From Dehalococcoidia bacterium (GTDB lineage: Bacteria > Chloroflexota > Dehalococcoidia > Tepidiformales > Tepidiformaceae): a stretch of DNA of 52,970 nt. Where the stretch lies: positions 1-52,970 of the forward strand of contig JADZEI010000087.1 in assembly GCA_020850615.1 (NCBI GenBank), in the 5' to 3' direction. Shown here one piece after another: positions 1 through 52,970 of this stretch. Under the pieces are notes generated by a model. That model was not told the DNA's origin. It ran no database searches and was given only the letters and a program-made list of their open reading frames with translations. Each line of letters begins with the position of its first letter. The first letter of the stretch is position 1. Position numbers and translations under genes: made by a program.

Positions 1-1412
1 GCCTGCCGATCGACGAGGTGATCCGCAAGTTTTCGACCGACGGCATGGTCACGGGCGTGGGCAGCGTGAACGGCGAGCACTTCGCCGCGCCCGCCAACCG
101 CGCGGTCGTGCTCGCGTACGACTACACGGTCCTCGCCGGCACCCAGGGCGCGCTCAACCACCCCAAGACCGACCGGATGCTCGAGCTGGCGGAGAAGTGG
201 CACCTCCCGGTGGTCTTCTTCACCGAAGGCGGCGGCGGCCGCGCCGGCACCGGCGGCAAGCGCGAAGGCGGCCGCGCCGTGGCCGACCAGGCCGACGTCG
301 GCGGCGGGCGGCCGCTCGACACGCCGACCTTCGCGACGATGTCGCGGCTGAGCGGCGCCGTGCCGCTGGTGGGCGTGACCTCGGGGCGGTGCTTCGCCGG
401 CAACGCGGCCCTGCTCGGCTGCTGCGACGTCATCATTGCGACGAAGGGCTCGAACATCGGCATGGGCGGCCCGGCGATGATCGAGGGCGGCGGGCTCGGC
501 GTGTTCGCGCCGGAGGAAGTCGGCCCGTTCGATGTCCAGGTCGCCAACGGCGTGATCGACGTCGCGGTCGAAGACGAGCACGAGGCGGTGGAGGCGGCGA
601 AACAGTACCTCTCGTACTTCCAGGGCACGATTTCGACCTGGGACGCCGAGGACCAGCGCCACCTGCGCAACTGCGTGCCCGAGAACCGGCTGCGGATCTA
701 CGACATCCGCCGGATCATCGAGCTGCTGGCGGACAAAGGTTCGGTGCTGGAGCTGCGGCGCGGCTTCGGCCACGGCATGGTGACGTCGCTGATCCGGATC
801 GAAGGGCGGCCGATCGGCGTGCTCGCGAACAACAACGCCCACCTCGCCGGGGCCGTCGACAGCGACGGTTCGGACAAGGCGGCGCGGTTCATGCAGCTGC
901 TCGACGCGTTCGACATCCCGCTGCTGGTGCTGATGGACACGCCCGGGATGATGGTCGGGCCGGAGGTGGAGAAGACGGCGCTGGTGCGGCACTGCAGCCG
1001 GCTCTTCGTGACCGGCGCGAACCTGACGATCCCGCACATGACGGTGGTGATCCGCAAGGGCTACGGGCTCGGCGCCCAGGCGATGGCCGGCGGCAGCTTC
1101 AAGGAGCCGTTCTTCACGGTCTCCTGGCCGACGGGCGAGTTTGGCGGGATGGGGCTCGAAGGGCAGGTCAAGCTCGGCTTCCGCAACGAGCTGGCCGCGA
1201 TCGAGGACCCGGCGGAGCGCCTGAAGCGGTACGAGGAGCTCGTCGCCCGCGCCTACGAGCGGAGCAAGGCGATCCAGTCGGCGGTCAGCTTCGGCGTGGA
1301 CGACGTGATCGACCCCGCCGATACCCGCCGCTGGGTGCTCTCGGGCCTCGATTCGGTCCGCACCGCCCCCCGCCGCCACGGCAAAAAGCGCGCCAACATC
1401 GACACCTGGTAG
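1..1412 (+). CDS. Acyl-CoA carboxyltransferase-family protein (5' end cut by window)
   Basis: Carboxyltransferase-domain protein of the acyl-CoA carboxylase beta / methylmalonyl-CoA decarboxylase alpha superfamily, which moves a carboxyl group between biotin and an acyl-CoA. The frame is open to the left edge (first full codon at base 3), so the N-terminus is missing; about 469 codons are visible against roughly 510-540 in the family. The first crotonase-like half has the Gly-rich oxyanion stretch FFTEGGGGR and the segment GNAALLGCCDVIIATKGSNIGMG. The second half has MDTPGMMVGPEVEKTALVRH and RKGYGLGAQAM. A GTG at base 18 lies within the conserved region and is unlikely to be the true start. 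It ends 33 bp from the convergent TetR gene. The family is certain, the acyl-CoA substrate unknown. It belongs to a different subgroup from the carboxyltransferases at 11020 and 19470. Confidence 0.85.
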   Translation, partial: LPIDEVIRKFSTDGMVTGVGSVNGEHFAAPANRAVVLAYDYTVLAGTQGALNHPKTDRMLELAEKWHLPVVFFTEGGGGRAGTGGKREGGRAVADQADVGGGRPLDTPTFATMSRLSGAVPLVGVTSGRCFAGNAALLGCCDVIIATKGSNIGMGGPAMIEGGGLGVFAPEEVGPFDVQVANGVIDVAVEDEHEAVEAAKQYLSYFQGTISTWDAEDQRHLRNCVPENRLRIYDIRRIIELLADKGSVLELRRGFGHGMVTSLIRIEGRPIGVLANNNAHLAGAVDSDGSDKAARFMQLLDAFDIPLLVLMDTPGMMVGPEVEKTALVRHCSRLFVTGANLTIPHMTVVIRKGYGLGAQAMAGGSFKEPFFTVSWPTGEFGGMGLEGQVKLGFRNELAAIEDPAERLKRYEELVARAYERSKAIQSAVSFGVDDVIDPADTRRWVLSGLDSVRTAPRRHGKKRANIDTW

Positions 1413-1445
1413 GGGGTTTGCGCCGTGGGAAGCCGCTGCGCCGGG

Positions 1446-2111
1446 CTAACGCCCCCGGCGTCGCGGCGCGGATCCGTCCCCGGCGGTGGGATTCGCGAGG
1501 AGAGGTGTGAAGAGCGACTGCAACAGCGCCGCGTACTCCTCTTCGACCGCCTGCGCGGGCAGCCGCCCCCCGGGGCGGTACCAGATGCTGATGCGGGTGA
1601 GGGCGCTGAGGATGATGTAGGTCGCCATGGTCGGGTCGCGCCGCGCGAACACGCCATCCTTGATGCCCTGCACGACGAGCCCGTAGAAGATGGCCTCGTA
1701 GTCCTTCATCAGCTGCCGGACCTCGTCGGAGTTGGCGCCGCCGAGATTGCGCACCTCCGAGAGGACGACGCCGGCCTCCGCCTGGTGCTCGATGTGAAAC
1801 CGCACGCTGATCCGGATGGCGGCGGAGAGGCGCTCCTGCACGTTTCGCGCGTCCAGCACGTCGAGCACGGCCATGGTGCGGTCGATGAGGGTCCGCATCG
1901 TCCTCACCGCGATCGCGTAGAGGATCTGCTCCTTGGACTCGAAGTGGTGATAGACCGACGGCATCTTGATGCCAACCGCGCGGGCGAGGTCCCGCATGGT
2001 GACGGCGTGGTAGCCCTTTTCGTGGATCAGCTCCGCCGCGGTGTTCAGGATGAGCTCATAGCGGCTATCCCGCGGTTGCCCTGCAGCCGACTTCAGACGC
2101 GCAATCGTCAT
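1446..2111 (-). CDS. TetR/AcrR-family transcriptional regulator
   Basis: Predicted 221-residue TetR repressor. The N-terminal helix-turn-helix (about residues 15-60) reads TAAELIHEKGYHAVTMRDLA then VGIKMPSVYHHFESKEQIL, the classic TetR_N pattern. The C-terminal helical domain would bind a ligand, in this context plausibly an acyl-CoA or the imported acid. It is divergent from the ABC binding-protein gene at 2334, the usual arrangement for a local repressor. ATG 2111 was chosen; an in-frame ATG at 2138 would add nine residues and neither has a clear ribosome binding site. The intergenic region holds two candidate operators 30 bp apart (2228-2271). Family certain, target inferred from position. 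Confidence 0.88.
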   Translation of the reverse strand: MTIARLKSAAGQPRDSRYELILNTAAELIHEKGYHAVTMRDLARAVGIKMPSVYHHFESKEQILYAIAVRTMRTLIDRTMAVLDVLDARNVQERLSAAIRISVRFHIEHQAEAGVVLSEVRNLGGANSDEVRQLMKDYEAIFYGLVVQGIKDGVFARRDPTMATYIILSALTRISIWYRPGGRLPAQAVEEEYAALLQSLFTPLLANPTAGDGSAPRRRGR

Positions 2112-2227
2112 ATCCGCTGGCCCGTGGCGCGGTGGCATACCGTGGGGTTCGCTTCTCGCATGTGAATCCCGTTCAAGATCCGTCCTTTTCCCCACCTGTG
2201 CAATCCGCGGCCGCCGAAGTGGCCAGA

Positions 2228-2271
2228 CTATCGATCGCAAGGTAGGTTGTTGCCGATCTATCGCTCGATAG
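2228..2271. promoter_or_regulatory. Candidate paired operator of the adjacent TetR regulator
   Basis: A perfect 6-bp inverted repeat, CTATCG-CT-CGATAG, lies at 2258-2271. A half-conserved copy, CTATCG-AT-CGCAAG, lies at 2228-2241, exactly 30 bp (about three helical turns) upstream. The perfect copy falls between the -35 and -10 of the proposed promoter for the binding-protein operon, a typical repressor position. Assignment to the TetR gene at 1446-2111 is inference. Confidence 0.45.
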
Positions 2272-2279
2272 GCTACAGT
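2250..2279 (+). promoter_or_regulatory. Candidate sigma-A-type promoter of the ABC/CoA operon
   Basis: TTGCCG (2250-2255) and TACAGT (2274-2279) are separated by 18 bp, each matching four of six consensus positions. The predicted start near 2286 leaves a leader of about 48 nt that carries the AGGAGGG ribosome binding site used by the GTG at 2334. Confidence 0.4.
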
Positions 2280-2333
2280 GCGACCCGCGGCGCAGGCGCG
2301 CAACTGCCGCAAGGGGATACACAGGAGGGACAC

Positions 2334-3974
2334 GTGACCGGGAACAACACCTTCGATCGCCGGCTCCGGCGGCGCGGATTTCTGACTGGCTCCGCCGCAG
2401 CTGCCATGGGTGCCGCAGCCCTGCCGCTCGTCGGCTGTGGCGACGACGACGATGACGGCGGCGGGGACCCGACGGAGACGACCACCGCCGTTGCTCCGGG
2501 GCAGCAGACCGCCACCGCCACGGCCAGCGTCCAGGTGAAGAAGGGCGGTACGTGGATCCGTGGCGCTGGCGGCAACATCGCCCTGGCTTCGCTCCCGTAC
2601 ATGGACGCGGGAACGCTGGCCGGTGGCGGCAACGCCGCGGCCCGCGAGCCCGGCCTCATCTGGGGCAACCTCGTCCGCTTCGGGAAGACAGAGGTCAAGC
2701 ACGAGCCGGACCACGCGAAGGAATGGGAGCTCTCCCCGGACGGCAAGTCCATGCGGTTCGTCCTTCGCGACGACATCTACTACCACTCGGGCCGCCAGTT
2801 CACCACCAAGGACATCGCCTTCAACCTCGAAGAGGTGAAGAAGGACAAGTGGAAGACGTCCGTCATGGCACGCCTCAACCCGGTGGCCGAATACAAGATC
2901 GTCGACGACTTCACCATGGAGTGGACGCTCATCCGGCCGAACGCGCCCGTGCTCGACTTCATGGCCGTCTTCCGCTGCGCCGACATGGACACCATCGAAG
3001 AGATTGCCGCCGGCAAGCTGGTGGGCACCGGCGCCTTCAAGTGGTCGAACTACGACCCGGTCAAGGGCGCGACGCTCGAAGCCAACGAGCGGTACCACCT
3101 CGGCCGCCCCCACCTGGACAAGATCGAGTACATCATCTTCGCCGATGCCGCAGCCCTCGCTATCGCGCTCGAAACCGGCCAGATTCTCGATTCGGCCCTC
3201 TCCGCCGAGGAGAGCATCCGCTTCTACGACAACGACGACTTCAACACGGTGACGCTCCCCGGTTCCGGTGGCACCACGCCCATGGGTATGCGCACCGACC
3301 TCGACCCCCTGAAGGACAAGCGCGTCCGCCAGGCGATCGAGCTCCTGCTCGACCGCGAGCGCTACCGCGAGGAGAACTTCGTCGGCAGGTTCGACGAGCT
3401 TGGCCGCCTCCCGTGGCCGACCTTCTCGCCCGCATACGACGCGGAGCTCGACAAGCCGGTATACGACCCCCAGAAGGCGAAGGACCTGATGCGGGAAGCC
3501 GGGCTGGCGAGCGGGATCACCACAACGGTGAAGATGAACACGCTCCCGATCCGTCCCTATTCGCCGGCAATCGCGCAGCTGCTCCAGCAGGAAGCACGCG
3601 AGATCGGCATCAAGATCGAGTTCGAGCCGCTGGAATACGCCAACATGCTCGACCGCTACTACAAAGGCGCGCTCGACAACGTGTGGATCGGCTTCGGCGA
3701 CTCCGGGTCGCCACTCTCGCCCGGCACGAGCCTGCTCTTCGCCACGCTCACCGACGGCGCGGTCACGCACTACGACGACCCCGAGTACCTGGCGGCCCGG
3801 AAGGCCATCGTCGAAGGCGGCACCGACTACAAGCGCTTCAACCAGGCCTACCTGGACGGCGCCTTTGCGCCGGTCATCGCGCGGCCGGTCGGCGTGAACT
3901 TCGAGGCTCCCGAGATCCACATCGCCCGGAACGTGCTCGGCTGGGTGGATTACCACGAGGTCTGGATCGGCTGA
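2334..3974 (+). CDS. ABC transporter substrate-binding lipoprotein (SBP_bac_5, oligopeptide/nickel type)
   Basis: Extracytoplasmic binding protein of 546 residues for an oligopeptide/dipeptide-type importer. The GTG start follows AGGAGGG by 6 nt; the upstream in-frame extension carries no signal. The N-terminus has a twin-arginine-like motif (RRRGFLTG), a hydrophobic stretch and a lipobox ending LVGC. A run of five Asp and a Thr/Ala-rich linker follow, so it is probably a membrane-anchored lipoprotein. The mature part shows SBP_bac_5 features: GAFKWSNYDPVKGATLEANE, then KDKRVRQAIELLLDRERYRE, then LDRYYKGALDNVWIGF near the C-terminus. The ligand cannot be read from sequence; the downstream CoA genes suggest an organic acid rather than a peptide. 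It is the first gene of the operon running to 13960. Confidence 0.9.
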   Translation: MTGNNTFDRRLRRRGFLTGSAAAAMGAAALPLVGCGDDDDDGGGDPTETTTAVAPGQQTATATASVQVKKGGTWIRGAGGNIALASLPYMDAGTLAGGGNAAAREPGLIWGNLVRFGKTEVKHEPDHAKEWELSPDGKSMRFVLRDDIYYHSGRQFTTKDIAFNLEEVKKDKWKTSVMARLNPVAEYKIVDDFTMEWTLIRPNAPVLDFMAVFRCADMDTIEEIAAGKLVGTGAFKWSNYDPVKGATLEANERYHLGRPHLDKIEYIIFADAAALAIALETGQILDSALSAEESIRFYDNDDFNTVTLPGSGGTTPMGMRTDLDPLKDKRVRQAIELLLDRERYREENFVGRFDELGRLPWPTFSPAYDAELDKPVYDPQKAKDLMREAGLASGITTTVKMNTLPIRPYSPAIAQLLQQEAREIGIKIEFEPLEYANMLDRYYKGALDNVWIGFGDSGSPLSPGTSLLFATLTDGAVTHYDDPEYLAARKAIVEGGTDYKRFNQAYLDGAFAPVIARPVGVNFEAPEIHIARNVLGWVDYHEVWIG

Positions 3975-3984
3975 CGCGACGTCC

Positions 3985-4023
3985 CCGGCCGGGCTTCCGC
4001 CGCACGGCGGCGCGCCCGGCCGG
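3985..4023 (+). terminator. Intercistronic hairpin between binding-protein and permease genes
   Basis: A perfect 10-bp outer stem (3985-3994 with 4014-4023, CCGGCCGGGC/GCCCGGCCGG) encloses an inner CCGCCG-CA-CGGCGG hairpin (3997-4010). There is no T-tract, and the next ribosome binding site (AGGAGG, about 4026-4031) follows at once. It is more likely an mRNA-stabilising or attenuating structure favouring binding-protein expression than a full terminator. Confidence 0.5.
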
Positions 4024-4040
4024 CCAGGAGGCATGAGCGA

Positions 4041-4997
4041 ATGAACTATGTGCTGTCACGCCTTGTGCGGCAGTTCGTCCCCGTCATCTTCATCGCATCG
4101 GTCCTGATCTTCGCCCTGATGGAGCTTTTGCCGGGGGACCCGGCCCTGATCATCCTCGGCGAAACCGCGACCCCGGAGTCGGTGGAAGCCCTCCGCGAAG
4201 AGATGGGCCTCAACGAGCCGCTCCCCCAGCGCTACCTCACCTGGCTCGGCAACTCACTGACCGGTGACTTCGGCCGCTCGGTCACGGGCAAGCAGGTCAC
4301 CGAGCTCGTCCAGTCGTCGCTGCCACCGACGCTCGAGCTCGCGTTCGTCGCCTTCACCTTCGGCAACCTGCTCGGGATCACGATGGGCATCGTCGCCGGC
4401 ATCAACCGTGGCCGCCTCCCGGACATCGCGATCGGCCTGGCGAGCAGCCTCCTCATCGCCGTGCCGTCGTTCGTCGCCGGGCTCATCATCCTGCTCGTCT
4501 TCGCCGTCTGGCTCGAATGGTTCCCTTCGGCCGGCAGGGTGGCCTTCACCGATGACCCCGTCGAATCCGCGAAGCACGTCATCCTGCCCGCGCTCGCCCT
4601 CGGGGGGATTATCGCCGCCGTCATCTCGCGGTTCACCCGCCAGTCGATCGTCGACACCCTCACGAACGACTACATCCGCACCGCCCGGGCAAAGGGCCTG
4701 AGCGAGCGGACGGTCATCCTGCGGCATGCGCTCAAGCCGAGCATGATGCCGGTGGTCACCGTCGTCGGCCTCCAGCTCGGCGGCCTCATCGGCGGGACCA
4801 TCGTCGTGGAGCAGGTGTTCACCTGGCCCGGCATGGGCCGCCTGCTCGTCAACTCCATCAACGCGCGTGACTACCCCACCATCCAGTCGATCACGCTTCT
4901 GCTCGTCGGGTCATACCTCCTCTTTAACCTGCTCACCGACCTCGCATACGGCTGGCTCGATCCCCGCATCCGGCTGGGCCACGGCGTGGGGGCCTGA
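4041..4997 (+). CDS. ABC transporter permease, DppB/OppB family
   Basis: Integral-membrane permease of 318 residues, the first of the pair forming the channel of the oligopeptide-type importer. The N-terminal hydrophobic segment (FIASVLIFALMELLPGDPA) is the hallmark of DppB-like proteins. The EAA cytoplasmic loop that contacts the ATPase is seen at YIRTARAKGLSERTVILRHAL. About six membrane segments can be recognised, ending with the family C-terminus GWLDPRIRLG. ATG 4041 has AGGAGG about 10 nt upstream. It is followed after 3 nt by the partner permease. Confidence 0.92.
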   Translation: MNYVLSRLVRQFVPVIFIASVLIFALMELLPGDPALIILGETATPESVEALREEMGLNEPLPQRYLTWLGNSLTGDFGRSVTGKQVTELVQSSLPPTLELAFVAFTFGNLLGITMGIVAGINRGRLPDIAIGLASSLLIAVPSFVAGLIILLVFAVWLEWFPSAGRVAFTDDPVESAKHVILPALALGGIIAAVISRFTRQSIVDTLTNDYIRTARAKGLSERTVILRHALKPSMMPVVTVVGLQLGGLIGGTIVVEQVFTWPGMGRLLVNSINARDYPTIQSITLLLVGSYLLFNLLTDLAYGWLDPRIRLGHGVGA

Positions 4998-5000
4998 GCG

Positions 5001-5918
5001 ATGTCGAATAGCCAGACGACCGCCGCACAACTCGAGTGGCAATCGGTAGCGCCGGCCACGCGCAAGTGGGGACGCCAGGGGTGGTCCGGCTTCCTCACGC
5101 GGCTGCTTCGCGACCCCCGCGGAGCCTTCTCCTGCGCGATGCTCGCCATCCTGCTCCTCTTCGCGTTCGTGATTCCGCTGGTCGTGCCCATGTCGCCGTT
5201 CGAAATCGTGCGCGGCGAGCGCCTGCTGGGCCCCTCCGTGAGCCACCCCTTCGGGACGGACGAGCTCTCCCGTGACCTGTTCATCCGGAACGCCGTCGGC
5301 CTTCGCGCCACGCTCGTCGGCGGCATGCTCGCGGTCATCGGCGGCTGGCTGTGCGGGATCACGCTCGGGTACGTTGCGGGGTACCGCGGCGGCATCGTCG
5401 ACACCGTGATCTCCCGCTGCCTCGATACGCTGATCGCCTTCCCGGGCATCCTCCTCGCGATGATCCTGATCGCCATCTTCGGCGGCGGCCTGGCCAGCCT
5501 TTCGCTCGCCGTTGCCGTGTTCAATGTCCCGATCTCGGCACGCCTGGCGCGCGCCGCGGTGCTCCGCGAAGGGGTGCGCGACTACGTCCTCGCGGCGCGC
5601 ACCGTCGGTTGCACGGGAACGCGGATCCTCTGGCGGCACATCGCCGTCAACACCTTCGGCCTGTTCGCCGTGCAGCTGCCCATCTCGGTCGTGAACTCCG
5701 TGCTCGTGATGGCGGCGCTCGGGTTCCTCGGGCTCGGTGAGCAGCCGCCCAACCCGACCCTCGGCGGCCTCCTCAACGACGGCCGGCGGTTCATGCGGCT
5801 CGCCTGGTGGTACATCCTCGCGCCCGCATCGGTGCTCGCGCTCCTCATGCTGTCACTAAACTTCCTCAGCGACGTACTCAGCGAAATGCTGGACCCGGTA
5901 CGCAGGGGGAAGGGATGA
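5001..5918 (+). CDS. ABC transporter permease, DppC/OppC family
   Basis: Second permease of the importer, 305 residues. The N-terminal cytoplasmic stretch is followed by a first membrane helix and the family motif HPFGTDELSRDLFIRNAVGLR. The EAA loop is DYVLAARTVGCTGTRILWRHI, and the conserved segment LGFLGLGEQPPNPTLGGLLNDG is near the C-terminus. The stop overlaps the start of the CoA-transferase (ATGA), so transporter and enzymes are translationally coupled. No ATPase gene follows, although DppD/DppF-type ATPases normally accompany such permeases. Confidence 0.92.
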   Translation: MSNSQTTAAQLEWQSVAPATRKWGRQGWSGFLTRLLRDPRGAFSCAMLAILLLFAFVIPLVVPMSPFEIVRGERLLGPSVSHPFGTDELSRDLFIRNAVGLRATLVGGMLAVIGGWLCGITLGYVAGYRGGIVDTVISRCLDTLIAFPGILLAMILIAIFGGGLASLSLAVAVFNVPISARLARAAVLREGVRDYVLAARTVGCTGTRILWRHIAVNTFGLFAVQLPISVVNSVLVMAALGFLGLGEQPPNPTLGGLLNDGRRFMRLAWWYILAPASVLALLMLSLNFLSDVLSEMLDPVRRGKG

Positions 5919-8320
5919 CCACAGCGCAGACGACACAGGGGCCGCTCGCCGGCATTCGCGTTCTCGACCTTTCGGACGAGCTGGCCGTTGTCGGCCCGCG
6001 GCTGCTGGCAGCCCTCGGAGCCGACGTCGTGCGGCCAGAGCCCCCGGGCGGCGATTCCCTTCGCAGGCGCTACCCGGTCGTGACCACGGCAGACGGCCAG
6101 GCCGAGAGCCTCGCCCACCTGACGCACAACACCGGCAAGCGCGCGGTCATCGTGCCCGCCGGGGAAGCCGGGTTCGATGCCATTCGCACGCTCGCCGAGC
6201 AGGCCGACGCGGTGGTCCTGGCGAGCACCTCGCCGTTCGCGGCCGCGTTCCAGCCCTCGGCGCGCCAGTGGGCAGATGCGCACCCGTCCGTCACGTTCGT
6301 CATCGCCGACGCTTATCACGCGGACAGCCCGTTCGCCGGCGGGCCGTTCACGGACCTGACGATCGCCGCCTCCAGCGGGTTCTCCTGGCTCTGCGGGCTG
6401 CCCGGCGGAACGCCCGAGCACCCCAAGGGCCAGATGGCCTACGGCTACACCGGCGCCGCCACGGCGGTGGCGGTGGCGGCCGGCATCGCCGCGCGGGCGT
6501 ATGGCAACACCCCCGGCTGGTACGAGCTCACCGCCCAGGAGGCGTTCGCGTTCTCCAGCTTCCAGAGCGCCGACCCGAACGTCTACGCCTGGCACGGGAC
6601 CATCCCCTCCCGCGTCGAATGGAGCGAGACCGCGCGCCGTCCGCTGCAGCAGTGCCGCGACGGGAAGTGGCTCACCTTCGTCATGCTCGGCACCCACTGG
6701 GACGCATTCGCCGATTGGCTCGACCTCGCCGGCGTGAGCGACCAGTTCCACGGCGAAGAGTGGCTCGACCGCGAGTACTATCTCGCCCACCAGCACGAGT
6801 TCGTCGACGCCATCGCCGAGCTCTGCCGCCGGAACGACCGCGACGACGTCGTCCGCGAGGGCCAGGCGCGCCGGCTCATGGTCATGCCCGTGTCCTCGAT
6901 CACGGACCTCCTCGCGGACCCCCAGATGGCGGAACGCCAGGTTTTCCGCCAGGTCGCCACCAACCTGGGGCCGATCCAGTTGCCCCGCGCCCCGGTGGTC
7001 TACTCCCACACGCCCGTCGACGATCCGCGGCCCGCGCCACCGCTTCCCTCCCGCGAGTGCGCCGTCGCGGACACCTGGGTACCCCGGCCGGTGGAACCCC
7101 TCTCCGCCGGCCGGGGACGTCTTCCGCTCGCCGGGATGCGCGTCGCCGACTTCAGCTGGATGCTCGCCGCGCCCATCGCGACCCGCGTCCTCGCGGACCT
7201 CGGCGCCGACGTCATCCGCATCGAGTCACACGCCCGCCGGGACATGACGCGCGAGATCGGCCCGCAGCCACCCGACACCTTCAGCCTCGACACGAACTCC
7301 ACCCAGCACCACGCCAGCAGCAACAAGCGCAGCATCGCGCTGGACCTGAACCACCCCGAGGCCATCGAGGTCGCCCGCGAGATCGTCGCGAAGTCGGACA
7401 TCGTCTTCGAGAACTACACGCCGGGCACGATGAAGCGCTGGGGGCTCGAACCCGAGGCCCTCATGCGCGGCCGGCCCGACCTGATCGTCATCAGCCAGCC
7501 AGCGGTCGGCGCCACCGGCCCGCACGCGCGCTGGGGCGCGATCGGGAACGGCGTTTCGGGCTATGGCGGCATCAACATGCTCACCGGCTTCCCGCAGAAC
7601 CCCCCGTTCGGCGTTGGCCCGATCGTCTCCGACTTCATCGCGCCGCTCTTCTCGGTCACCGCGCTCCTCGCGGCGGTCGAGCACCGCCGCCGCACCGGCC
7701 TCGGCCAGTACGTCGACTGTGGCATGGTCGAAGCGTCGCTCTGGATCCTCGACACAGCCTGGGCCGAGACGCAGCTCTCGGGGAAGGACCCCGAGCGCAC
7801 CGGCAACCGCTGCGCCTGGATGTCCCCGCACGGCATCTTCCCGGCCGCGGGCAGCGACGAGTGGCTGGCCCTCGCCTGCCGCTCCGACGCCGAGTGGCGC
7901 GCCTGCGCGGACGTGCTCGGGCTCGGCGCCCTCGGGAGCGATGCCCGCTTCGCCACCTTCGACGGGAGGAAGCACAACGAAGACGCGCTGGAGCAGGCGA
8001 TCCGCGAGGCCACCCGGGCGCGCGACCGCTGGGAGCTCGCCGGCGCGCTCCTCGCCGCAGGCGTCCCGGCCGCGCCCGTCGAGCACATCCGGGACCACAT
8101 CGAGCGCGACCCGGGCACGCGGCTCCGCTACAGCCCGGTGCGCCACCCCTATGGGCATGACTTCCTGGTGATCAACCAGTTCATCCGTCCGCGTGGCGAG
8201 ACGGTGCCGAACCGCCGCGCTCCGATGATCGGCGAGCACAGCGACGAGATCCTCCGGGGTCTCCTCGGCAAGTCCGACGACGAGATCGCGGCACTCCTCG
8301 TGCGCGGAGCCATCAATTAG
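5915..8320 (+). CDS. Tandem (fused) CaiB/BaiF-family CoA-transferase
   Basis: Protein of 801 residues with two complete CaiB/BaiF (class III CoA-transferase) domains. The first starts at LAGIRVLDLSDELA (about residue 10) and the second at LAGMRVADFSWMLAAPIATR (about residue 405). Class III enzymes move CoA between carboxylic acids, so this is the likely activation step for the imported acid. By hand alignment to formyl-CoA transferase (catalytic Asp in VSVSMQDAV), both domains have Glu instead: TAQEAF in domain 1 and GMVEAS in domain 2. The fused form would replace the usual interlocked homodimer. Start ATG overlaps the permease stop; a longer open frame upstream overlaps the permease and is not supported. 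Confidence 0.88.
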   Translation: MTTAQTTQGPLAGIRVLDLSDELAVVGPRLLAALGADVVRPEPPGGDSLRRRYPVVTTADGQAESLAHLTHNTGKRAVIVPAGEAGFDAIRTLAEQADAVVLASTSPFAAAFQPSARQWADAHPSVTFVIADAYHADSPFAGGPFTDLTIAASSGFSWLCGLPGGTPEHPKGQMAYGYTGAATAVAVAAGIAARAYGNTPGWYELTAQEAFAFSSFQSADPNVYAWHGTIPSRVEWSETARRPLQQCRDGKWLTFVMLGTHWDAFADWLDLAGVSDQFHGEEWLDREYYLAHQHEFVDAIAELCRRNDRDDVVREGQARRLMVMPVSSITDLLADPQMAERQVFRQVATNLGPIQLPRAPVVYSHTPVDDPRPAPPLPSRECAVADTWVPRPVEPLSAGRGRLPLAGMRVADFSWMLAAPIATRVLADLGADVIRIESHARRDMTREIGPQPPDTFSLDTNSTQHHASSNKRSIALDLNHPEAIEVAREIVAKSDIVFENYTPGTMKRWGLEPEALMRGRPDLIVISQPAVGATGPHARWGAIGNGVSGYGGINMLTGFPQNPPFGVGPIVSDFIAPLFSVTALLAAVEHRRRTGLGQYVDCGMVEASLWILDTAWAETQLSGKDPERTGNRCAWMSPHGIFPAAGSDEWLALACRSDAEWRACADVLGLGALGSDARFATFDGRKHNEDALEQAIREATRARDRWELAGALLAAGVPAAPVEHIRDHIERDPGTRLRYSPVRHPYGHDFLVINQFIRPRGETVPNRRAPMIGEHSDEILRGLLGKSDDEIAALLVRGAIN

Positions 8321-8335
8321 CGATTGGAGGATGCG

Positions 8336-9199
8336 GTGGCGGACTACACAGCGATCGTGACCGAACAGGCCGGCCACGTCCTGAAGATCACCCTCAACCG
8401 GCCGGAGAAGCGCAACGCCCAGAACGGCGACCTGATCGCCGAGCTGCACGATGCGATGGTCCGCGCCGACCAGGACGACTCGGTCCACGTCGTGACCCTC
8501 TTCGGCGCGGGCCCGGCCTTTTCCGCCGGGCACGACCTCAAGGATGGGTCTGGCTCGGGCCCGTTCGCCCACTACGACCGGGAGTCGCTCAACGGGAAGC
8601 TGCAGTACGCCGACGACGTCCTTTTCGGCTACTGGATGTTCATCCACGACCTCCGCAAGCCGACCATCGCGGCCGTCCACGGCTTCGTCGCCACGGCCGG
8701 CATCTCCCTCGCCGCGATGTGCGACCTCATCGTCGCCGCCGACGACGCGAAGTTCCTCGACCACGCGGTCACGCTCTTCTCCACGCCCGGGACGGAGCTC
8801 GGCTGGTACCCCTGGGAGCTCGGCGTCCGCAAGGCCAAGGAGTTCCTCTGGACGCAGCCGGTGTGGGACGCCGCCACCATGGAGCGGCTCGGCCTGGTGA
8901 ACCGCGTGGTGCCCCGCGCCGAGCTCGAGTCCACCGTGATGGCGATGGCCGAGCAGATCGCGCTGGCGTCCCCCCTTGCCGTCCAGCTCACGAAGAAGTC
9001 GATCAACGAAGCCTGGAAGCTCATGGGCAAGCGTGCGGCCTTCGACTACCACCTGGTCGTCCAGCAATCCGCCATGCACTCCGACGAGTCGGCGCGAAAG
9101 GCCGAACAGCGCGGCGGCAAGGACACGCGCGAGTGGCTCGCCGGCGTCCGGCAGAACGCCCGGGTCACCGACCCCCACGCCCTTGCGGCGAACGAATGA
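8336..9199 (+). CDS. Enoyl-CoA hydratase/isomerase family protein (crotonase fold)
   Basis: Crotonase-superfamily enzyme of 287 residues. The acyl-CoA/oxyanion segment FSAGHDLKDG and the second oxyanion region VHGFVATAGISLAAMCDLIVAADDAKF are present. In my alignment to rat mitochondrial hydratase, the first catalytic Glu (QPE) is replaced by Ala in FLDHAVT, while the second Glu is kept in KAKEFLWT. The enzyme may therefore be an isomerase, hydrolase or other crotonase rather than a standard hydratase. The GTG at 8336 sits 5 nt after GGAGG; the TTG at 8324 overlaps that site and is rejected. Third functional unit of the operon. Confidence 0.87.
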   Translation: MADYTAIVTEQAGHVLKITLNRPEKRNAQNGDLIAELHDAMVRADQDDSVHVVTLFGAGPAFSAGHDLKDGSGSGPFAHYDRESLNGKLQYADDVLFGYWMFIHDLRKPTIAAVHGFVATAGISLAAMCDLIVAADDAKFLDHAVTLFSTPGTELGWYPWELGVRKAKEFLWTQPVWDAATMERLGLVNRVVPRAELESTVMAMAEQIALASPLAVQLTKKSINEAWKLMGKRAAFDYHLVVQQSAMHSDESARKAEQRGGKDTREWLAGVRQNARVTDPHALAANE

Positions 9200-9224
9200 G
9201 GAACGGGTACAGGAGGAACGCACC

Positions 9225-10244
9225 GTGAAGAAGCGATGGTCACTCTCGTTGCCGATGGCCGGCGTGCCGCTTGCGGACCTGGCGCGGGTTGCGCGCGAAG
9301 CCGAAGAGCTCGGCTACACCGACGCCTGGTCGTCCGAGGTCGACGGGATCGACGCGTTCACGCCGCTCTGCGTCATCGGCGGGGCCACGAACATGCGGCT
9401 CGGCACCGCGATCGTGAACGTCTACACCCGCGGGCCGCAGACGCTGGCATCGTCGGTCGCCGGCCTCGCCGAGCTCGCGCCCGGGCGCTTCGTCCTCGGC
9501 ATCGGCTCCGGCTCCCAGCCGATCATCGAGCGCTGGAACGGCGTCAAGTTCGAAAAGCCCGTGACCCGCGTGCGCGAGATGGCCCAGTTCCTCAAGCAGG
9601 CCCTCACCGGTGAGCGCGTCGTCTTCGAGGGCGAGACGATCCGCGTCAACGGCTTCCGCCTCTCCGCCCCGCCGGAGAAGCCGGTACCGATCCACATCGC
9701 CGGCCTCCGCTCCGGCATGCTCCGCGCCGCCGGGCAGGTCGCCGACGGCGCGATCGTGAACTGGCTCTCCGCGGAGGACGTGAAGAAGTCCGTCGCCGTC
9801 GTCCGCGAGGCCGCCAGCGAAGCCGGCCGCGACCCCGCGAGCATCGAGATCACCGCTCGCCTCATCGTGAACCTCGACCCGGTGACGAAGGAATCGACCG
9901 ACGGCCTGAAGCGCGCCGTGACCACGTATCTCAACGTGCCGGTCTACCGGAAGTTCCACGAGTGGCTCGGCCGCACCGAGGAGCTCGCCGGCATGTGGAA
10001 CGCCTGGGACGCCGGCGACCGCAAGGCGTCCCTCGATGCGGTCCCCGACACCCTCATCGACGAGCTCATGATCCGCGGCACCCCGGAGGAGCGGAATGCC
10101 GGCGTCCGCGCCTACATGGACGCCGGCGTCGATACCGCTTTCCTCTCTTTCGGCACCTCCGAGCCGGACCCCGGCAAGCGCCGCGCCATCGTCATGCAGG
10201 CGCTCCGCGACATGGCGCCCGTCACGGCCGGTGCCGGCACATGA
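9225..10244 (+). CDS. LLM-class flavin/F420-dependent oxidoreductase
   Basis: Luciferase-like monooxygenase-fold protein of 339 residues. These enzymes use FMN or coenzyme F420 for hydride transfer or monooxygenation. Visible family features are AREAEELGYTDAWSSEVDGIDAF at the N-terminus, MRLGTAIVNVYTRGPQTLA, and the signature GRFVLGIGSGSQPIIERWNG. GTG 9225 has AGGAGG 8 nt upstream (9211-9216). It lies between two enoyl-CoA hydratase genes and overlaps the next start (ATGA), suggesting an oxidation step on a CoA ester or the free acid. Whether it uses F420 or FMN cannot be told from the sequence alone. Confidence 0.87.
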   Translation: MKKRWSLSLPMAGVPLADLARVAREAEELGYTDAWSSEVDGIDAFTPLCVIGGATNMRLGTAIVNVYTRGPQTLASSVAGLAELAPGRFVLGIGSGSQPIIERWNGVKFEKPVTRVREMAQFLKQALTGERVVFEGETIRVNGFRLSAPPEKPVPIHIAGLRSGMLRAAGQVADGAIVNWLSAEDVKKSVAVVREAASEAGRDPASIEITARLIVNLDPVTKESTDGLKRAVTTYLNVPVYRKFHEWLGRTEELAGMWNAWDAGDRKASLDAVPDTLIDELMIRGTPEERNAGVRAYMDAGVDTAFLSFGTSEPDPGKRRAIVMQALRDMAPVTAGAGT

Positions 10245-11023
10245 GCACGGACCTGCTCACCCGCGACCTCCCGTCGGGGGTGCGCATCCTCACCTTCAAC
10301 CGGCCGGAGCGGTTCAACGCCCTCAGCCCGGACATCAACGCGGGCATCCGCGCTGCCTTCGATAGCGTGGAGGACGATGGCATCCGCTGCATCGTGTTCC
10401 GCGGCGAAGGGCCGCGGGCGTTCTCCGTCGGCGCCGACCTGAAGGTCGAAACGACCCACGCAGCCGACGCCGTCCCGGACGCGACCGACATGTTCTTCCC
10501 CGGGAAGGACATCATGCCCCCCTGCCGCGTCCCGGTGATCGCCGCGGTGCACGGCTACTGCTGCGGAGGCGGCTGGGAGCTCGCCCTCGCCGCCGACATC
10601 TGTATCGCCACGGAGGACGCGGAATTCTGGTTCCCCCAGACCGGGCTGGGCCTCTTCCCCGGCGCCGGCGGTACCGGCCGCCTGGTCAAGGCCGTCGGGA
10701 AGACGAACGCGATGGAGGTCATCCTCACCGGGCGCCACGTCAACGGCACCGAAGGCTTCGCCCAGGGTTTCGTCAGCCGCCTGTACCCCACCCGCGAAGC
10801 CCTCGACGATGGCGCCATCACGCTCGCCGAGGAGATCGCATCGAAGTCGCCCCTCGGCGTGACCATGGCGAAGCAGTCCATCGTCCGCGCGATGGACCGG
10901 GCCATCGAAGAGGCGCTCCTCGAAGACAACCTCCGGCTCTTCCCGCTCTATGGCTCCGAAGACCGGAAGGAGGCGTCGGCAGCGTTCCTCGAGCGGCGGA
11001 CACCCGTCTGGAGGGGCCGGTGA
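10241..11023 (+). CDS. Enoyl-CoA hydratase/isomerase family protein
   Basis: Second crotonase-fold enzyme of the operon, 260 residues, a typical length. It shows FNRPERFNALS, the first oxyanion segment FSVGADLKVE, the second at VHGYCCGGGWELALAADICIA, and GLGLFPGAGGTGRLVKAVG. The position of the first catalytic Glu in rat hydratase appears to be Gln (FWFPQTG); the second is retained (NAMEVILTG). The start overlaps the LLM stop and the stop overlaps the next gene's GTG (GTGA), so three genes are coupled in series. Confidence 0.9.
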   Translation: MSTDLLTRDLPSGVRILTFNRPERFNALSPDINAGIRAAFDSVEDDGIRCIVFRGEGPRAFSVGADLKVETTHAADAVPDATDMFFPGKDIMPPCRVPVIAAVHGYCCGGGWELALAADICIATEDAEFWFPQTGLGLFPGAGGTGRLVKAVGKTNAMEVILTGRHVNGTEGFAQGFVSRLYPTREALDDGAITLAEEIASKSPLGVTMAKQSIVRAMDRAIEEALLEDNLRLFPLYGSEDRKEASAAFLERRTPVWRGR

Positions 11024-12549
11024 CGGCGCCGGCGGCCGGACTGCCGCCCGAAGTGGCCGAGCTGCGGCGGCGCCGCGCCATCGCCCACGGGCTGGGCGGT
11101 CCGGAGCGCGTCCAGCGCCAGCACGACCGCGGCTTCCTCACCGCGCGCGAACGCGTCGAGCTCCTCCTCGACCCGGGCAGCCAGGTCGAGTTCGGGCAGT
11201 TGGTCCACTCCGGCACACCCGGCGAAGAGGACCGCACCATCGGCGATGGCCGCCTCGTGGGGTTCGGAACCGTGGGCGGCCGGCCGATCGCCTACACGGC
11301 CAGCGACGCCACGATCAAGGGCGCGAGCGGCAGCGCCGGGTCGCGCCGACGCGGTACCGCCTTCCACCGCATCGTCGAAGAGGCGGCGCTTCCCACGTTC
11401 GACCTCTCCCAGGGCGGTGGCGCCCGCATCACCGAGATCATGACCTCGCGCTTCGCCGGCTACTTCGGCGCCGGCATGGGCCGCCGTCTCGCCTTCCCCC
11501 GGCGCGAGGCGCTCTTCATCGCCGTCATGGGCAACTACTACGCCCCCTGGATGGTCGCCGATTCCGACTACAGCGTGATGACGCGCGGTTCGAACATCTC
11601 CATCAGCAGCCCGCCGGTCGTCGAGGAGGCGACTGGCATGAAGATCGATCCCTTCGAGCTCGGCGGCGCCGCGATCCACGAACGCAAGACCGGCCAGGTC
11701 GACACGATCGTCCCCGCCGACGCCGATGCCGTCGCTGCCCTCCGCCACGCCTTCGCCTACCTCCCCGGCAACGCCTGGGAGGACGCTCCGGTGCTCCGGA
11801 CCGGCGACTCGCGGCAACGGACCGACCCGGCCCTGCGCGAGATCGTGCCCGTCCAGCCCAACCGCGCCTACGACGTGAAGCGCGTCATCCGCAGCGTCTT
11901 CGACCGCGATTCCTTCCTCGAGTGGGCGCCCGAATACGGGAAGAACCTGGTCTGCGGCATCGCCCGGCTCGACGGCCACACCGTCGCCGTCATCGCCAAC
12001 CAGCCGATGCAGCGCGCGGGCGCCCTCGACAAGGAAGCCTGCATCAAGATCGCCCGCACGCTCACGGCCTGCGACCGGTTCCGCATCCCGCTGGTCTCGT
12101 TCATCGACGTGCCCGGCGTCTTGCCAACGCCGGACCAGGAGCATCGCCGCCTCCTGACGCACGTCTACGGCCTCGCCATCCAGCGGCTCACCGTCCCGGT
12201 CCCGAAGGTCAGCGTGTTCATGCACAAGGCATTCGGCTACGCGCTCTGGGGCATGAGCGGCGCCGACCACGAGTGGTACCACCTCGCCTGGCCCACCGCC
12301 CAGATCGCCTTCATGGGCGCTGAGCCGGGCGTCCGCGTCGCCTTCCGCCGCGAATGGGAAGCCGCGGCCAACCAGGACGCCTGGCTGCTCCAGCGCGCCT
12401 CCGAGGTGCGCCGGATGATGGAGCCCTGGGAAGGCGCCGAGTGCGGCTACCTCGACAACATCATCGACCCCGCCGAGACGCGCCCCCAGCTGGTGCGCGC
12501 CCTCGAAATCAGCCGCCGGCGCATGCGCTGGCACCGCACCACCGGGTAG
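11020..12549 (+). CDS. Acyl-CoA carboxylase carboxyltransferase (propionyl-CoA carboxylase beta-like)
   Basis: Carboxyltransferase of 509 residues, full length for propionyl/methylcrotonyl-CoA carboxylase beta. The N-terminus has the typical LLDPGSQVEFGQLV pattern. The first oxyanion hole is LSQGGGARI, followed by SPPVVEEATGMKI. The second half has NRAYDVKRVIRSVFDRDSFL, LVCGIARLDGHTVAVIANQP, and SFIDVPGVLPTPDQE. It uses biotin-CO2 with an acyl-CoA, normally together with a biotin carboxylase/carrier subunit that is not in this window. It is translated from a GTG overlapping the hydratase stop. Confidence 0.9.
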   Translation: MTAPAAGLPPEVAELRRRRAIAHGLGGPERVQRQHDRGFLTARERVELLLDPGSQVEFGQLVHSGTPGEEDRTIGDGRLVGFGTVGGRPIAYTASDATIKGASGSAGSRRRGTAFHRIVEEAALPTFDLSQGGGARITEIMTSRFAGYFGAGMGRRLAFPRREALFIAVMGNYYAPWMVADSDYSVMTRGSNISISSPPVVEEATGMKIDPFELGGAAIHERKTGQVDTIVPADADAVAALRHAFAYLPGNAWEDAPVLRTGDSRQRTDPALREIVPVQPNRAYDVKRVIRSVFDRDSFLEWAPEYGKNLVCGIARLDGHTVAVIANQPMQRAGALDKEACIKIARTLTACDRFRIPLVSFIDVPGVLPTPDQEHRRLLTHVYGLAIQRLTVPVPKVSVFMHKAFGYALWGMSGADHEWYHLAWPTAQIAFMGAEPGVRVAFRREWEAAANQDAWLLQRASEVRRMMEPWEGAECGYLDNIIDPAETRPQLVRALEISRRRMRWHRTTG

Positions 12550-12565
12550 CAGAGGAGGAGGACGG

Positions 12566-13960
12566 ATGGAACGCGAAGGACTGGCCCGGCTCGCCCGGGA
12601 ACGGAAGGCCCGCGCCGCAGCCGCCGCCGCGGTCGAGCGCGCCCCCGGCGCCTGCGGCCCGGCCGAACGGATCGCCGCGGTCGTGGACGAGGGCTCCTTT
12701 TTTGAGATCTCCGCGCTCGCCACGAGCCAGCTGCCGGGGCTGCGCGCCGATACCCCGTCGGATGGCGTGACCGCCGGTTTCGGCCGGGTCGGTGGCCGCG
12801 AAGTGGCCATCATCGCCGACGACCCGGTCATCATCCGCCGTTCCGATGGCTCCGTCGGCCGGAACAAGCGCCTCCGCCTGCTGATGCACGCGCTCCACGG
12901 GCGGGTGCCCGTGCTCTACATCGCGGACGGCGGCGGCTACCAGCAGGCAGCGCTGGACCTCTCCGAAGGCCGCCTGCTCGGCCGCTACTCGGACCGCTCG
13001 GTCGTGGTGCCCGAGATGGAGCTCACCGAACGCCAGGCGCCGATCGTCTCCGTGCTCCTTGGCCCCTGCGCCGGCCAGGAGGCGGCGCTGGTCGTCGCGT
13101 CGGACGTGCTGATCTCGATCCCCGGCGCATCGATCTCCGCGCAGCCCGCCGCTGACGCCGGCCCTGCGCCCGCCGACCTCGTCGTCGAGGACGAGGCGCG
13201 GGCCCTGGCTGCCGCGAAAGCGATCCTCGCCCTGCTGCCGGAGCAGCGCACCGCCCCGCTCGCCTGCGTTGCGCCGGCCGCCCCGGCCCGGGAGTTCGGC
13301 ACGACGACCGGCGCGGAGCTCACCAGCCGCGACATCCTCGCCGGGCTGCTCGATGCCGGGTCGCAGGTCGCCTGGGACCCGGGCGCGCCGTCGCCCCTTC
13401 ACCTGGGCCTCGGCCGGGTCAAGGGCGTCCCGGTCGCGTACGCCCTCGGTGACGATTCCGCCGGGCTCGCCGAGCCCGAGCTCGAACGGCTGCGCCGCGT
13501 CGCCGCCCTTGCGAACCGCCTCGCCCTGCCGCTCCTGCTGGTTCAGCACGGCGCCGCCTACGACGATGCCGCCGCCGGCCGCGGCGCGTTCGTCCGGTCG
13601 CTCGCGGAGACCATCGCGACGCTCCACGACGGTGACGCCATCCTCCTCTCCCTGGTCACCCGCCGCGGGCACGCGCTCGGCGATTTCGTCCTGGGCGGTC
13701 GCGAGCTCGGCACCGCATGCGTGCTCGCCTGGCCCGCCGCGGATATCGGCATCGACGACATCCCCGCGTTCACCAGCGCCGAAGCCGCCCGCGTCGCAGG
13801 CCGCGGCCCGTGGGACGCCGCGGGACTCGCCGTCGTCGACGACATCATCGAGCCCGGCGAGACCCGCGACCGGATCGCCGCCCTCCTGGCGCTCCTCGTC
13901 CGCAGCCGCGACTACCCGAAAGCCCACACCGAGCGCAGCGGGCGCATCCCGTACCGGTAG
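12566..13960 (+). CDS. Divergent, shortened carboxyltransferase-family protein
   Basis: Protein of 464 residues that starts 16 nt after the previous carboxyltransferase behind a GGAGGAGG ribosome binding site. It keeps the overall two-half layout, with ERIAAVVDEGSFFEISAL at the N-terminus and AAGLAVVDDIIEPGETRDRI at the C-terminus. The Gly-rich oxyanion motifs are altered or missing: where GGGAR is expected it has YIADGGGYQQAAL, and the DVPGF-type motif of the second half is replaced by LLVQHGAAYDD. Ala content is high. It may be a non-catalytic partner of the preceding subunit or a degenerating paralogue. Family membership is likely, activity doubtful. Confidence 0.75.
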   Translation: MEREGLARLARERKARAAAAAAVERAPGACGPAERIAAVVDEGSFFEISALATSQLPGLRADTPSDGVTAGFGRVGGREVAIIADDPVIIRRSDGSVGRNKRLRLLMHALHGRVPVLYIADGGGYQQAALDLSEGRLLGRYSDRSVVVPEMELTERQAPIVSVLLGPCAGQEAALVVASDVLISIPGASISAQPAADAGPAPADLVVEDEARALAAAKAILALLPEQRTAPLACVAPAAPAREFGTTTGAELTSRDILAGLLDAGSQVAWDPGAPSPLHLGLGRVKGVPVAYALGDDSAGLAEPELERLRRVAALANRLALPLLLVQHGAAYDDAAAGRGAFVRSLAETIATLHDGDAILLSLVTRRGHALGDFVLGGRELGTACVLAWPAADIGIDDIPAFTSAEAARVAGRGPWDAAGLAVVDDIIEPGETRDRIAALLALLVRSRDYPKAHTERSGRIPYR

Positions 13961-13971
13961 CAGCGGGCGGC

Positions 13972-14859
13972 TCAGCGCCCCCGCAGCCGCGGGTCGAACA
14001 CGTCGCGCAGGTGGTCGCCGATCACGTTCACCGAGAGGACGAGCACGAAGATGGCCGCGCCCGGCGGGATGCTGGCGAACCAGTGCTCCTCGAGGAAGCT
14101 CGACGCCTGCCGCAACATGATCCCCCAGCTCGGGTTCGGCGGCTGGCTCCCCAGCCCGAGGTACGCCAGGCTCGCCTCCGCGATCACGGCGATCCCGATT
14201 CCCAGCGACGCCTGCACGAGGATCGGCGCGAGCGAGTTCGGCACGATGTGGCGCAGCACCACCCGCGCCGGTCCCGCGCCCAGCGCCCGCGCCGCCAGGG
14301 CGTAGTCCATCTCCTTGATGACCAACGCCGAGCCCCGCGCGAGCCGGGCGTAGGTGGGCATGAACACGATCCCGATCGCGATCATCGCGTTCCGGATCCC
14401 CGGCCCCAGCCCCGCGATGACCGCCATCGCCAGCAGGATCGGCGGGAACGCCAGGAGCGCGTCCATCACCCGCATCAACAGCGTGTCGACCCAGCGCCCC
14501 GCATAGCCCGCGGCGAGCCCAATCGGCACGCCCGCGAGGATCGCGATTCCCACCGAGATCAGCCCGACCTGCGCGGCCACGCGGCTGCCGTAGATCAGCC
14601 GGCTGAGCACGTCCCGGCCCAGGTCGTCCGTCCCCAGCGGGTGGTCCCGCGAAGGTGAACCGAACTGGAAGAGCAGGTCCTGCTCGGCCGGGTCGTGCGG
14701 CGCCAGGACCGGCGCCGCCACCGCGCAAAGGGCGACCACGCCCACCACCCCCACGGCCACGTACACCGGCAGATCGCGGCGGTGAAGGCGCGGCAGCCGG
14801 CGTCGCTGGATGGCGATCTCGTCCGCCAGGGACATACCCGCGCCCGCGTCGACGCTCAT
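13972..14859 (-). CDS. ABC transporter permease, DppC/OppC family (second transporter)
   Basis: Permease of 295 residues for the second oligopeptide-type importer. The family segment HPLGTDDLGRDVLSRLIYGSR follows the first membrane helix. The EAA loop is DYALAARALGAGPARVVLRHI, and the C-terminal half carries LAYLGLGSQPPNPSWGIML. Its ATG overlaps the stop of the partner permease upstream. Its stop lies only 11 bp from that of the convergent carboxyltransferase gene, so the two operons run tail to tail with almost no spacer and no visible terminator. No ATPase gene follows. Confidence 0.92.
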   Translation of the reverse strand: MSVDAGAGMSLADEIAIQRRRLPRLHRRDLPVYVAVGVVGVVALCAVAAPVLAPHDPAEQDLLFQFGSPSRDHPLGTDDLGRDVLSRLIYGSRVAAQVGLISVGIAILAGVPIGLAAGYAGRWVDTLLMRVMDALLAFPPILLAMAVIAGLGPGIRNAMIAIGIVFMPTYARLARGSALVIKEMDYALAARALGAGPARVVLRHIVPNSLAPILVQASLGIGIAVIAEASLAYLGLGSQPPNPSWGIMLRQASSFLEEHWFASIPPGAAIFVLVLSVNVIGDHLRDVFDPRLRGR

Positions 14860-15800
14860 CGCAGCTTCACCCGCGGGTCGATGAGCCCATACCCGAGGTC
14901 GACCGCCAGGTTGATGAACACGGTCACCGTCGCCACCAGCAGGACCACGCCCTGCACCACCACCAGCTCCCGGAAGAGGATCGAGTCGACCGCAAGCCGC
15001 CCCAGCCCCGGCAGCGCGAACACCACCTCGATGATGATCGAGCCGCTGAGCAGCTGGCCGACCACGATCCCGAGCACCGTGAGCACCGGGATCAGCGAGT
15101 TCCTGACCACGTGCCGGACCACCACCGTCGATTCCTTGAGTCCCTTCGCCCGGGCGGTGCGCACGTAGTCGTTGTTCATCGCATCCACGACGCTGGAGCG
15201 CACCATCCGCGTGAGGATGGCGCTCGCCGGCAGCGCCAGCGAGACCGCCGGCAGCACCAGCGACCGCACGCTCTCGACCGGGTCCTCGCTGAACGGCACG
15301 AACCCGAACGACTGGAACCAGTGCAGCTTCACCGAGAACACCGTCAGCAGGATGAGCGCCAGCCAGAACCCCGGGATGGCGATGCCCGAAGCGGCGAACA
15401 CCGAGGCCAACCGGTCGAGCAGCGAGTTCCGGTTCGCCCCCGCCAGCACACCCAGCGGGAACGCGATCGCGATCGCCAGCGCCGCCGCCATCAGCGTGAG
15501 CTGGAACGTCAGCGGCACCCGGTCCGTGATCAGGTTCGTGACCGACTCGTTCGACCGGTACGACCGGCCAAGGTCGCCCCGCAGCGCGTCGCCCAGCCAG
15601 TCCAGGTACTGCTGGTAGAGCGGCTTGTCCAGGCCCAGCAGGTCGCGGGCCTGTTCGTAGGCCTGCGGGTCTGCTTCCAGCCCCACCATCGCGCGCGCCG
15701 GGTCTCCCGGCACGATGCGCAGCACCAGGAAGATGGTCACCGACATGAAGAACAGGATCGGGACCACCGCCAGCAGCCGCCGGATGATGTACGCGCCCAT
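14856..15800 (-). CDS. ABC transporter permease, DppB/OppB family (second transporter)
   Basis: Permease of 314 residues. The N-terminus shows the DppB-type first helix and VLRIVPGDPARAMVG, then LGLDKPLYQQYLDWLGDALRGDLGRS. The ATPase-contacting loop is NDYVRTARAKGLKESTVVVRHV. The C-terminus ends YGLIDPRVKLR, as in the paralogue at 4041. Seven nt separate it from the CoA-transferase gene upstream, indicating one transcript from 18685 to 13972. Confidence 0.92.
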   Translation of the reverse strand: MGAYIIRRLLAVVPILFFMSVTIFLVLRIVPGDPARAMVGLEADPQAYEQARDLLGLDKPLYQQYLDWLGDALRGDLGRSYRSNESVTNLITDRVPLTFQLTLMAAALAIAIAFPLGVLAGANRNSLLDRLASVFAASGIAIPGFWLALILLTVFSVKLHWFQSFGFVPFSEDPVESVRSLVLPAVSLALPASAILTRMVRSSVVDAMNNDYVRTARAKGLKESTVVVRHVVRNSLIPVLTVLGIVVGQLLSGSIIIEVVFALPGLGRLAVDSILFRELVVVQGVVLLVATVTVFINLAVDLGYGLIDPRVKLR

Positions 15801-15807
15801 TGCAACG

Positions 15808-17013
15808 TCAGTGGGGGAGGTACGCGACCGCGCCCGAGCGGCAGGCCCGCTCGATCGCGTCCGGGTCGTAGCCCAGCTCCGCCAGGATCTCGAGCGTGTG
15901 TTCCCCGAGCAGCGGCGGCGGCCGCCGGCTCTTCTCCCAGCGCTGCTGCTTCCGCCCGTCCGGGTAGAACGAGGCCGCGCTGTCGACCGTCGCGAACCGG
16001 CCGTTCATGGGCTGCTCCATCTCGATCCGCAGGCCCGCATGCTGCACCGCCGGGTCATCGAACACCTGCCGCATGTCGTACGCCGGCCCACAGAGCAGGT
16101 CCGCTTCCTGGAGCCGCGTCACCAGGGCGTCGGTCGTGAACCGACGCGTGGCGGCCGAGATCTCCTTCTTCAAGTCCTGCCGCTGGGCCAGCCGGGTGGA
16201 GATGTCGAGCAGGTCCTCGCGCGCCCCCAGCTCGTCCAGCCCCAGGAGCCCACAGAGCTTCTGCCACTCCCCCGCCGCACCAATCGCGATCCACCCGTCG
16301 GATGTCGGGAACACGTCGTAGGGGAAGGTCTGGAACCACGCGCTCCCGTGGCGTCCGGGCACCTCGCCGGTGTTCAGGAACGAGGTCGCTTCCACCGTGC
16401 ACGCCGAGATCGTGCTGCCCAGGAGGCTCACGTCGATCGAATTGAACCCGTCGTGCCCGTTGTTCCGCCCGACGAGCCCGACCAGCACGCCGATGCACGC
16501 GTTCAGCCCGGTGAGGACGTCCGAGACGGGCGCCCCCGCCGGGGTCGGCGGGCCATCCTCCTCGCCCGTCAGGCTCGCGAGCCCGCTGATCGTCTGGCCG
16601 ATGAGGTCGAGCGCCTTCCGGTCGCGGTACGGGCCATCCTGTCCGTACCCCGAGATCGCGCAGACCAGCAGCCGCGGGTTCAGCTCCTTCAGCCGCCCCT
16701 CACCGAAGCCCAGCCGCTCCATCACCCCGGCGCGGAAGTTCTCCACCAGTACGTCCGCGCGCTTGATCAGGCGCGCGAGCACCTCCTTGCCTTCGCCGGT
16801 CTGCAGGTCGATCACGATGCTCCGCTTGTTGCGGTTCACCGAGAGGAAGTAGGTCGACGCCTCGCCGACGCGGGAGAGCCCCGCGACGCGCCCAACGTCG
16901 CCGGTCGGCGGCTCCACCTTGATGACGTCGGCGCCGAAATCGCCGAGCAGCTGCGTGCAGTACGGCCCGGCCACCGCCCGCGAGAGGTCCAGCACGTGAA
17001 TGTTCCGCAACAT
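15808..17013 (-). CDS. CaiB/BaiF-family CoA-transferase
   Basis: Single-domain class III CoA-transferase homologue, 401 residues (typical length). The N-terminal motif is LDLSRAVAGPYCTQLLGDFGADVIKVEPPTGD, split here for length, and the family segment NRNKRSIVIDLQTGEGKEVL follows. In my alignment to formyl-CoA transferase (VSVSMQDAV), this protein reads IDVSLLGSTI, placing Gly where the catalytic Asp should be. It lies between the binding-protein and permease genes of the second transporter, so transport and CoA activation are again coupled. Activity should be treated with caution. Confidence 0.87.
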   Translation of the reverse strand: MLRNIHVLDLSRAVAGPYCTQLLGDFGADVIKVEPPTGDVGRVAGLSRVGEASTYFLSVNRNKRSIVIDLQTGEGKEVLARLIKRADVLVENFRAGVMERLGFGEGRLKELNPRLLVCAISGYGQDGPYRDRKALDLIGQTISGLASLTGEEDGPPTPAGAPVSDVLTGLNACIGVLVGLVGRNNGHDGFNSIDVSLLGSTISACTVEATSFLNTGEVPGRHGSAWFQTFPYDVFPTSDGWIAIGAAGEWQKLCGLLGLDELGAREDLLDISTRLAQRQDLKKEISAATRRFTTDALVTRLQEADLLCGPAYDMRQVFDDPAVQHAGLRIEMEQPMNGRFATVDSAASFYPDGRKQQRWEKSRRPPPLLGEHTLEILAELGYDPDAIERACRSGAVAYLPH

Positions 17014-17023
17014 CCCCGCCGCC

Positions 17024-18685
17024 TCAGGACTTCATCGAGATGTCGCCCTGGCCCAGGTGCGGCTTGCCGTCTCCGAAGACGTCGACCACGACCTTGTCCG
17101 AATGGACCACCAGCGTCTTGTTGAACGCGACCGAGATGCCGTACGCCTTCTCCATCGCAATCCGGTCGACTTCGCGGTACAGGGCGATGCGCTGCGCGTC
17201 GTCGTACTGCGCCCGTGCAGCCGCGAGCTTGCTGTCGATGTCCGTATCCTTCACCTGCGTCCCGGCCTTGCCATACGTGCCGTCGCTGGCGAAGAGGAAG
17301 CTCAGCGTCTGCCAGGAGTCGATCCGGCCGGAGAAGCCGGCGATGAAGCTATCGCCCTGCTGCTCCTGGATGAACTTGTTGAAGTAGTCCGGCGCCGGGA
17401 GCTGCGTCAGCTGCACCGTGATGCCGACCTCCTTCAGCTGCGCCTGGATCACTTCGCCCACGCGGACCGCTTCGGGCGAGTTCTGCACCGTCATGCTGAA
17501 GCTGAAGCCGTCCGGCAGGCCGCCCGCCGAGAGCTCGTCCCGGGCCTTCTTCTGGTCGTACTGGAGGCCCTTGTAGTCCTTGTCGAATTCGCCGTTGCCG
17601 GGGCCCATGAACGACGTCCCGGGCGAGGACAGGTCGTTGTAGATGCCCTTGCAGATGGCCGCCCGGTCGATGCCGAACGCCACCGCCCGCCGCGCATGCT
17701 CGTTGTTGAACGGCGGCCGGTTGGAGTTGAGGTAGATCATCGGCGTCACCGCCACGCCCTCCCGCTCGGCCGCGACGAACCCGCGCTCGCTCTTGAACGC
17801 CGGGTACGACCGCGCCGGGATGTTCCAGAAGAGGTTGATCTCGCCCGACTTCAGGCCGTTCACCGCCGTGTTCTCATCCGGCACCGAAAGGAACCGGATC
17901 TCGTCCACGTAGGGCAGCCCCTGCTGCCAGTAGTTCGCGTTCCGGACCACCACGACGCGGTTGTCCAGCACCCGCTCCTTGAACGTGAACGCGCCCGTCC
18001 CGACGGGGTTGTTGATGATGTCCTTGCCGAACTTGTCGATCGACGCCGGGGAGATCATCATGCCTGGCCGGTCGCCCCAGATCCGGGCCAGCGGCGCATA
18101 CGGCCCGCTGAGCTTGTAGGTCGCCGTGTACTCGTCCGGCGTCTCCACGGCCGTGACCGGCGCGAGGTCTGTCCGCACGTTCGACGTGATGTCCGGGTTC
18201 GTGCCCCATTCCCAGTTCCGCTTCACCGCGGCGGCGTTGAACGGCGTCCCGTCGTGGAAGGTCACGCCCTGCCGAAGCTTGAACGTGAAGGTCGTCGGGT
18301 CCGGCGCTTCCCAGTCCTCCGCCAGCGACCGTCCCTTCTGCAGCTGGAAGTCCTTGTCGTAGGAGATCAGGTTGTCGAACACCGTCCAGAGGAACTGGTG
18401 GTCGGTGCCGCCCACGCCCTGCACCGGCTCCAGCCCGCTGAAGTTGCCCGCGATCCGGTGGAGGATCGTGCCGCCCATCGCGCGCGCGGCAGTGGTCGTA
18501 GCGCTCGCCGCCGCCGTCCCGGTCGCGGCCGTGCCGGTCGATGTCCCGGTCGCTTCGTCATCGTCGTCGTCGTCGCCGCAACCCACCGCGGCCAGCGCTG
18601 CAAGTCCGCCGCCGGTCGCCGTGAGCGTCCCGAGAAAGCGCCGCCGCGAAAGCTGCGCCCGCCGCGTCCAGTAGTTCTCTCGCAC
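17024..18685 (-). CDS. ABC transporter substrate-binding lipoprotein (SBP_bac_5), second transporter
   Basis: Binding protein of 553 residues. The N-terminus has a twin-arginine motif (SRRRFLGT), a hydrophobic core and a lipobox ending AAVGC, then GDDDDDDE and a Thr/Ala-rich linker. The mature domain shows FTFKLRQGVTFHDGTPFNAA, FNNEHARRAVAFGIDRAAI and VRVGEVIQAQLKEVGITVQL, all typical of family 5 binding proteins. The GTG start follows GGAGGG by 8 nt. It is the first gene of the minus-strand operon (with CaiB and both permeases) and diverges from the TetR gene at 18832, with two shared operator-like sites between them. Ligand unknown. Confidence 0.9.
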   Translation of the reverse strand: MRENYWTRRAQLSRRRFLGTLTATGGGLAALAAVGCGDDDDDDEATGTSTGTAATGTAAASATTTAARAMGGTILHRIAGNFSGLEPVQGVGGTDHQFLWTVFDNLISYDKDFQLQKGRSLAEDWEAPDPTTFTFKLRQGVTFHDGTPFNAAAVKRNWEWGTNPDITSNVRTDLAPVTAVETPDEYTATYKLSGPYAPLARIWGDRPGMMISPASIDKFGKDIINNPVGTGAFTFKERVLDNRVVVVRNANYWQQGLPYVDEIRFLSVPDENTAVNGLKSGEINLFWNIPARSYPAFKSERGFVAAEREGVAVTPMIYLNSNRPPFNNEHARRAVAFGIDRAAICKGIYNDLSSPGTSFMGPGNGEFDKDYKGLQYDQKKARDELSAGGLPDGFSFSMTVQNSPEAVRVGEVIQAQLKEVGITVQLTQLPAPDYFNKFIQEQQGDSFIAGFSGRIDSWQTLSFLFASDGTYGKAGTQVKDTDIDSKLAAARAQYDDAQRIALYREVDRIAMEKAYGISVAFNKTLVVHSDKVVVDVFGDGKPHLGQGDISMKS

Positions 18686-18735
18686 CTGTCCATCCCTCCG
18701 GTGGCACCCCGGTTTGGGGCACCAGGCTCGGCCGG

Positions 18736-18765
18736 ATTCTGTGCACCCCGCACAACGCCTGTCAA
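18736..18765 (-). promoter_or_regulatory. Promoter of the second ABC/CoA operon
   Basis: Reading the minus strand, a perfect TTGACA (18765-18760) and CAGAAT (18741-18736, four of six) are separated by 18 bp. The -35 box overlaps the upstream operator-like repeat at 18763-18776. The predicted leader of about 45 nt carries the GGAGGG ribosome binding site used by the GTG at 18685. Confidence 0.55.
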
Positions 18766-18798
18766 ACGACCGTTCGCCTCAGGCCAAGCGTTCGTTTG
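18763..18798. promoter_or_regulatory. Two operator-like sites for the divergent TetR regulator
   Basis: Site 1 (18763-18776, CAAACGACCGTTCG) and site 2 (18785-18798, CAAGCGTTCGTTTG) are near-palindromes of the form CNAACGNNCGTTNG, with zero and one mismatch respectively. Their starts are 22 bp apart, two helical turns. This form resembles the site I recall for acyl-CoA-responsive TetR regulators such as Thermus PaaR. Site 1 overlaps the -35 of the minus-strand operon and site 2 overlaps the -35 of the TetR gene, so one protein could repress both. Confidence 0.6.
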
Positions 18799-18824
18799 TT
18801 CGATGACCGCGCCCAACCTAGACT
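18796..18824 (+). promoter_or_regulatory. Promoter of the second TetR gene (near-leaderless)
   Basis: TTGTTC (18796-18801) and TAGACT (18819-18824) lie 17 bp apart. The ATG at 18832 starts 7 nt after the -10 box, so the transcript should begin at or next to the start codon. No ribosome binding site is visible. Confidence 0.45.
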
Positions 18825-18831
18825 GGCGCGC

Positions 18832-19470
18832 ATGCGCCTCTCCCGCCGCCAGCCCGTTACTCCCAACCGGGAAGACCAGATCCTCGCGGCGGCGCTCGAG
18901 CTCTTCTTCACCCGCGGCTACCACGCCTGCTCCCTCCGCGACCTCGCCGGCGTCCTCGAAATGAACGTCGCGACGCTCTACCACTACTTCGAAAGCAAGG
19001 ACCAGATCCTCTTCCGCCTCCAGCACGACGGCATGGCCATCCTGGTGGAACGTGCCACCGCCGCCCTCGCCGCCGTCCCCGCCGGCGACCACGCGGGACG
19101 GATGCGCGCCCTCTGCCGCGCCCACTTTACCTACCACACCGAGCACACCTGGAGCGCCCGCCTCCACGTCGCGGAGTTCCGCTCGCTCGAGCCCGCCTCC
19201 CGCGAGGTCATCCGCGACCAGATGAAGGCCTACGAACGCATCTTCATCGACGTGGTGGCGGCGGGTGTGAAGGCTGGCGTCTTCGCGCCCAACGCCACCA
19301 AGATCACCGCGTTCACTGTCATGGGGGCCGGCGCCCACATCAGCAACTGGTACCACGCCGACGGCCCCCTCAGCGCCGCCGCGATCGTCGACGAAGCCGT
19401 CGAGTTCGTCATGGACGGGCTCCTCGCGCGCCGCCGCCGCACCCGCACCACCCCCACGGAGCCCGCCTGA
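18832..19470 (+). CDS. TetR/AcrR-family transcriptional regulator (second)
   Basis: TetR repressor of 212 residues. The helix-turn-helix region reads ILAAALELFFTRGYHACSLR then LEMNVATLYHYFESKDQIL. The C-terminal domain is about 150 residues and resembles the paralogue at 1446 in shared phrases such as the REVIRDQMKAYERIFIDVV segment. ATG 18832 is preferred because it lies 7 nt after a -10 box; a TTG 36 nt upstream falls inside the operator region. The stop overlaps the ATG of the carboxyltransferase (TGATG), making a two-gene operon. Confidence 0.88.
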   Translation: MRLSRRQPVTPNREDQILAAALELFFTRGYHACSLRDLAGVLEMNVATLYHYFESKDQILFRLQHDGMAILVERATAALAAVPAGDHAGRMRALCRAHFTYHTEHTWSARLHVAEFRSLEPASREVIRDQMKAYERIFIDVVAAGVKAGVFAPNATKITAFTVMGAGAHISNWYHADGPLSAAAIVDEAVEFVMDGLLARRRRTRTTPTEPA

Positions 19471-21029
19471 TGTCCTGGGAACCCGAAGTCAACGAAATCG
19501 CACTCCGGCGCCAGCTCGCCCTCCAGATGGGCGGCCCCGAGCGCATCAAGCGGCAGCACGATGGTGGCAAGCTCACCGTCCGTGAACGCATCGCCGCGCT
19601 TGTGGACCCCGGCAGCTTCGAAGAGATCGGCGGCCTCGCCGGCGTCGGCACCTACACCGACGGCGAGCTCACCGCCTTCCTCCCGGCGCCCTTCGTCGGT
19701 GGCGTCGCCCGCGTCGACGGCCGCCCGGTCGCGGTTGGCGGCGAGGACTTCACCGTCCGCGGCGGCTCCGCCTCCATGCCGATGGAGCGCAACAAGGGCA
19801 CGTTCCTCGAACGGCTCGCCCAGGAATGGCGGCTCCCCCTCTTCCTCTTCCTCGACGGCGCCGGTGCGAACGTGGAGAGCATCGATAGCCTCGGCCACAC
19901 CTACCTCCCGAGCTCCCATAACGTCTTCGCCCCGATGGTCGAGGCTGGCGTCGAAGTGCCGGTCATGGGCGCAATCGTCGGCTCCATCGCCGGCGCCGTC
20001 GCCGCCCGCGCGATGCTCTGCCACTTCACCGTGATGAGTGAGCCCGGCGGCGCGCTCTTCGCGGCCGGACCCCCGGTCGTCAAGCGCGCCCTCGGCGCCG
20101 ACGTGACGAAGCCCGAGCTCGGCGGCGTCAAGGTCCACGTCCAGACCTCCGGCGCCGTCGACAACGCCGCCCCCGACGAGCAGGACGTGATCCGCCAGCT
20201 CAAGAAGTTCTTCGGCTACCTGCCCTCGACCGTCCACGAGCTCCCGCCCGTCATCCCCTGCGACGACCCGCCCGACCGCCGCGAGGAGTCGCTGCTCACG
20301 CTCGTGCCACGCACCCGGACGCGGCCATACAACATGCGCAAGGTCATCGAGGCGATCTGCGACAACGGCGACTTCTTCGAGATCCAGCCGCAGTACGGGA
20401 CGTCCGTGATCGTCGCGCTCACCCGCATCAACGGCATGCCCGTGGGCCTGATCGCCAACAACCCCATGATGATGGGCGGCGCGCTGACCGCCGGTGCGAG
20501 CGACAAGCAGGGCCACTTCTCCGAGCTCTGCGACCACTTCCACATCCCGATCGTCTACCTGGCCGACGTCCCCGGGTTCATGATCGGGCCCCAGGCGGAG
20601 CAGGCGGGCACCCTCCGCCGCGGCATGCGTGCCTTCTGGGCCAGCATCAACATGACCGTGCCCGTGCTCACCGTCGTCACGCGGAAGAACTACGGCATGG
20701 CCGGCCACATCACCGGCCGCGCGAACAAGCTGAACTACCGCCTCGGCTGGCCCAGCGGCGAGTGGGGCTCGATCCCGATCGAGGGCGGCGTCGACGCCGC
20801 CTTCCGTCGCGAGATCGAGACCGCCGAGGATCCCGTGAAGCGCCGCGCCGAGATCGAAGCCCGCCTCCAGGAGTACCGCAGCGTCTTCCGCACCGCCGAA
20901 GCCTTCGGCGTCGAAGACCTCATCGACCCCCGCGACACCCGCCGTTACATCGCCAAATGGCTCGAAATCGCCTACCGCCAGCTCCCCATCGAGCTCGGCA
21001 TCAAATCCAAACCCGGCGTGCGCCCATAA
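19470..21029 (+). CDS. Acyl-CoA carboxyltransferase-family protein (propionyl-CoA carboxylase beta-like)
   Basis: Carboxyltransferase of 519 residues, translationally coupled to the TetR gene. The N-terminus MGGPERIKRQHDGGKLTVRE and VDPGSFEEIGG are characteristic. The first-half oxyanion region appears as LFLDGAGANVESID rather than GGGARI, so this copy belongs to a subgroup unlike that at 11020. The second half is well conserved: PYNMRKVIEAICDNGDFFEI, YLADVPGFMIGPQAEQAG, and TRKNYGMAGH. The substrate is probably an acyl-CoA from the TetR-controlled pathway. No biotin carboxylase partner is nearby. Confidence 0.87.
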   Translation: MSWEPEVNEIALRRQLALQMGGPERIKRQHDGGKLTVRERIAALVDPGSFEEIGGLAGVGTYTDGELTAFLPAPFVGGVARVDGRPVAVGGEDFTVRGGSASMPMERNKGTFLERLAQEWRLPLFLFLDGAGANVESIDSLGHTYLPSSHNVFAPMVEAGVEVPVMGAIVGSIAGAVAARAMLCHFTVMSEPGGALFAAGPPVVKRALGADVTKPELGGVKVHVQTSGAVDNAAPDEQDVIRQLKKFFGYLPSTVHELPPVIPCDDPPDRREESLLTLVPRTRTRPYNMRKVIEAICDNGDFFEIQPQYGTSVIVALTRINGMPVGLIANNPMMMGGALTAGASDKQGHFSELCDHFHIPIVYLADVPGFMIGPQAEQAGTLRRGMRAFWASINMTVPVLTVVTRKNYGMAGHITGRANKLNYRLGWPSGEWGSIPIEGGVDAAFRREIETAEDPVKRRAEIEARLQEYRSVFRTAEAFGVEDLIDPRDTRRYIAKWLEIAYRQLPIELGIKSKPGVRP

Positions 21030-21580
21030 CGAAGCGGGAGGACGCATCCTCGCGGCTCTTGGGCATGAACTTGGGCATCGACTCTCGGGCGGGCATAGCG
21101 ACCGGCGCCACCGTGCAAGCCGCGCCGGAGTCGGACTGCGAGTCGACCCGGCCGGTGGTGGCGGAGCGACCAGACTAATCGTATATCTAGGGGCCACGAC
21201 ACCCGAGAAACCGAAAATTGGCCGACCCCCTTGAGCACGCCGTCGCTGCGCTAGCCGACCTTGTGGAATCGGAGCTGGCACTTGCGTGGCCGGCGCGCCG
21301 ATCTCGCCATTTCGGCGTCGTGGTACTCCGCCGAGGAACCAGACGAGGAACCTTCGAGTGACAGCAGCTGGTGACGCTGACCTGCTCCGAGCTACGGCCG
21401 TCCGCCGTCGACCACGAGATTGGATGAGTCTGACGGCGCATTGCGACGACGCTGTTGACGCCAGACGGGCGAATCCTGAACCACCTCCGCCGAATCCCTC
21501 TCCCCCACCACCACCCCTCCTCCCCCGCGCCCTGTATCATCCCCGCCCATCACCCGATCCCGGTGCATGGAGCACGACCG
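21030..21580. other. 551-bp intergenic region without a recognised gene
   Basis: Base composition is less GC-rich than its neighbours (for example around 21175-21220). A 47-codon frame from TTG 21218 to TGA 21361 has a plausible protein-like composition (VAALADLVESELALAWPARR) but a lower GC3 than real genes here and no ribosome binding site, so it may be a gene remnant or chance. A -10-like TATCAT at 21536-21541 could serve the downstream gene. I see no transposase, RNA gene or repeat. Confidence 0.4.
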
Positions 21581-22558
21581 ATGACCCTGCCTTCCCGGCT
21601 CCCTTCCTATAAGGAGCTCCCCGTCTCCCCGGGCGCCCCGCCCAGGACCGCCTGGGGCCTCTTCGGCCCCGATGACAACGTCGGCATGTTCAACCTCCAG
21701 ACGCCCGAGCGCGTCGCCGCCGCCGCCCGGCTCGTCCGCAAGGGCGCCGTCTTCCCCATGAACTGGGAGCAAGAGAAGCCCAACCCGCCCCTCTACAGCC
21801 GCGGCCGTTTCCGCCACACCGTCATGCGCGACATCCCCGTCGGCCACCACGGCGACGACGTCCTCGACAACTTCTTCACCCAGGCCTCCAGCCAGTGGGA
21901 CGGCCTCACCCACGTCGGCGACTTCGAGCACGGCTTCTGGGGCGGCGTCACGAACGAGCAGCTCCGCCAGTCGCAGGACAAGTCCCGCCTCGGCATCGAC
22001 CACTGGGCCCGCCGCGGCATCGCCGGCCGCGCCGTCGTGCTGGACGTCGGCCGCTACCTCGAATCCCAGGGCCGCCCGTTCGATTGCAGCCAGCGCGTCG
22101 AGATCACGCCCGAGGACCTCGAAGCCACCCGCGCCGCCGAGGGCGTCGAATTCGAACCCGGCGACGTCTGGCTGATCCACACCGGCTGGGTCGAATGGTA
22201 CGAAGCCCAGTCCCCGCTGGTCCGCCGCCAGATCTCCGTGACCGAAAACCTCCGCACGCCCGGCCTCCAGTGCTCCGAAGCCATGGCCGAGTACATCTTC
22301 GACCGCCACCCCGCCGCTGTCTGCGGCGATAACCCCGCGCTCGAAGCCTGGCCCCCGCCCAACTTCATCGACCCCGATGGCTTCCTCCACCACTGGATCA
22401 TCGGGCGCTTCGGCATCGCCATCGGCGAGATGTTCCAGCTCACCGGGCTCTCCGCCGACTGCGCCGAAGACCGCGTCTACGAGTGCTTCTTCGCCGGCGC
22501 ACCGCTCAACATCAAGGGCGGCACCGGCAGCCCGCCCAACGCCCTGGCGATCAAGTAG
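21581..22558 (+). CDS. Cyclase-family protein (kynurenine formamidase-like hydrolase fold)
   Basis: Protein of 325 residues of the Pfam Cyclase superfamily, metal-dependent amidohydrolase/lactonase-like enzymes including bacterial kynurenine formamidase. The segment SSQWDGLTHVGDFEHGFWGG matches the family region that holds metal-binding His and Asp residues. IHTGWVEWYEA and CGDNPALEAWPPPN are also typical. ATG 21581 has GGAG at 21569-21572. It is monocistronic, with a hairpin terminator after it. Adjacent CoA-catabolism genes make ring opening or ester hydrolysis of a carboxylic substrate plausible, but the substrate is unknown. Confidence 0.8.
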   Translation: MTLPSRLPSYKELPVSPGAPPRTAWGLFGPDDNVGMFNLQTPERVAAAARLVRKGAVFPMNWEQEKPNPPLYSRGRFRHTVMRDIPVGHHGDDVLDNFFTQASSQWDGLTHVGDFEHGFWGGVTNEQLRQSQDKSRLGIDHWARRGIAGRAVVLDVGRYLESQGRPFDCSQRVEITPEDLEATRAAEGVEFEPGDVWLIHTGWVEWYEAQSPLVRRQISVTENLRTPGLQCSEAMAEYIFDRHPAAVCGDNPALEAWPPPNFIDPDGFLHHWIIGRFGIAIGEMFQLTGLSADCAEDRVYECFFAGAPLNIKGGTGSPPNALAIK

Positions 22559-22578
22559 CGCCACCACCTGACCGTCCC

Positions 22579-22610
22579 ACGGGGCCGGGGCAACAGCCGC
22601 CCGGCCCCGT
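22579..22610 (+). terminator. Hairpin terminator after the cyclase-family gene
   Basis: A perfect 11-bp stem, ACGGGGCCGGG (22579-22589) with CCCGGCCCCGT (22600-22610), and a 10-nt loop, 20 bp after the stop codon. No strong T-tract follows, which is common in GC-rich genomes. Confidence 0.6.
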
Positions 22611-22752
22611 TCCAGTGGGCCAAAAGGCCGTCATCGGAAGCGCGAAAAGAAAGGGTCTGTAAGTTCAGGTTTGCGTCAGGGTTCTTGCGGAAACCCCTGC
22701 GCGTTCCCCCCGCCGACGCTCCCGCCGTCTCCTCCCGATGCTCAGATGGGAC

Positions 22753-22770
22753 GGTACGGTGGGCCGTACC
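22753..22770. repeat. Perfect inverted repeat upstream of the chemoreceptor
   Basis: GGTACGG (22753-22759), loop TGGG, CCGTACC (22764-22770). It lies 32 nt before the chemoreceptor ATG and could be an operator or a leader hairpin. The surrounding sequence does not fit a c-di-GMP riboswitch. Confidence 0.4.
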
Positions 22771-22802
22771 CGCGCGCCGGGTTTGCGGCAGGGAGACAAC
22801 TC

Positions 22803-24812
22803 ATGTCCTGGTTCAACAACGTCAGCGTCCGCTGGAAGCTGCTCGGGACGATTCTTCTCGTGAGCGGCATCATGGGCGTCGTTGGCTATCTCGGCATCCG
22901 CACCGCCCAGGGCATCAAGGGTGACCTCGACGGCGTCGCCGGCAACAACCTCGCCAGCGTCCAGCTGCTCGACGAGATGGCCCAGTCCTACCTGAAGTCC
23001 GGCCGCGACCTCCGTACCGCAATCCTCGTTTCCGACCAGGCATCGGTTGATGCGAACCTCGACTCGGCCGAAAAGCTCATGGCCCAGCATGAGGCCGCCG
23101 TCGCCGAGTACCGCAAGCTGCCCTGGTCCGACGAAGAAAAGCGGCTCATGGCCGACTACGACACCCTCTACCCCGAGTGGAAGAGCGAGACGCTGGCCGT
23201 CATCGCCGAAGCGCGAAAGAACACCGACGAGGCCAACGCTGCCGCGCTCGATGCCATGCTGACCCGGGCCGTCCCGCTCGGCACAAAGATGACTGAGGAC
23301 ATGGACGGCCTCATCGCCAACAACGCCGCCCAGGCCGGGGCCGCCGTCGCCGATGCCGGCGCCGACTACAGCGCGAACGTGAAGGTCCTCGTCGGCGTCA
23401 TCATCGCTGGCGTCGCCATCGCCGTCGTTATCGGCTTCGTCGTCGCCCGCAACATCGCCAACGCGGTCGGCAAGGTCCGCCTCGCCGCCGCGGGCATCGC
23501 CACCGGCGACCTCGACCAGGACGTCACCATGAAGCAGCGCGACGAGATCGGCCAGATGGCCGCGTCCTTCGGTGAGATGATCGCCTACCTGCGCGAGATG
23601 GCCGGCAGCGCCGACGGCGTCGCCCAGGGCGACCTCACTGCCGATGTCCACCCGCGCGGCGACCGCGACACCCTCGGCAACGCGCTCAACACCATGGTCT
23701 GCAACCTCCGCGAGATCATCGCCGGCGTCCAGTCCGGCGCCACCGCGATCACCTCCGCCGCTGGCCAGCTCCGCGATTCGAGCGACCAGATGGCCGCCGC
23801 TACCAGCCAGATCGCCACTGCTATCAACGACGTGACCCGCTCCAGCGTCACCCTCGCCGGCCTCTCCCAGGATTCGGCCCGCGAGATCGAGAAGGTCGCC
23901 GCGGGCTCCGAAGAGGTCGCCGCCGCCGCCGAAGAGAACTCCGCCGCCGCCGGCCAGTCCCGCGACGAAGCGACCGCGATGGGCGACCGCATCGGCGTCG
24001 TCGCCGCCACTTCGCAACAGGTCGCCCAGGCGGCCGAGCAGTCCCGCCTCGTCGCCGTCCAGGGCGAGAAAGCCGTGAGCCAGGCGGTCACCTCCATGGA
24101 AGCCATCGCCGGCGCCGTCGGCCGCGCCAGCCAGACCATCAACCAGCTCGGCGAATACGGCCAGCAGATCGGCGACATCGTCAAGACGATCGACGAGATC
24201 GCCTCGCAGACGAATCTCCTTGCCCTCAACGCCGCCATCGAAGCCGCCCGGGCGGGCGAGCAGGGCCGCGGGTTCGCCGTCGTCGCCGAATCCGTCCGCT
24301 CCCTCGCCGAGCGCTCCTCCGAAGCCACGAAGGAGATCGCCGGACTCATCGCCCGCGTCCAGGATGGTACCCGCGAAGCCGTCGATGCCATGGCCGCCGG
24401 CGTCCAGGACGTCGATGCTGGCCGCGAAATCACCGCCCAGGCCGGTGACGCCCTCCGCAGCATCATGACCTCCGTCGGCGACGCCGCCGTCCAGGTCAAC
24501 CGCATCGCCTCCGACGTCCAGGGCCTCGGCGAAGGCGCCGATCGCATCGTCGAATCCGCCACCGCCATCGCCGCATCCGCCTCGCAGTCCGCAGCGGGCG
24601 CCAGCGACATGGCGGGCGCGACCTCGCGCGTCACCGCTGCTGTCATGAAGGTCTCGTCCACCAGCGAGGAGACCTCCGCATCGGCCGAGCAGGTCTCCGC
24701 CTCCACCGAAGAGCTCTCCGCCCAGTCCGAAGAGCTCGCCGCCACCGCCAACCAGATGCGCGAGCTCGCCGCCGAGCTCAGCCGCGCCGCCGGCCGCTTC
24801 CGCCTCGCCTGA
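22803..24812 (+). CDS. Methyl-accepting chemotaxis protein (transmembrane chemoreceptor)
   Basis: Chemoreceptor of 669 residues. Membrane helix 1 (about residues 11-33) is followed by an extracytoplasmic helical bundle of about 160 residues (four-helix-bundle type), then helix 2 (about 194-216). Two consecutive HAMP domains follow (about 217-268 and 269-315); the second begins near [17 protein letters not shown]. The signalling hairpin tip has the conserved [20 protein letters not shown] near residue 464. The Ala/Glu-rich coiled coil continues to the C-terminus. ATG 22803 follows a purine-rich GGGAGA site. No che or flagellar genes are in the window, so it signals to a system encoded elsewhere, perhaps twitching/gliding or a Che-like pathway. 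Confidence 0.92.
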
Positions 24813-24832
24813 GCTGGCCAGGCCCGCACGCG

Positions 24833-24871
24833 CAGAGAGGGTGGCCTCCGGGGGGATGGCCACCCTCTCTG
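24833..24871. terminator. Bidirectional hairpin terminator
   Basis: A 14-bp perfect stem, CAGAGAGGGTGGCC (24833-24846) with GGCCACCCTCTCTG (24858-24871), and an 11-nt loop. It lies between the convergent chemoreceptor and DinB-like genes and could serve both. Confidence 0.75.
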
Positions 24872-24890
24872 CCTGTCCGGTTCGAAGGGC

Positions 24891-25409
24891 TCAGATACTG
24901 AACTGCAGCCCCATCATCCCCTTGATCAGGTTGATCTCGCCCAGGTGCATGAACCCGTGCGTCATCAGGATCTGGCGGTAGATCCGGTACTTCGGCATCT
25001 CCCCCAGCGGCTTGATCGCCTGGATCTCCCCGAACGACTCCGGGTCCACGTTCTTCACGAAGTCCAGCGTGTCCGCCGTGACCACCTTGCCGTATTCGCG
25101 CAGGTTCGCGACGTCGTTGATCACGATCCCGCGCGCCACGTCGAGCGACATCCCGGTGCCCTGCTCCACCGGCGGCAGGCCCATCCGCTCCGCCCAGCCC
25201 TCCGTCATCCAGAGCGGCTTCTGCTTCTTCATCACGAAGTTCACGATGTTGTCGTTCGTCCGGTAGATGTGCCAGGCGCTGAAGCCCGCGCTCGTCGTCT
25301 TCCCTTCCGGCAGCCAGTTCACCTGGTCCGTCGTCATCGAAGCCAGGGCCTCGTCCATCCAGTCCGTCATCTGCGTGATGCCATCTACCAGCACGTCGCG
25401 AAGGTCCAC
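24891..25409 (-). CDS. DinB-like (DinB superfamily) protein
   Basis: Small helical protein of 172 residues resembling the DinB/YfiT superfamily of metal-binding four-helix bundles, some of which are bacillithiol- or mycothiol-dependent transferases. Candidate metal-ligand histidines are in SAWHIYRTND and in ILMTHGFMHLGEINLIKGMM, the latter matching the C-terminal HxxxH-type pattern. The GTG at 25409 follows AGGAGG by 7 nt; a GTG 6 nt upstream is too close to that site. It is a single gene convergent with the chemoreceptor. Function within the superfamily is unknown. Confidence 0.75.
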   Translation of the reverse strand: MDLRDVLVDGITQMTDWMDEALASMTTDQVNWLPEGKTTSAGFSAWHIYRTNDNIVNFVMKKQKPLWMTEGWAERMGLPPVEQGTGMSLDVARGIVINDVANLREYGKVVTADTLDFVKNVDPESFGEIQAIKPLGEMPKYRIYRQILMTHGFMHLGEINLIKGMMGLQFSI

Positions 25410-25536
25410 GGTCACTCCTCCTGTTCGTGGCGCGGCGGCACCCACGCCCGATTTCGCCCGCAGCCTACGCCAACCGAACCCGCCGCGCGACCGCCTTTGC
25501 CACTGCCCTTTGCCCAGCTCGCCCCGCGCCACCCGG

Positions 25537-25564
25537 CCAACAGCTTACAGCCAACAGCCAACAG
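25537..25564. repeat. Heptad tandem repeat block 1 (CCAACAG x4)
   Basis: Four consecutive 7-bp units: CCAACAG, CTTACAG, CCAACAG, CCAACAG. The block lies in the 200-bp spacer between the DinB-like gene and aspartate kinase. The same unit recurs at 43885 and 47192, with the same type of variant (CTAACAG) as second unit at 43885. Confidence 0.8.
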
Positions 25565-25611
25565 CCCGGCCCACGTTGGTTCGTTTCCCCCGCCTGCCGC
25601 ATCCTTTCCTC

Positions 25612-26832
25612 ATGCTCGTAGTCCAGAAGTACGGCGGCACCTCCGTCGCCGATGCCGACCGCATCCGCCACGTCGCGGGGCGCGTGGTGAAGCGCGTCCG
25701 CGCCGGCGACCAGGTCGTCGTCGTCGTCTCCGCCATGGGCAACACCACCGACGAACTCATCGACCTCGCCCTTTCGATCACCCCCGAGCCTGACCCCCGC
25801 GAGCTCGACATCCTCCTCTCCACCGGCGAGCAGATGTCCATCGCCCTCGTCGCGATGGCCCTTCGCGCGCTCGGCCAGGACGCCGTCGGCCTCACCGGCC
25901 AGCAGGCTGGCATCTACACCCGCGCGAACTACGGTTCCGGCCGCATTGCCCGCGTCGAAGCCGAGCGCATCAAGTTCGAGCTCGCCGCCGGCCGCGTGCC
26001 CATCATCGCCGGCTTTCAGGGCGTGACCGACGAGCAGGAAATCGTCACCCTCGGACGCGGCGCAAGTGACACCACGGCCGTGGCCCTCGCCATCGCCCTC
26101 GGCGCCGACCGCTGCGAGAACTGCAAGGACGTCGAAGGCGTCTACACCGCCGACCCCCGCCTCGTCCCCACCGCCCGCCGCCTCGCCGATATCACCTACG
26201 AAGAGATGCTCGAGCTTGCGACCCAGGGCTCCCAGGTCATGCATAACCGCGCCGTCGAGCTCGCCTCCGTCTACGGCATCCCCGTGCTCGTCACCTCGAG
26301 CATGGTCGATGCGCCCGGCACCCTGATCCACGGAGACCCTGAACAGATGGAAGAACGCAACCGCGTGCGTGGCATCGCGCACGATACCGATGTCGCCAAG
26401 ATCACCGTCCGCGGCGTCCCCGATAAGCCCGGCATCGCCGCCGACATCTTCGAGCCCCTCGCCGCCGCCGGCGTCTCCGTCGACACCATCGTCCAGAACG
26501 CCAGCGAACGCGACCTCACCGACCTCACGTTCACCATCTCGCGCAAGGACCTCAAGCGCGCCGAATCGCTCATGACCGGCATCTGCAGCGATGTCGGCGC
26601 TGCCGGGTTCGCCGCCGATGGCAACCTCGGCAAGGTCAGCATCGTCGGCGTCGGCATCCAGACCGCCCAGGGCTATGCCGCGCGGATGTTCCGCAGCCTC
26701 TCCGACCACGGCATCAACATCGAGATGATTTCCACCAGCGAGATCCGCCTCACCTGCATCATCGATGCCGAGCGCGTCGCCGACGCCGTGCGCGTCCTCC
26801 ACGACGCCTTCGAGCTCGAAAGGGCCGAGTAA
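25612..26832 (+). CDS. lysC: Aspartate kinase
   Basis: Aspartokinase of 406 residues, the usual length of the bacterial monofunctional form. It phosphorylates aspartate as the first step toward lysine, threonine and methionine. The N-terminal signature KYGGTSV is at residues 6-12. The kinase core includes STGEQMSIALVA, LGRGASDTTAVALA and DVEGVYTADPR. Two C-terminal ACT domains (about residues 265-406) would mediate feedback inhibition; VSIVGVGIQ and MISTSEIRLTCII are conserved there. ATG 25612 was chosen because homology begins immediately; there is no clear ribosome binding site and the longer upstream frame runs through the heptad repeat. Confidence 0.95.
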   Translation: MLVVQKYGGTSVADADRIRHVAGRVVKRVRAGDQVVVVVSAMGNTTDELIDLALSITPEPDPRELDILLSTGEQMSIALVAMALRALGQDAVGLTGQQAGIYTRANYGSGRIARVEAERIKFELAAGRVPIIAGFQGVTDEQEIVTLGRGASDTTAVALAIALGADRCENCKDVEGVYTADPRLVPTARRLADITYEEMLELATQGSQVMHNRAVELASVYGIPVLVTSSMVDAPGTLIHGDPEQMEERNRVRGIAHDTDVAKITVRGVPDKPGIAADIFEPLAAAGVSVDTIVQNASERDLTDLTFTISRKDLKRAESLMTGICSDVGAAGFAADGNLGKVSIVGVGIQTAQGYAARMFRSLSDHGINIEMISTSEIRLTCIIDAERVADAVRVLHDAFELERAE

Positions 26833-26848
26833 GCTACCGCCCGTCCCG

Positions 26849-26854
26849 TATACT
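26849..26854 (+). promoter_or_regulatory. -10 box of the toxin-antitoxin operon (near-leaderless)
   Basis: TATACT lies 6 nt before the ATG at 26861, so transcription should start at the start codon. It is inside the short spacer after aspartate kinase, giving the pair its own promoter. Confidence 0.5.
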
Positions 26855-26860
26855 CGGGAC

Positions 26861-27172
26861 ATGGCATCGACGCACCGCATCGCCCGCGCCCGTGTCCGGG
26901 AAGACGGCACGATCGTCCTCCCGCCCGACGTCGCCCGCGAGCTCCACGCCGCCCCCGGCGACGAGCTCGACGTGAATGTCGAGCACTCCGCGGTCGTGCT
27001 CTGCCCCGCCGCCGGATCCGCGGAGGCGGAACGCGAGTCCCTCTCGCCCGAGGAAGATGTCGCCCGCCGCCGCGCGGACCTCGAGCGGCTCAGCGAGCTG
27101 TGGGGAAACGCCCTCGGCGGCCAGGACCCGACCGAGTTCATCCGCGAACTGAGGAGCGAGTGGCCGGACTGA
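26861..27172 (+). CDS. AbrB/VapB-like antitoxin, DNA-binding
   Basis: Protein of 103 residues whose first half looks like a SpoVT/AbrB swapped-hairpin DNA-binding domain (RARVREDGTIVLPPDVAREL, then GDELDVNVEHSAVVL). The second half is charged and helical (EEDVARRRADLERLSELW), suited to wrapping a toxin. It overlaps the PIN-domain gene by 13 nt, the standard antitoxin-first layout. Such antitoxins neutralise the toxin and repress their own promoter. Confidence 0.75.
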   Translation: MASTHRIARARVREDGTIVLPPDVARELHAAPGDELDVNVEHSAVVLCPAAGSAEAERESLSPEEDVARRRADLERLSELWGNALGGQDPTEFIRELRSEWPD

Positions 27173-27609
27173 GCATTCCGACCGTGTTTGGCGTCGATTC
27201 CGACTGCCTGATCTACGCCTTCGAACAGCCGGAGACCCAGCGGGGACGATTGGCGTGGGACGCGTTCCTGCGCCCGGGTGTTCGCGTCTACGCATCGACA
27301 CTCGTCATCGCCGAGTTGGCGACTGGGCGATTGCGGCAGCCCGCCGGTGGCGAGCACGCACTTGTGCCGCTCCTGGACCAGCTCCTCACCCGCGAGTGGC
27401 TCACCTTCGTCGACGTAACCACCGACGTCGCCCTCGTAGCCGCGCGCATCCGCGCCGAAGCCGGGCTGAAGCTCCCCGACGCTATCAACATCGCCGCCGC
27501 CACCGTGTCCGGCGCCGAGGCCTACCTGACCAACGACCGGCGCCAGCAGCGTCCCGGCGCGGGCATCCCGGTCCACATCCTCGACGACCTCCTCGACCCC
27601 GCCACCTGA
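27160..27609 (+). CDS. PIN-domain protein, probable VapC-like toxin ribonuclease
   Basis: PIN-domain protein of 149 residues, a likely Mg2+-dependent ribonuclease. The acidic active-site residues appear as Asp13 in VDSDCLIYAF, Glu52 in VIAELATG, Asp107 in LPDAINIAAA and Asp126 in LTNDRR, matching the PIN pattern. GTG 27160 has GAGGAG just upstream and overlaps the antitoxin; GTG 27184 is a possible later start. The pair forms a VapBC-type module; the RNA target is unknown. Confidence 0.85.
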   Translation: MAGLSIPTVFGVDSDCLIYAFEQPETQRGRLAWDAFLRPGVRVYASTLVIAELATGRLRQPAGGEHALVPLLDQLLTREWLTFVDVTTDVALVAARIRAEAGLKLPDAINIAAATVSGAEAYLTNDRRQQRPGAGIPVHILDDLLDPAT

Positions 27610-27634
27610 TCCCTTCACGCCGCCATTCCCCCGA

Positions 27635-27661
27635 TTAGCACTCGGTTTGCTACACTGCTAA
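27635..27661. promoter_or_regulatory. CIRCE operator (HrcA site) upstream of dnaJ
   Basis: TTAGCACTC (27635-27643, perfect left arm), 9-nt spacer, CACTGCTAA (27653-27661, seven of nine matches to GAGTGCTAA). This is the CIRCE layout bound by the heat-shock repressor HrcA. The -10 box TACACT (27651-27656) overlaps the right arm, so binding would block the promoter. The dnaJ GTG starts 2 nt after the right arm. Confidence 0.8.
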
Positions 27662-27663
27662 CC

Positions 27664-28803
27664 GTGCCCGCACACCAACGCGACTACTACGAAGTCCTCG
27701 GCGTCGAACGTGGCGCCTCCGCCCAGGACCTCAAGAAGGCCTACCGCAAGCTCGCCATGGAGTTCCATCCCGACCGGAACTCCGCGCCCGACGCTGCCGA
27801 GAAGTTCAAGGAAGTCAACCGCGCTTACGAAGTCCTCTCCGACGACGAGAAGCGCAACATCTACGACCGCTTCGGCCACGCCGGCGTCGAAGGCCACGGT
27901 GCGGGCCCCCAGGGCTTCGACGGCTTCTCCACCTTCGAAGGCTTCGGCGACATCTTCGACGCGTTCTTCGGCGGCGCGCAGCGCGGTGGCGGGCGGCGCC
28001 GGCGCGGCCCCGCACGCGGCGGCGACCTCCGCTACAACCTCAAGCTCACCTTCGAAGAGGCCGCGTTCGGCGTCGAAAAAGAGATAGAGTTCGCCCGCAT
28101 GGAGCGCTGCGAGCACTGCTCCGGCCGCGGCGCCGAACCCGGCACCGAACTCACCGTCTGCCCCGACTGCAACGGCGCCGGCGAGATCCGCCGTGCCCAG
28201 CAGAGCATCTTCGGCCAGTTCGTGAACGTCTCTGCCTGCGGGCGCTGCCAGGGCGAAGGCCGCATCGTCTCCAACCCCTGCGAGACGTGCCGCGGCACCG
28301 GCCGCCAGCGCAGCGAGCGCAAGATCGCCGTGAAGGTCCCCGCCGGCGTCGATGACGGCGCCCAGATCCGCATCGGGGGTGAGGGCGAAGCCGGCGTTCG
28401 CGGCGGCGAGCCCGGGCATCTCTACGTCGTCCTCGCCGTCGCCCGCCACGCCGTCTTCCAGCGCGTCGAAGACCACATCCTCCTCGAGCTCCCGGTCAAC
28501 GTCGCGCAGGCCGCGCTCGGCGCGAAGGTCACCATCCCCACCCTCGATGGCGACATGGAGTTCGAAGTCCCCGCCGGCACCCAGACCGACGAGGAGTTCG
28601 TCATCCGCGGCAAGGGCGTCCCGCACCTCCGCTCCAGCGGCCGCGGCGACATGGTCGTGCGCGTCACCGCCGTCATCCCCGAATCCCTCACCGACGAGCA
28701 GCGCGAGCTCCTCGAGAAGCTCGCCGAGACCATGGGCACCCCGGTCCTCCCCAAGCGCAGCAAGGGCTTCTTCGAGCGCATCCGCGACGCCATGGCCGGC
28801 TGA
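27664..28803 (+). CDS. dnaJ: Chaperone protein DnaJ
   Basis: Hsp40 co-chaperone of 379 residues that stimulates DnaK ATPase and binds unfolded proteins. The J domain (1-70) has HPD at 35-37, followed by a Gly/Phe-rich stretch with [14 protein letters not shown]. The zinc-binding region (about 149-215) has four CxxCxGxG-type repeats: [24 protein letters not shown] and CETCRGTG. Two beta-barrel substrate-binding domains follow. dnaK and grpE are not adjacent. The GTG is 7 nt from the -10 box, so the transcript is nearly leaderless and controlled through the CIRCE site. Confidence 0.96.
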
Positions 28804-28946
28804 GATCGCGGCTGCTATCAATCGCACCATCGGCCTCCCCCATACCCCGGTCCGCCCGCCTTCGCCGTTAATCCCGCGATAAACCCCCGTTCCTACCTTC
28901 CAAAACGGCGCGACACCGCGCTGACACGAAGGAGAACGGAAGCCCT

Positions 28947-29996
28947 ATGCCCCGTACGACACGCCGCCGCTGGCTGCTTATCTCGATGGCAGCCCTGGCA
29001 ATGGTCTCGTCCCTCGCCGTCGCCTGCGGCGGCGACGATGATGACGACGACGCCACCACCACTACCACGACCAGCTCCGCGACCTCCAGTGCCACCGGCA
29101 CGGCAACCTCCGCCGCCGCGAAGGTCGACTACAGCAAGCTCAGCGGCGAGCTCCGCATCGACGGCTCCTCGACCGTCTATCCCATCTCCGAAGCCGCTGC
29201 CGAGGAGTTCGGCAAGGCCGCGAAGGGCGTCCGCGTCAACGTCGCCCTCTCCGGGACGGGCGGCGGCTTCGAGAAGTTCTGCCGCGGCGAGACCGTCATC
29301 AGCAACGCCTCCCGCCCGATCAAGACCGGCGCCGGCAGCGAAACGGAGAAGTGCACCACCGCCGGCATCGAGCCCGTCGAGTTCCAGGTCGCGGTCGACG
29401 CCCTCACCGTCGTCGTCAGCCCCCAGAACACCTGGGCGAAGTGCATGACCGTCCAGCAGCTCAACATGGCCTACAGGGCCGGCGGCGCCACGAAGTGGAG
29501 CGACATCGACCCGAGCTGGCCCGACGAGACCATCACGTTCTACTACCCCGGCGCGGATTCCGGCACCTTCGACTACTTCAAGGAAGCCGTCATCGGCGCC
29601 GTGAAAGACACCTCGCACCGCACCGACGGCACCTCCTCCGAAGACGACAACGTCCTCGTCCGCGGCGTCGAGGGCGACAAGAACGCCATCGGCTACTTCG
29701 GCTTCGCCTACTATCAGGAAGAGGCCCAGAAGCTGAAAGCCGTCGAGATCGACGGTGGCAGCGGCTGCGTCGCCCCCACCGCCGAGAACGCCATCTCCGG
29801 CAAGTACTCGCCGCTCGCCCGCCCGCTCTTCATGTACTCCTCGAAGGACCTCCTCACTGAGAACGCCGCGGTCGCCGGCTTCCTGGACTTCGTCCTGGCG
29901 AACCAGGCGGAGCTCAACGAGAGCGTCGGCTACATCCCCCTCCCGGCCGACGCCCTTGCGAAATCGCAGGCGACGCTCGCGCCCTACATCAAGTGA
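28947..29996 (+). CDS. pstS: Phosphate ABC transporter substrate-binding lipoprotein PstS
   Basis: Periplasmic-type phosphate-binding protein of 349 residues. The signal peptide ends with lipobox LAVAC, followed by GGDDDDDD and a Thr/Ser/Ala linker, indicating a membrane-anchored lipoprotein. Phosphate-contact segments are GSSTVYPISEAAAEEF, SGTGGGFEKFCRGE and ISNASRPIK. An extended DALTVVVSPQNTWAKCMTV segment is typical of the PstS/SphX group. ATG 28947 has GGAG about 14 nt upstream. It is the first gene of pstSCAB-phoU. I cannot identify a PHO box with confidence in the 143-bp upstream region. Confidence 0.94.
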   Translation: MPRTTRRRWLLISMAALAMVSSLAVACGGDDDDDDATTTTTTSSATSSATGTATSAAAKVDYSKLSGELRIDGSSTVYPISEAAAEEFGKAAKGVRVNVALSGTGGGFEKFCRGETVISNASRPIKTGAGSETEKCTTAGIEPVEFQVAVDALTVVVSPQNTWAKCMTVQQLNMAYRAGGATKWSDIDPSWPDETITFYYPGADSGTFDYFKEAVIGAVKDTSHRTDGTSSEDDNVLVRGVEGDKNAIGYFGFAYYQEEAQKLKAVEIDGGSGCVAPTAENAISGKYSPLARPLFMYSSKDLLTENAAVAGFLDFVLANQAELNESVGYIPLPADALAKSQATLAPYIK

Positions 29997-30024
29997 CGCC
30001 AATAGCGGTATAGGTCTCTTCTAC

Positions 30025-30052
30025 CGGGCGGCGGGAACTTCTCCGCCGCCCG
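30025..30052 (+). terminator. Hairpin between pstS and pstC
   Basis: A 10-bp stem (30025-30034 with 30043-30052, core GGGCGGCGG/CCGCCGCCC) with an 8-nt loop, followed by TCGTTGTTAACAA. It should partly terminate or protect the pstS message, giving more binding protein than permease, as is usual in pst operons. Confidence 0.7.
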
Positions 30053-30124
30053 TCGTTGTTAACAATCCAACCACACGCGCTCGATACCCTCGAAGCATCG
30101 AACCCGGAATGGGAGCTCCCATCC

Positions 30125-31078
30125 ATGGCCATCGCCGGCAGCTCGCCCACGGACGCCGAACTCAGGGGACAGCTCAGGAAGCGCCCCCTCAAGCGGCCCG
30201 GTGAATCGCTCATCATCGCCGCCCTCACGCTCTGTGGGCTCGTATCTTTTGTCATCACCGCGCTCATCGTCTTCACCCTCTTCGGCGAAACCGTCGACTT
30301 CTTCTCCGAAGTCAGCATCTGGGAGTTTGCGACCGGCACCCACTGGCAGGCGCTCATCCCGCCGGACCACCACTTCGGCGTCTGGGCCCTCGTCGCTGGC
30401 ACGGCCAACGTGGTCCTCTGGACGATGGTCTTCGCCCTCCCGCTCGGGCTCATGGCCGCCATCTACCTCAGCGAGTACGCCAGCCCGCGCGCCCGCAAGG
30501 TCCTCAAGCCCATGCTCGAAGCCCTCGCCGGTGTCCCCACCGTCGTCTACGCCTTCTTCGCCCTCACCTTCATCACCGAGGACTTCCTCCAGCCGATGCT
30601 CGGCACCGACCGCGTGCCGATTTTCAACTCCCTCTCGGCCTCGCTGATCATGGCCGTCATGATCCTCCCAACGATCGCCTCCGTCTCCGAAGACGCCATG
30701 GCGAACGTCCCCCGGGACCTCCGCGAAGCCGCCTACGGCCTCGGCGCCACCCGCCTCGAAGTAGCCGTCCGCGTCGTCCTCCCGGCAGCTCTCTCCGGCG
30801 TCATCGCGGCTGTCCTCCTCGCGGTCGCCCGCGTCGTCGGCGAAACCATGATCGTCGCCATCGCCGCCGGCTCCACGCCCAACTTCACCCTCATGCCGCT
30901 CGAGACCATCCAGACCATGACCGGTTACATGCTCCAGGTCGGCCTCGGCGATGCCGCCCGCGGCACCCTCGACTACACCTCGCTCTTCGCCGTCGGAAGC
31001 ACGCTCTTCCTCTTCACCTTCATTCTCAACGTCGCGGCCCAGGTCATCGTCCGCCGCTTCCGGGAGGCCTACGACTGA
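30125..31078 (+). CDS. pstC: Phosphate ABC transporter permease PstC
   Basis: Membrane permease of 317 residues. After a charged N-terminus (LRKRPLKRPGES) the first helix and a soluble segment containing FFSEVSIWEFATGTHWQAL follow, a PstC landmark. The core has AIYLSEYASPRARKVLKPML and the ATPase-contact loop DLREAAYGLGATRLEVAVRV. The C-terminus is VAAQVIVRRFREAYD. ATG 30125 was chosen; a TTG at 30056 would add 23 residues overlapping the terminator tail. The stop overlaps the pstA ATG. Confidence 0.93.
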   Translation: MAIAGSSPTDAELRGQLRKRPLKRPGESLIIAALTLCGLVSFVITALIVFTLFGETVDFFSEVSIWEFATGTHWQALIPPDHHFGVWALVAGTANVVLWTMVFALPLGLMAAIYLSEYASPRARKVLKPMLEALAGVPTVVYAFFALTFITEDFLQPMLGTDRVPIFNSLSASLIMAVMILPTIASVSEDAMANVPRDLREAAYGLGATRLEVAVRVVLPAALSGVIAAVLLAVARVVGETMIVAIAAGSTPNFTLMPLETIQTMTGYMLQVGLGDAARGTLDYTSLFAVGSTLFLFTFILNVAAQVIVRRFREAYD

Positions 31079-31962
31079 TGGCCCTCGATTCCAACGCCGT
31101 CACCACTCTCCGCGCCACCGGTGCCGTCGCCCGCCGCCAGTTCGTCTCGCGTGCCTCGCGCTGGGTCTTCCTCGTGGCGACGATGCTCGGCGTCACCGCC
31201 CTGCTCTTCCTCGCCTACGACACCGCCCAGTCCGGCGGCACCCACGTCGACCTGGACTTCCTCACCAGCTATCCCTCCCGCTTCGCCGAGCAGGCCGGCC
31301 TCCGCTCGGCCATCCTTGGCACGCTCTGGGTGATGGTCGTCACGGTCGCGCTTGCCATCCCCGTCGCCATCGGCACCGCGCTCTACATCACCGAGTTCGC
31401 TCCCAAGGGCAAGCTCCTCACCCTCATCGAGCTCAACCTCTCGAACCTCGCCGGTGTGCCCAGCATCATCTACGGCATCCTCGGCCTCGCCGTGTTCGTC
31501 CGGCTCATGGATCTGGGCCCAAGCATCCTTGCCGGCGCCCTCACCCTTGCCATCATGATCCTCCCGATGACCGTCATCGCCTCCGTCGAGGCCATCCGCC
31601 AGGTCCCGCCCAGCATCCGCGATGGCTCCCTCGCGCTCGGTGCCACGCGCTGGCAGACCGTCTGGTACCACACCCTCCCCGGCGCCATGCCCGGCATCAT
31701 GACCGGCACCATCCTCGCCATCTCCCGCGCCGCCGGCGAAACCGCCGCCCTCATCATGATCGGCGCCTTCTCCTTCATCGCCTTCGACCCCGCGGGCGTC
31801 ACCGACGACTTCACCACCGTCCCGATCCAGATCTACAACTGGACCATCCGCCCCGGCGAGGACTTCAAGGAGATCGCCGCCGCCGCCATCATCGTGATGA
31901 TGGTGTTCATCCTCAGCCTGAACCTCGTCGCCATCGCCATCCGCGAGCGGTTCCGCCGCTAG
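31078..31962 (+). CDS. pstA: Phosphate ABC transporter permease PstA
   Basis: Partner permease of 294 residues. Family landmarks are LDFLTSYPSRFAEQAG, which follows the first helix, then AIGTALYITEFAPKG and NLSNLAGVPSIIYGILGLAV. The ATPase-contact region is IRDGSLALGATRWQTVWYH. It is coupled to pstC by overlapping stop and start codons (TGATG). Confidence 0.94.
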   Translation: MALDSNAVTTLRATGAVARRQFVSRASRWVFLVATMLGVTALLFLAYDTAQSGGTHVDLDFLTSYPSRFAEQAGLRSAILGTLWVMVVTVALAIPVAIGTALYITEFAPKGKLLTLIELNLSNLAGVPSIIYGILGLAVFVRLMDLGPSILAGALTLAIMILPMTVIASVEAIRQVPPSIRDGSLALGATRWQTVWYHTLPGAMPGIMTGTILAISRAAGETAALIMIGAFSFIAFDPAGVTDDFTTVPIQIYNWTIRPGEDFKEIAAAAIIVMMVFILSLNLVAIAIRERFRR

Positions 31963-31986
31963 CGCCACCCCTACGGATTGAGTGCC

Positions 31987-32862
31987 ATGACCCAGCCACG
32001 CATCGACATCAAGTTGCCATCTAATGGCGAGAACGAATCCCCATTCGCATCGTTCTCGCCGGCCCCGGCCAATGCCGCCAGCGTCATCAAGCCCGATGAG
32101 CCAGCTGCCATCACCGTCGAGGACCTGAACCTCTGGTACGGCCCAAAGCAGGCCCTCACCAACGTCTCCCTCCAGTTCCCCCAGAACAAGGTCACCGCCC
32201 TCATCGGCCCCTCCGGCTGCGGCAAGAGCACCCTCCTGCGGTCCATCAACCGCATGAACGACCTCATCCCCGGCGTCCGCATCCAGGGCTCCGTCGACTA
32301 CCACGGCATCAACATCTACGGGAACGACATCGACCCCGTCGAAGTCCGCCGCCGCATCGGCATGGTCTTCCAGAAGCCCAACCCCTTCCCCAAGACCATC
32401 TTCGACAACGTGATGTTCGGCGCGAAGGTCAACGGCTTCAAAGGCAACTCCCACCAGCTCGTCGAAGACTGCCTCCGCAAGGCCGCGCTCTGGGAAGAGG
32501 TGAAGGACAACCTCAAGAAGTCCGGCCTCGCCCTCTCCGGTGGTCAGCAGCAGCGTCTCTGCATTGCCCGCGCCATCGCCAACCAGCCCGACGTCATCCT
32601 CATGGACGAACCCTGCTCCGCCCTCGACCCGATCGCGACGCTCAAGATCGAAGACCTCATGCGCGACCTCGTGAAGGACTACACGATCGTCATCGTGACG
32701 CATAATATGCAGCAGGCAGCCCGCGTCTCGGACTACACCGCTTTCATGCTCTCCGACGAGCGCGTGACCGGTCAGCTGATCGAGTATGCTCCGACCGAAC
32801 GGCTGTTCACCAACCCACACGACAAGCGCACCGAGGATTACATCAGCGGGCGCTTCGGCTAA
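31987..32862 (+). CDS. pstB: Phosphate ABC transporter ATP-binding protein PstB
   Basis: ATPase of 291 residues. It has Walker [10 protein letters not shown] (about residues 73-81), the PstB-specific segment [16 protein letters not shown], signature LSGGQQQR (about 183), Walker [14 protein letters not shown] and the H-loop THNMQQ. The first 40 residues form a low-complexity extension ahead of the usual start of homology. ATG 31987 is preferred over a TTG 9 nt upstream. It energises phosphate uptake by PstC/PstA. Confidence 0.95.
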
Positions 32863-32873
32863 AAGGCGGTCGC

Positions 32874-33539
32874 ATGACCAGGGAGCTCTTCCACAGGGAG
32901 ATCGGTCAACTCCAGGACGACGTCCTCGTCCTCGGCTCCATGGCGGAAAAAGCCATCATGGATGCCATGGAGTCCCTTCGCGACGGCGACCGCCAGTGGT
33001 CCCAGAAGATCGTCGCCGACGACGCCCGCATCAACGCCAAGCGCTTCGAAGTCGAAGAGAAGTCCGTCTTCGTCATCGCCTCCCAGCAGCCCATGGCATC
33101 CGACCTCCGCGCTCTCGTCAGCATGCTCTTCATCGTCACGGACCTGGAGCGCATTGCCGACCACGCCGAGGGCATCGCCCGCATCAACCTTTTGCTCGAA
33201 GACGAGCCGCTCCCCCGCCGCCTCGGCTACCTCCCCGCCATGGCCGACCGCGCCGTAGCGATGCTCCGCGATAGCCTGAAGGCCTACATCGACCAGGACA
33301 TCGACCTCGCCCGCCGCACCTGCGAAGCCGACGACGAAGTCGACCACCTCCAGGACCGCGTCTACGAAGACGCCACCCAGGCCATGATCGCCGACCCCAG
33401 CACCATCCAGCGCAACACCTACATGCTCTGGGCGTCCCACAACCTCGAACGCATCGCCGACCGCTGCACCAACATCTGCGAACGCGTCATCTACCTCGTC
33501 ACCGGCCAGATGCAGGAGATCAACGTCTCCAAGTACTGA
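32874..33539 (+). CDS. phoU: Phosphate signalling complex protein PhoU
   Basis: PhoU of 221 residues, made of two three-helix-bundle repeats with metal-binding acidic motifs: DARINAKRFEVEE and LERIADHAEGIARIN in the first half, DDEVDHLQDRVYED and LERIADRCTNICERV in the second. It connects Pst transporter status to the phosphate two-component system. It begins 11 nt after pstB with an AAGGCGG-like site and ends the operon; no two-component genes follow. Confidence 0.95.
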   Translation: MTRELFHREIGQLQDDVLVLGSMAEKAIMDAMESLRDGDRQWSQKIVADDARINAKRFEVEEKSVFVIASQQPMASDLRALVSMLFIVTDLERIADHAEGIARINLLLEDEPLPRRLGYLPAMADRAVAMLRDSLKAYIDQDIDLARRTCEADDEVDHLQDRVYEDATQAMIADPSTIQRNTYMLWASHNLERIADRCTNICERVIYLVTGQMQEINVSKY

Positions 33540-33591
33540 CCTCGCCGCGCTGTGCCTCTTAGCCGATCGCCTGCTACGATGATGGACAGGT

Positions 33592-33668
33592 GGCGGGCGT
33601 AGCGTAGCGGTTAACGCGTCTGGTTGTGGCCCAGAAGATCGAGGGTTCGAACCCCTCCGCTCGCCCCA
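33592..33668 (+). tRNA. tRNA-His (anticodon GTG)
   Basis: A full cloverleaf can be drawn. The acceptor stem is GCGGGCG (33593-33599) with CGCTCGC (33658-33664, one G-T pair). An extra 5' G (33592) pairs with discriminator C73, the hallmark of tRNA-His. The anticodon arm is TCTGG-TTGTGGC-CCAGA with GTG in the loop, and the T-arm is GAGGG-TTCGAAC-CCCTC. CCA is encoded. A -10-like TACGAT is at 33575-33580. Confidence 0.95.
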
Positions 33669-33678
33669 ATTCCCCTTC

Positions 33679-34299
33679 TCACCCCTGTGCGCCCCGCTGC
33701 CCGAACCGGGGCCGCGCCTGGTCTGTGACCTCCGGCGGTTCCAGTTCCCCGCCCTCCTCCTGCCGCTCGATCGCATCCATCACCGCCTTCGGAGACGTGT
33801 CCCGCTCGAGCGACGCCATGTCGCCATTCGTGTCGAGCTGCACCCCGAGGTGGTCCGCGATCGCGTGCACCCCCGCCAGCAGCCGCGTCACTTCGTGCTC
33901 CGCCAGCAGGTTGATGTGCAGGTCCAGGTCCGAACGACGGTCCGCCAGCACCTGCATCCGGTTCTGGCTCACCAGCACAAACGTCGAGAGGAAGATCGCC
34001 TCGAGCGAGACCACCATCGTCAGTAACCCGAAGGGGAAATCGTCGAACGCCGCCACCGGCGTCCAGCCCAGGTTCACCGCGATCCACGCCCCGAACCACA
34101 GCGCGTGCAGGTACACGAAGACCATGCTGCCCGCGAAGCACGTGATCACGTCCGCCCACCGGTCCTGAGCCGGCTTCTGCCGCTCGAACTGCCGCCGGCT
34201 GTCCAGGAGCGCGTCGATATTCTCCGCGACGATCCCGGCCAGCTCCTGGTCCCGGCTATGGTGGCCGTGCCCCGCCGTCGCCCCGGTCGCGCGTTTCAT
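33679..34299 (-). CDS. DUF1003 family membrane protein
   Basis: Protein of 206 residues of the DUF1003 family (function unknown). Two membrane helices (ITCFAGSMVFVYLHALWFGA and the segment around LLTMVVSLEAIFLSTFVLVS) are followed by the family segment QNRMQVLADRRSDLDLHINL. A hydrophilic C-terminal tail ends the protein. ATG 34299 is preferred because a -10 box (TAGCGT on the minus strand, 34312-34307) lies 7 nt upstream; the longer open frame beyond it has low-complexity sequence. It converges on the tRNA-His gene with 10 bp between them. Confidence 0.8.
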   Translation of the reverse strand: MKRATGATAGHGHHSRDQELAGIVAENIDALLDSRRQFERQKPAQDRWADVITCFAGSMVFVYLHALWFGAWIAVNLGWTPVAAFDDFPFGLLTMVVSLEAIFLSTFVLVSQNRMQVLADRRSDLDLHINLLAEHEVTRLLAGVHAIADHLGVQLDTNGDMASLERDTSPKAVMDAIERQEEGGELEPPEVTDQARPRFGQRGAQG

Positions 34300-34439
34300 C
34301 GTCACCACGCTAGCGCAGCGGCTGCCGTAAACCGCTCCCCCGCGGCGTCCAACCGTTGCAGCTTCGTACAACTCGCGCGCGACCATCCCCACGCCGGATA
34401 AGCGCCTCCGCTTCGCCGGGGCCGCATCGCCCGCACGGG

Positions 34440-34445
34440 TACAAT
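34440..34445 (+). promoter_or_regulatory. -10 box of the YihY-family gene (near-leaderless)
   Basis: TACAAT lies 6 nt before a GTG (34452) and 9 nt before the ATG (34455). No ribosome binding site is present, so translation probably starts on a leaderless transcript, perhaps at the GTG. Confidence 0.5.
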
Positions 34446-34454
34446 GCTCCCGTG

Positions 34455-35711
34455 ATGGATGCACGCAGGCGCGCGAGCCAGGCCGCCGAGGTGGCGATTC
34501 GTACCGGCACCGGCTTCGCCGCGGACCGCTGCGGTATCGCCGCCGCCGGCATCACCTACTTCGCCCTCGTCTCGATCTTCCCGCTCGCCCTCGTCGGCCT
34601 CAGCGTCGCCGGCTTCGTCTACAGCAGCGAAGCCGACCAGGACCAGCTCCTCGACACGCTCATGAAGCACCTCCCCCTCGAAGAGGGCAGCGGCCGCGAC
34701 GACCTTGCCGGCGTGATCCGCTCCATCGTCGCCGCGCGCGGCACCCTCGGCGTCCTCGGTATCGCCAGCGCCCTCTATACGGGCAGCTCGCTCTTCACCG
34801 CCGTCCGCGTCGCCCTCAACGGCATCTTCCGCGACGAAAAGCCGCGCTCGTTCGTCGCCGGCAAGCTGATCGACATCGGCATGGTCATCCTCTTCGGCGG
34901 CCTGCTCATCCTCTCGACCGCCGCCAGCTTCGCCCTCACCCTGCTCGCCCGCTTCGCCGAGGACATCGCCGGCGAAGGCGGCGCCGCGCTCACCCGCCTC
35001 GGTATCGCCGCCGCCTACCTCACCGTGCCGCCGCTGCTCTCCTTCGGCCTCTTCCTCCTGCTCTACGCCCGCATCCCCGACAAGCCGGTCGGCTGGAAGC
35101 ACACCATCCCGGGTGCCCTGCTCGCCGCCCTGCTGTTCGAAGTCCTCAAGGGCGGCTTCGGCCAGTACGCCGCGAACTTCGGCAACTACGACGCCACCTA
35201 CGGTTCGCTCGGCTTCGTCGTCCTGCTCCTCGCCTTCATTTACTTCGCAGCCCAGGTCATGCTCCTCGGCGCCGAAGCCGCCCGTGCCACCTCCGAAGTC
35301 GTCCACGCCTGGCCCCTCCCCCACAGCGAATCCCGCCTCGCCGCCGCCCACGACCGCTTCACCACCATCCTCGCCACCATCCTCGCCCGCCTCCGCCGCC
35401 ACCCCCTCCCCACACCGCCCCCGCCGGCCCCCGCCCCAATGCGCGCGGACACCCAGCTGTCCGCATCCCTCGTCACGCCTGCCGGCGCGGTCGCGCCCCG
35501 CGATGCCCAGGTGCCGGCCCACGCCACCACCCCCACCGAAACCAGGTCACCGGCCGACGCCGCCGCCTGGCCGGGACCCGGACCGGCCACACCAGCCCAC
35601 GCAGCTCCCGCCCCAGCCCGCCCCCCGGCATCCTGGCTCGTATTCGTCGCCCTTATCGCCGCCTTCGCCGCTACAGCCGCAGCCTCCGCCCTCACCCGCC
35701 ACCGCCGTTAA
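34455..35711 (+). CDS. YihY/BrkB-family inner-membrane protein with Pro/Ala-rich C-terminal extension
   Basis: Membrane protein of 418 residues. The YihY/virulence factor BrkB domain (about residues 10-290) shows CGIAAAGITYFALVSIFPLA near the N-terminus, ALYTGSSLFTAVRVALNGIF in the middle and YGSLGFVVLLLAFIYFAAQV at its end. A low-complexity Pro/Ala-rich tail of about 100 residues follows, closed by one more predicted membrane helix (SWLVFVALIAAFAATAAASA) and basic residues. Such proteins were once called RNase BN; a nuclease role is not supported for the family. GTG 34452 would add one residue and fits a leaderless start. Confidence 0.85.
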   Translation: MDARRRASQAAEVAIRTGTGFAADRCGIAAAGITYFALVSIFPLALVGLSVAGFVYSSEADQDQLLDTLMKHLPLEEGSGRDDLAGVIRSIVAARGTLGVLGIASALYTGSSLFTAVRVALNGIFRDEKPRSFVAGKLIDIGMVILFGGLLILSTAASFALTLLARFAEDIAGEGGAALTRLGIAAAYLTVPPLLSFGLFLLLYARIPDKPVGWKHTIPGALLAALLFEVLKGGFGQYAANFGNYDATYGSLGFVVLLLAFIYFAAQVMLLGAEAARATSEVVHAWPLPHSESRLAAAHDRFTTILATILARLRRHPLPTPPPPAPAPMRADTQLSASLVTPAGAVAPRDAQVPAHATTPTETRSPADAAAWPGPGPATPAHAAPAPARPPASWLVFVALIAAFAATAAASALTRHRR

Positions 35712-36118
35712 CACGACCGGTCACCACGCGCACTTCAACACCACCCACGACGCGCGCAGCCCCGAGTGCAGCGGGTTCCCGCCCCATTCGGGTGTGCCAA
35801 ATCGGGTGTAGCCGGTGCCCCTTGGGGCACGAGCGTCTAAGCCCAACGGATGCCCCACCGCCAGGCACCGCCCCAACCCGGCGATCCCGCCTCGCGCCAG
35901 CCCACCGCGCAGCGGTAGTCCGCCGAGCCCAGCCTCGGCGGCGCGTCAGCCCGACGGATGTCCCGCGGTAGCCGTGAGCGCACCCCGGCCGCCTCGCCCC
36001 GCACCAGCGCCCGACACCCCCGGGCTGCGCCATCAGTAGCGCGACGGTGACGGACCGCTCGGCCGCACCCCGGTACCCCCGCTGCGCGCAGCCCGCGACA
36101 CTCACCCGCGCCCGCCCG
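35712..36118. other. 407-bp intergenic region with degenerate repeats
   Basis: No gene is recognised. It holds a 7-bp hairpin GTGCCCC-TT-GGGGCAC (35815-35830), an inverted repeat CCGCCGAG/CTCGGCGG (35920-35941), and a repeated TCGGGTGT spaced 14 bp apart (35788, 35802). A loose duplication, AGCGTCTAAGCCCAACGGATG and GCGTCAGCCCGACGGATG (about 35832 and 35943), is also present. A two-mismatch copy of the 17-bp repeat seen at the window's right end lies at 36032-36048. It looks like eroded dispersed-repeat DNA. Confidence 0.45.
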
Positions 36119-37468
36119 CTACTCCAGCCGGCTGATCACCATCGATGCCCCGCCCAGCAGGAACAGGAAGCTCATCGCGTCCGTGCACATCGTCACGAAG
36201 ATGCTCGATGCCAGCGCGGGGTCCGCGCCCAGCGCGCGCAACCCCAGCGGCACCATCTGCCCCACGATCGTCGCGACCGCGCTCGCCGCCGCCATCGCCG
36301 CCACCAGGATCACCGCCAGTGTCGCGTTCCCCGTGAACGCGAACGCGATCATCCCGAGCAGCACGCCCACCACCATCCCGTTCGTGAACCCGATGAACAC
36401 CTCGCGTAAGAGGATCCGCGTGATGCTCATCCGCCGTTCGCCCAGCGCCAGCGACCGCACCATGATCGTCGCCGTCTGCGTCCCTGTGACCCCGCTCTGG
36501 TTCGCCACCACCGGCATGAACGCCGCCAGCACCACCGCCTTCTCCAGGGTGCTATCGAACAGGCTCACCACGAACGCCCCCGCGAACGCCGTGAACAGGT
36601 TCACCATCAGCCACGGCAACCGCAGCCGGATCGTCTGCCGGATCGGCGTCGACGCGCTCTCCTCCTCGTCGAGGCCGACCATGCGGTACATGTCCTCGGT
36701 CGCCTCTTCCTGGAGCACGTCGATCAGGTCGTCCGCGGTCGTCACGCCTTCGAGCCGCCCCTCCTCGTCCACCACTGGCACCGCCAGGAGGTTGTACCGC
36801 TGCAGCGTCCGCGCCGCCTCCTCCTGGTCGGTCGACGTCCGCACCGCGTGGACATCGTGCTGCGTGATCTCGGCGAGCTTGGTCCGCGGGGTCGAGACGA
36901 TCAGGTCGCGCATGCTGACTGTGCCCTGCAGCCGCCGGTCCCGGTCGATCACGTACAGGTAGTACGCCTTCTCCGAAGCCGGGCGCAGCACCCGCAGGTA
37001 CTCGATCGCCTGCCCCACGCTGATCTCTTCGTTCAGGGCGACGAAGCCGCGCGACATAATACCGCCGGCCGAGTCCTCGCCGTACTGGAGCAGCTCCGCC
37101 ACTTCGTCGCCGCGGTCCAGCTGGGCCAGCGTCTCCGCCTGCTCCTCGGGCTCCAGCTGCTGGATGACGTCCGCCGCGACGTCGTCCTCCACCTCGTCGA
37201 GGACGGCCGGCAGGTCCTCCACGCCCACGCTGCGGATGAACTCCCGCAGCTCGTCGTCTTCGACGAACTCGAACAGCTGCCCCACGATGTCCGTCGGCAG
37301 CCGGTCCAGGAGCGACCGCCGGTCGGCTTCTTCGAGCGAGAGCACGAGGTCCACCAGGTCCGCCGGGTGGAGCGAGCTGACGAGCGCAACCAGCCGCGCC
37401 CACGCCTCCCCGGCGATGAGCTCGCGCGCGTCTTCCAGCAGGTCGCGGCCCAGCCCGTCCTCGGCCAT
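36119..37468 (-). CDS. mgtE: Magnesium transporter MgtE
   Basis: Mg2+ channel/transporter of 449 residues with the complete MgtE layout. The N-terminal helical domain (about 1-125) has LHPADLVDLVLSLEEADRRS. Two CBS domains (about 130-255) contain GTVSMRDLIVSTPRTKL and AVPVVDEEGRLEGVTTADD. The C-terminal membrane domain (five helices, about 285-449) has FMPVVANQSGVTGTQTATIM, the conserved pore region. The cytoplasmic domains sense Mg2+ and gate the pore. ATG 37468 has AAGGAC upstream and matches the family start. Confidence 0.95.
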   Translation of the reverse strand: MAEDGLGRDLLEDARELIAGEAWARLVALVSSLHPADLVDLVLSLEEADRRSLLDRLPTDIVGQLFEFVEDDELREFIRSVGVEDLPAVLDEVEDDVAADVIQQLEPEEQAETLAQLDRGDEVAELLQYGEDSAGGIMSRGFVALNEEISVGQAIEYLRVLRPASEKAYYLYVIDRDRRLQGTVSMRDLIVSTPRTKLAEITQHDVHAVRTSTDQEEAARTLQRYNLLAVPVVDEEGRLEGVTTADDLIDVLQEEATEDMYRMVGLDEEESASTPIRQTIRLRLPWLMVNLFTAFAGAFVVSLFDSTLEKAVVLAAFMPVVANQSGVTGTQTATIMVRSLALGERRMSITRILLREVFIGFTNGMVVGVLLGMIAFAFTGNATLAVILVAAMAAASAVATIVGQMVPLGLRALGADPALASSIFVTMCTDAMSFLFLLGGASMVISRLE

Positions 37469-37495
37469 GGCGGAGTCCTTGCGGTGGATGGGGGC

Positions 37496-37511
37496 GTGCC
37501 CGGCCGGGCAC
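37496..37511. promoter_or_regulatory. 16-bp perfect palindrome at the mgtE transcription start
   Basis: GTGCCCGGCCGGGCAC, fully symmetric. It begins at the predicted +1 of the mgtE promoter (37518-37546, minus strand). It may be an operator or a 5'-terminal hairpin in the mRNA. Confidence 0.45.
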
Positions 37512-37517
37512 TGGCCG

Positions 37518-37546
37518 AACGTACCCCCCGCCCCGGGAAGGGTCAA
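37518..37546 (-). promoter_or_regulatory. mgtE promoter
   Basis: On the minus strand, TTGACC (37546-37541) and TACGTT (37523-37518) are separated by exactly 17 bp. The leader would be about 43 nt, too short for a known Mg2+ riboswitch. Confidence 0.6.
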
Positions 37547-37575
37547 TTAACGGCCGCTCGCCCGCCCGCGACGTT

Positions 37576-37611
37576 CCCCTCTCCCGGAGGGGGAGGGGCC
37601 AGGGGTGAGGG
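37576..37611 (+). repeat. REP-like palindrome, copy 1
   Basis: CCCCTCTCCC, short loop, GGGGAGGGG, then the shared tail CCAGGGGTGAGGG. It sits in the spacer between divergent mgtE and the secreted-protein gene. Same orientation as the other five copies. Confidence 0.8.
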
Positions 37612-37648
37612 TGGCCGCGCCCGGATGGCAGAACAGGTCCAGCAGGTT

Positions 37649-37684
37649 CCCCTCTCCCTCTGCGAGAGGGGCCAGGGGTGAGGG
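37649..37684 (+). repeat. REP-like palindrome, copy 2
   Basis: CCCCTCTCCCTC, loop, GAGAGGGG, tail CCAGGGGTGAGGG. It starts 73 bp after copy 1 in the same orientation, forming the only directly repeated pair. Confidence 0.8.
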
Positions 37685-37773
37685 GTGGCGCCCTGATGAC
37701 ACCCTACTGCCTCAGAGCCGGGCGGCGGGCGAGCGCAATCTGCTAATGCGCTTTTGCACTTGAGCCAGAAGGG

Positions 37774-37779
37774 TATACT
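37774..37779 (+). promoter_or_regulatory. -10 box of the secreted-protein pair
   Basis: TATACT, 37 nt before the ATG at 37817. Possible -35 elements (TTTTGC/TTGCAC, about 37752-37759) are poorly spaced. The leader carries GAGGAGG. Confidence 0.45.
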
Positions 37780-37816
37780 TCCCACTGCCCGGATCCCAGC
37801 GGGCGAGGAGGTACTC

Positions 37817-38899
37817 ATGCGAAACAAGCGCGCGATTGCCGCGGCTCTCCTGGCCGCCGGCGCCCTGCTCGCCATCCCTGCCGTCTCCGCCTTCGGCGAC
37901 GAAGACGAAGGCCCCACTGTCTCTGCCGCCGCCGCCCTCGGCGATGGCATCACCTACCAGGGCCGCCTCACCGAGTCCGGCGCACCCGCCAACGGCGTCT
38001 ACGACATCCGCTTCATCCTCTACGACGCCATCACCGGCGGCACCCAGGTCGGCTCGATCCAGGAGAAGGACAACGTGAACGTGGCCCAGGGCCTCTTCAC
38101 CGTCTTCCTCGAATTCGGCGCCACCGCCTTCGACGGCGAGGCCCGCTGGATCGAAATCGCCGTCCGGCCCGGCGCCTCGGCCGGCACGTATCAGCCGCTG
38201 GCGCCGCGCCAGGTCATCACCGCCACGCCCTACGCCCTCGTCGCGAAGAGCATCGGCATCCCCTTCGCCGCCACGGGCGACGAACCCAGTGGCGACGCCG
38301 TCTTCGAGATCAATAACGACGGCGACGGCTACGCCATCCTCGCCACCCGCAACACCACCGCCACCGCCGGCGACGCCATCGTCGGGATCAACAGCGGCGC
38401 CGGGGCCGGCGTCCGCGGCAACTCCTTCGTCACCGGCGGCCGCGGCGTCCTCGGCCACTCCGACAACGTCAACGGCGTCGCGGTCGAAGGCTCCGCCCTC
38501 TCTGAAGGCTCGGTCGGCGGCCGCTTCGAAGGCGACACCGGCGTCCAGGCCATCGCCAACGGCACGAACCCCGTCGCCATCGAGCTCGACGGCGGGATCC
38601 GCGTCACCGGCGCAACCCGCCCTGCCTTCACCGTCGTCGCCGATTCCGGTACGAACACCTGCCTCGCCGATGCAGCGGTCGTGATCGATCATCCGCTGGC
38701 AAACAGCGACTCCGGCGCGCTTCTCTTCGTCACCGCCCGCTACCCTGCCGTGCCTGCTACGCCGCCGCAGATGTTCGGCGTGGGCTACGACCTCGCGACC
38801 TGCGCGCCCGGCGATGACAAGTGGGCGATCGTCAGCGACGCCGCGATCCCCGATGGCACCCAGTTCAACATCCTCGTCGTGAAAAGCCCGCTGGAATGA
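37817..38899 (+). CDS. Secreted protein with tail-fibre-like N-terminal module
   Basis: Protein of 360 residues. A clear signal peptide (NKRAIAAALLAAGALLAIPA) is cleaved near SAF. The mature N-terminal module (about 45-155) reads ITYQGRLTESGAPANGVYDI ... GLFTVFLEFGATAFDGEARW ... PRQVITATPYAL, a pattern I know from secreted or tail-fibre-like proteins of Chloroflexota and Planctomycetes. A Gly/Asn-rich middle (GVRGNSFVTGGRGVLGHSDN) resembles beta-helix turns. The C-terminal domain has two Cys (TNTCLAD, LATCAPGDD), possibly a disulfide. ATG 37817 has GAGGAGG upstream. Function unknown; a surface role is likely. Confidence 0.75.
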   Translation: MRNKRAIAAALLAAGALLAIPAVSAFGDEDEGPTVSAAAALGDGITYQGRLTESGAPANGVYDIRFILYDAITGGTQVGSIQEKDNVNVAQGLFTVFLEFGATAFDGEARWIEIAVRPGASAGTYQPLAPRQVITATPYALVAKSIGIPFAATGDEPSGDAVFEINNDGDGYAILATRNTTATAGDAIVGINSGAGAGVRGNSFVTGGRGVLGHSDNVNGVAVEGSALSEGSVGGRFEGDTGVQAIANGTNPVAIELDGGIRVTGATRPAFTVVADSGTNTCLADAAVVIDHPLANSDSGALLFVTARYPAVPATPPQMFGVGYDLATCAPGDDKWAIVSDAAIPDGTQFNILVVKSPLE

Positions 38900-39234
38900 G
38901 CACCCCCGCCATGGAACGCGATCATGAGCCGCCCCCGCGCGCGATCGTCACGCTCCCGCGCCTGCTGATGGCCGTCGCCGCGCTCGCAGTGGCCCTCGCC
39001 TCCGTCACCGCCGTCTTCGCCCAGGCGGCCGGCTGGGACCTCTCCTGGTACACCCTCAGCGGTGGCGGCGGGAAGAGCTCCGGCGGCACCTACGACGTCT
39101 ACGGCTCCATCGGCCAGTCCATCGTCGGCCAGGCCAGCGGCGGCGTCTTCACCCTCGACGCCGGCCACCTCGGGGGTGGCCAGGAGAAGTACAAGCGCTT
39201 CATTCCCGCCGTCGCCAGCGACGGCCTGCCCTAG
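38896..39234 (+). CDS. Small secreted protein with GTIGQ-type beta module
   Basis: Protein of 112 residues, coupled to the preceding gene by ATGA overlap. A cytoplasmic N-terminus of about 20 residues precedes a hydrophobic signal or anchor (LLMAVAALAVALASVTAVFA). The mature part has GGGGKSSGGTYDVYGSIGQS then GQASGGVFTLDAGHLGGG, a repeat module seen in secreted proteins of this type of bacterium, ending YKRFIPAV. It probably acts with the upstream protein. Function unknown. Confidence 0.7.
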   Translation: MSTPAMERDHEPPPRAIVTLPRLLMAVAALAVALASVTAVFAQAAGWDLSWYTLSGGGGKSSGGTYDVYGSIGQSIVGQASGGVFTLDAGHLGGGQEKYKRFIPAVASDGLP

Positions 39235-39250
39235 CAGGCACCCCGCCTCC

Positions 39251-39291
39251 GCCCCGCGGCCCCGGCGCCTCAGCGCGCCGGGCTGCGGGGC
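39251..39291 (+). terminator. Hairpin terminator after the secreted-protein operon
   Basis: GCCCCGC...GGCG (from 39251) pairs with CGCC...GCGGGGC (to 39291), a long GC-rich stem with one mismatch and one bulge, 17 bp after the stop codon. Confidence 0.6.
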
Positions 39292-39427
39292 ACCCACCGC
39301 TGTCGCCCGGCCCGGTCGCCACGCCCGAACGCCGCATTCTCCTTGTCGCGCAACCGCAATCTTCAGGGGTTGCGAGGATTCCCTTCGATCCCGCACCTTG
39401 CGAACATCGGAGCACGGACACCGAAGA

Positions 39428-40711
39428 ATGCGCTACGTAACAGCAGAAGAAGCCGTCCAGGTCGTGGAGCCGGGCAACCGCGTCTACTTCCACGGCGGCG
39501 CAGCCACCCCCCACATCCTCATCGACGCCCTCATGGCTCGCTACGCCGAGCTCCGCGACGTCGAAATCGTCCACATGCACACCGATGGCGAAGCGCCCCA
39601 CGTCCGGCCCGAGATGGCCGGGCACTTCCGCCACAACGCGCTCTTCATTGGCGCGAATACCCGCCGCGCCGTCCAGGAAGGCCGCGCCGACTACACGCCC
39701 ATCTTCCTCTCCGAGATCCCGGGGCTGTTCAAGCCGGGTGGCGCCCTCCCGCTCGATGTCGCGATCATCCAGGTCACGCCACCTGACGGCGATGGCAACT
39801 GCTCGCTCGGCGTGTCCGTCGATTGCGCCCTCGCGGCCGCCTGGAACGCTCGCTGCGTCGTCGCGCAGGTCAACCCCAACATGCCCCGGACCGGCGGCCA
39901 CAGCCTGCCCTCCTCGCTGATCCAGTACGCCGTCCGCGTCGATGCCCCCCTCCCCGAGCCCGAGCCCCCCGAGATGTGCGAAGAGTTTGAGCGCATCGGC
40001 CACCGTGTCGCCGAGCTCATCGACGACGGCGCGACGCTCCAGATGGGCATCGGCGGCGTCCCCAACGCGGTCCTCGCCCAGCTCGGCTCCCACCGCGACC
40101 TCGGCATCCACACCGAGATGTTCACCGACGGCGTCCTCCCGCTCGTCGAGTCCGGCGTCATCAACGGCGCCCGCAAGACCATCCACCCGGGCGTCATGGT
40201 TTCCGCCTTCGTCATCGGCTCCCGTAAGCTCTACGACTTCCTCGACCGCAACCCGCGCGTCCAGCTCCGCCCTGTCGACTACACCAACAGCGTCGACGTC
40301 ATCGCCGCGAACCACCGCATGGTCGCGATCAACTCCGCCCTTGCCGTCGACCTCACCGGCCAGGTCGTCTCCGATAGCATCGGCTCCCGCTTCTACAGCG
40401 GCATCGGCGGCCAGGTCGACTTCATCCGCGGCGCAGCCCGCTCCGACGGCGGCGTGCCCGTCATCGCCCTCCCCGCGACGGCGAAAGGCGGCACGATCAG
40501 CCGCATCACCCCCGAGCATATCCCCGGCGCCGGCGTCGTCACCACCCGCGGCGACGTCCACTGGGTCGTGACCGAATTCGGTGCGGTGAACCTCCACGGC
40601 CGCACGATCCGCGACCGGGCCCGCCAGCTGATCAGCATCGCGGACCCCCGCTTCCAGTCCCAGCTCGAAGAGGCCGCGGCCAACCTCGGCTACCTCGGCC
40701 GCATGGACTAA
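39428..40711 (+). CDS. Acetyl-CoA hydrolase/transferase family (4-hydroxybutyrate CoA-transferase-like)
   Basis: Class I-type CoA-transferase of 427 residues, related to 4-hydroxybutyrate CoA-transferase and acetyl-CoA hydrolase. The catalytic Glu region is GIHTEMFTDGVLPL; the CoA-binding motif GIGGVPNAV lies shortly before it. GPGNRVYFHGG-like sequence (EPGNRVYFHGGAATP) opens the protein, and IGSRFYSGIGGQVDFIRGAA is the typical C-terminal segment. It would exchange CoA between acetyl-CoA and another acid. ATG 39428 lacks a strong ribosome binding site. Monocistronic, between a terminator and a REP element. Confidence 0.9.
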   Translation: MRYVTAEEAVQVVEPGNRVYFHGGAATPHILIDALMARYAELRDVEIVHMHTDGEAPHVRPEMAGHFRHNALFIGANTRRAVQEGRADYTPIFLSEIPGLFKPGGALPLDVAIIQVTPPDGDGNCSLGVSVDCALAAAWNARCVVAQVNPNMPRTGGHSLPSSLIQYAVRVDAPLPEPEPPEMCEEFERIGHRVAELIDDGATLQMGIGGVPNAVLAQLGSHRDLGIHTEMFTDGVLPLVESGVINGARKTIHPGVMVSAFVIGSRKLYDFLDRNPRVQLRPVDYTNSVDVIAANHRMVAINSALAVDLTGQVVSDSIGSRFYSGIGGQVDFIRGAARSDGGVPVIALPATAKGGTISRITPEHIPGAGVVTTRGDVHWVVTEFGAVNLHGRTIRDRARQLISIADPRFQSQLEEAAANLGYLGRMD

Positions 40712-40728
40712 TCTCCCACGCCGGATCA

Positions 40729-40767
40729 CCCCTCTCCCGCGCACGGGAGAGGGGACGGGGGTGAGGG
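40729..40767 (+). repeat. REP-like palindrome, copy 3
   Basis: CCCCTCTCCCG-CGCA-CGGGAGAGGGG, then ACGGGGGTGAGGG. It is 17 bp after the CoA-transferase stop and may also act as its terminator. Heptad block 2 follows 78 bp later. Confidence 0.8.
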
Positions 40768-40844
40768 GGCCCGCGACCGCGCGCGCACGCTCCCCGCGGG
40801 CACGCTACTCTCTGCGACAAACCCACGGGTGCGACCATCGTCTC

Positions 40845-40879
40845 GGGCACTGGGCACTGGGCACTGGGCACTGGGCCCT
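40845..40879. repeat. Heptad tandem repeat block 2 (GGGCACT x4 plus variant)
   Basis: Four perfect GGGCACT units and a fifth GGGCCCT unit, phase 7. It is 48 bp upstream of rsmE. Confidence 0.85.
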
Positions 40880-40914
40880 TGGCATCGCCCCTTCCTCCCC
40901 CCGCCATCCCCCCG

Positions 40915-40920
40915 TACCCT
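40915..40920 (+). promoter_or_regulatory. -10 box of rsmE (near-leaderless)
   Basis: TACCCT lies 6 nt before the GTG at 40927; no ribosome binding site is visible. Confidence 0.4.
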
Positions 40921-40926
40921 CCCCAC

Positions 40927-41646
40927 GTGGCCCACATCCCCCGGCTCTACGTCCCCGGCCGCCTCGGCCCCGGCCCGGTCACCCTCGACCGCGACCAGTC
41001 CCAGCGCCTTGCCGCCGTCATGCGCGTCCGCGAAGGCGACCCCGTGCAGCTTTTCTCCGGCGACGGCCGCGAATGGCACGCCACCGTCACCACCGTGACG
41101 AAGCAGGCGGTCCACCTCACCGTCGGCCAGCCTTCCCGCCAGGAGCCGCAGCCCGCCGTCACGCTCGAACTCTGGTGCGCAGTGGTCCGCGCCAACCGCT
41201 TCGATTGGGCCATCGAAAAGGCCGTCGAGCTCGGCGCCGGCATCATCCGCCCCATGATCTGCGACTACTCCGCCCGCGGCGACACCGCCGGCGCCGCGAA
41301 GCTCGACCGCTGGCAGCGCATCGTCATCGAAGCCGCCGAACAATCCGGCCGGCTCTGGCTGCCCGTCATCGAGCCGCCCGCAACGTTCGCCGCCGTCCTC
41401 GCCCGCCACCACGGCGCGCTCGTACTCGGCGACCCCGCCGGCATGCCGTGGCCGCACGCCGCCGCGCTCCTCCCGCCCCGCGGGACCGTCGCCCTCGCCA
41501 TCGGCCCCGAAGGCGGCTTCAGCCCCGCCGAGGGCGCCGCCGCCCGGGCCGCCGGCGCCCTCGCCGTCCAGCTCGGCCCCCACATCCTCCGCACCGAGAC
41601 CGCCGCCGCCGCCGGCCTCGCCCTCCTCCGCGCCACCCTCCTGTAA
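40927..41646 (+). CDS. rsmE: 16S rRNA (uracil-1498-N3)-methyltransferase RsmE
   Basis: SPOUT methyltransferase of 239 residues, the standard length, which methylates U1498 of 16S rRNA with S-adenosylmethionine. The N-terminal PUA-like domain has HIPRLYVPGRL. The C-terminal knot domain contains EKAVELGAGIIRPMICDYSA, EAAEQSGRLWLPVI, IGPEGGFSPAEG (about residue 193) and LGPHILRTETAAAAGL. GTG 40927 gives the usual family N-terminus. It is flanked on both sides by REP and heptad repeats. Confidence 0.93.
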   Translation: MAHIPRLYVPGRLGPGPVTLDRDQSQRLAAVMRVREGDPVQLFSGDGREWHATVTTVTKQAVHLTVGQPSRQEPQPAVTLELWCAVVRANRFDWAIEKAVELGAGIIRPMICDYSARGDTAGAAKLDRWQRIVIEAAEQSGRLWLPVIEPPATFAAVLARHHGALVLGDPAGMPWPHAAALLPPRGTVALAIGPEGGFSPAEGAAARAAGALAVQLGPHILRTETAAAAGLALLRATLL

Positions 41647-41648
41647 GG

Positions 41649-41676
41649 GTTGTCCGTTGTCCGTTGCCCGTTGTCC
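41649..41676. repeat. Heptad tandem repeat block 3a (GTTGTCC x4)
   Basis: Units GTTGTCC, GTTGTCC, GTTGCCC, GTTGTCC begin 2 bp after the rsmE stop. The reverse-complement block (GGACAAC x3) lies at 41847-41867 beyond a REP palindrome, so the two blocks form the outer arms of one composite inverted element. Confidence 0.85.
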
Positions 41677-41708
41677 GGCGGAATCATGCCGAGCGAGCCG
41701 TGCAATCC

Positions 41709-41759
41709 GCAGCTCCCTCTCCCGCCGCAGCGGGAGAGGGCGGGGGGTGAGGGAGCTGC
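41709..41759 (+). repeat. REP-like palindrome, copy 4 (nested in composite element)
   Basis: Outer perfect 11-bp arms GCAGCTCCCTC (41709-41719) and GAGGGAGCTGC (41749-41759) enclose CCCTCTCCCG-CCGCAG-CGGGAGAGGG (41715-41740) and the GGGGGGTGAGGG tail. Imperfect GAGCGAGCC/GGCTCGTT pairing extends the symmetry outward. Confidence 0.8.
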
Positions 41760-41846
41760 GTGGCTCGTTGCCATAGCGTCTCCCCGGCAGGTTCGCGACC
41801 TCCGCCTTCTGGTACGCTGAGACCCGCACGCGCCAGCATCCGATTC

Positions 41847-41867
41847 GGACAACGGACAACGGACGAC
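41847..41867. repeat. Heptad tandem repeat block 3b (GGACAAC x3)
   Basis: GGACAAC, GGACAAC, GGACGAC: the reverse complement of block 3a. It ends 35 bp before the DUF2283 gene. Confidence 0.85.
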
Positions 41868-41902
41868 GGGTTCCCGTCGCAGTACGGCAGGTGGGAATAG
41901 GC

Positions 41903-42124
41903 ATGCGCATCGAATACGACCCCGAGCTCGACATCCTCTACATCCGCCTCGACGCGGGTCAGGAGCATGCTCGCAACGAGACCTTCGATGTGGCCCCATT
42001 CTTCGTCGCGTTCGATGTCGACGCGGAGGACCGCATCGCCGCCATCGAGATCCTCGACGCTTCGAAGCGGGTAAACCTGGCCCAGCTCCTGCCGCTCGTC
42101 CACCCCGCTGCCGCCTCCGCCTGA
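41903..42124 (+). CDS. DUF2283 family protein
   Basis: Small protein of 73 residues matching the DUF2283 pattern (MRIEYDPELDILYIRLD, then FDVDAEDRIAAIEILDAS). Family members are often encoded beside toxin-antitoxin or hypothetical genes; their function is unknown. The ATG has GGGAATAGG upstream. It lies in the repeat-rich stretch between rsmE and a membrane protein. Confidence 0.8.
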   Translation: MRIEYDPELDILYIRLDAGQEHARNETFDVAPFFVAFDVDAEDRIAAIEILDASKRVNLAQLLPLVHPAAASA

Positions 42125-42137
42125 GCCTGCCCGCCCG

Positions 42138-42172
42138 ATCGACAATCGCCCGGCGGCAATCGACAATCACTC
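42138..42172. repeat. Heptad tandem repeat block 4 (ATCGACA type, degenerate)
   Basis: Five 7-bp steps: ATCGACA, ATCGCCC, GGCGGCA, ATCGACA, ATCACTC. It fills most of the 49-bp gap between two genes and ends just before the ATG at 42174. Confidence 0.55.
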
Positions 42173-42173
42173 C

Positions 42174-42563
42174 ATGGCTGCCATCCGCGGACTCACCCTC
42201 GCCTTCGGCCTCTTCGCCGGCTCGTTTGCTCTCCACATCGTCGGCGGCGCGACAGACCAGGGCTGGCTCTTCGCCATCGCCGTCGCCATCATCTTCGTCT
42301 CCGCGACCGGCTTCCCCGCGCTCGCCGTGTTCTTCGCCGGGCCCCGGCTTTCGCCCGCGGCCACCCGCCCCGTCCTCGCCATAGGCGCGCTCGCCGGGCT
42401 CGTCTTCACCGCCGGCGCCCTCTGGGCCGCGAACGAGCGCGCCTTCGCCGCCTGGCACATCGTCGCCGTCCCCGCCCTCGTCACAGGCGTCTCCCTCACC
42501 CTCCTCGCCGCCCGCGAGCTCCTCCGTCGCACCACCCCCCGCAAAGGCCCCGCCCCCGCCTGA
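42174..42563 (+). CDS. Small membrane protein of unknown function
   Basis: Protein of 129 residues with four predicted membrane helices: LTLAFGLFAGSFALHIVGG, LFAIAVAIIFVSATGFPALA, PVLAIGALAGLVFTAGALWA and IVAVPALVTGVSLTLLAARE. The basic C-terminus is likely cytoplasmic. I recognise no family. The start has no ribosome binding site because a heptad repeat abuts it, so expression may depend on the upstream gene. The high-GC3 codon pattern supports it being real. Confidence 0.6.
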   Translation: MAAIRGLTLAFGLFAGSFALHIVGGATDQGWLFAIAVAIIFVSATGFPALAVFFAGPRLSPAATRPVLAIGALAGLVFTAGALWAANERAFAAWHIVAVPALVTGVSLTLLAARELLRRTTPRKGPAPA

Positions 42564-42760
42564 TCGCCCCGCTGCACACTCGACGCTTACGCGAGTGAGA
42601 GAACAGGTGCCGCCTCCGGCCCACCAACCGCCCGCCCACGCGTAAATCGAAAATCGCAAATCGAAAATGGGGCGGGGCCGGGTGCGGCGGGGGCGGGGCG
42701 ACGGGTGGCGGGGTCTCTGCTAGGCTCGCTCCCGCATATCCCACCCACGGAGACACCCAC
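42564..42760. other. Spacer with weak hairpin and -10 box
   Basis: CACTCG-N9-CGAGTG (42577-42597) is a weak hairpin. Heptad block 5 follows (42644-42671). TAGGCT at 42721-42726 and GGAGA at 42749-42753 probably serve the LLM gene. Confidence 0.4.
42644..42671. repeat. Heptad tandem repeat block 5 (AAATCGA type x4)
   Basis: AAATCGA, AAATCGC, AAATCGA, AAATGGG. It is AT-rich in a very GC-rich context, which makes it stand out. Confidence 0.75.
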
Positions 42761-43783
42761 ATGGCCCGCCGCCTCGCCGTCAGCATCGGCTTCACCCCGG
42801 ACCCCGAACAGGCGAAAGAAGTCATCAAGCGCGTCAAGATCGCCGAAGAAGTCGGCGTCGAAGCCTGCTTCACCGCCGAGACCTGGGGCCGCGACCAGTT
42901 CTCGCTCCTCACCCGCCTCGCCGTCGAGACCTCGAAGATCAAGCTCGGCACCGGCATCGCCCCTGTCTTCGGCCGCTCGCCCGCGATGCTCGCCATGACC
43001 TCCGCCACCCTCGACGAGCTCTCCGGCGGCCGCTTCATCCTCGGCCTCGGCACCTCCGGCTCCCGCGTCATCGAACACTGGCACGGCGAGCCCTTCTCGA
43101 AGCCCCTCACCCGCCTCCGCGAATACGTCGAGATCATCAACATGATCGTCCGCGGCGAACGCGTCCTCTACGACGGCGAAATCTTCAAGCTCGAGCGCGG
43201 CTTCAAGCTCCTCTTCGAACCCGTCCGCAACCACATCCCGATCAGCGTCGCCGGCATCTCCCCCAAGAGCATGCGCGACGTCGTCGGCACCGTCGCCGAC
43301 GCCTGGGAGCCCGTCTACTGGCCGAAGTCGAAGTTCGTCGACGGCAAGCAGCTCATCGCCAACGCCGCCGTCGCCGCCGGCCGCCCCGCCGACGCCGTCG
43401 AATGCTGGGCCTCGATCACCACGGTCATCGACCCCAACGTCGAGCGCGCGAAGAAGGCTGCCGCCGGCCCTGTGACCTGGTACATCACCAACATGGGCGA
43501 CTTCTACCACCAGATGCTCACCCGCAACGGCTTCGGCGAAGACGTCGAGCGCATCCGCAAGGCCGCCGAGACCCACAAGCCCCTGCCCTTCCAGACCAAC
43601 GACGAGCTCATGGCCGTCACCAGCGACGCCCTCATCGACGAAACCGCCGTCTACGGCGACCTCGAGACCGTCGCCATGGGCATCGAAGAGCGCCGCCAGC
43701 TCGGCGTCGACATGCCCTGCATCTCCATGCCCGCCGGCACCCCCAACGAGATCGAACGCATCCTCGGCACCCTCGTCGCCTGA
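42761..43783 (+). CDS. LLM-class flavin/F420-dependent oxidoreductase (second)
   Basis: Luciferase-like oxidoreductase of 340 residues. It shows VKIAEEVGVEACFTAETWGR, IKLGTGIAPVFGRSPAMLAM, and the signature GRFILGLGTSGSRVIEHWHG. VAGISPKSMRDVVGTVADAW matches the F420-dependent branch where a substrate loop follows the fifth strand. ATG 42761 has GGAGA 7 nt upstream. It is a single gene followed by a REP element. It is a distant paralogue of the enzyme at 9225; the substrate is unknown. Confidence 0.88.
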   Translation: MARRLAVSIGFTPDPEQAKEVIKRVKIAEEVGVEACFTAETWGRDQFSLLTRLAVETSKIKLGTGIAPVFGRSPAMLAMTSATLDELSGGRFILGLGTSGSRVIEHWHGEPFSKPLTRLREYVEIINMIVRGERVLYDGEIFKLERGFKLLFEPVRNHIPISVAGISPKSMRDVVGTVADAWEPVYWPKSKFVDGKQLIANAAVAAGRPADAVECWASITTVIDPNVERAKKAAAGPVTWYITNMGDFYHQMLTRNGFGEDVERIRKAAETHKPLPFQTNDELMAVTSDALIDETAVYGDLETVAMGIEERRQLGVDMPCISMPAGTPNEIERILGTLVA

Positions 43784-43801
43784 CCACGGTACCCCTCGTC
43801 T

Positions 43802-43840
43802 CCCCTCTCCCCCGCAGGGGAGAGGGGCCGGGGGTGAGGG
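43802..43840 (+). repeat. REP-like palindrome, copy 5
   Basis: CCCCTCTCCCC-CGC-AGGGGAGAGGGG, then CCGGGGGTGAGGG. It lies 18 bp after the LLM stop codon, between convergent genes; heptad block 6 follows 44 bp later. Confidence 0.8.
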
Positions 43841-43884
43841 CGCGTCCGTCCCTACCGCCGCGTGGTCGCCCCGCGCAGCCCGCA

Positions 43885-43912
43885 CCAACAGCTAACAGCC
43901 AACAGCCAACAG
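43885..43912. repeat. Heptad tandem repeat block 6 (CCAACAG x4)
   Basis: CCAACAG, CTAACAG, CCAACAG, CCAACAG, nearly the same as block 1 at 25537. It lies between the convergent LLM and MFS genes. Confidence 0.85.
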
Positions 43913-43924
43913 CCGCGCCCGCCC

Positions 43925-45166
43925 CTACGCCGCCGCCGGCAACGCCCGCCCCGACCGGTAGATCCGCCGCAGATGCGTCCCCCGCACCATCGTCCCCAGC
44001 ACGATCACCAGGTACACGAGCGCCGGGACCGCGAACAGCACGGGCGCCCCCAGCGCGTCCGCCGCCGACCCGAACCCCAGGTTCGCGAACGCCATCACCC
44101 CGCCCGCCGACATCAGGTAGAGGCTCATCACCCGCCCGCGCACGTCGTCCGGCACCGCCTCCTGCATCAGCACTGCCGTCACCGCCATGAACATCGCCTG
44201 CGACGACCCCATCAGGATCGCGCTCGCCGCTGCGGGCGCGATGTGCGCGCTCACCGACATCAGCAGCGGCGACACCCCGCTCGCCAGCGCCGTGACCAGC
44301 AGCAGCTTCCCCCGCTGCGCGTTCTTCGTCACCGCCAGCACGAACGTGCCCACCAGCGCGCCGATGCCCACGCCCAGGGTCATGACCGTGAAGCCCGTGT
44401 CGCCGTGGTGCAGCTCGTCTTCCGCGAACCCCGGCAGCATCGCGTCGAACGACATCGTCAGCGCACAGTGCGCGGTCACGAGCAGGAAGATCGCCAGCAC
44501 CGCTGGCGTCCGCCGCACGTAGCCGAACCCCTCCCGCAGGTTCCCGACCACCTCGCTCAGCCGCGTCACCCCGCCGCGCGACTCCACCTTCAGCCGCCGC
44601 ACCGAGGTGAACGCCAGCATCGCGAACACCGCCGAGATCGCGTACGCGCCCGTCACGCCGCTCGTCGCCAGCAGCGGCCCCGCGAGGATTGGCCCCACTG
44701 CCCGCGACCCATGCTGCGTCATGCTCGAAAGCGCCACCGCGTTCGGCAGGTCCTCCGCCGGCACCACGTTCGCCAGCAGCGCCTGGTCCGAGGGGATCTC
44801 GACCGCCCGCACGATCCCCTGCGCGAGCGCCATCCCCACCACCATCCACACCTCGATCAGGTGCGTCGCCGCCAGCACGAACAGCACCGCCGTCACGCAG
44901 AACGCCCCGATCCGCGTCGATTGCACGAGCAGCCGCCGCTCCACCCGGTCCGCCACGATCCCCCCGAACGGCGCCAGCAAGTAGGGCGACATCGACGCGA
45001 ACGTCGAGACCCCCACCCACGCCGACGAGTTGCTCAGGTGGTAGACGATCCACGCGTTCGCCAGCAGCATCGTCCAGAGCGCGACCGCCGAGCACGCCGT
45101 CCCGCCCCAGAGCGCGCGGAACTCCGCGTGTCGCGTCGCCGGCAACCGTGCCCGAATTCGGTTCAT
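43925..45166 (-). CDS. MFS transporter (EntS/DHA3-like)
   Basis: Major facilitator of 413 residues with about 12 hydrophobic segments. The N-terminus (ARHAEFRALWGG-type: TRHAEFRALWGG) and the loop GGIVADRVERRLLVQ after helix 2 are typical of the DHA3/EntS exporter group. The second half has DDVRGRVMSLYLMSAGG. Substrate unknown. The -10 box TATAGT (minus strand, 45181-45176) overlaps the stop codon of the upstream rpe gene and ends 9 nt before the ATG, giving this gene its own near-leaderless promoter. Confidence 0.87.
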   Translation of the reverse strand: MNRIRARLPATRHAEFRALWGGTACSAVALWTMLLANAWIVYHLSNSSAWVGVSTFASMSPYLLAPFGGIVADRVERRLLVQSTRIGAFCVTAVLFVLAATHLIEVWMVVGMALAQGIVRAVEIPSDQALLANVVPAEDLPNAVALSSMTQHGSRAVGPILAGPLLATSGVTGAYAISAVFAMLAFTSVRRLKVESRGGVTRLSEVVGNLREGFGYVRRTPAVLAIFLLVTAHCALTMSFDAMLPGFAEDELHHGDTGFTVMTLGVGIGALVGTFVLAVTKNAQRGKLLLVTALASGVSPLLMSVSAHIAPAAASAILMGSSQAMFMAVTAVLMQEAVPDDVRGRVMSLYLMSAGGVMAFANLGFGSAADALGAPVLFAVPALVYLVIVLGTMVRGTHLRRIYRSGRALPAAA

Positions 45167-45176
45167 CGAAGCGCGA

Positions 45177-45842
45177 CTATACGCGCTCCACCGCCGCCCG
45201 CAGCCGTGCCAGGCTCTCCGCCACGCTCGCTTCGCGGTTGTACACCGAGCTCCCGCACACCAGCGTGTGCGCGCCCGCCTGCGCGCACAGCGCCGCGTTC
45301 GCCACCTTCACGCCGCCGTCGATCATGATCTCCGCGCCGTAGCCGCCCTCGTCGATCAGCTCCCGGATGCGCCGCACCTTGTCCAGCTGCCGCGGGATCA
45401 TCTGCTGCCCGCCCCAGCCCGGGTTGATCGTCATCACCATCACCTGGTCCACCTCCGCCAGCGATTCCTCGATCGCGCTCACCGGCGTCCCCGGGTTGAT
45501 GCACACCCCGCACCTCGCCCCTAGCTTGCGGATGCCGTCCAGCGTCCGGTTGATGTGCGGCGAAACCTCGATGTGGACGTTGATCGTGCTCGCGAGCTCC
45601 GCGAACGCCGCGATCTGCCGCTCCGGCTCCACGATCATCAGGTGGATGTCCAGCGGCAGCTCCGTCGCCTTCCGGATCGCCTCCACGACCAGCGGCCCGA
45701 ACGTGATCACTGGCACGAACTGGCCGTCCATCACGTCCAGGTGGAGCAGGTCGGCGCCGCCCGCTTCCGCCGCGCGCGCCTCATCGGCGAGCCGGCCAAA
45801 GTCCGCGGTCAGGATCGAAGGCGCGAGCTTTATCGTTGCCAC
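45177..45842 (-). CDS. rpe: Ribulose-phosphate 3-epimerase
   Basis: Pentose-phosphate pathway epimerase of 221 residues (usual length), interconverting ribulose 5-phosphate and xylulose 5-phosphate. TIM-barrel signatures are KLAPSILTADFGRL, LLHLDVMDGQFVP with metal-binding His/Asp, DIHLMIVEPE, MTINPGWGGQ and IMIDGGV. GTG 45842 lies 6 nt after the -10 box TAGAAT (minus strand, 45854-45849), a near-leaderless start. It is divergent from the degV gene, sharing a 64-bp promoter region. Confidence 0.94.
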   Translation of the reverse strand: MATIKLAPSILTADFGRLADEARAAEAGGADLLHLDVMDGQFVPVITFGPLVVEAIRKATELPLDIHLMIVEPERQIAAFAELASTINVHIEVSPHINRTLDGIRKLGARCGVCINPGTPVSAIEESLAEVDQVMVMTINPGWGGQQMIPRQLDKVRRIRELIDEGGYGAEIMIDGGVKVANAALCAQAGAHTLVCGSSVYNREASVAESLARLRAAVERV

Positions 45843-45848
45843 CCGCCG

Positions 45849-45881
45849 ATTCTAACGCCCAGCCCGCTTACGCCTTATACT
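45849..45881. promoter_or_regulatory. Divergent -10 boxes for rpe and the DegV gene
   Basis: TAGAAT reads on the minus strand (45854-45849, 6 nt before the rpe GTG). TATACT reads on the plus strand (45876-45881, 25 nt before the DegV-gene ATG). The two promoters are packed into 64 bp. Confidence 0.45.
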
Positions 45882-45906
45882 ATGCCGCGTAGGCAGTTCA
45901 ACAATT

Positions 45907-46743
45907 ATGGCCGTCCGCATCGTCACCGACTCCACCTGCGACCTTCCCCGCGACGTCGTCGAGCGCTACGGCATCACCGTCGTCCCCCTCACCCTCACCT
46001 TCGGCGACGAAGAGTTCCTGGACTGGGTCGACATCGACGCCAACGCCTTCTACGCGAAGCTTGTCGCCAGCCACGATGTCCCCCGCACAAGCCAGCCCAC
46101 CGTCGCCCGCTTCCGCGACGCCTACCGGGCCATCGGCCCCGAGCACGACATCGTCTCGGTGCACATCTCCTCGCGCCTCAGCGGCACGCTGAACTCCGCC
46201 TCCATCGCCCGCGAAGAGCTCGCCGGCGAGATGCGCATCGACCTCATCGACTCCCACACGGTCAGCCTTGGCATGGGCGCCGTCGCCCTCGAAGCCGCAA
46301 TCGTCGCCCAGCGCGGCGGCACCCTCGAGGAGGTCGCCGCCGCCGCCCGCCACACCGCCGACCGCGTCCGCGTCGTCGCCCTCGTCGACACGCTCGAATA
46401 CCTGCGCCGCGGCGGTCGCATCGGCCGCGCCCAGTCGATGCTCGGCTCGCTCCTCAGCATCAAGCCGCTCCTCCACGTCGATAAAGGCGAAGTCGCGCCC
46501 TTCGACCGCGTCCGCACCCGTTCGAAGGCTGTCCAGCGCCTCTTCGAAATCGCGACCGAAGACCGTACCCTGAAGCGCGTGTTTCTTGGCTGCGGCGGCA
46601 ACGATGCCGAGGCGCTCGAATTCATGGAGCGCCTGCGCCCCCTCATGCCCCACACAGAGTTCATCCTGGGCCAGGTCGGGCCAGCGGTCGGCGTCCACTC
46701 CGGCCCCAACGTCCTCGGAGTCGGCCTCGTCGGGAGAGACTGA
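45907..46743 (+). CDS. DegV family fatty-acid-binding protein (FakB-like)
   Basis: DegV-family protein of 278 residues. These bind a fatty acid and can present it to the kinase FakA for phosphorylation. Signatures are RIVTDSTCDLPRDVVERYGI, TSQPTVARFRDAYRAI, SVHISSRLSGTLNSA and EYLRRGGRIGRAQSMLGSLL. The stop overlaps the recG ATG (TGATG). No fakA/DAK-type gene is adjacent in this window, although DegV and FakA genes often precede recG in other bacteria. Confidence 0.92.
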   Translation: MAVRIVTDSTCDLPRDVVERYGITVVPLTLTFGDEEFLDWVDIDANAFYAKLVASHDVPRTSQPTVARFRDAYRAIGPEHDIVSVHISSRLSGTLNSASIAREELAGEMRIDLIDSHTVSLGMGAVALEAAIVAQRGGTLEEVAAAARHTADRVRVVALVDTLEYLRRGGRIGRAQSMLGSLLSIKPLLHVDKGEVAPFDRVRTRSKAVQRLFEIATEDRTLKRVFLGCGGNDAEALEFMERLRPLMPHTEFILGQVGPAVGVHSGPNVLGVGLVGRD

Positions 46744-49325
46744 TGTCCGCCGCCGACAACGCCCGCCTCAAGCGCGTCTTCCAGCTCGAGCTCGAACGCG
46801 GCTGCACCAACCAGGCCGTCATCGGCGGCCTCGACCGCATGTTCATCCAGATGGACGAAGACGGCCTCCTCGAAATCGGCGGCGCCCTCCGCCGCATGGT
46901 CGCCGAGCTCCCGCCCGGCGGCTACCGCAACCTCGACGAACCCGCCCGCAAGCGCTGGCTCGAACGCACCATCCGCGCCCTCGACGGCATCCCCACCATC
47001 CCCTCCCCCGCCCCACCCACGAACGTCCGCACCCTCGCCCCCAACGTCACCCCCCTCCCCCAGCGCCGGACCTCAGCCCAAGCCAAGGCCAGTACCATCT
47101 CTCCCGCCCAACAGAAGACGAGCCGCCGAACGGCCCCCCCTCTCCCGCCGCAGCGGGAGAGGGGGCAGGGGGGTGAGGGCCACCCATCGGGCCAACAGCC
47201 AACAGCCAACAGCCAACAGCTCTCCCTCACCTCCCCCCTCACCAAACTCCCCGGCATCGGCCCCGCCGCCGTCCCGAAGTTCGAAAAGCTCGGCGTCACC
47301 AACGCCGGCGAGGCCGCGGTCTTCTACCCCCGCCGCTATAACGACTTCACCGACCTCCGGCCCATCGCCCAGCTCCAGCCCTCCACCACACCGCAGACCG
47401 TCATCGCGACCGTCTTCTCGGTCCGCGAGATGCGCTTCGGCAAGCGCGTGCGCGGCGCGGAGGCGATGCTCCAGGACCGCACCGGCTCGCTCAAGGTCGC
47501 CTGGTTCAACATGCCCTACGTCGCCCGGCAGCTCGAAGAGGGCCAGCAGGTCGTCGTCTCCGGCAAGGTCCGCGCCTTCCGCGGCCGCCTCCAGATGGAG
47601 AACCCCGAGTTCGAGCCCGCCGATGCCGAGCTGATGCACACCGGCCGCCTGGTGCCCGTCTACCCTGCCACCGCCGGCCTCGCCCAGCGCACCATCCGCC
47701 GCGCCGTCAAGGCCGCGGTCGATGCGCTCGCCCCGCAAGTGCCCGATGCCGCGCCCGCCTGGCTCCGCTCCGAAGCCCGCGTGGCCCCGCTGGGCAACGC
47801 CGTCCGCGAGCTCCACTACCCCGAGTCCTTCGGCCATGCCGAGCGCGCCCGCCAGGCCATCGCCCTCCGCGAGTTCCTCGCCATCCAGGTCGCCGTCCTC
47901 ATGCGGCGCGCCGAATGGCAGCAGGGCCGCGATGCCCCACGCCTCGACTTCGACCGCCTCCGCGAGCCCTTCCTCGCATCGCTCCCGTGGCAGCTCACCG
48001 GCGCCCAGGCGCGCGCCCTCGACGACATAACTCGCGACATCCGCGGCCCCCACCCGATGCTCCGCCTCCTCCAGGGCGATGTCGGCTCGGGCAAGACCGT
48101 CGTCGCCTTCGCCGCCATGCTCGCCGCCGTCGCCTCCGGCTACCAGGCCGTGCTCATGGCCCCCACCGAGATCCTCGCCGACCAGCACTACCGCTCGCTC
48201 TCGAAGATGCTCGGCGGCAGCGCCCTGACCGCCCTCGACGGCGTCTTCGCGCCCGAGTGGCTCCGCCGCCCGCTCCGCGCGCTCCTCCTGACCGGCTCGC
48301 TCACCCCGCAGCAGAAGGAGCAGATCCGCAGTGACGCCGCCCACGGTGGCGCCGACATCGTCATCGGCACGCACGCCCTGCTCGAAGACGACGTCCAGAT
48401 CCCGCGCCTCGGCCTCGCCGTCGTCGACGAGCAGCACCGCTTCGGCGTCCTGCAGCGCGCGAAGCTCCGCCAGAAGGGCGACAACCCTCACCTCCTCGTC
48501 ATGACCGCGACGCCGATCCCCCGGACGCTCGCCCTCACCGTCTACGGCGACCTCGAGGTCTCGTCGATCACCGAGATGCCGCCCGGCCGCAAGCCGATCA
48601 AGACCGAGTGGGTCCAGCCCCTCGACCGCGAGACCGCCTACCGCAACGTCCGCCGCCGCCTGGACGACGGCGAGCAGGTCTACGTCATCTGCCCCCTGGT
48701 CGAAGAGTCCGAAGCCCTCGACGTCCGCTCCGCCGAGGAGGAGTTCGAGCGCCTCCGCACCGGCCCGCTCAAGGACTACCGCCTCGAGCTCCTCCACGGC
48801 CGCATGCCCGGCCGCCAGAAGGACGAGGTCATGGAGCGCTTCGCAAGCAAGGAAGCCCAGGTCCTCGTCTCCACCAGCGTCATCGAGGTCGGCATCGACG
48901 TCCCGAACGCGACTGTCATCATCATCGAAGGCGCGGAGCGCTTCGGCCTGAGCCAGCTCCACCAGTTCCGCGGACGCGTCGGCCGCTCCGAGAAGCAGAG
49001 CTACTGCTTCCTCTTCAGCACCGGCGAGGATCCCGGCCCCGACGCCCACGAGCGCCTCCAGGCCATGGTCGAAACCACCGACGGGTTCAAGCTCGCCGAG
49101 GTCGACCTGGAGATGCGCGGCGAAGGCGAAGCCTGGGGCCGCGTCCAGAGCGGCGCCAACGCCATGCTCCGCGTCGCCCGCATCTCCGACCGCGACATCC
49201 TCCTCCGCGCGCGCGACCTCGCCGCGCAGGTCCTCGCCCGCGACCCGCAGCTCCAGAAGCCCGAGCACCACCAGCTCGCCGCCATCGTCAAACCCTTCCT
49301 CGCCCGCGCCACGGAGGCCAACTGA
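46743..49325 (+). CDS. recG: ATP-dependent DNA helicase RecG with N-terminal extension and repeat-derived linker
   Basis: Branch-migrating helicase of 860 residues, against about 690-700 in E. coli. Residues 1-100 form an extra helical domain (NARLKRVFQLELERGCTNQA). A low-complexity linker follows, of which residues 132-159 are encoded by a REP palindrome plus four heptads. The wedge domain begins at LTKLPGIGPAAVPKFEKLGV. Helicase motifs are LLQGDVGSGKT (I), DEQHRFG (II), MTATPIPRT (III) and QFRGRVGR (VI). RecG rescues stalled forks and processes recombination intermediates. It is coupled to the DegV gene upstream and to radA downstream. Confidence 0.95.
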   Translation: MSAADNARLKRVFQLELERGCTNQAVIGGLDRMFIQMDEDGLLEIGGALRRMVAELPPGGYRNLDEPARKRWLERTIRALDGIPTIPSPAPPTNVRTLAPNVTPLPQRRTSAQAKASTISPAQQKTSRRTAPPLPPQRERGQGGEGHPSGQQPTANSQQLSLTSPLTKLPGIGPAAVPKFEKLGVTNAGEAAVFYPRRYNDFTDLRPIAQLQPSTTPQTVIATVFSVREMRFGKRVRGAEAMLQDRTGSLKVAWFNMPYVARQLEEGQQVVVSGKVRAFRGRLQMENPEFEPADAELMHTGRLVPVYPATAGLAQRTIRRAVKAAVDALAPQVPDAAPAWLRSEARVAPLGNAVRELHYPESFGHAERARQAIALREFLAIQVAVLMRRAEWQQGRDAPRLDFDRLREPFLASLPWQLTGAQARALDDITRDIRGPHPMLRLLQGDVGSGKTVVAFAAMLAAVASGYQAVLMAPTEILADQHYRSLSKMLGGSALTALDGVFAPEWLRRPLRALLLTGSLTPQQKEQIRSDAAHGGADIVIGTHALLEDDVQIPRLGLAVVDEQHRFGVLQRAKLRQKGDNPHLLVMTATPIPRTLALTVYGDLEVSSITEMPPGRKPIKTEWVQPLDRETAYRNVRRRLDDGEQVYVICPLVEESEALDVRSAEEEFERLRTGPLKDYRLELLHGRMPGRQKDEVMERFASKEAQVLVSTSVIEVGIDVPNATVIIIEGAERFGLSQLHQFRGRVGRSEKQSYCFLFSTGEDPGPDAHERLQAMVETTDGFKLAEVDLEMRGEGEAWGRVQSGANAMLRVARISDRDILLRARDLAAQVLARDPQLQKPEHHQLAAIVKPFLARATEAN
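47137..47179 (+). repeat. REP-like palindrome, copy 6, inside recG
   Basis: CCCCTCTCCCG-CCGCAG-CGGGAGAGGGGG, then CAGGGGGGTGAGGG. The palindrome core is the same as in copy 4, including the CCGCAG loop. It is translated as PPLPPQRERGQGGEG within the RecG linker. Confidence 0.85.
47192..47219. repeat. Heptad tandem repeat block 7 (CCAACAG x4), inside recG
   Basis: Four perfect CCAACAG units, 13 bp after REP copy 6, translated as QQPTANSQQ. It has the same unit as the intergenic blocks 1 and 6. Confidence 0.9.
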
Positions 49326-50716
49326 TGGCGCGCACCACCACGCCCTCGTACCGCTGCTCGGCCTGCGGCTGGGAATCGCCGCGCTTCGTCGGGCGCTGCG
49401 CGCGCTGCCAGGAGTGGAACACGCTCGAACAGGCGCTCGCCGCGCCCAACCGCGCTGTCCCCGCCGCCCGCCGCCCCGCCGCCGTTGCCCCCGCGCCCAC
49501 CCTCACCTTCGCCGAAGTCGTCGAAGATGCGGACACCCGCCTCCGGACCGGCATCCCCGAGTTCGACCGCGTCCTCGGCGGCGGCCTGGTCCCCGGCTCC
49601 ATCGTCCTCGCCGGCGGCGACCCCGGCATCGGCAAGTCCACGCTCATGCTCCAGGCGGCGGCGCGGCTCGCCGCCGCCGGCGCCCGCGTCGCCTACGTCT
49701 GTGGCGAGGAGTCCCCGCGGCAGGTGAAGATGCGCGCCGCCCGCCTCGGCGCCGAATCCGCGCCCATCACGCTTATCCCCGAGACGAACCTGGATTCCGC
49801 CCTCGCCGCAGCCGAGGGCGCCGGCGCCACGGTCGCCATCGTCGATTCCATCCAGGCGATGTACGTCGAGGGCCTCGAAACCCGGACCGGCGGCCCCGCC
49901 CAGCTCGGCGAAGCCGGCGCCCGCCTCGTCTCCTGGGCGAAGTCCACCGGCACGGCCACGCTCCTGACCGGCCACGTCACCAAGGGCGGCGAAATCGCCG
50001 GTCCGCGCCTCCTCGAACACCTCGTCGACGCCGTCCTCTACTTCGAAGGCGCGGAGGGTGGCACCCTGCGCGTCCTCCGCGCGGTGAAGAACCGCTTCGG
50101 CGCCACCGACGAGGTCGGCGTCTTCGAAATGACCGGCGACGGCCTCCGCAGCGTCGAAAACGCCTCCGCGGCCTTCCTTGAAGGCGCCGACCCCGAGGCG
50201 TCCGGCTGCGCCGTCACCGCCGTCATCGAAGGCACCCGCCCGATCGCGGTCGAGGTGCAGGCGCTCGCCGTGCCCTCGTACCTGGCCTCGCCGCGCCGCG
50301 TCTCCTCCGGCCTCGAAACCTCGCGCCTCCACCTGCTGCTCGCCGTGCTTGCCCGCCGCGCCGGGCTCAGCGCCGGGCAGATGGACGTGGTCGCCACCGT
50401 GAGCGGCGGCCTCCGCCTCCGCGACCCCGCCGCCGACCTCGCGGTCGCCGCCGCGCTCGCCAGCGCCATCCGCGACCAGCCCCTGGACCGCTCGGTCGCG
50501 CTCCTGGGCGAAGTCGCCCTCTCCGGCGCCGTCCGCCCCGTGCCCAACGCCGCCCGCCGCCTCGCCGAGCTCGGCCGCCAGGGCTTCGACCGCTGCATCG
50601 TCCCGCCCGGCACGCCGCCCGTCGAGGGGGTCACGCTCATCCCCGCGGCCAACCTCAAGGCCGCGATCCGCCTCGCCCTCGGGGCCCCGAAACCGGCTCC
50701 GGAGCCCGCGGAGTAG
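49325..50716 (+). CDS. radA: DNA repair protein RadA
   Basis: RadA/Sms of 463 residues, a RecA-like helicase that aids strand exchange. An N-terminal zinc finger has Cys11, Cys14, Cys25 and Cys28 (CSACGWESPRFVGRCARC). Walker A is GGDPGIGKST (about residue 98). The RadA-specific motif KNRFG is near 254-258. The C-terminal Lon-protease-like domain contains MDVVATVSGGLRLRDPAADL and GEVALSGAVRPV. The stop of recG overlaps its ATG, placing two repair genes in one transcript. Confidence 0.95.
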   Translation: MARTTTPSYRCSACGWESPRFVGRCARCQEWNTLEQALAAPNRAVPAARRPAAVAPAPTLTFAEVVEDADTRLRTGIPEFDRVLGGGLVPGSIVLAGGDPGIGKSTLMLQAAARLAAAGARVAYVCGEESPRQVKMRAARLGAESAPITLIPETNLDSALAAAEGAGATVAIVDSIQAMYVEGLETRTGGPAQLGEAGARLVSWAKSTGTATLLTGHVTKGGEIAGPRLLEHLVDAVLYFEGAEGGTLRVLRAVKNRFGATDEVGVFEMTGDGLRSVENASAAFLEGADPEASGCAVTAVIEGTRPIAVEVQALAVPSYLASPRRVSSGLETSRLHLLLAVLARRAGLSAGQMDVVATVSGGLRLRDPAADLAVAAALASAIRDQPLDRSVALLGEVALSGAVRPVPNAARRLAELGRQGFDRCIVPPGTPPVEGVTLIPAANLKAAIRLALGAPKPAPEPAE

Positions 50717-50731
50717 CCCGGCTCGCCGGCG

Positions 50732-51292
50732 CTACGTCCCCTTACGCGCCGACTTCGCCGCGTTGTACACCGCCCACGCGATGAGCCCGCCGGCGACGCC
50801 GAACAGCAGGTGGTTCCGGAAGGCCAGCATCGGGCCGTACACCTCGATGTGCTTGACCACGCCCGAGCTGATCGCGTGCGCGTACACGAACGCGAACTTC
50901 GTCGCGTGGGCGATGCCGCCGCCCAGCGCCGCGCCGATCGGGTTCGCCAGCGGCAACCGCAGCAGCAGGAGCAGCTCCAGCGCCGCCGCCGCCGTCCCGT
51001 AGAGCTCGACGTTGTACATCATCGAGTGGTTCAGCCCCACCGGGACGCCCCACACCCCCGCCGATGCCCCCGCCAGCACGGTCATGCCCTTCCGCTTGTT
51101 GAACACCGCTCCCAGCACCAGCACCGCGATCCAGAACGTCCCCGCGTGCCCCGGGATGCCCAGGTGGAAGTCGAGGTACCGCTTGGCCACGGCCACCCCC
51201 AGCCCGGTCAGCAGCGCGAGCCCGATGTCGAACACCAGCCCCCGTTCCCCGAAGACGAGCTGGCTACCCCTCGTGCGTGTGGCGATCAGCAT
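50732..51292 (-). CDS. Integral membrane protein of unknown function (possible ECF S-component-like)
   Basis: Protein of 186 residues with about five hydrophobic segments. Notable stretches are FDIGLALLTGLGVAVAKRYL, GTFWIAVLVLGAVFNKRKGM and AGASAGVWGVPVGLNHSMMY. The size and Gly/Ala-rich helices recall substrate-binding S-components of energy-coupling-factor transporters, but no diagnostic motif is seen. ATG 51292 has AAGGAG 9 nt upstream, inside the end of the TiaS-like gene, with which it overlaps by 29 bp. It converges with radA (15 bp gap). Confidence 0.6.
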   Translation of the reverse strand: MLIATRTRGSQLVFGERGLVFDIGLALLTGLGVAVAKRYLDFHLGIPGHAGTFWIAVLVLGAVFNKRKGMTVLAGASAGVWGVPVGLNHSMMYNVELYGTAAAALELLLLLRLPLANPIGAALGGGIAHATKFAFVYAHAISSGVVKHIEVYGPMLAFRNHLLFGVAGGLIAWAVYNAAKSARKGT

Positions 51293-51992
51293 TGACCCAG
51301 GCTCCTTTCTCTCCGGCCGCCCGCGCGACCATCACCGGCTCCCCGCCAACCAGGCGCGGCCGCACCCAGTCCAGCGTCTCGACCATGGCGTCCCCATCGA
51401 GCGCCCGCAGGCTCGCTTCGTCGACCACGCGCGCGATGGGGGCGATTCGGAGCATCGCGGCCACCGTCATCGTCCCGACCAGCTCCCGGATGCCCGGCAA
51501 CCCCACGTACCGCCCGTCGTTGCCGTCCCAGCGCAGCGCCGCTGACCCGAGCGCGCCGATCATCCCACCGCGCGTGCCGCCCAGGCCCACCACCCGCAGG
51601 CCGTGCGCGCGCGCCAGCTCCTCCGCCTCCTCCAGCGTCACCACCTCGCGCTGCGCCCGTCGCGCGAAGGCCGTGACCTCCGCGGGCGCCGGCGCGTCCA
51701 GGATCGCCAGCCCGGGGTCCGAGCCGTCGATGTACTCCGCCGCCATCACGCGCCGCGCCAGGGCCTCGACCGCGTCGAGCTCCGCGTCAGTCTCCAGCCC
51801 GATCGCCGCGCCCGAGTTGTGCGAGGTATACGCGACGCCCGGCCCGAAGTAGAACTGGTGCCGCGTCACACCGGCCGCCACGCCGAGACCGCCGGCTTCG
51901 AACGCGTCCGCGAGCCACCGCGCGAGCTTGCCGGTGCCCCGCGTGCCCGGCATGTCCGTGTCGTCGATGCCCACGATCACGCGTCGCGCCAT
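51264..51992 (-). CDS. TiaS-like (tRNA-Ile2 agmatinylcytidine synthetase N-domain-like) protein
   Basis: Protein of 242 residues whose N-terminus, RVIVGIDDTDMPGTRGTGKL, closely resembles the GIDDTDS nucleotide-binding motif of archaeal TiaS, the enzyme that agmatinylates C34 of tRNA-Ile2. A Ser/His/Asn segment (YTSHNSGAAIGLE) corresponds to the region that in TiaS reads near KTRGNAAV. The C-terminal TiaS parts (OB-fold and zinc ribbon) are missing, as expected from the short length. Bacteria normally use TilS at this position, so a different role is likely. ATG overlaps the upstream gene's stop (ATGA). Confidence 0.7.
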   Translation of the reverse strand: MARRVIVGIDDTDMPGTRGTGKLARWLADAFEAGGLGVAAGVTRHQFYFGPGVAYTSHNSGAAIGLETDAELDAVEALARRVMAAEYIDGSDPGLAILDAPAPAEVTAFARRAQREVVTLEEAEELARAHGLRVVGLGGTRGGMIGALGSAALRWDGNDGRYVGLPGIRELVGTMTVAAMLRIAPIARVVDEASLRALDGDAMVETLDWVRPRLVGGEPVMVARAAGEKGAWVNADRHTHEG

Positions 51993-52624
51993 CACTCCAC
52001 CCGCAGCTCTTTCACGTCGCGCACCCACTTCGCCCGGTCCAGGTTCTCGCCCGCCAGCTTCAGCGTCCCCCGGTTCGTCACGTCGAAGATCCAGGTGCCG
52101 TTCACCTGGCTCGCCGCGAAGTCCACCTCAATCTCGAACGACCGTGACTCCCCGAACCCGATCGCCGTCGCCTTCGTCCACTCCGTGACCCCCGACGAGG
52201 CCAGCACGGCCGTCAGCAGCGGCCCGTTCTGGTCATCGCCGTCCAGCATCACCGTCGAAAACGCGACCGCCTTTTCCAGGTCCGCCAGCGACCATGCTTT
52301 CATGAGCTTTCCGCCCCGCGTCACGCTCAGGATCACTGGCCCGTTGGGCGTCGGCGTGGGCGTCGCCGTCGCGGCGGCCGTCGCCGTCGCGGCGGCCGTC
52401 GCCGTCGTCGCAGGCGTCCCCACCGCCGTCGCCGAGCCCGTCGGCGCCGCCGCAGTGGCCGTCGATGTGCTGGCGGCCGTGGTCGCCTCCGTGGCCGTTG
52501 CCGCCGGCGCAGCTGGTTCGTCCTCACCATTGCAGTTGGTCGCCAGGAACCCCGCCAGCACCGCCACCACCGCAGCGGCCACCAGCGCCCCACCCGATCG
52601 CATCAATCCCCGGTTCGCGAACAT
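51992..52624 (-). CDS. Membrane-anchored protein with sulfite-oxidase-like molybdopterin-domain similarity
   Basis: Protein of 210 residues. An N-terminal hydrophobic segment (GGALVAAAVVAVLAGFLATN) is followed by a Cys and then a Thr/Ala/Pro-rich linker of about 60 residues, partly encoded by GCCGTCGC-type tandem DNA. The C-terminal domain (about 100-210; WSLADLEKAVAFSTVMLDGD ... GPLLTAVLASSGV ... EIEVDFAAS) resembles the oxidoreductase molybdopterin-binding fold in a small, probably cofactor-free form. The Cys context (ATNC) is a poor lipobox. ATG 52624 was chosen; ATG 52603 is possible. First gene of a three-gene minus-strand operon. Confidence 0.6.
   Translation of the reverse strand: MFANRGLMRSGGALVAAAVVAVLAGFLATNCNGEDEPAAPAATATEATTAASTSTATAAAPTGSATAVGTPATTATAAATATAAATATPTPTPNGPVILSVTRGGKLMKAWSLADLEKAVAFSTVMLDGDDQNGPLLTAVLASSGVTEWTKATAIGFGESRSFEIEVDFAASQVNGTWIFDVTNRGTLKLAGENLDRAKWVRDVKELRVE
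52367..52407. repeat. 21-bp tandem repeat within the anchored-protein gene
   Basis: About two copies of a GCCGTCGCCGTCGCGGCGGC-type unit, encoding the ATATAAATATAAATA linker. The repeat keeps the reading frame, so the linker length could vary by slippage. Confidence 0.6.
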
Positions 52625-52881
52625 CGCCCGATATGTTGCGCCAGCCCGAACGCCCCCGCAAGCGCCTAACGCCCCGAACCAGCGACGCACACCCCACCCA
52701 CGCCCGTCGCGACCACCGCGACCCATCAGTAGCCCGACCAATCAGTAGCCCGACCGTGAGGAAGGGCAGGCCCACCCCCGCACGCGTCACCACCCCACAC
52801 GGCGACCACCGCCCACCCCGCGACTCATCACTAGCCCGACCGTATCAGTAGCCCGACCGTCAGGACATCTGTGGTTGTCCG
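52625..52881. other. Intergenic region dominated by 17-bp repeats
   Basis: No gene recognised. It carries four copies of an ATCAGTAGCCCGACCGT-type repeat within a loosely duplicated segment of about 100 bp; see the separate repeat entry. Confidence 0.5.
52725..52860. repeat. Cluster of four 17-bp repeats
   Basis: Copies of ATCAGTAGCCCGACCGT lie at 52725-52740 (truncated), 52741-52757, 52827-52843 (one mismatch, ATCACTAG) and 52844-52860. They form two adjacent pairs, each preceded by a GCGACCACCGC stretch, so a unit of about 100 bp seems duplicated. A two-mismatch copy lies at 36032-36048. Confidence 0.8.
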
Positions 52882-52970
52882 TCAAGCGGCAGAGGCGGCC
52901 TTCCGGCATTGCCAGAGGTCGGGGTCGTAGCAGCGGCGGGTACGTATGCAGGCAACCAGGCGCGCGAGGA
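52882..52970 (-). CDS. Possible C-terminal end of a gene entering from the right edge
   Basis: On the minus strand an open frame runs from the window edge to TGA at 52884-52882. It encodes 28 residues with a protein-like composition (LVACIRTRRCYDPDLWQCRK). It is too short to identify. It lies directly next to the 17-bp repeat cluster; a mobile-element or unrelated gene are both possible. Confidence 0.3.
   Translation of the reverse strand, partial: LARLVACIRTRRCYDPDLWQCRKAASAA

Follow-up and report, generated by a model that had tools for sequence, protein, structure and literature searches.

The window analysed here, a stretch of DNA of 52,970 nucleotides, contains a spacer between rsmE (identified by Pfam PF04452/PF20260) and a DUF2283 gene that is occupied by inverted heptamer arrays around a REP-like hairpin. 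The features of this locus are:

41647-41902, no strand assigned: full spacer separating rsmE from the DUF2283 gene, 256 bp (rsmE ends at 41646, the DUF2283 gene starts at 41903)
41649-41676, plus strand: left heptamer array, GTTGTCC GTTGTCC GTTGCCC GTTGTCC, with one substituted unit (GTTGCCC)
41694-41767, no strand assigned: weak arms that extend the hairpin outward, CGAGCCGTGCA / TGCGTGGCTCG, 82% complementary
41709-41759, plus strand: REP-like hairpin with a long stem; the best fold pairs 41709-41728 with 41740-41759
41709-41719 and 41749-41759: 11-bp arms GCAGCTCCCTC / GAGGGAGCTGC
41715-41725 and 41730-41740: alternative inner REP stem CCCTCTCCCGC / GCGGGAGAGGG
41847-41867, minus strand: right heptamer array, GGACAAC GGACAAC GGACGAC, with one substituted unit (GGACGAC)
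41903-42124, plus strand: DUF2283 gene (Pfam PF10049, E 1.7e-11), apparently lineage-specific
42174-42563, plus strand: small gene 3' of the DUF2283 gene, located directly after rsmE in 16 of 29 relatives

The product of the small gene had no Pfam match and is, by the look of its sequence, a putative membrane protein. The left array begins 2 bp past the rsmE stop codon and the right array ends 35 bp upstream of the DUF2283 start. The composite occupies 219 of the 256 bp, in agreement with the preliminary description, which had it filling almost the whole spacer between outer inverted arms of four GTTGTCC and three GGACAAC units; these arms are present, with one substitution on each side. They give an inverted match of 24 nt at 92% (41654-41677 / 41846-41869), which corresponds to the terminal inverted repeats expected of a miniature inverted-repeat transposable element (MITE), and a 15-nt register of the arms is perfect (41649-41663 / 41846-41860). 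Folding had been proposed for both strands; for the given strand, the spacer was more stable than its shuffled versions both as DNA (z -6.1) and as RNA (z -5.2), with 0 of 200 shuffles as stable in either case. Rfam detected nothing in the spacer, its sole match across the window being a tRNA at 33593-33665.

The central hairpin, 45 bp long as a stem with a GGGGTGAGGG tail, has a dispersed core of approximately CTCCCTCTCCCGCCGCAGCGGGAGAGGG-GGGGGTGAGGG. It is present in high copy in this genome (91 pattern matches, 47 + 44) and was matched at least once in each of 15 of the 36 other genomes searched. We conclude that it is an ordinary dispersed palindrome. The preliminary description had seen nested layers in the interior. 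The 11-bp arms, the REP stem and the imperfect arms were all located, but the imperfect arms (GAGCGAGCC / GGCTCGTT) are weak, with 11 nt at 82% (41694-41704 / 41757-41767), and the nesting is not clean: the 11-bp arms and the REP stem both use CCCTC (41715-41719), exclude each other and are therefore alternatives. Like the GTAG- and CGTC-tagged REP elements (PMC3733652), the hairpin is a short, high-copy intergenic palindrome. Unlike them, it carries no GTAG or CGTC terminal tag within 41709-41759 by inspection, and no linked RAYT was found: the genome holds seven Y1_Tnp loci, none of which has the hairpin motif within flanks of up to 1.5 kb. Further REP-like hairpins lie in the window at 37577-37687, 40730-40883, 43803-43916 and 47138-47222, each with a nearby period-7 array whose unit is a different heptamer (AGGGGTG, GGGCACT, AACAGCC). 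BIME-like groups, with hairpins in alternating orientation at short spacing, were seen at C11:73599-73869, C66:49545-49613 and C74:97994-98189.

A 241-bp query covering the composite was compared with the 4.17-Mb genome. It gave 102 matches, of which the only full-length one was the query itself; no second full-length copy exists in this genome. Nearly all of the 101 partial matches fall on the hairpin part (query positions 71-114) or on the array part. The proposal that the composite was assembled from two repeat families was borne out by these separate matches, and we conclude that the spacer is a stack of two families, each a dispersed repeat of this bacterium. The closest partial composite, C70:1181-1278, has the left array and the hairpin without the right array.

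A sample of 452,970 bp (the window plus 20 stretches of 20 kb) contained 17 intergenic and 2 coding arrays of period 7, no intergenic arrays of periods 4-6 or 8-13, and five intergenic arrays of period 14, a multiple of 7. The heptamers seen include GTTGTCC, GTTGGCT, GTTCACG, ATTGTCG and others. Exact GTTGTCCGTTGTCC has 69 occurrences in this genome and its reversed control has none; it was found in 0 of 36 relatives of the same family and once in one of 24 class-level relatives. A total of six intergenic heptamer arrays were detected in samples of 20 kb from 20 relatives of the family, where genes were called with a caller trained on the present genome that failed on at least one relative (L148, coding 0.01).

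The arrays have a marked orientation relative to genes. We mapped 56 GTTGTCC arrays (the exact matches listed and some mismatched ones, a subset of 201 matches with at most two mismatches), of which 51 lie outside called ORFs with gene edges on both sides, according to a gene finder trained on this genome. The nearer gene edge was behind GTTGTCC in 46 of these 51 (binomial p 2e-9), and the arrays therefore point out of genes into spacers. By hand count, 30 arrays sit at three-prime and 25 at five-prime gene ends. Among the 56 arrays, neighbours within 1 kb formed 13 convergent pairs, no divergent pair and one pair in the same direction, when about 0.74 same-spacer pairs would be expected for independent arrays on an estimated 1,925 spacers. 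The other heptamers showed the same lean in 14 of 18 arrays, in a test that was not blind, most arrays having been inspected beforehand, in which strand was set only by likeness to GTTGTCC and 9 of the 27 listed intergenic arrays were unused (GTTGTCC itself, strand ties, contig ends). Facing pairs of heptamers other than GTTGTCC occur at spacer edges (GTCGGCT in L130, GGCTGTT in L126); among 209 spacers of at least 60 bp, six scored at least 12, compared with 0.5 in a cross-spacer control. The new observation here is that several heptamers, among them GTTGTCC with no G-tract, follow the geometry known from Xanthomonas.

A shared terminal motif at the inner end of the arrays was sought and rejected: only a mild excess of GAA was seen there (12 of 47, hand count). 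In the window, short GACAATC / GGCAATC units at 42140-42173, immediately 5' of the 42174-42563 gene, also have outward polarity. At G000:C46:1745-2024 (L091), a paired spacer contains a tandem duplication whose unit, some 74 bp long, takes in part of the right array. Two of the 13 convergent pairs enclose genes, namely C21:169614-170505 (L045 1501-2392), with two small genes that we take to be antitoxin-like and four-helix-bundle-like, and C55:12438-13160 (L093 6939-7661), with one gene, presumably RidA-like. Both look like gene cassettes between arrays.

On balance, we lean towards a composite that arose in place out of two unrelated families of dispersed repeats, in which the arrays are a polar class and the hairpin is independent. 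Each array begins at a distance of a few bases up to some tens of bases from the edge of a gene, at 5' and 3' ends alike, and extends from there 5' to 3' into the spacer. Since arrays run outward from each gene, two in one spacer face each other and give an inverted repeat. Gains and losses of array length most likely occur in 7-nt steps, through slippage or the copying of units. The REP-like palindrome, found in other contexts as well, would occupy the spacer independently and may itself have been mobile. In single-stranded DNA or in read-through RNA, the computed fold predicts that the two arms can pair with each other and so close off the spacer, leaving the hairpin in the loop. The segment with the composite and the DUF2283 gene may have been gained in this lineage downstream of rsmE, ahead of the following gene, as the comparison with distant relatives suggests. 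Two observations count against assembly from independent parts. The inverted match seems to extend a few bases inward past the arrays (GAATC..ATGC on both arms), a pattern closer to that of an inverted duplication or of terminal repeats than to that of two separate arrays. In addition, an array was present in 4 of 9 hairpin spacers against 16 of 200 other spacers in the sample (Fisher p 0.006); the two families may therefore not be fully independent, although three of the four spacers lie in the window.

The polarity rule is the same statement when read from mRNA: GGACAAC would stand in 5' leaders and GUUGUCC in 3' trailers. The arrays could be elements selected at the RNA level, serving as protein sites or forming long hairpins for the termination, processing or protection of transcripts. 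The RNA fold of the spacer, far better than that of shuffles, and the way arrays hug gene edges are in line with this, as are the TAACTGA repeats of Beggiatoaceae, which lie just before start codons (PMC4679880). One RNA function does not, however, explain both the three-prime and the five-prime arrays, the loops between facing arrays range from 49 to 660 nt, and Rehm and co-workers were unable to assign the Xanthomonas arrays a role in gene regulation (PMC4692102). We regard an RNA-level element as rather unlikely.

The locus was also compared between relatives. Of 29 relatives, 16 have an ortholog of the 42174-42563 gene directly after rsmE, at a distance of 4-58 bp (239 bp in one case), as against 527 bp here, across the composite and the DUF2283 gene. 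DUF2283 was found at the rsmE locus in none of the 29 relatives. In the other 13, no ortholog of the 42174-42563 gene scored downstream of rsmE; in three of these (L068, L070, L072) the neighbour abuts the end of rsmE. The adjacency in 16 relatives, all from outside the genus, suggests that the segment including the composite and the DUF2283 gene is probably lineage-specific. The preliminary description had asked for empty sites and had tied its single element to further copies and to a gap in relatives. The segment is indeed missing in relatives, but the gap also takes in the DUF2283 gene, and the genome yielded no other copy.

Arrays could also be junction scars, copied onto 3' ends during insertion or rejoining of DNA, which would mark boundaries between old genes and new DNA and point inward. 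The polarity is that of 3'-end extension, and three of three paired spacers examined sit at junctions that are non-conserved in relatives: rsmE/DUF2283, nuoB (conserved at 0 of 29 loci in relatives) and corA (at 0 of 20). A breakpoint control against one relative (G017) was non-significant, with the junction conserved for 0 of 26 array spacers versus 7 of 66 array-free spacers of at least 60 bp (p 0.18), because synteny is low overall; non-conserved junctions are therefore no proof of scars. Evidence against scars also comes from a one-sided array between the 42174-42563 gene and a luciferase-like gene, which are adjacent in L064 and L066, and from Xanthomonas, where repeat regions were more stable than control regions (PMC4692102). 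We consider junction scars unlikely.

The preliminary description had read the composite as one miniature element of about 220 bp. In its mobile form, the heptamer arrays would be terminal inverted repeats around a REP core, and the whole would be mobilized by a transposase acting in trans. The inverted ends, the absence of the segment between rsmE and the next gene in relatives and the seven Y1_Tnp matches in the genome would fit such an element. Target duplications had been suggested as a check, and none was found across the 13 paired spacers, whose shared flank words (3.69 nt) were at the level of mismatched flanks (3.63 nt). The interiors of the 13 pairs, 49-660 bp long, are unrelated by inspection, and only the rsmE-DUF2283 pair contains the hairpin. 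Together with the single full-length copy, the hairpin-free Y1_Tnp loci and the inclusion of the DUF2283 gene in the missing segment, these results make a trans-mobilized element very unlikely. A single MITE was rejected, with no further copies, no target duplication and no common interior. The composite is real and non-random, but it is not a mobile unit.

Convergent heptamer pairs are a known kind, and by architecture, not by sequence, the present pair is a member of the Xanthomonas kind. According to Rehm et al. 2015 (PMC4692102), GGGAATC arrays form 70 convergent pairs in Xcc and 75 in Xac, at a distance of 28 nt from the 5' ORF versus 160 nt from the downstream ORF; their role is concluded there to be unknown. 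The arrays of both systems share a 7-nt unit, an intergenic location, convergent pairs and a position nearer the 5'-side gene (PMC4692102). Here, in contrast, the sequence is another one without G-tracts, several heptamers occur per genome and one pair encloses a REP-like hairpin. G-quadruplex elements, as proposed for the GGGAATC arrays, share this architecture but have next to no probability here, as GTTGTCC lacks GGG or CCC and several other heptamers of this genome do likewise; G-quadruplexes therefore cannot be the general reason for the geometry. No Xanthomonas-type GGGAATC arrays were matched in 274 genomes of one class.

Cyanobacterial heptanucleotide repeats are named STRR, and the present arrays are like them in that several heptamer families are dispersed in one genome. 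Three tandemly repeated heptanucleotides are mentioned for Calothrix (cited in PMC4692102). In MacGregor 2015 (PMC4679880), TAACTGA direct repeats are described in Beggiatoaceae, cyanobacteria and Bacteroidetes; they are alike as heptamer arrays close to start codons, in reverse orientation after some stop codons, but differ in sequence, and for the Maribeggiatoa genome one inverted pair is reported. In Nostoc, the P6b stem of the trnL intron likewise has heptamers on both stem arms and length steps of 7 nt (PMC4476775), but these lie within an intron RNA of known fold and not at gene edges. A search of open-access literature, in which GTTGTCC was not itself a query and which left subscription papers mostly outside, found no paper that deals with GTTGTCC arrays or with a combination of heptamer arrays and REPs.

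Heptamer arrays are over-represented in bacterial spacers without an accepted explanation. Now that the Xanthomonas geometry is seen in a distant bacterium, with a repeat unable to form quadruplexes, the main structural idea falls away. What stays is a simple rule for any mechanism, always convergent and outward from genes, which counts in complete genomes can test. Elsewhere, (GTTGTCC)x3 was found at 80 or more loci, in cyanobacteria, Bacteroidota, Acidobacteria, Planctomycetes, Verrucomicrobia, Desulfobacterales, Chloroflexi and proteobacteria. Neighbouring pairs among the 80 loci listed were convergent in seven cases, three of them from one Terrimonas genome, divergent in none and in the same direction in nine. 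The gene-edge polarity was weaker across phyla (36 of 49 among the matches listed, with crude gene calls); of 107 arrays, 58 had been excluded, being located within a called ORF or having no neighbour on one side. One minus-then-plus pair was seen in Terrimonas, 690 bp apart (G061:C2:238101 / 238791), among the matches listed from 18 genomes; it may enclose a gene. A single DNA-level polarity rule across bacteria for any heptamer, from genes towards spacers, with a conserved polar process that deposits or reads the arrays, seems to us quite unlikely. Such a process could be 3'-end copying at spacer breaks, or the reading of a Chi-like signal, which end-resecting enzymes would meet as they move from the spacer towards the genes.

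Terrimonas ginsenosidimutans (L211, L172, L227; Bacteroidota) carries 214 exact GTTGTCCGTTGTCC matches with facing pairs, and would be a better model for strain comparison; the one other genome of the genus searched for empty sites contained no arrays. One array of T. ginsenosidimutans (L211) has 17 units. Viral contigs contained 14 stretches made up of three GTTGTCC units.

Follow-up and report, generated by a model that had tools for sequence, protein, structure and literature searches.

Origin of the repeats within recG

Can dispersed repeat DNA enter a bacterial gene and be read as part of its protein? This question is raised by recG of an uncultured Chloroflexota-like bacterium, whose genome is a 4.17-Mb draft of 95 contigs and 95% completeness. 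The window, which is the whole stretch of 52,970 nucleotides that was analysed, has a GC content of 70%. The features of recG and its 5' part are as follows.

46743–49325, + strand: recG, ATP-dependent DNA helicase, intact frame of 860 aa (ORF reading, NCBIfam match)
46743–46985, + strand: N-terminal helical domain of RecG, residues 1–81, conserved family-wide (RecG of relatives, structure model)
46986–47246, + strand: variable linker of RecG, residues about 82–168, 87 aa (RecG of relatives, AlphaFold)
47136–47179, + strand: triplex-type palindrome (TM), encoding PPLPPQRERGQGGEG (direct reading, RNA fold, BLAST)
47192–47219, + strand: heptad array of four perfect CCAACAG units, encoding QQPTANSQQ (direct reading)

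The ORF matches the NCBIfam RecG family PRK10917.2-2 with an E-value of 6e-262, and residues 6–855 are covered. A pseudogene is ruled out, as the frame is open and every domain is present. The linker is bounded by the N-terminal helical domain (residues 1–80) and the wedge domain (residues 172–326, PF17191). For residues 84–157, AlphaFold predicts no structure (pLDDT < 50), while the neighbouring parts fold. RecG carries the N-terminal domain throughout the family, and also in several further families of its class. The linker is therefore not a recent gene-fusion junction, an origin that is ruled out.

Inside this linker, the palindrome and the heptads are separated by a 12-nt spacer, and the insert is translated in the frame of recG as PPLPPQRERGQGGEGHPSGQQPTANSQQ, residues 132–159. 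The palindrome, CCCTCTCCCGCCGCAGCGGGAGAGGGGGCAGGGGGGTGAGGG with additional Cs preceding it, forms a 13-bp stem from the arms 47136–47148 and 47153–47165 around the loop 47149–47152, and a third block, GGGTGAGGG, ends at 47179. The RNA fold of the insert gives a z-score of -2.81. No Rfam family matches within 40500–49400. The preliminary description had reported that a palindrome and CCAACAG repeats of the intergenic type also lie within recG and code for about residues 132–159. Direct reading confirms this, and the coordinates, the residue range and, from the domains, the placement of the insert given there are all right.

RecG was compared at the protein level with about 29 other genomes of the same family that represent other genera, as the linkers cannot be aligned as DNA. 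The segment of residues 132–159 is absent from RecG of all of these relatives (58–72% identity). The linker has 87 residues here versus 27–77 in the relatives; without the 28 repeat-coded residues it would have 59, within that range. Proline/arginine-rich linkers are common among the relatives. Conservation of the linker at the protein level across relatives, as expected of ancestral coding sequence, was looked for and not found. The absence of the segment from relatives and the disorder of the linker support the earlier proposal of a lineage-specific insertion at a site that tolerates it.

The palindrome is a triplex-type motif

The palindrome had been labelled a REP. Judged from its block structure, it is an "intrastrand triplex motif" (TM) and does not belong to the GTAG/CGTC REPs. 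Three TM blocks are seen at 47136–47179: a C-rich arm, its G-rich complement and the G-rich mirror block GGGTGAGGG. The blocks CCCTCTCCC / GGGAGAGGG / GGGTGAGGG are common to TM_ECO of Escherichia coli (Holder et al. 2015, PMC4666352) and TM here. So is the arm variant CCCTCGCC, which is present in 29 of 123 TM copies of this genome. Other TM copies of this genome show second loops that resemble the TTA and CCG types of TM_ECO. GTTAG and GCCGG (11 each) are among the commonest second loops in the genome, and the recG copy has a longer one of GGCAG type. Both systems show close inverted pairs (here, for example, C11:73599 and C11:73658) and a high copy number on both strands. Compared with TM_ECO, TM here carries extra Gs in arms and loops, and the second loop of the recG copy is longer. 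The location also differs: TM of E. coli is always intergenic (PMC4666352), whereas here TM is translated in five genes.

No GTAG tag is present at 47130–47185 around the recG palindrome. The genome has its own GTAG-type REP, which is a different palindrome, GGTAGTCCGCCGAGCCCAGCCTCGGC. At one locus (L116), a Y1 transposase gene lies between oppositely oriented copies of this REP, three in all. One copy is found in the window, from about 35914 to 35939–35947. None of the seven PF01797 loci has TM within about 1.5 kb of the Y1 transposase. The RAYT was considered as the mover of TM and is rejected, since these seven loci show no linkage between TM and transposase. On these three grounds (the missing tag, the distinct REP of the genome and the lack of association with Y1 transposases), the REP label does not hold.

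Dispersal of TM and heptads in the genome

The pattern GGGAGAGGG-N0-10-GGGTGAGGG has 143 exact copies in the genome, 61 on the forward and 82 on the reverse strand, versus none for the reversed-pattern control. When 47090–47245 is compared with the whole genome by BLAST, dozens of matches span about 47136–47181 only, the best with 90–96% identity, and their flanks show no similarity to the flanks in recG. As these matches start and stop at about 47136 and 47181, the unit of copying is TM alone, about 46 bp. The heptads give separate matches; the few matches that span both reach 77–79% identity and are due to the two repeats themselves. The element had been described as mobile or spreading by copying. 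The copying is well supported by the dozens of copies with unmatched flanks, and autonomous mobility is not, with TM near none of the seven Y1 loci.

Three intergenic copies in the window are accompanied by heptads.

40729–40767, + strand: intergenic TM copy, with GGGCACT heptads downstream at 40845–40876
41715–41753, + strand: intergenic TM copy between the inverted heptads TTGTCCG (41649–41677) and CGGACAA (41846–41864)
43802–43840, + strand: intergenic TM copy, with CCAACAG-type heptads downstream at 43885–43912

The inverted heptads around the second of these (41649–41864) could make a larger hairpin. A degenerate TM copy, CCCCTCTCCCGGAGGGGGAGGGGCCAGGGGTGAGGG, is found at about 37576–37611. 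Intergenic 7-nt tandem repeats with varied units are seen at 25537–25564, 40845–40876, 41649–41677, 41846–41864 and 43885–43912. The end of the window contains short tandem repeats of 16–17 nt, CGACCAATCAGTAGCC and ATCACTAGCCCGACCGT, at 52719–52755 and 52827–52860.

The double heptad CCAACAGCCAACAG, with up to 2 mismatches, has 9 matches in the window versus 0.28 expected, and the heptad pattern AACAGCCAACAGCCAACAG has 74 matches in the genome versus 2 for the reversed pattern. Chance as the source of the repeats is rejected by the shuffles and by the reversed-pattern control. Period 7 accounts for 33 of 43 perfect arrays of at least 21 nt (periods 4–15) at sampled loci that were partly chosen for their heptads. 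Within 200 nt of TM (113 TMs), it is seen in 17 cases on the 3' side and 6 on the 5' side, and no other period between 4 and 13 exceeds 3 and 3. Of 30 CCAACAG arrays, only 5–6 lie within 250 nt of a TM. TM and heptads are both mainly intergenic, and the shared intergenic space alone would bring them together. A whole-genome search found no donor of the combined insert. The earlier notion of a "REP plus heptad unit" thus fails: TM and heptads are dispersed separately, the spacers are unrelated, and there is no donor pair.

Insertions in other genes and in relatives

For the intragenic count, 123 of about 143 TM copies were read with their flanks, and a copy was called in frame from the codon-usage scores on both sides. 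Six of the 123 were called in frame by this measure, and they belong to five genes: recG, uvrC (L145/L177), metH (L148/L232), menE (L139/L328) and a membrane protein gene with two copies (L010). The identities of UvrC, MetH and MenE are confirmed by NCBIfam. The phenomenon is therefore wider than the single case first described, with at least five genes. The claim that non-coding repeat DNA has become protein sequence is borne out in RecG and in at least four other proteins.

In recG, uvrC, metH and menE, TM is accompanied by heptads whose sequence differs from gene to gene. At 4 of the 5 intragenic loci, heptads come after TM in the direction of the gene; in menE they are GCACGGG units and in metH degenerate GGACTNN units. 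The insert of uvrC is a mosaic of an opposite-orientation TM, a GTGAACC-type heptad and a CAATCGG-type heptad, each of which matches different places of the genome; no single donor of the mosaic was found in the genome. The inserts of UvrC and MetH are absent in the relatives compared, and the MenE site has 0–12 residues in relatives versus about 34–47 in this genome.

The same linkers also carry repeats in other genera. The UvrC linker of G001 (L180) has its own heptads, GAGGAGG and CCTCAGT, at the same site, and that of G003 (L179) has a CCCTCCT-type array there. MenE of G009 (L329) contains an inverted TM pair of its own at the same site. This pair was found by alignment only, in a contig stretch outside the exact-TM loci that were read. 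With the same script, none of 76 exact TMs in G009 and none of 57 in G001, two other TM-rich genera, is intragenic, which indicates that intragenic TM copies are rare.

The recG copy, with its longer second loop, contains no TGA in the frame of recG. Consensus TM is stop-free in 2 of 3 forward frames and in all 3 reverse frames, and CCAACAG arrays are stop-free in every frame. These open frames make survival in frame easier.

How the insert may have arisen

It is likely that a dispersed TM was copied into the disordered linker of recG, that a separate CCAACAG array was formed or copied beside it, and that both became a protein segment. TM, about 46 bp, would have entered a linker that is unconstrained as well as disordered, possibly by template switching or recombination at stalled hairpins, and polymerase slippage might have produced the tandem heptads next to it. 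The total length of the insert preserves the frame, and the TGA-free TM variant is read through, which yields the 28-residue segment. Most genic insertions may have been lost by selection, so that only frame-keeping events in linkers and loops remain. The observed part of this explanation consists of the dispersal of TM in the genome, its absence from RecG of all relatives examined, the predicted disorder of the linker and the similar inserts in uvrC, metH, menE and the membrane protein gene.

A single insertion of TM and heptads as one composite mobile unit would account for the usual position of the heptads on the 3' side of TM where both occur (17 versus 6, of 113) and for the order of TM then heptads at 4 of 5 intragenic loci. 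It is unlikely, as the heptad sequence differs at each intragenic site, TM lies within 250 nt of only 5–6 of 30 CCAACAG arrays, and the genome contains no donor of the combined segment. Moreover, the spacer is 12 nt in recG and about 45 nt at 43840–43885, with unrelated sequences, and TM of uvrC has the opposite orientation. That the linker is instead ancestral coding sequence, resembling the repeats by chance or by compositional convergence, is hardly credible. The GC content of 70% and the proline/arginine-rich linkers common in relatives agree with it, but against it are the identity of up to 96% to other TM copies, 28 nt of perfect heptads, 143 matches versus 0 in the control, and the lack of the segment in all relatives examined. 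An assembly artefact, with recG joined chimerically at a high-copy repeat, is very improbable, even though the genome is a draft of 95 contigs and the insert is known from the assembly alone: the flanks belong to one contiguous in-frame recG with an 860-aa ORF, and four other genes show the same with unbroken frames.

The elements might also be kept in repair genes for a function, if the mRNA hairpin, the triplex or the linker length tunes RecG and UvrC. Repair genes are two of the five affected genes, GTAG/CGTC REPs are often found in replication and repair genes (PMC3733652), and UvrC linkers in three genera have each their own repeats. Such retention is nevertheless improbable: five genes are a small sample and were counted post hoc, the membrane protein gene, metH and menE are affected as well, most relatives have short linkers without repeats in UvrC and RecG, and the sites are accounted for by the tolerance of a disordered linker. 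It can be speculated further, at long odds, that the RecG and UvrC linkers are recurrent landing sites in which structure-forming repeats are kept because they alter repair activity, with repeat load coupled to repair capacity. For the origin of the segment in recG, separate copying of TM and formation or copying of heptads in a tolerant linker is the preferred explanation.

Comparison with known repeats

In-frame palindromic repeats are already known from Rickettsia RPEs and GTAG/CGTC REPs. The latter, when located in genes, often affect replication and repair genes (Di Nocera et al. 2013, PMC3733652); the main text of that paper makes no mention of recG. They share with TM of recG that both are short palindromic repeats translated in genes, and differ in that the recG palindrome lacks a GTAG tag and is not associated with a transposase. 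That recG and uvrC are among the five genes fits what was seen earlier for REPs, although so small a sample does not allow a claim. The RPEs measure about 150 bp, and close to half of them lie within genes (Ogata et al. 2000, 2002; reviewed in PMC10969869). Like TM, they are palindromic repeats in frame in unrelated genes (here five), whereas TM, at about 46 bp, is intragenic in about 5% of the copies examined.

Heptameric tandem repeats are known as GGGAATC in Xanthomonas and GGGGATT in Nostoc (PMC4692102), and as TAACTGA in Beggiatoaceae (PMC4679880); slippage was hypothesised as their origin (discussed in PMC4692102). The heptads here share with them the period of 7, a largely intergenic location and some occurrence within ORFs. 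They differ in that many units are present in one genome and that they are translated beside TM in the linkers of RecG, UvrC, MetH and MenE. The tandem repeats of Borgs create disordered protein regions, and their units within ORFs are divisible by three (PMC9879509). Disordered protein segments are made from repeat DNA in both cases; with the unit of 7 here, the frame is kept solely by the total length.

A literature search, outside which most subscription journals lay, found no papers on such inserts in recG or uvrC beyond those cited. As far as the searched literature shows, the translation of TM, the heptads of different sequence alongside it in four genes and the recurrence at the same linkers in several genera are new.

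The insertion of repeats in frame, for which Rickettsia and the GTAG/CGTC REPs gave earlier examples, is thus extended to the widespread TM and to 7-nt repeats. Repeats of this sort are presumed to interfere with replication. RecG and UvrC are repair proteins, and the retention of TM copies in them is therefore a testable curiosity. With about 140 copies and five genes, the genome provides a countable system for how non-coding repeats turn into protein linkers and which sites tolerate them.
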